Below are positions 1 to 13,762 of a stretch of 13,762 nt of DNA, piece after piece (within the stretch, counting starts at the first letter, position 1; every line of letters begins with the position of its first letter). Under the pieces are notes generated by a model. That model was not told the DNA's origin. It searched no databases and saw nothing but the letters and a program-made list of their open reading frames with translations. Position numbers and translations under genes: made by a program. Location: NCBI GenBank assembly GCA_027016355.1, contig JALWAF010000038.1, positions 1-13,762 on the forward strand. The letters run 5' to 3'. This stretch comes from Candidatus Moraniibacteriota bacterium (GTDB lineage Bacteria > Patescibacteriota > Minisyncoccia > Moranbacterales > GCA-2747515).

Positions 1-2
1 CT

Positions 3-254
3 TCTGATAAAGAAATGATGAATACTGCATTACACGAAATTTCTGATTCAGAAATTTTAATAGCAGAATTGTCTTACAAAGCCGTAGGGGTTGGATTGGA
101 GGTTGGATACGCAAGGGCTCTTAATAAAAAAATCTTTTATGTGTATAAGGATACTTCTGAATATTCAAAAACTGTTGGCGGTGTTTCTGATGAAATTATT
201 GTGTATTCAAATATAAATCAACTAGAGAGAAAATTAAAAAAACAATTAGAATAG
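3..254 (+). CDS. Nucleoside 2-deoxyribosyltransferase-like protein, C-terminal part
   Basis: The frame is open from the left edge (codons from base 3) to TAG at 252-254, so only the last 83 residues are seen. The two Met codons at 15-20 are probably internal, because the frame continues upstream. The segment DSEILIAELSYKAVGVGLEV followed by GYARALNKKI matches the family core, in which an Asp/Leu-Ile-Ala-Glu strand is followed by a G-x-G-x-E-x-G-x-A helix; the Glu of GLEVGYA is the usual catalytic nucleophile. Such enzymes cleave or exchange the base of (deoxy)nucleosides, but many relatives have other N-glycosidase roles, so the substrate is unknown. The gene is convergent with recG, separated by about 50 bases with no convincing terminator. 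Confidence 0.6.
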   Translation, partial: SDKEMMNTALHEISDSEILIAELSYKAVGVGLEVGYARALNKKIFYVYKDTSEYSKTVGGVSDEIIVYSNINQLERKLKKQLE

Positions 255-304
255 TAAAAATGATAAAGTATATTATTTATAAAATTTATATCTATGATTA
301 AGTT

Positions 305-2389
305 CTATTCCATATGCACTTGCATATAAAATCTATCCAATTCTTTTTTTAGGGTTGGATATTTTTTTAGGCTATTACTTTCTAGTAGGGTATTTCGAGC
401 GTGAGTTCTGGCTAGGGTTACTAATTTTGTATTTGAAATATTTTTCATGACTCCGTCTGGCATGCCATGTTGTTGACTTCCTAAGAATTCTCCCGGTCCG
501 CGTAGTTTTAAATCAATTTCAGCTAGTTTAAATCCGTCAGAATATTTTTCCATTGCTTTTAGTCTTTGACTGTTGAAGTGGGTTGAAAATAAGAAACAAT
601 ATGATTGTTTGTCTGAGCGACCAATTCGACCTCGGAATTGATGGAGCTGAGAGAGTCCAAATCTTTCTGCATTTTCTATTATCATTGCAGTTGCATTTGG
701 TACATCTACTCCTACTTCTACAACAGATGTAGATATCAAAATTTGAATTTTGTTGTTAGAAAAATCTTGCATTATTTTTTCTTTTTCTTTGGACTTTAGT
801 TTGCCGTGCATCAATCCTAATTTGTAATCTTTAAACACCCCAGTTGATAATCGTTCAAATTCTTGCTTTACAGCCTTGACGTCTTTTAGACTTTCAGTTT
901 CTTCTACTAACGGCAAAATTATGTATGCTTGTCTGCCACTGTCTAATTCTTTTTTTATAAAATCATAAATTTTATCTGAATTGTTTGGGTGCACTAATGT
1001 TGTTTTAATTTCTTTCCTCTGAGCAGGTTTTTCATCTAGTACTGATACATCCAAATCACCAAAAAGTGCCAATGCAAAAGTACGAGGAATTGGAGTTGCT
1101 GTCATTGTCAAGAAATGTGGAACAGTGGATTTGTTGCCATCATTACTTTCAATTGCTTTTTGAGTTAGTTTCGCTCGTTGTGCTACACCAAAACGATGTT
1201 GTTCATCTACTACTATGAGAGTTAAATCTTTAAAAGAAACATCTTCTTGTATTATTGCATGTGTACCTATAATCAAGTCCAATTCACCTAATGATATTTT
1301 TTTTAACATTTTGGCTCGTGTTGTGCTTTGGATAAGCGCTGGGTGAGAGCCATAGATTTTGTACGCTCCAGTGAGTAAGCCCATATTATAATCATATTTT
1401 TGAAAAAGTTGTAAAAAACTGTTGAAATGTTGAGAAGCTAAAACTTCAGTGGGAGCTAAAATTGCTACTTGATGCCCAGCACTAAGCACTTGAAGAGTAG
1501 CAATGGCTGCAACCAAAGTTTTACCAGCACCCACATCACCATTTAATAGTCTATTCATCGGAGTTGGCGTACTCATATCTTTGAGGATTTGAAATGAGCT
1601 AGTTCTTTGTGCATTTGTTGGTTCAAAAGGCAATGTTTGTATAAAGTTTTTTATTAATTGTTCATCAATTGGTACTTTAGTAGCTCTTTCTTTAGCTAGA
1701 GATGCTCGAGAGCGTAGGGTGATAAGTTGTAAAATAAACATTTCTTCAAACATAAATCGTTTTGTAGCGTAAACTATTTCTTCATTGTTTTTAGGAAAAT
1801 GTATAAGACGTAGGGCATCTGCAAGTGTGGGCAGTTTTAATTCTTTTCGCACTGTATCTGGTAGCGGATCTGGAAGTTCTATATTTTGTTCACGTATGAG
1901 CTGTATCTGCCACCGCAGCCATTTGGAAGTTATACCAGCAGTTTCTGGGTAAATAGGCACAAGTCGTCCAGTGCTGGTGGGTGTGCGTTCCAATCTTTCT
2001 ACATTTGGTGAATTAAAATGTAGTCCATTTTTTGCATTAGTTGTGAGTTTACCACTTATGCGTAGTACATTACTAGTTTTGAGTTGTTGCTCTATGAATT
2101 GCTGGTTAAACCACACAGCACCCACACTTCCTGTATCATCAGTAAAAGTTGCAGTTGTAATGGTCAAATGTCTACGAGGTATGCGGATAGTTTTTACATC
2201 TGATACTTGAGCGGCAATCGTAGCGTTAGTGTCTGTTTCTAGTTCAGTAATATCATAGATATGTGAAAAGTCCTCATAACGAGAAGGGAAATGATATAGT
2301 AAATCGCGCACGGTTAACAGCCCAAGCTTTTCTAATTTTTTGGCATGTGACGCTGAGATGCGAGTAAGTTTATCAAGTTTTGTGTCCAT
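305..2389 (-). CDS. recG: ATP-dependent DNA helicase RecG
   Basis: RecG remodels stalled replication forks and branch-migrates Holliday junctions. The protein of about 694 residues is the usual length. It begins with a helix-hairpin-like start and a wedge/OB region (roughly residues 1-150), followed by two helicase lobes. Visible motifs are GDVGAGKT (Walker A, near residue 285), VVDEQHRFG (DEQH box), TMTATPIPRT (motif III), STSVVEVGVDVP (motif V), HQFRGRIGRS (motif VI) and the RecG C-terminal signature RGPGEFLGSQQHG. I chose ATG at 2389; ATG at 2398 and TTG at 2404 are in-frame alternatives adding 3 or 5 residues. No SD precedes any of them. An extended -10 box lies only about 10-20 bases upstream, so the mRNA would be almost leaderless. 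The stop is TAG at 305-307. Confidence 0.97.
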   Translation of the reverse strand: MDTKLDKLTRISASHAKKLEKLGLLTVRDLLYHFPSRYEDFSHIYDITELETDTNATIAAQVSDVKTIRIPRRHLTITTATFTDDTGSVGAVWFNQQFIEQQLKTSNVLRISGKLTTNAKNGLHFNSPNVERLERTPTSTGRLVPIYPETAGITSKWLRWQIQLIREQNIELPDPLPDTVRKELKLPTLADALRLIHFPKNNEEIVYATKRFMFEEMFILQLITLRSRASLAKERATKVPIDEQLIKNFIQTLPFEPTNAQRTSSFQILKDMSTPTPMNRLLNGDVGAGKTLVAAIATLQVLSAGHQVAILAPTEVLASQHFNSFLQLFQKYDYNMGLLTGAYKIYGSHPALIQSTTRAKMLKKISLGELDLIIGTHAIIQEDVSFKDLTLIVVDEQHRFGVAQRAKLTQKAIESNDGNKSTVPHFLTMTATPIPRTFALALFGDLDVSVLDEKPAQRKEIKTTLVHPNNSDKIYDFIKKELDSGRQAYIILPLVEETESLKDVKAVKQEFERLSTGVFKDYKLGLMHGKLKSKEKEKIMQDFSNNKIQILISTSVVEVGVDVPNATAMIIENAERFGLSQLHQFRGRIGRSDKQSYCFLFSTHFNSQRLKAMEKYSDGFKLAEIDLKLRGPGEFLGSQQHGMPDGVMKNISNTKLVTLARTHARNTLLESNSLKKYPTLKKELDRFYMQVHME

Positions 2390-2407
2390 TGTAATCATAC
2401 ACAAACA

Positions 2408-2416
2408 AGTATATCA
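2408..2416 (-). promoter_or_regulatory. Extended -10 promoter of recG
   Basis: Read on the minus strand, TG-A-TATACT lies directly after the T-tract of the upstream terminator. Transcription would start near 2401, giving a leader of 0-12 bases depending on which recG start is used. I see no good -35, as expected for an extended -10 promoter. Confidence 0.55.
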
Positions 2417-2467
2417 CAAAAAAATAAAAAAGAGGCAATTCGGAAACAGTTGTTTCTGAATTGCCTC
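2417..2467 (-). terminator. Strong intrinsic terminator of the two-gene DksA-like unit
   Basis: Arms 2432-2448 and 2451-2467 are complementary over 17 bases with one G-U pair. The terminal A-T/C-G pairs would open to form a small loop. On the minus strand the hairpin is followed by an almost uninterrupted T-tract (2417-2431). It lies 19 bases after the stop of the 2486-2977 gene and separates that unit from recG. Confidence 0.9.
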
Positions 2468-2485
2468 AGGAGAGTATCCCGCCAT

Positions 2486-2977
2486 TTATTTTGGGAGGCA
2501 GGCAGGACACTCAAGCGAAAGATTTTTAAGTATGTCTGCAACAGACACTTCGTTGTTGCAGTTAGGATTGTCGCACTTGCCATCCCAACCCTCCAAGTCG
2601 AGATAGTTTATTATTGCAACAATTGTTTTTTTGTCCCTAACAGATTTGGCAAGTGCCAACTCTGTTTTGAGACGATTGATTAGCATTCTTTTTTTGTGTG
2701 CAATCACATCAGGTTTGATGTGAATTACGCCAAAGAAGTTCCTGGTTATTTCTGAAATAAATTTTTTTGTTTCAGCTTTGCGAGATATTTTTATCTTACC
2801 GCAAGGCTGGAAACAAAACCTTGTTGCTGTGAACTTCTCCGCACAAGCAACCTTGTGACCACAACAACGTGACAACTCATTATCGAGAAAAGATATATCA
2901 CCCTCAGGTGCACCTTCCACAACGATTTTTGTCACAATTCTGTTGTGATCAAAAAATATTGTTAAAGTAGGTCTCAT
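2486..2977 (-). CDS. Cys-rich protein with DksA-like zinc-finger tail
   Basis: This is a 163-residue protein I do not recognise as a whole. ATG at 2977 is chosen because AAAGGAG (2987-2993) sits 9 bases upstream and directly abuts the stop of the preceding gene; the frame is open further up to 3067, but that would overlap the preceding gene. Residues 1-35 look beta-rich. Residues 38-59 hold five Cys (38, 39, 45, 55, 59) and a His (41), a possible metal site. Residues 66-130 are mostly helical and basic. The tail (130-163) has Cys 135, 140, 157 and 160 (C-x4-C, 16 residues, C-x2-C). It matches the tail of its neighbour: G-[RK]-C-x-N-x2-C-x-N, then A-x-I-L, then C-x2-C, preceded in both by a KS[LV] helix. 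The neighbour's acidic D-x-x-D tip is not evident here. It could be a partner or decoy of the DksA-like neighbour. Function is inferred from the shared module only. Confidence 0.75.
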   Translation of the reverse strand: MRPTLTIFFDHNRIVTKIVVEGAPEGDISFLDNELSRCCGHKVACAEKFTATRFCFQPCGKIKISRKAETKKFISEITRNFFGVIHIKPDVIAHKKRMLINRLKTELALAKSVRDKKTIVAIINYLDLEGWDGKCDNPNCNNEVSVADILKNLSLECPACLPK

Positions 2978-2986
2978 TCTATATGA

Positions 2987-2993
2987 CTCCTTT
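2987..2993 (-). promoter_or_regulatory. Ribosome binding site AAAGGAG of the 2486-2977 gene
   Basis: The site directly touches the TAA stop (2994-2996) of the upstream gene and lies 9 bases before ATG 2977. This decides the start and suggests coupled translation of the two genes. Confidence 0.85.
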
Positions 2994-3380
2994 TTACTGT
3001 GCACATTTAGCACATAAGGGTGAGAAGTCACTTCCGAGTATGCGTGCAAGTAGTATATCATTGTCACATGCTTTATTGCGACAACGGCCTGTGTATTCTA
3101 CTGAAGAGGCAAAATTGATGAATGCTTCCATTCGTTTTAATCGCTCACATAGACTTTTTGATATTGCAACTTGTTTTAATATACGTTCTTCACCTTTAGA
3201 TTTGTCACCTTCGTCTCCAGCAAGTGTATTAATTTTGTGAAATTTTAATTTATTTTTTTCAAGCTGCTTCGATACTTCTGTGTAACACCGTCTGGCTTGT
3301 CGTAGAACTATAAACAAACCGATGTTTTGTCCATGTAATTCTTTCATTGAAACTGCACCGACTATGCCTTTTGAATGCAT
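2994..3380 (-). CDS. Divergent DksA/TraR-like RNA polymerase-binding protein (putative)
   Basis: The product has 128 residues. Its C-terminal half fits DksA in register. An acidic tip D56-x-x-D59-x-S61 followed by Glu-Glu corresponds to DksA D71-x-x-D74-x-A76. Then comes a helix, and zinc ligands C100, C105, C123 and C126. The tip-to-first-Cys distance is 44 (43 in E. coli DksA) and second-to-third Cys is 18 (18 in DksA). Ile109 and Arg113 sit at the DksA positions C-x3-I-x3-R. The first Cys pair is C-x4-C rather than C-x2-C. Residues 22-52 are helical and would form the first coiled-coil arm. Known family members insert the coiled coil into the RNA polymerase secondary channel and tune initiation, often with ppGpp; that role is inferred here. 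The start is fixed by AAGAGGAG 7 bases before ATG. It is the first gene of a two-gene unit with its own promoter and terminator. Residues 1-20 are unfamiliar. Confidence 0.68.
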   Translation of the reverse strand: MHSKGIVGAVSMKELHGQNIGLFIVLRQARRCYTEVSKQLEKNKLKFHKINTLAGDEGDKSKGEERILKQVAISKSLCERLKRMEAFINFASSVEYTGRCRNKACDNDILLARILGSDFSPLCAKCAQ

Positions 3381-3387
3381 GTCAAAT

Positions 3388-3395
3388 CTCCTCTT
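3388..3395 (-). promoter_or_regulatory. Ribosome binding site AAGAGGAG of the DksA-like gene
   Basis: A strong SD lies 7 bases upstream of ATG 3380. It contrasts with the SD-less starts of the surrounding housekeeping genes. Confidence 0.85.
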
Positions 3396-3430
3396 AAAAA
3401 TTGTTAAATAAAAACCTCTAAACTAGCGTT

Positions 3431-3459
3431 ACTATAGCGTTTTTGCATCATTTTGTCAA
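3431..3459 (-). promoter_or_regulatory. Near-consensus sigma70 promoter of the DksA-like unit
   Basis: On the minus strand, TTGACA (3454-3459) is followed by a 17-base spacer and TATAGT (3431-3436). It has the best consensus match in the window. Transcription would start near 3424, giving a leader of about 44 bases carrying the SD. Confidence 0.85.
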
Positions 3460-3506
3460 TTAAAAATACTGTACTTTCTAGTTTATTTATGTATAATGAT
3501 GCTTTG

Positions 3507-3515
3507 TGGTATTAT
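3507..3515 (+). promoter_or_regulatory. Extended -10 promoter of dus
   Basis: TGG-TATTAT lies within the context TTTGTGGTAT, also seen before the gene at 9371. An overlapping TATAAT lies at 3513-3518. The predicted start is about 10 bases before the ATG, with no SD. Confidence 0.5.
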
Positions 3516-3532
3516 AATAATAAATATATTTT

Positions 3533-4492
3533 ATGATTACAAAAGGTTTTTGGGGAAAATTAAATAAGCCGTTTTTTTCACTTGCACCGATGTACGATGT
3601 TACGGATGCTGCTTTTCGGCGTATTATTGCTAAATATTCAAATCCCGATGTTATTTTTACAGAGTTTGTGAGTGTGGATGGTCTTGTTCATCCTGTGGGA
3701 CGAGAAAAGTTGGCACATCATCTGTGGTTTGATAAAAGTGAAAAACCAATAGTAGCACAAGTGTTTGGAATTAAACCTGAAAATTTTTATAAAGGAGCAG
3801 AGCTGTGTAGGAGTTTAGGCTTTGATGGGATTGATATAAATATGGGTTGCCCTGAAAAAAACATAGTTAAACAGGGTACAGGATCAGGATTAATTTTGGA
3901 TCCAGCACTTGCTAAGGATATTATCGTAGCGACAAAAGAAGGTGCTGGTGAAATGCCAGTGAGTGTAAAAACTAGAATTGGTTTTAATAAAGAAGAGATT
4001 AATGATTGGTTGCCAAATATCTTGGAAAGCGGTATAGCACACCTAACTATGCATTTGCGTACTCGTAAAGAGATGAGTAAAGTACCAGCTCACTGGAATT
4101 TGATGGAGCGGGTTATTGCGTTGCGTGATGACATACAAAAAGAAACTTTGATTTCAGGAAATGGAGATGTTACAACAATTGCGCAAGGTAAAAAGTTAGC
4201 ACAAGAAACTGGTTGTGATGGAATTATGATAGGGCGAGGCGTTTTTGGTAATCCGTGGCTATTTAATGATAAAGTAATAAATGTTTCCGTGGAAGAAAAA
4301 TTAAAAGTCATGGTGGAGCATACACAGTTATATAGTGAACTTTTTACAGGAGTGAAGAATTTTGCAATAATGAAAAAACATTACAAAGCATATGCAAATG
4401 GATTTGAAAATGCAAGTGTACTCAGAGCAAAATTGATGAACACAAATAATGCTCAAGAAGTTGCAAATATTGTAGATAAATTTTTAAAATAA
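3533..4492 (+). CDS. dus: tRNA-dihydrouridine synthase (DusB-like)
   Basis: This FMN enzyme reduces specific uridines in tRNA to dihydrouridine. The 319-residue protein has the TIM-barrel and family motifs in order: SLAPMYDVTDAAFR (N-terminal, flavin-contacting), FTEFVS, VAQVFG, then DINMGCPEKN with the catalytic Cys106, VKTRIGF, the HLRTR segment (H-x-R family position), SGNGD and GIMIGRGVFGNPWLF (phosphate binding). A helical tRNA-binding tail follows (about 240-319). The glycine-rich loop after the catalytic Cys reads QGTGSGLILDP, close to the usual G-A-G-A-A form. ATG at 3533 is the first start in the frame after the promoter. No SD is present. Length and motifs are normal; the Dus subtype and target position cannot be fixed from sequence alone. 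Confidence 0.93.
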   Translation: MITKGFWGKLNKPFFSLAPMYDVTDAAFRRIIAKYSNPDVIFTEFVSVDGLVHPVGREKLAHHLWFDKSEKPIVAQVFGIKPENFYKGAELCRSLGFDGIDINMGCPEKNIVKQGTGSGLILDPALAKDIIVATKEGAGEMPVSVKTRIGFNKEEINDWLPNILESGIAHLTMHLRTRKEMSKVPAHWNLMERVIALRDDIQKETLISGNGDVTTIAQGKKLAQETGCDGIMIGRGVFGNPWLFNDKVINVSVEEKLKVMVEHTQLYSELFTGVKNFAIMKKHYKAYANGFENASVLRAKLMNTNNAQEVANIVDKFLK

Positions 4493-4515
4493 AAAATATT
4501 AATCTTTAAAAATAC

Positions 4516-4540
4516 AAAAACTCCTAAAAAGGGAGTTTTT
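4516..4540. terminator. Bidirectional intrinsic terminator between dus and tRNA-Gln
   Basis: AAAAACTCC (4516-4524) pairs perfectly with GGAGTTTTT (4532-4540) around a 7-base loop. The A and T ends provide a T-tract in both directions, so it can end both dus (+) and the tRNA transcript (-). Confidence 0.8.
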
Positions 4541-4547
4541 GAAAATG

Positions 4548-4619
4548 TTGCCCGGGTAGGGATCGAACCTACGCATCGCGGGATCAAAACCCGCTGCCTT
4601 ACCGCTTGGCTACCGGGCA
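4548..4619 (-). tRNA. tRNA-Gln (anticodon UUG)
   Basis: A 72-nt cloverleaf can be drawn completely. The acceptor is TGCCCGG/CCGGGCA (7 bp), the D arm has a 3-bp GCC/GGC stem, and the anticodon stem GCGGG/CCCGC encloses loop TTTTGAT, giving anticodon TTG. The variable loop is 5 nt, the T stem is GTAGG/CCTAC with loop TTCGATC, and the discriminator is A. The 3' CCA is not encoded, so it must be added by a CCA-adding enzyme. It lies between dnaX and the shared terminator, but has its own promoter. Confidence 0.96.
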
Positions 4620-4641
4620 CTATTGGTAGCACGTGATTTTT

Positions 4642-4670
4642 ATAATACACTAATCTTTATTTTTTTTCAA
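4642..4670 (-). promoter_or_regulatory. Promoter of tRNA-Gln
   Basis: On the minus strand, TTGAAA (4665-4670), a 17-base spacer and TATTAT (4642-4647) place the start near 4634, about 15 bases before the mature tRNA 5' end. Confidence 0.7.
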
Positions 4671-4727
4671 GTGCAACATAAGATGGTTAAATGGTATAAA
4701 ATGATTAATGTTATTATTTAAATTTTA

Positions 4728-6311
4728 TCATTCAGTAACTGTATTAGCACCCATAATTTGTGCTGCATATGATAGTAATTTAGAAGACTCTATTTTTTCT
4801 TTCTTATTAAGTACAATAACCTCAATTTTTAAAGGTAAATCAAATGTATTTTGTATAATATTTTCTATCAAGGATTTGTTTTTTGTTTGCAAGATTCTAT
4901 CCTGATAAAATGAAAATGTTGTAGTAAGTACAATTGATTTTGATGTTATTTCTTTTACATTACACTGTAAAAGAAGATGAGATAGTGATTTATTTTGAGA
5001 TTCTATTTGTGTTAAGCATTTTTTCCAGACAACTTGCTTATTTGTAGAAATATTTGATGTTGTCTCAGGGACTTCATTTAAAGTGCTATTTGAATCGGTC
5101 GTTTGTGTTTTTTTAGTTACATCTTGCTTTGATGAAGATGTCTTTACTTGATCACTAGTGGATTTAGTGTCTGTTTTTTGCGACTTTGATTTAGGGTTGC
5201 TTTTTGTTTTTTGTGATTGTGTGAGTTTATTGCAAATATTTACAACGGCTTCTTCTAGTGGAAGTTGAGGGATTGTAGTATTCTTTGTTTTTTGTAAAGC
5301 TGTAATGCATTCTTCTATCATAATAACTACAGAAGATGAGGTAGTGTGTTCGGCATTATCTTGTAATATATTCATTTCTGATTTTGGTATAGATATCAAA
5401 TCCTTTACATTTTTTTGTTCAGTGCTGATAGATAAAAAAAGTACAATACGTAATTTTTCTATTATTGAACGAATAAATGTTTCCATATTATAGCCATCAT
5501 AAACAGTTTTATTGATTGTTTTTAATCCTGTCTCGATATCAGAATGTACCAATGCATCAATAAAATCTAATATATTGGCAGATGTTGTTGTGCCAAGTAT
5601 TTTGGAAACTTCTTCAGCTGTGACCTGATTATCTTCTAATGCAAACACTTGAGCCAATAAACTCTCAGCATCTCTCATTCCACCATCTGCAGCGATAGCT
5701 ATCATTTCCAAAGCTTCTGAAGAAATTTTAATTTTTTCTTTTTTTGAAATTTGTGAGAGTTTTTTAATGATGGTATCAACATTAAACCTTGCAAAATCGA
5801 AACGTTGACATCGTGAGAGAATTGTTTGAGGCACTTTGTGAATTTCAGTTGTTGCAAGAATAAAGATTGCGTGTTCTGGGGGCTCTTCAAGAGTTTTGAG
5901 AAGGGCATTAAAAGCATTTGTGGAAAGCATGTGTACTTCATCAATTATATATACCTTGTACTTTGCTTCTGTTGGGGTTACTCCGATTGTTTCTTTAAGG
6001 GTGCGAATATCATCTACTCCCGTATTTGAAGCAGCATCAATTTCTATAATATCCATCGAAGTACCATCTATGAGGCGTTGTGCCACCTCTTTTGAGACAA
6101 CTTCGAAATTTGCACGTTCTTGAATATTAACTGCCACAGCAAATAGGCGAGCAACTGTAGTCTTACCTGTGCCACGTGGACCAGTAAATAAATAAGCATG
6201 CCCAATTCGATTTTGGTTAATTGCATTTTGTAAGGTTGTAACTATGTGACTTTGTCCCAGTACGTCGTCAAATGTTTGAGGTCTGTATGTTCTATATAAA
6301 GTCTTTGACAT
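4728..6311 (-). CDS. dnaX: DNA polymerase III subunit gamma/tau
   Basis: This is the clamp-loader ATPase of the replisome. The 527-residue protein has GPRGTGKT (Walker A, 44-51), DIIEIDAASNTGVDDIR (87-103), IIDEVHMLS (Walker B, 122-130), LATTE (sensor 1) and SRCQRFDF (SRC box, 166-173). A lid domain and helical collar follow to about residue 365. A Lys/Ser/Thr/Gln-rich linker spans about 370-425, and a small alpha/beta C-terminal domain spans about 430-520. Between Walker A and the EIDAAS motif the usual zinc-binding cysteines (P-C-G-x-C...C) are absent; the stretch 60-86 has no Cys. Without a visible frameshift site, only a tau-like product is predicted. ATG at 6311 has no SD. The stop is TGA immediately followed by TAA. 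Confidence 0.95.
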   Translation of the reverse strand: MSKTLYRTYRPQTFDDVLGQSHIVTTLQNAINQNRIGHAYLFTGPRGTGKTTVARLFAVAVNIQERANFEVVSKEVAQRLIDGTSMDIIEIDAASNTGVDDIRTLKETIGVTPTEAKYKVYIIDEVHMLSTNAFNALLKTLEEPPEHAIFILATTEIHKVPQTILSRCQRFDFARFNVDTIIKKLSQISKKEKIKISSEALEMIAIAADGGMRDAESLLAQVFALEDNQVTAEEVSKILGTTTSANILDFIDALVHSDIETGLKTINKTVYDGYNMETFIRSIIEKLRIVLFLSISTEQKNVKDLISIPKSEMNILQDNAEHTTSSSVVIMIEECITALQKTKNTTIPQLPLEEAVVNICNKLTQSQKTKSNPKSKSQKTDTKSTSDQVKTSSSKQDVTKKTQTTDSNSTLNEVPETTSNISTNKQVVWKKCLTQIESQNKSLSHLLLQCNVKEITSKSIVLTTTFSFYQDRILQTKNKSLIENIIQNTFDLPLKIEVIVLNKKEKIESSKLLSYAAQIMGANTVTE

Positions 6312-6343
6312 ATACGATATTTTACATTAAATATAATGCATGT

Positions 6344-6352
6344 ATTATAGCA
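6344..6352 (-). promoter_or_regulatory. Extended -10 promoter of dnaX
   Basis: On the minus strand, TGC-TATAAT predicts a start about 26 bases before ATG 6311. No clear -35 is seen. This gives dnaX its own promoter, although it follows the GtrA-like gene by only 57 bases. Confidence 0.55.
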
Positions 6353-6368
6353 TATTTTTAGTAAATAT

Positions 6369-6998
6369 TTATTTTTTGAATACAAATAATTTATAACCTA
6401 AGAAATTCCATACTAATGAAGCAAGTGTTGCGCAGGCTGCTGCAATATTTGCAAGTTGTTCGGGTGTGACAACTGTTGTTTTGTGAAATATAAATATGAT
6501 AAGTGACGCTAAAGACACATTAATAACAAAACCGATCACACTAATACTTATAAAGCGACCAACTTCTTTTGTGTTTGATTTTTCTTTTGAATTAAATGTC
6601 CAGTATTTATTCCAAAAATAAGCAGCAATCGTTGCTAGAATAAATGAAGTAGATTTAAAAATTGAAAAACCAATGCCAGCAGTGATGCCTGTTATTAGTA
6701 TTAAAAAATTTAATACACCCCAATCTAAAAATGTGTTAAAGGCTCCGACTGCCGCAAATTTTGCAATTTGAAAAATAATAGGTATATACTTTGCAATTAA
6801 TGCTGCAATTCCAAGTGCTATATTTGCAAAAATTACAAAAAATAGTATTAATAAAAGAATACTTACAAATGTAATTTCTATTGGAGAAATATTTAAGTTT
6901 ATAATTATAGGTATAGATAATAAAGCAAAAGAGGCGCCAATAATTGACACCAAATAAAAATCTATACGACTAATTTGCAAGTGCTTTGTAGTTGTCAT
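6369..6998 (-). CDS. GtrA-like membrane protein with two extra N-terminal helices
   Basis: The 209-residue protein is very hydrophobic. Residues about 14-35 and 42-68 form two membrane segments that are not part of the usual GtrA unit of about 120-140 residues. The GtrA-like domain (about 76-208) has four further segments and the family hallmark FWNKYWTF (128-135), with a second aromatic motif WNFLGYKLFVFKK at the C-terminus. GtrA family proteins act in the membrane in transfer of lipid-linked sugars or assembly of cell-surface polysaccharide, often as presumed flippases for polyprenyl-phosphate sugars; the substrate here is unknown. It starts 11 bases after the stop of the 7010-7879 gene with no SD, so the two are almost certainly co-transcribed. 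Confidence 0.85.
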   Translation of the reverse strand: MTTTKHLQISRIDFYLVSIIGASFALLSIPIIINLNISPIEITFVSILLLILFFVIFANIALGIAALIAKYIPIIFQIAKFAAVGAFNTFLDWGVLNFLILITGITAGIGFSIFKSTSFILATIAAYFWNKYWTFNSKEKSNTKEVGRFISISVIGFVINVSLASLIIFIFHKTTVVTPEQLANIAAACATLASLVWNFLGYKLFVFKK

Positions 6999-7009
6999 AT
7001 ATTGTGTTG

Positions 7010-7879
7010 TTAGTCAGTTTGTTTCATTTCTGCTTGAATTTCTTTTTCAATTTCTTCAATGTTTGGTACCCACTCATCAATAATATCAGCTCCAGCTGGA
7101 TTTTCATCATCATCTTCCGTATTAGTGTTTTCTATTGTTGAGGCAGTATCAGAATCTAAAGAATCGTCCTCTGTAGTATATTCTTCTTCAGTTTCATCAA
7201 CAATATCATGTCCAAAATCGGCTTCTGTCTCTGATGTTCCAGTGAGAATTTCTGTTGCTGTTTTTGGTTCTGAGGATTCTTCGATATCAGTATCAGTTGA
7301 GGTAGCAGTGTCAATTACAGGAGCTACTCCAGTGCCATCACTTTGTTGCAAGACAGCTTCAATTGCAGCCCATTGAGCATTTTCATCCTGAGCGGTTACA
7401 ATTGCCACTTGGTCACCTGGTTGGACATCAAAATATGTAATTGATGCTAAAAGTACTTTATAGGGCTTGCCATCTACTGCTACAAAAAAATTTCCATTTG
7501 CATCCTGACCTACAATGCCAATTTTATTTTGTCTTGGTGTCGGACCAATTTGCTTATAAATAAAAGATCCATCCCCAACAATTGTAAGTTTTAAAAGGTC
7601 GCCCTCAACAAGTTTTGATTTGGATGCATAATTTGCTGGAATAGGGTACTGTTTTCCGTCCGTACCTATCATAACTTGACCATCAAATGTACCTTGCACA
7701 ACATTACCTTCTTCCTCCTCAACTTTTTTTCTCCTGCCAACTTTCTTTTTTCCTTCAAGTTGAAGAAGCATAGCTTTTGCACTTTGCATAGTTTGCTCTG
7801 CTGTGGTAATCATATCACGAAGGGATTGTATTTTTTGTTCCTTTTCCTCTTTGGAAAGGCTGTTAGTTTCATCAGTCAT
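7010..7879 (-). CDS. Coiled-coil protein with beta-rich core and acidic tail (unknown function)
   Basis: This 289-residue protein resembles uncharacterised proteins I associate with Parcubacteria. Residues about 9-44 form a charged amphipathic coiled coil. A basic patch, KKKVGRRKK, sits at 44-52. Residues about 60-115 have a Gly/Asp-rich beta pattern (GTFDGQVMIGTDGKQYPIP, NYASKSKLVEGD), and residues 117-175 hold what looks like a second, related beta unit (GIVGQDANGNFFVAVDGKPY, then VQPGDQVAIV). Both repeat a DGKxY motif followed by an xxGD turn. Residues about 190-289 are low complexity and strongly acidic (Asp/Glu/Thr/Ser). There is no signal peptide or membrane segment. The basic patch and acidic tail would suit nucleic-acid or ribosome association, but this is speculation. 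It leads an operon with the GtrA-like gene. Confidence 0.8.
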   Translation of the reverse strand: MTDETNSLSKEEKEQKIQSLRDMITTAEQTMQSAKAMLLQLEGKKKVGRRKKVEEEEGNVVQGTFDGQVMIGTDGKQYPIPANYASKSKLVEGDLLKLTIVGDGSFIYKQIGPTPRQNKIGIVGQDANGNFFVAVDGKPYKVLLASITYFDVQPGDQVAIVTAQDENAQWAAIEAVLQQSDGTGVAPVIDTATSTDTDIEESSEPKTATEILTGTSETEADFGHDIVDETEEEYTTEDDSLDSDTASTIENTNTEDDDENPAGADIIDEWVPNIEEIEKEIQAEMKQTD

Positions 7880-7908
7880 ATTTTTTTATATTTTTATTTT
7901 ATATATAT

Positions 7909-7937
7909 ATTATATAGTATAAAATAGAATGTGACAA
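7909..7937 (-). promoter_or_regulatory. Sigma70 promoter of the 7879-6369 operon
   Basis: On the minus strand, TTGTCA (7932-7937), a 17-base spacer and TATAAT (7909-7914) predict a start near 7902 and an A/T-only leader of about 23 bases before ATG 7879, without SD. Confidence 0.75.
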
Positions 7938-8009
7938 ATTATATTTATATTGCATTCACTTGTATAATACGAGTTTAGAAATTATTTTATTTCACAACCT
8001 TTCTTTTTT

Positions 8010-8030
8010 ACACTATATATTGTATAGTGT
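8010..8030. repeat. Perfect inverted repeat in the divergent control region (candidate operator)
   Basis: ACACTATA and TATAGTGT form perfect 8-base arms around TATTG. A further half-site-like GATAGTGTGT follows at 8047-8056. The dyad lies between the divergent promoters and just upstream of the miaB -10 at 8062-8067, a position suited to a repressor. It lacks a T-tract in either direction, so it is unlikely to be a terminator. Confidence 0.5.
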
Positions 8031-8061
8031 CAAGGACATACTTATTGATAGTGTGTAAAAT

Positions 8062-8067
8062 TATAAT
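8062..8067 (+). promoter_or_regulatory. -10 box of miaB
   Basis: TATAAT lies 17 bases before ATG 8085, giving a leader of about 10 bases. The -35 is weak (TACTTA, 8039-8044). An alternative upstream -10, TG-TATAAT (7961-7968), would give a leader of about 110 bases containing the dyad. Confidence 0.5.
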
Positions 8068-8084
8068 ATGCAATACTTAATATT

Positions 8085-9290
8085 ATGAAGAAAATTTTTA
8101 TTAAAACATTTGGTTGCCAACAAAACGTTGCCGATTCTGAACGTCTAGTGGGATATTATATAGCGCGTGGCTATAAACAAGTACAATCAGAGAATTTTGC
8201 TGACCTTGTAGTTATTAATACTTGCATGATTCGTGATATGGCAGAAGAGCGAGTATATGGATATATTCGTAATCTCAAGAAAAAAGCTAAAAAGGAGAAA
8301 AAACAACAAAGAATTATATTGACAGGATGCATTGTTGGGGCAGTAGCTCGTGAGCCAAGTGGTGTCATGAAAAAGAAATTAGAAAAGAGAATTCCTGATG
8401 TGGAATTAATGCCCATAGAAGAAGTTGGATTTGAATATGAGCCACAAAGAAAAGATAAAAAGCATGCATGGGTTGTTATATCTAATGGATGTAATAATTA
8501 TTGTACATTTTGTATTGTACCATTTGCAAGAGGAAAGGAGGTTTCAAGACCATATAATGAAATCATGAAAGAAGTGCAAAAATTAGCTAAAGAAGGTTTT
8601 ACCTCTATTACATTATTAGGACAAAATGTAAATTCATACGGTTCAGATTTAGTTTTATCTCAAAAAGAAAATGAACAAAAATTTTATGAATTACCAAATG
8701 GAAAAAAGGTTGAACCGATAATGGTTAGTCATTTAGGACGAACTCGAATACCAACATTATTTCCTTTTCTTTTGGACGAAGTAGCAAAAGTTGAGGGCAT
8801 AAAAACAGTTACATTTACAAGTTCAAATCCTTGGGATTTTTCAGATGAGCTTATAGATGTAATTGCACAAAATAAAAATATTGATAGATTGTTACATCTC
8901 CCAGTGCAATCTGGAAGTGATAAAATAATCAAAAAAATGAACCGATGGTATACGTCTGATGAATATATACGATTAACAGAAAAAATTAAAGAGAAAGTTG
9001 AAAATGTGCAATTTGTAACAGATATAATTGTCGGATTTCCAGGTGAAACAGAAGCAGATTTTCAAAAAAGTGTAGAATTATCAAAAAAAGTTGAATTTGT
9101 AAGGGCATTTATTGGTTGTTATTCACAGCGTCCAGGAACATTAGCATCAAAAGAAATGCCAGATACAGTAGAGTGGGAAGAAAAAAAGAAGAGATGGCAT
9201 ATATTAAATGATCTTATTAATAAACCAAATTTAGGAGTAAGTGAGTCAAAAGATTGGATAAGAACAAGAGATAAATATAGTGTTAAATAA
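8085..9290 (+). CDS. miaB: tRNA 2-methylthioadenosine synthase MiaB-like, without TRAM domain
   Basis: MiaB adds the 2-methylthio group to N6-isopentenyladenosine-37 in tRNAs reading UNN codons. The N-terminal UPF0004-type domain has Cys11 (KTFGCQQN), Cys47 (NTCMIR) and Cys81 (LTGCIVG), which bind one 4Fe-4S cluster. The radical-SAM motif C136-x3-C140-x2-C143 (GCNNYCTFCIVP) binds the other. RGKEVSRP and LLGQNVNSYG favour MiaB over RimO or MtaB. An insertion of about 30 residues (near 191-222) precedes the second half of the barrel (LHLPVQSGSD, IVGFPGETEADF, SQRPGTLA). The protein ends at 401 residues with a short polar tail. The TRAM domain expected after about residue 375 is missing, and nothing resembling it lies downstream. 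The start has no SD. No miaA is in the window. Confidence 0.88.
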   Translation: MKKIFIKTFGCQQNVADSERLVGYYIARGYKQVQSENFADLVVINTCMIRDMAEERVYGYIRNLKKKAKKEKKQQRIILTGCIVGAVAREPSGVMKKKLEKRIPDVELMPIEEVGFEYEPQRKDKKHAWVVISNGCNNYCTFCIVPFARGKEVSRPYNEIMKEVQKLAKEGFTSITLLGQNVNSYGSDLVLSQKENEQKFYELPNGKKVEPIMVSHLGRTRIPTLFPFLLDEVAKVEGIKTVTFTSSNPWDFSDELIDVIAQNKNIDRLLHLPVQSGSDKIIKKMNRWYTSDEYIRLTEKIKEKVENVQFVTDIIVGFPGETEADFQKSVELSKKVEFVRAFIGCYSQRPGTLASKEMPDTVEWEEKKKRWHILNDLINKPNLGVSESKDWIRTRDKYSVK

Positions 9291-9330
9291 AATAGTTTGT
9301 AAAATTCAAAAATTCTATAGAAAAATTTTG

Positions 9331-9339
9331 TGGTATACT
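9331..9339 (+). promoter_or_regulatory. Extended -10 promoter of the exonuclease-desulfoferrodoxin operon
   Basis: TGG-TATACT is preceded by TTT, giving the same TTTGTGGTAT context as at dus. It predicts a start near 9346 and a leader of about 25 bases with no SD. Confidence 0.6.
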
Positions 9340-9370
9340 AAATAGTGTAAGTGTTTAATATATTTTGTAG

Positions 9371-9904
9371 ATGAATGATAAAAAGTTTTTGCAGCCATTT
9401 TCTGATGATGTTGTGTTTTTTGATGCTGAATTTACAGGGCATGACATACAAAAAGATGTTTTGATGTCTATCGGTATGGTGTCATTGGATGGTAGTAGAG
9501 AAATGTATTTTGAACTTGAATATGATAAAGAGCATGTTAGTCAATGGGTACAAGAACACGTTGTGCCATATTTGACACAAGATAAAATTTCTCGTCAAGA
9601 AGCGCGTCAAAAAATTCGAGAATTTTGTGGCAAAAGTGAGCCACATCTTGTTGCAACAGTCAATCAATATGATATGGCATTCTGGCACAAATTATTCAGC
9701 GGTGAAGATGAGCCAATTCATCCTATTCCGATTGATTTTGCATCAATGCTTTTTGCAATAGGTTTAAATCCTGCTAGAGAAATTAATGGTGAAAAAAAGA
9801 AGTTTTTTGCACAATTTGGAATTGATACAGATAGATTTCAAATGCACAATGCTTTAGATGATGCACGTCTCATGCGTGAATTATATGTAACTCTTGTAAA
9901 ATAA
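9371..9904 (+). CDS. DEDDh 3'-5' exonuclease, Rv2179c-like
   Basis: The 177-residue protein has the RNase H-like exonuclease residues of the DEDDh class: D18 and E20 (FFDAEFTG, ExoI), D101 (NQYDMAFW, ExoII) and H159/D164 (HNALDDA, ExoIII). The SIGMVSLDGSREMYFE strand pair and the WVQEHVVPYL segment resemble the Rv2179c-like 3'-5' exoribonuclease group (DUF5051) more than oligoribonuclease or DNA polymerase III epsilon. It probably trims RNA or short oligonucleotides with two metal ions; the substrate is inferred. It is followed 18 bases later by the desulfoferrodoxin gene in an apparent operon. ATG at 9371 has no SD. Confidence 0.85.
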   Translation: MNDKKFLQPFSDDVVFFDAEFTGHDIQKDVLMSIGMVSLDGSREMYFELEYDKEHVSQWVQEHVVPYLTQDKISRQEARQKIREFCGKSEPHLVATVNQYDMAFWHKLFSGEDEPIHPIPIDFASMLFAIGLNPAREINGEKKKFFAQFGIDTDRFQMHNALDDARLMRELYVTLVK

Positions 9905-9922
9905 TTATTAACAACAAATTTT

Positions 9923-10303
9923 ATGACAGAAAAAAACCAATTATATCGCTGTTCTATATGCGGTAATATTGTAGATGTTCGCCACGGGGCTGCTGGAGAA
10001 CTAGTGTGTTGTGGTAAATCAATGGATTTGCTTAGTGCAAATACACAAGATGCAGCAACAGAAAAACATGTGCCAGTAGTTACTCGTACTGGGGAAGGCA
10101 TTGAGGTACGTGTTGGTGAAGTTGATCATCCAATGAATGATGATCATTATATAGAATGGATTACCCTTGTTACTCAGAACAAAACAAAGACAATATATCT
10201 TGCTCCAGGTGATGAACCTAAGGCGATATTTAAGACAACAGCAGAAAGTGGTGTCGTGTATGAATATTGTAATTTGCATGGATTATGGAAAATTGAGATA
10301 TAA
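9923..10303 (+). CDS. dfx: Desulfoferrodoxin (superoxide reductase, two-iron type)
   Basis: It reduces superoxide to hydrogen peroxide without making oxygen, as oxygen defence in anaerobes. The 126-residue protein is full length. The N-terminal desulforedoxin domain has C10-x2-C13 and C29-C30 for the Fe(Cys)4 centre I. The catalytic domain has the centre II ligands H49 (EKHVP), H69 (DHPM), H75 (DDHYIEW), C116 and H119 (YCNLHG). E47 and K48, which guide superoxide in characterised enzymes, are kept. No rubredoxin or other electron donor is in the window. It sits 18 bases after the exonuclease gene and has no SD, so it must rely on the shared transcript and an SD-independent start. Confidence 0.97.
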   Translation: MTEKNQLYRCSICGNIVDVRHGAAGELVCCGKSMDLLSANTQDAATEKHVPVVTRTGEGIEVRVGEVDHPMNDDHYIEWITLVTQNKTKTIYLAPGDEPKAIFKTTAESGVVYEYCNLHGLWKIEI

Positions 10304-10314
10304 AATTTTATATA

Positions 10315-10343
10315 TTGCGATAAACTTCAAAGCATTGTATAAT
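10315..10343 (+). promoter_or_regulatory. Sigma70 promoter of the KH-protein gene
   Basis: TTGCGA (10315-10320), a 17-base spacer and a perfect TATAAT (10338-10343) predict a start near 10350. Confidence 0.8.
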
Positions 10344-10349
10344 AATAAT

Positions 10350-10449
10350 TGGAAGAGTGATACTCATTAAATGAGCGTTAAAAAGATGAGGTCGTAAGCG
10401 CCATGAGGATTATTTCATCCATATAATTCAGTTAAGCAGAAATTACGTT
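10350..10449 (+). promoter_or_regulatory. Leader of about 100 nt of the KH-protein gene (possible structured RNA)
   Basis: This long leader contrasts with the 10-30 base leaders of most genes here. It has a perfect CTCAT-TAA-ATGAG hairpin (10363-10375), a GATGA...TCATC pairing (10385-10389 with 10415-10419), and within that a GGAT/ATCC hairpin (10407-10410 with 10417-10420) that would compete with the outer pairing. It contains no start codon in frame with the gene and no SD. A cis-regulatory role, perhaps autoregulation by the RNA-binding product, is inference. Confidence 0.4.
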
Positions 10450-10791
10450 ATGGAACGAGATGCACAATTTGTCGAGGAAGTAGTAAAAATGCTTGTTGAC
10501 AATCCAGACGACGTAAAAGTTGATCGTAAAGTTGACGAGATGGGTGTACTTATTTCTCTTGATGTAAATCAAGAAGACATGGGTATGGTTATCGGTCGCG
10601 AAGGTTCTACTGCAAAAGCATTGCGAACTCTACTACGCGTAGTAGGAGCACGCAACAATGCACGAGTAAACCTAAAGATCAATGAGCCAGAAGGTTCTGA
10701 ACGCCCAGCTCGCAAAGAAGAGAGTGGAGCTGAAGAAGGTGAAAAGGAACAAAAAACTCTGGACGAAGTTGTTGGAGATATTGAAATCTAA
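10450..10791 (+). CDS. khpA: KhpA-like KH-domain RNA-binding protein
   Basis: This small RNA-binding protein is of the KhpA/YlqC type. The KH domain (residues 1-80) has the order expected for this family: FVEEVVKMLVDNPDDVKV, a beta strand, DMGMVIGREGSTAKALRTLL with the GxxG loop at 49-52 (G-R-E-G), and a final strand VNLKI. A charged tail (81-113), rich in Glu and Lys, extends beyond the usual length of about 80 residues. Its base composition is visibly more GC-rich and its codons more C-ending than its neighbours, suggesting strong expression. In many bacteria khpA follows rpsP; here it stands alone with its own promoter, leader and terminator. KhpA proteins often pair with KhpB, which is not in the window. 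Confidence 0.88.
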   Translation: MERDAQFVEEVVKMLVDNPDDVKVDRKVDEMGVLISLDVNQEDMGMVIGREGSTAKALRTLLRVVGARNNARVNLKINEPEGSERPARKEESGAEEGEKEQKTLDEVVGDIEI

Positions 10792-10823
10792 AAATCTCAA
10801 GGTAATAAAAAGTATTATCTTTT

Positions 10824-10860
10824 ACAAAAGTCATTTAGCAATAAGTGACTTTTGTTTTTT
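10824..10860 (+). terminator. Intrinsic terminator of the KH-protein gene
   Basis: ACAAAAGTCA (10824-10833) pairs with TGACTTTTGT (10846-10855) around a 12-base loop, followed by a T-run to 10860. Confidence 0.88.
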
Positions 10861-10863
10861 GCA

Positions 10864-10892
10864 TTGATTTTATTTGATATTTTTGTTAATAT
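10864..10892 (+). promoter_or_regulatory. Candidate promoter of the zinc-ribbon membrane protein gene
   Basis: TTGATT (10864-10869), a 17-base spacer and TAATAT (10887-10892) predict a start near 10899. The region is very AT-rich, so this is only a moderate match. Confidence 0.5.
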
Positions 10893-10898
10893 AAACCA

Positions 10899-11043
10899 TC
10901 AATCTGAATAGGTCGGATTGTTAAATGAGTCTTATAGTGGCACGATCTACTTGAGAATGTGAACACGTGCATTGCGCATGATATCACCGACAAGATTTGT
11001 GACGTGACCATGAGACAAAATTTTATTTTAAGGAGGTGTCACA
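10899..11043 (+). promoter_or_regulatory. Long leader with hairpin before the zinc-ribbon membrane protein gene
   Basis: The leader of about 145 nt is GC-richer than its surroundings. A 7-bp hairpin (10900-10906 with 10914-10920, one G-U pair) lies at its 5' end. CACGT (10974-10978) and ACGTG (11012-11016) could pair around an inner region. No good reading frame is seen in it. Its role is unknown; a riboregulator or just an untranslated leader are both possible. Confidence 0.35.
11030..11037 (+). promoter_or_regulatory. Ribosome binding site AAGGAGGT
   Basis: A perfect SD complement lies about 7 bases before ATG 11044 and fixes that start. It is the strongest SD in the window. Confidence 0.92.
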
Positions 11044-12066
11044 ATGACACGAAAAAGTTCTTTGATAAATTGGTTTGTAGATTTTTGCAAAAGATGCTTT
11101 GCAAAAAAGTATGCGACAAAGGCTGGAGGCAAATCTCCAAGTACACATAATTGGAGAGTATGCCCTGAGTGCAAGGAGTATGTTTGGGCATTTTTGTTTA
11201 ATAAGGATAAAGTCCGATGCGACCGTTGCAATGCGGTGTTGGGGGTAAAAAAACCGACAGCATTTTGTAGTTGTGGTGCTGCCACTCATATGGCATGTAC
11301 AGATCCTTATTGCACAAAGTGCAAAAAGGAATTACCCTCATTGGTAATGGAATATAAAGACAAAAAAGGTAGAATATTTACACTGCTCAAACCATTGTAT
11401 GATCCACGTATTTCTTTGTGGACTATTTTTACGATAATATTAATGATGTGTATGACGAGTGTTTATCATTTTGTCAAGATTCCTTATGGTTTTTCTGTTG
11501 GACAAAGTAATTTTTTGTTGTGGTACATTGCTACTTTTAATTTGTTCGCTTACCTTTTATATTATGTGACACGTTCTGTAAATAATCACATGAAATTTGT
11601 GCCATTATTGATAATAATTTTTGGTGCTATATTAATAGCAACATTATTATTTTGGGCAATGCCAATAAAATATTCAACGCGTGCATTATCACCGCGCTGG
11701 GTGCATGTGCCAACAGAGCAGGAATGGCAACAACAACAGTTGGCGGAAATAGATGCTTTGGAACCCGGTTTAGCTCAGTTTGAATTGGCTCATAAGCTTA
11801 AAAGTGTGAATTGGCGACCATATTATGTTGCTGCCGCAAAAGTTGATTTTGAAGGTTTGATGCGGAAGTACGGTTCATATGCAAATCAATTGGACCCATG
11901 GCATGGAGCACAATTCTTTCCACTTTTAAATAAATATTTAGAATCTTTGAGTCAAGATGAATTGATAAGACAGTGCTGTGATGATCCATGGAATGTGATT
12001 TTTACACCTCTGTCAGTTCAGAGATTTAGCACTGTTGTCACTGCATGTGATAACATCATGCCATAA
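11044..12066 (+). CDS. Zinc-ribbon membrane protein of unknown function
   Basis: This is a 340-residue protein I do not recognise. The N-terminal about 100 residues hold two zinc-ribbon-like units: C40-x2-C43...C59-x2-C62, and C75-x-C77...C85...C90-x2-C93 with H82. An extra C15-x2-C18 lies in a basic helix before them. Three membrane segments follow (about 125-146, 156-177 and 184-206). A C-terminal soluble domain (about 215-340) is rich in Trp, Gln and Leu, with W-containing motifs (WRPYYVAAAKVDFEGLM, DPWHG, DDPWNV) and a Cys pair at 311-312. With three membrane spans, the ribbons and the C-terminal domain should lie on opposite sides; the basic zinc end is probably cytoplasmic. It is a single-gene unit with its own promoter, long leader, perfect SD and strong terminator. 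A stress-sensing or protein quality role would be a guess. Confidence 0.8.
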   Translation: MTRKSSLINWFVDFCKRCFAKKYATKAGGKSPSTHNWRVCPECKEYVWAFLFNKDKVRCDRCNAVLGVKKPTAFCSCGAATHMACTDPYCTKCKKELPSLVMEYKDKKGRIFTLLKPLYDPRISLWTIFTIILMMCMTSVYHFVKIPYGFSVGQSNFLLWYIATFNLFAYLLYYVTRSVNNHMKFVPLLIIIFGAILIATLLFWAMPIKYSTRALSPRWVHVPTEQEWQQQQLAEIDALEPGLAQFELAHKLKSVNWRPYYVAAAKVDFEGLMRKYGSYANQLDPWHGAQFFPLLNKYLESLSQDELIRQCCDDPWNVIFTPLSVQRFSTVVTACDNIMP

Positions 12067-12079
12067 TATCGTAACTTTG

Positions 12080-12114
12080 AAGACTCTTTCTGTAGTGCAG
12101 AAGGGGTCTTTTTT
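12080..12114 (+). terminator. Intrinsic terminator of the zinc-ribbon membrane protein gene
   Basis: Arms 12080-12092 and 12098-12110 pair over 13 positions, two of them G-U, around loop TAGTG, followed by a T-run to 12114. The T-run leads straight into the next promoter. Confidence 0.9.
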
Positions 12115-12115
12115 G

Positions 12116-12124
12116 TGTTATAAT
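12116..12124 (+). promoter_or_regulatory. Extended -10 promoter of the nucleotidyltransferase-yvcK operon
   Basis: TGT-TATAAT has a perfect -10 and starts 2 bases after the terminator T-run. It predicts transcription from about 12131, with a 26-base leader and no SD. Confidence 0.65.
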
Positions 12125-12156
12125 TATAGTCTAATTTTAAAACTATATCTTAAAAT

Positions 12157-12837
12157 ATGTATTGTGTGATTTTAGTTGCAGGACTTGGAACTCGTATGGG
12201 CGCATTAACAAAAGATTGCCCCAAACCAATGCTCAAAATTAAAGATAAACCAAAACTAGCATATAGTATTGAGATGCTACCAGATGAAATAACTGATGTT
12301 GTTTTGGTTGTGGGATATTTAAAAGAACAAATAATTGATTATTTTGGTAATAATTTTGATAGGAAAAATATTCATTTTGTAGAGCAGAAAGAATTTAATG
12401 GTACAGCAGGTGCAGTAAGCCTAGTGCGTGACATTGTGAATGACAAAACGCTTGTTATTATGGGAGATGATTTATATTGCAAAAAAGATTTAAAAAAATT
12501 GATGCAGTACAATCAATCTCTACTTGCTTATGAAACAAATCAGGCAGAGAGATTTGGTTTGGTTGATGTGGATAAAGATAATAATCTATTAAATGTAATA
12601 GAGCGTCCACACGATAAAATTAAAGGATTGGTAAATACTGGAGCATATGTGCTTAGTAAGGAATATTTTGATGTTGAGATGGTTCAGATTTCTCAGAAAG
12701 AATATGGATTGCCACAAACGCTAGTATCAATGTATCCAGAAGTAAAGACAAAAGTAGTAACAACAAAAAAGTGGCAATCAATAGGTTCACCAGAAGATTT
12801 AGAAATCGCACAAATAAGAATTGATGAATTTATATAA
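12157..12837 (+). CDS. Sugar-1-phosphate nucleotidyltransferase family protein
   Basis: The protein belongs to the RmlA/GlmU-type family, which makes NDP-sugars from NTP and a sugar 1-phosphate. The 226 residues cover a single catalytic domain with no left-handed beta-helix or acyltransferase tail. Motifs are VAGLGTRM (7-14, nucleotide loop; the usual Gly-Gly is reduced to Gly-Leu), CPKPML (21-26), NGTAGA (81-86), GDD (103-105, metal-binding Asp) and VNTGAYVL (159-166). The C-terminal motif reads WQSIGSPEDL (206-215), where RmlA-type enzymes have Asp-Thr/Val-Gly after the Trp; the second metal-binding Asp thus appears replaced by Ser. Its sugar and nucleotide cannot be told from sequence. It shares an operon with yvcK (10-base gap). 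No SD is present. Confidence 0.85.
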   Translation: MYCVILVAGLGTRMGALTKDCPKPMLKIKDKPKLAYSIEMLPDEITDVVLVVGYLKEQIIDYFGNNFDRKNIHFVEQKEFNGTAGAVSLVRDIVNDKTLVIMGDDLYCKKDLKKLMQYNQSLLAYETNQAERFGLVDVDKDNNLLNVIERPHDKIKGLVNTGAYVLSKEYFDVEMVQISQKEYGLPQTLVSMYPEVKTKVVTTKKWQSIGSPEDLEIAQIRIDEFI

Positions 12838-12847
12838 TAACTAAATT

Positions 12848-13762
12848 ATGAAAAGTAAAAAAATAGTAACAATTGGTGGAGGTACGGGATCATTTACGCT
12901 CCTCTCAGGGCTCAAAAATTATCAATATGATATTACAGCGATTGTGACAATGGCTGATGATGGTGGCTCTACTGGAAAACTTAGAGATGAGTTGGGTGTG
13001 TTACCGCCAGGTGATGTAAGGCAATGCCTTGTAGCGCTTTCAGATTCAAGTGAAAAATTGCGTGAACTTATGAATTATCGTTTTTCCGCCAAGGGTGAAT
13101 CCGCTCTTGGTGGAGACAATTCTAGTTTAGAAGGACATAATTTTGGAAACTTATTTTTGTCAGCATTGGAAAAGATTAATGGTAGTTTTTCTAAAGGGAT
13201 AATAGATGCTATTGATATTTTGAATGTAAAAGGTTCTGTTGTGCCTGTTAGTGAAGGAGATATGAGATTGACTATTAAATTAAATAATGGAGTTTTAATA
13301 AAAGGGGAGAAAGAATTGGATGACAATGAGAGAGTGAGAGAAATTGGAATACATGAGGTGAGGCTTTCAAAAAGTGTAAGAGCAAACAGGCGAGCTGTTA
13401 AAGCAATAAATAAAACAGATTTTATAATAATAGGTCCAGGTGACCATTATGGCAGTATCGTACCAAATTTATTAGTGAGTGGCATTAGAAATAGTATCAA
13501 AAAAGCAAAGGCAAAAGTAATTTTTGTCGCACCACTGACAAATAAAAAAGGTCAAACTAGTGGTTTTGCAGTTTCGGATTATGTGGATAACATCGAAAAA
13601 TTAATTGGAAAAAACAGAATAGATTTTGTGGTGTATAATTCCAAAAAGCCACACAGGGATATGTTGAAAAGATATGAAAAACAAGAAGGAAAAAATTCTT
13701 TAGTGCTTTGCAAAAGTGATGACAATAGAAAATATAAAATAGTGAAAGGAGATTTGCTCAGA
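12848..13762 (+). CDS. yvcK: YvcK/MgfK family gluconeogenesis factor, C-terminally cut by the window
   Basis: YvcK is a UDP-sugar-binding protein of the CofD-like fold, needed in Bacillus for growth on gluconeogenic carbon and for cell shape. The frame runs from ATG 12848 through 305 codons to the last base without a stop. Signatures are IGGGTGSFTLLSGL (residues about 9-22), MADDGGSTGKLR, LPPGDVRQCLVALS and GHNFGNLFLSALEKI, then IIIGPGDHYGSIVPNLL in the second half, matching P-G-[DS]-x-Y-T-S-I-x-P-N-L-L. Typical proteins are about 310-330 residues, so only the last few residues should be missing. It begins 10 bases after the nucleotidyltransferase stop with no SD. Confidence 0.94.
   Translation, partial: MKSKKIVTIGGGTGSFTLLSGLKNYQYDITAIVTMADDGGSTGKLRDELGVLPPGDVRQCLVALSDSSEKLRELMNYRFSAKGESALGGDNSSLEGHNFGNLFLSALEKINGSFSKGIIDAIDILNVKGSVVPVSEGDMRLTIKLNNGVLIKGEKELDDNERVREIGIHEVRLSKSVRANRRAVKAINKTDFIIIGPGDHYGSIVPNLLVSGIRNSIKKAKAKVIFVAPLTNKKGQTSGFAVSDYVDNIEKLIGKNRIDFVVYNSKKPHRDMLKRYEKQEGKNSLVLCKSDDNRKYKIVKGDLLR

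Follow-up and report, generated by a model that had tools for sequence, protein, structure and literature searches.

A DksA-family gene and a tipless companion gene with a homologous tail at one site in a Moraniibacteriota genus

What is the role of a gene that directly follows a DksA-family gene and shares its tail but has none of its acidic tip? The question is raised by a 13,762-nt contig of a Candidatus Moraniibacteriota bacterium (here called the window; its genome, G000, comprises 1.16 Mb in 189 contigs), in which two minus-strand genes lie back to back. Gene 1 (positions 2994..3380) encodes a 128-aa DksA/TraR-family protein with a DxxDxS-tipped coiled coil and a C4 finger, and gene 2 (2486..2977, ATG at 2977) encodes a 163-aa protein composed of a predicted alpha/beta domain, a short helical hairpin, and a DksA-type finger. 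Our preferred reading, which we hold at a probability of about 0.4, is that gene 1 specifies a secondary-channel factor and gene 2 a tipless, DksA-derived modulator acting at the rim of RNA polymerase.

Layout and distribution of the two genes

Genes 1 and 2 are flanked by genes that we take to be dus (3533-4492, plus strand) and recG (305-2404, minus strand), and this site was compared across six genomes of one genus (G000 to G005). The first-pass annotation of the window had described gene 2 as an open reading frame whose ribosome-binding sequence touches the stop codon of gene 1, and this is indeed the case: the 16-nt junction (2978..2993, minus strand) carries AAAGGAG directly after that codon (TAA-AAAGGAG). 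A promoter-like site 5′ of gene 1 (TTGACA-17-TATAGT; 3431..3459, minus strand) agrees with the consensus at 11 of 12 positions as a pattern match only; since seven such sites occur in 2300-3600 versus 4.1 ± 2.2 in shuffled sequences, it is the position of this best match, not the number of sites, that supports it. Between gene 2 and recG, 3′ of gene 2, lies a hairpin that resembles a terminator, with a T run behind it (2432..2467, minus strand; z of −4.4 in window 2400-2485); it is absent from the output of the promoter/terminator pattern scan and has a matching sequence in G002. Elsewhere in the window are a tRNA-Gln (TTG) gene (4547-4619, minus strand) and a 126-aa ORF (9923-10303, plus strand) that presumably resembles a desulfoferrodoxin-type iron protein.

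The content of the dus–recG site varies within the genus: G000 and G002 carry gene 1 and gene 2 (16 nt and 19 nt apart, respectively), G004 and G005 carry gene 1 and a second gene without a finger (overlapping by 14 nt and 8 nt), G003 carries gene 2 alone, and G001 contains a lone 190-aa ORF (L022, 764-1333, minus strand) that terminates just past W-D-I-C, as though it had lost its finger, its kinship to gene 2 being unproven. The tight arrangement noted for the window is thus seen in other genomes, and the genes may be translationally coupled. Co-occurrence, which had been proposed as a check on the pairing, is borne out only in part: a two-gene unit exists in four of the six genomes, but G003 has its gene-2 homologue with no gene 1 found, and the second genes of G004 and G005, like the lone ORF of G001, are not tied to gene 2 by hhalign. 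An HMM of the gene 2 N-terminal domain was matched as well by 77, 13, and 306 of 1,000 shuffles of the G001, G004, and G005 proteins, respectively; the order of hydrophobic stretches in these proteins looks like that of the gene 2 domain by eye, a likeness supported by neither hhalign nor the HMM. The gene-1 profile (A3) found no gene 1 in G001 or G003, whose assemblies are 92 and 93% complete, so that a copy may lie elsewhere in them.

Beyond the genus, a gene-2 profile (A2) searched against 128 genomes of the order (E ≤ 0.01) yielded six matches, of which those in G000, G002, and G003 are real and are themselves part of the profile; the match in G005 is the tail of gene 1, and the marginal ones in G027 and G035 were discarded because they are interrupted by stops. 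Among the viral contigs scanned, there was no confirmed relative, and three zinc-bearing DksA paralogues from elsewhere in the family (L156, L157, and L173) have no gene-2-like neighbor by eye among nearby ORFs of at least 85 codons.

Gene 1 and the tail shared with gene 2

Gene 1 is a relative of the DksA family. Taken alone, the window protein gives its best family sign with NF033459 (E of 0.022) and is unmatched by PF01258, which, of four copies, detects only that of G002 (19.3 bits, cut-off 24.9); TIGR02420 matches the gene 1 proteins of G002 (6.6e-7) and G004 (3.4e-6), and PRK10778 matches that of G005 (1.2e-5). Although all of these library scores are under curated cut-offs, the DksA/TraR match extends over most of the length of gene 1, with a five-row profile aligning to DksA (PDB 1tjl) at an E of 4.7e-9 across profile positions 18-125. 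Eleven columns of the five-row alignment are invariant, including D56, D59, S61, and the four finger cysteines: the acidic tip (D56-E-G-D59-K-S61; 3198..3215, minus strand) reads DxxDxS in every row, keeping both aspartates and replacing the alanine of DxxDxA by serine, and the C4 finger (C100-C126; 3003..3083, minus strand), a putative zinc finger by its cysteine pattern, is complete in all five. The coiled coil must be long, because the tip sits 42 to 44 residues ahead of the first finger cysteine. The window protein has no C-terminal helix after the finger, its chain stopping two residues past the last cysteine, and short extensions past the finger occur in G004 and G005. Such a helix is described for TraR and DksA, with variation among homologues, in the available portion of PMC9239242; its absence from the window protein is not decisive against DksA/TraR membership. 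At E ≤ 0.01, the A3 profile matches 46 of the 128 genomes of the order, as expected of a widespread family, and it scores better than 1e-38 in only four, all of them within the genus and in the profile itself; a protein-collection search with gene 1 alone returned a single match (P0009, 95% identical). From these DksA features, action at the secondary channel is plausible: the acidic-tipped coiled coil would enter the channel, and the zinc finger would sit at its rim.

Other DksA-like proteins occur in these bacteria. All six genomes of the genus encode a further DksA-like protein without finger cysteines beside a gene that we take to be lspA-like (the G000 copy is L055, on C48, with yteA as its best library match at 5e-17; L056 to L060 are those of the other genus genomes), and this neighborhood recurs in the same family (L062 to L064). 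Three genomes belonging to other families within the order also have it (L155, L159, and L166), and in these three the copy carries the finger cysteines. A DksA/TraR-like protein with a finger is also encoded at an unrelated locus in G007 (L061, 689-1159, plus strand), a genome from a different genus in the family.

The DksA-type tails of genes 1 and 2 are homologous. Both proteins contain the motif G-[RK]-C-x-N-x2-C-x-N, A-x-I-L, C-x2-C, along with KSL in gene 1 and KSV in gene 2, just as the first-pass annotation had stated, and the significance that it left to be checked is clear: BLASTP aligns the pair at 6e-7 over about 60 residues, none of 5,000 shuffles of gene 1 matches the real score (nor do any of 5,000 with cysteines masked), and the two families align by hhalign at 2.9e-7 with a probability of 93%. 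In searches of their own genome, gene 2 retrieves gene 1 at an E of 0.002 and gene 1 retrieves gene 2 at 5e-4. Against the gene 1 proteins of P0009 and G005, window gene 2 is equaled by 0 of 1,000 shuffles, and against those of G002 and G004 by 14 and 26 of 1,000, so for the latter two, with their weak pairwise scores, significance rests on profiles. By its alignment to the gene 1 family, the C4 finger of gene 2 (C135, C140, C157, and C160; 2498..2575, minus strand) is homologous to that of DksA, and its four cysteines are invariant in 12 of 12 homologues.

As to the origin of this tail, a profile of gene 2 residues 86 to 163 was compared with the five gene-1 rows and with 757 ORFs taken from loci in the order that carry DksA, including those of gene 1 and gene 2 in the genus. 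After gene 2 itself, the best scores belong to gene 1 of G005 (25.3 bits), G000 (23.0), P0009 (22.6), and G004 (13.2), followed by L173 from another genus (12.8) and gene 1 of G002 (11.9); apart from second copies of gene-1 rows, all remaining ORFs, other DksA-type proteins included, reach 9.5 bits or less. Because four of the five gene-1 rows thus outscore every other sampled DksA-type protein and the fifth falls just under one of them, the ranking favors, without proving, a local duplication of gene 1. Both fingers in the window have a C-x4-C first knuckle (3066-3083 and 2558-2575), a form that, among the five gene-1 rows, is limited to the two from the window lineage; the other three (G002, G004, and G005) have C-x2-C. 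This may reflect either convergence or exchange between the tails.

The hairpin and N-terminal domain of gene 2

The hairpin of gene 2 (H91-109 and H113-128; 2594..2707, minus strand) is short and has no acidic tip, as the first-pass annotation had it: DxxDx[AS] is absent from all 12 gene-2 rows. From the hairpin turn to the finger there are 23 to 25 residues, and from D90 to W131 there are 41 to 43 in nine rows and 62 in three. Since an acidic tip on a long coiled coil is missing, gene 2 is not filed as DksA. In DksA, the tip aspartates are essential for function and not for binding, and two proteins of the DksA type in which DxxDxA is missing along with other features are not DksA-like in function, according to the available text of PMC9239242. 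On this precedent, a protein with a finger and no tip would most simply be a binder that modulates or competes.

Upstream of the hairpin, residues 1 to 89 (2711..2977, minus strand) are modeled as a domain with the predicted order beta-beta-alpha-beta-beta-alpha-beta (E4-9, E14-21, H25-39, E42-50, E53-59, H67-77, and E84-89). Searches of Pfam, NCBIfam, PHROGs, and PADLOC with gene 2 returned nothing significant (in Pfam, nothing at E ≤ 10 with HMMER filters on), and short receptor matches of the gene 2 profile among PDB sequences, at an E of 0.25 or worse, were taken as chance. The N terminus had been described as a new cysteine-rich module; C38, C39, H41, C45, C55, and C59 are present in the window, but they are not conserved in gene-2 relatives; a metal site was rejected on this ground, and a cysteine-based module is not supported.

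When residues 1 to 90 of the predicted model are overlaid on the eIF1/aIF1 (SUI1) fold, they show a possible resemblance; SUI1 (PF01253) does not match the domain by sequence, and a SUI1 search of G000 is empty at E ≤ 10. This tentative likeness bears on the proposal that gene 2 has left RNA polymerase altogether, its tipless hairpin and finger serving as a scaffold and its alpha/beta domain acting elsewhere, for example at the ribosome, which we regard as unlikely. Under our preferred reading of gene 2 as a modulator at the polymerase rim, the gene would descend from a protein of the DksA type (probably gene 1 itself, duplicated locally), having gained the N-terminal domain as a sensor or adaptor and lost the acidic tip, the hairpin also being short in the window lineage. 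The protein would be made in step with gene 1 and may attach to that polymerase rim, or to gene 1, through the finger it has kept.

Uneven divergence and relation to known secondary-channel factors

Comparison of G000 with G002 points to different histories for the two genes. Amino acid identity is 93% for dus, 79% for gene 2, and 40% for gene 1, and fourfold sites are equal at 87 of 112, 39 of 49, and 6 of 18 positions, respectively; if gene 1 followed the dus rate, a count no higher than 6 among 18 would have a probability of 7e-5. In 100-column blocks, DNA identity is 90 beside dus, 43 to 55 from the leader through gene 1, and 78 to 92 in gene 2 (whose last block is short). The drop in identity spans window positions 2997 to about 3435 (compared with L021) between conserved flanks and looks like an allele replacement. 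Because gene 1 has diverged far more than dus and gene 2, it was probably replaced in one lineage, as judged from few sites, and its dS is saturated (5.4 by NG86).

This mosaic weighs on a second proposal, that the two proteins form one obligate heteromeric secondary-channel factor, joined via their similar fingers or hairpins, with the tip from gene 1 and a sensor domain from gene 2. The genes are close or overlapping in all four two-gene units and the tails are similar, which speaks for this proposal, but G003 keeps a gene-2 homologue with no gene 1 found, and the apparent exchange of gene 1 beside a gene 2 that is 79% identical argues against tight coevolution. DksA itself acts as a monomer, and we think an obligate heteromer improbable.

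The same variability could indicate that the locus holds decaying or rapidly replaced DksA duplicates, with gene 2 having no dedicated function. Its content ranges from a pair to a lone gene to one without a finger, and identities among gene 1 and second-gene proteins are 17 to 40% (one gene-2 pair, at 79%, apart), against 69 to 93% for dus. However, dN/dS for gene 2 between G000 and G002 is 0.20 (NG86) or 0.32 (YN00), versus 0.08 and 0.04 for dus, indicating selection that is relaxed but present; the frames are intact, a promoter-like site and a terminator-like hairpin are in place, and the four finger cysteines are kept in all 12 gene-2 homologues. Decay seems a rather poor explanation. The most novel possibility is a full two-protein system at the secondary channel: species would exchange the DksA-like effector and keep its tipless, DksA-derived partner, whose eIF1-like domain would link control of polymerase to the ribosome or to some other signal. 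We consider this very improbable as a whole. The mosaic, with gene 1 apparently replaced and gene 2 conserved, does offer a hypothesis that can be tested within the genus.

Among the literature matches listed, none, by title or start of abstract, concerns a paired DksA system in Patescibacteria, and none describes a tipless, DksA-derived protein with an added alpha/beta domain behind a DksA-family factor. The globular part of Rnk is not known to be a DksA finger. Its likeness to gene 2, in E. coli, is one of analogy: the available text of PMC4598747 describes a hairpin too short for the active site and a retained globular part, and only by analogy might gene 2 compete, like Rnk, with other secondary-channel factors for polymerase. 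Such a short-coil competitor is already known, as are paired DksA paralogues in one genome, the DksA1 and DksA2 of Pseudomonas (PMC9213440); there, the second copy has no zinc and can replace DksA1, whereas gene 2 keeps its finger cysteines and has no tip. DksA of E. coli (1tjl; TIGR02420, PF01258) shares with gene 1 the coiled coil, D-x-x-D tip, spacing of 42 to 44 residues between tip and finger, and C4 finger, from which gene 1 differs by a serine in place of the alanine in DxxDxA and, in the window, by a C-x4-C knuckle and no C-terminal helix; with gene 2 it shares the hairpin and C4 finger, to which gene 2 adds an N-terminal domain and from which the acidic tip is missing. TraR and its phage homologues likewise use a DxxDxA-type motif and a C4 finger at the secondary channel (PMC9239242, in the text available), and gene 1 has a DxxDxS tip and a C4 finger, but TraR is only 73 aa long with the motif near its N terminus, whereas the coiled coil of gene 1 is longer and gene 2 has no motif. 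The secondary-channel factors described in the texts consulted are single proteins competing for one site. If our reading is correct, a DksA-family factor that is co-produced with its tipless sister would come with a built-in partner or antagonist, and the pair would offer a way into studying polymerase control in a small-genome bacterium.
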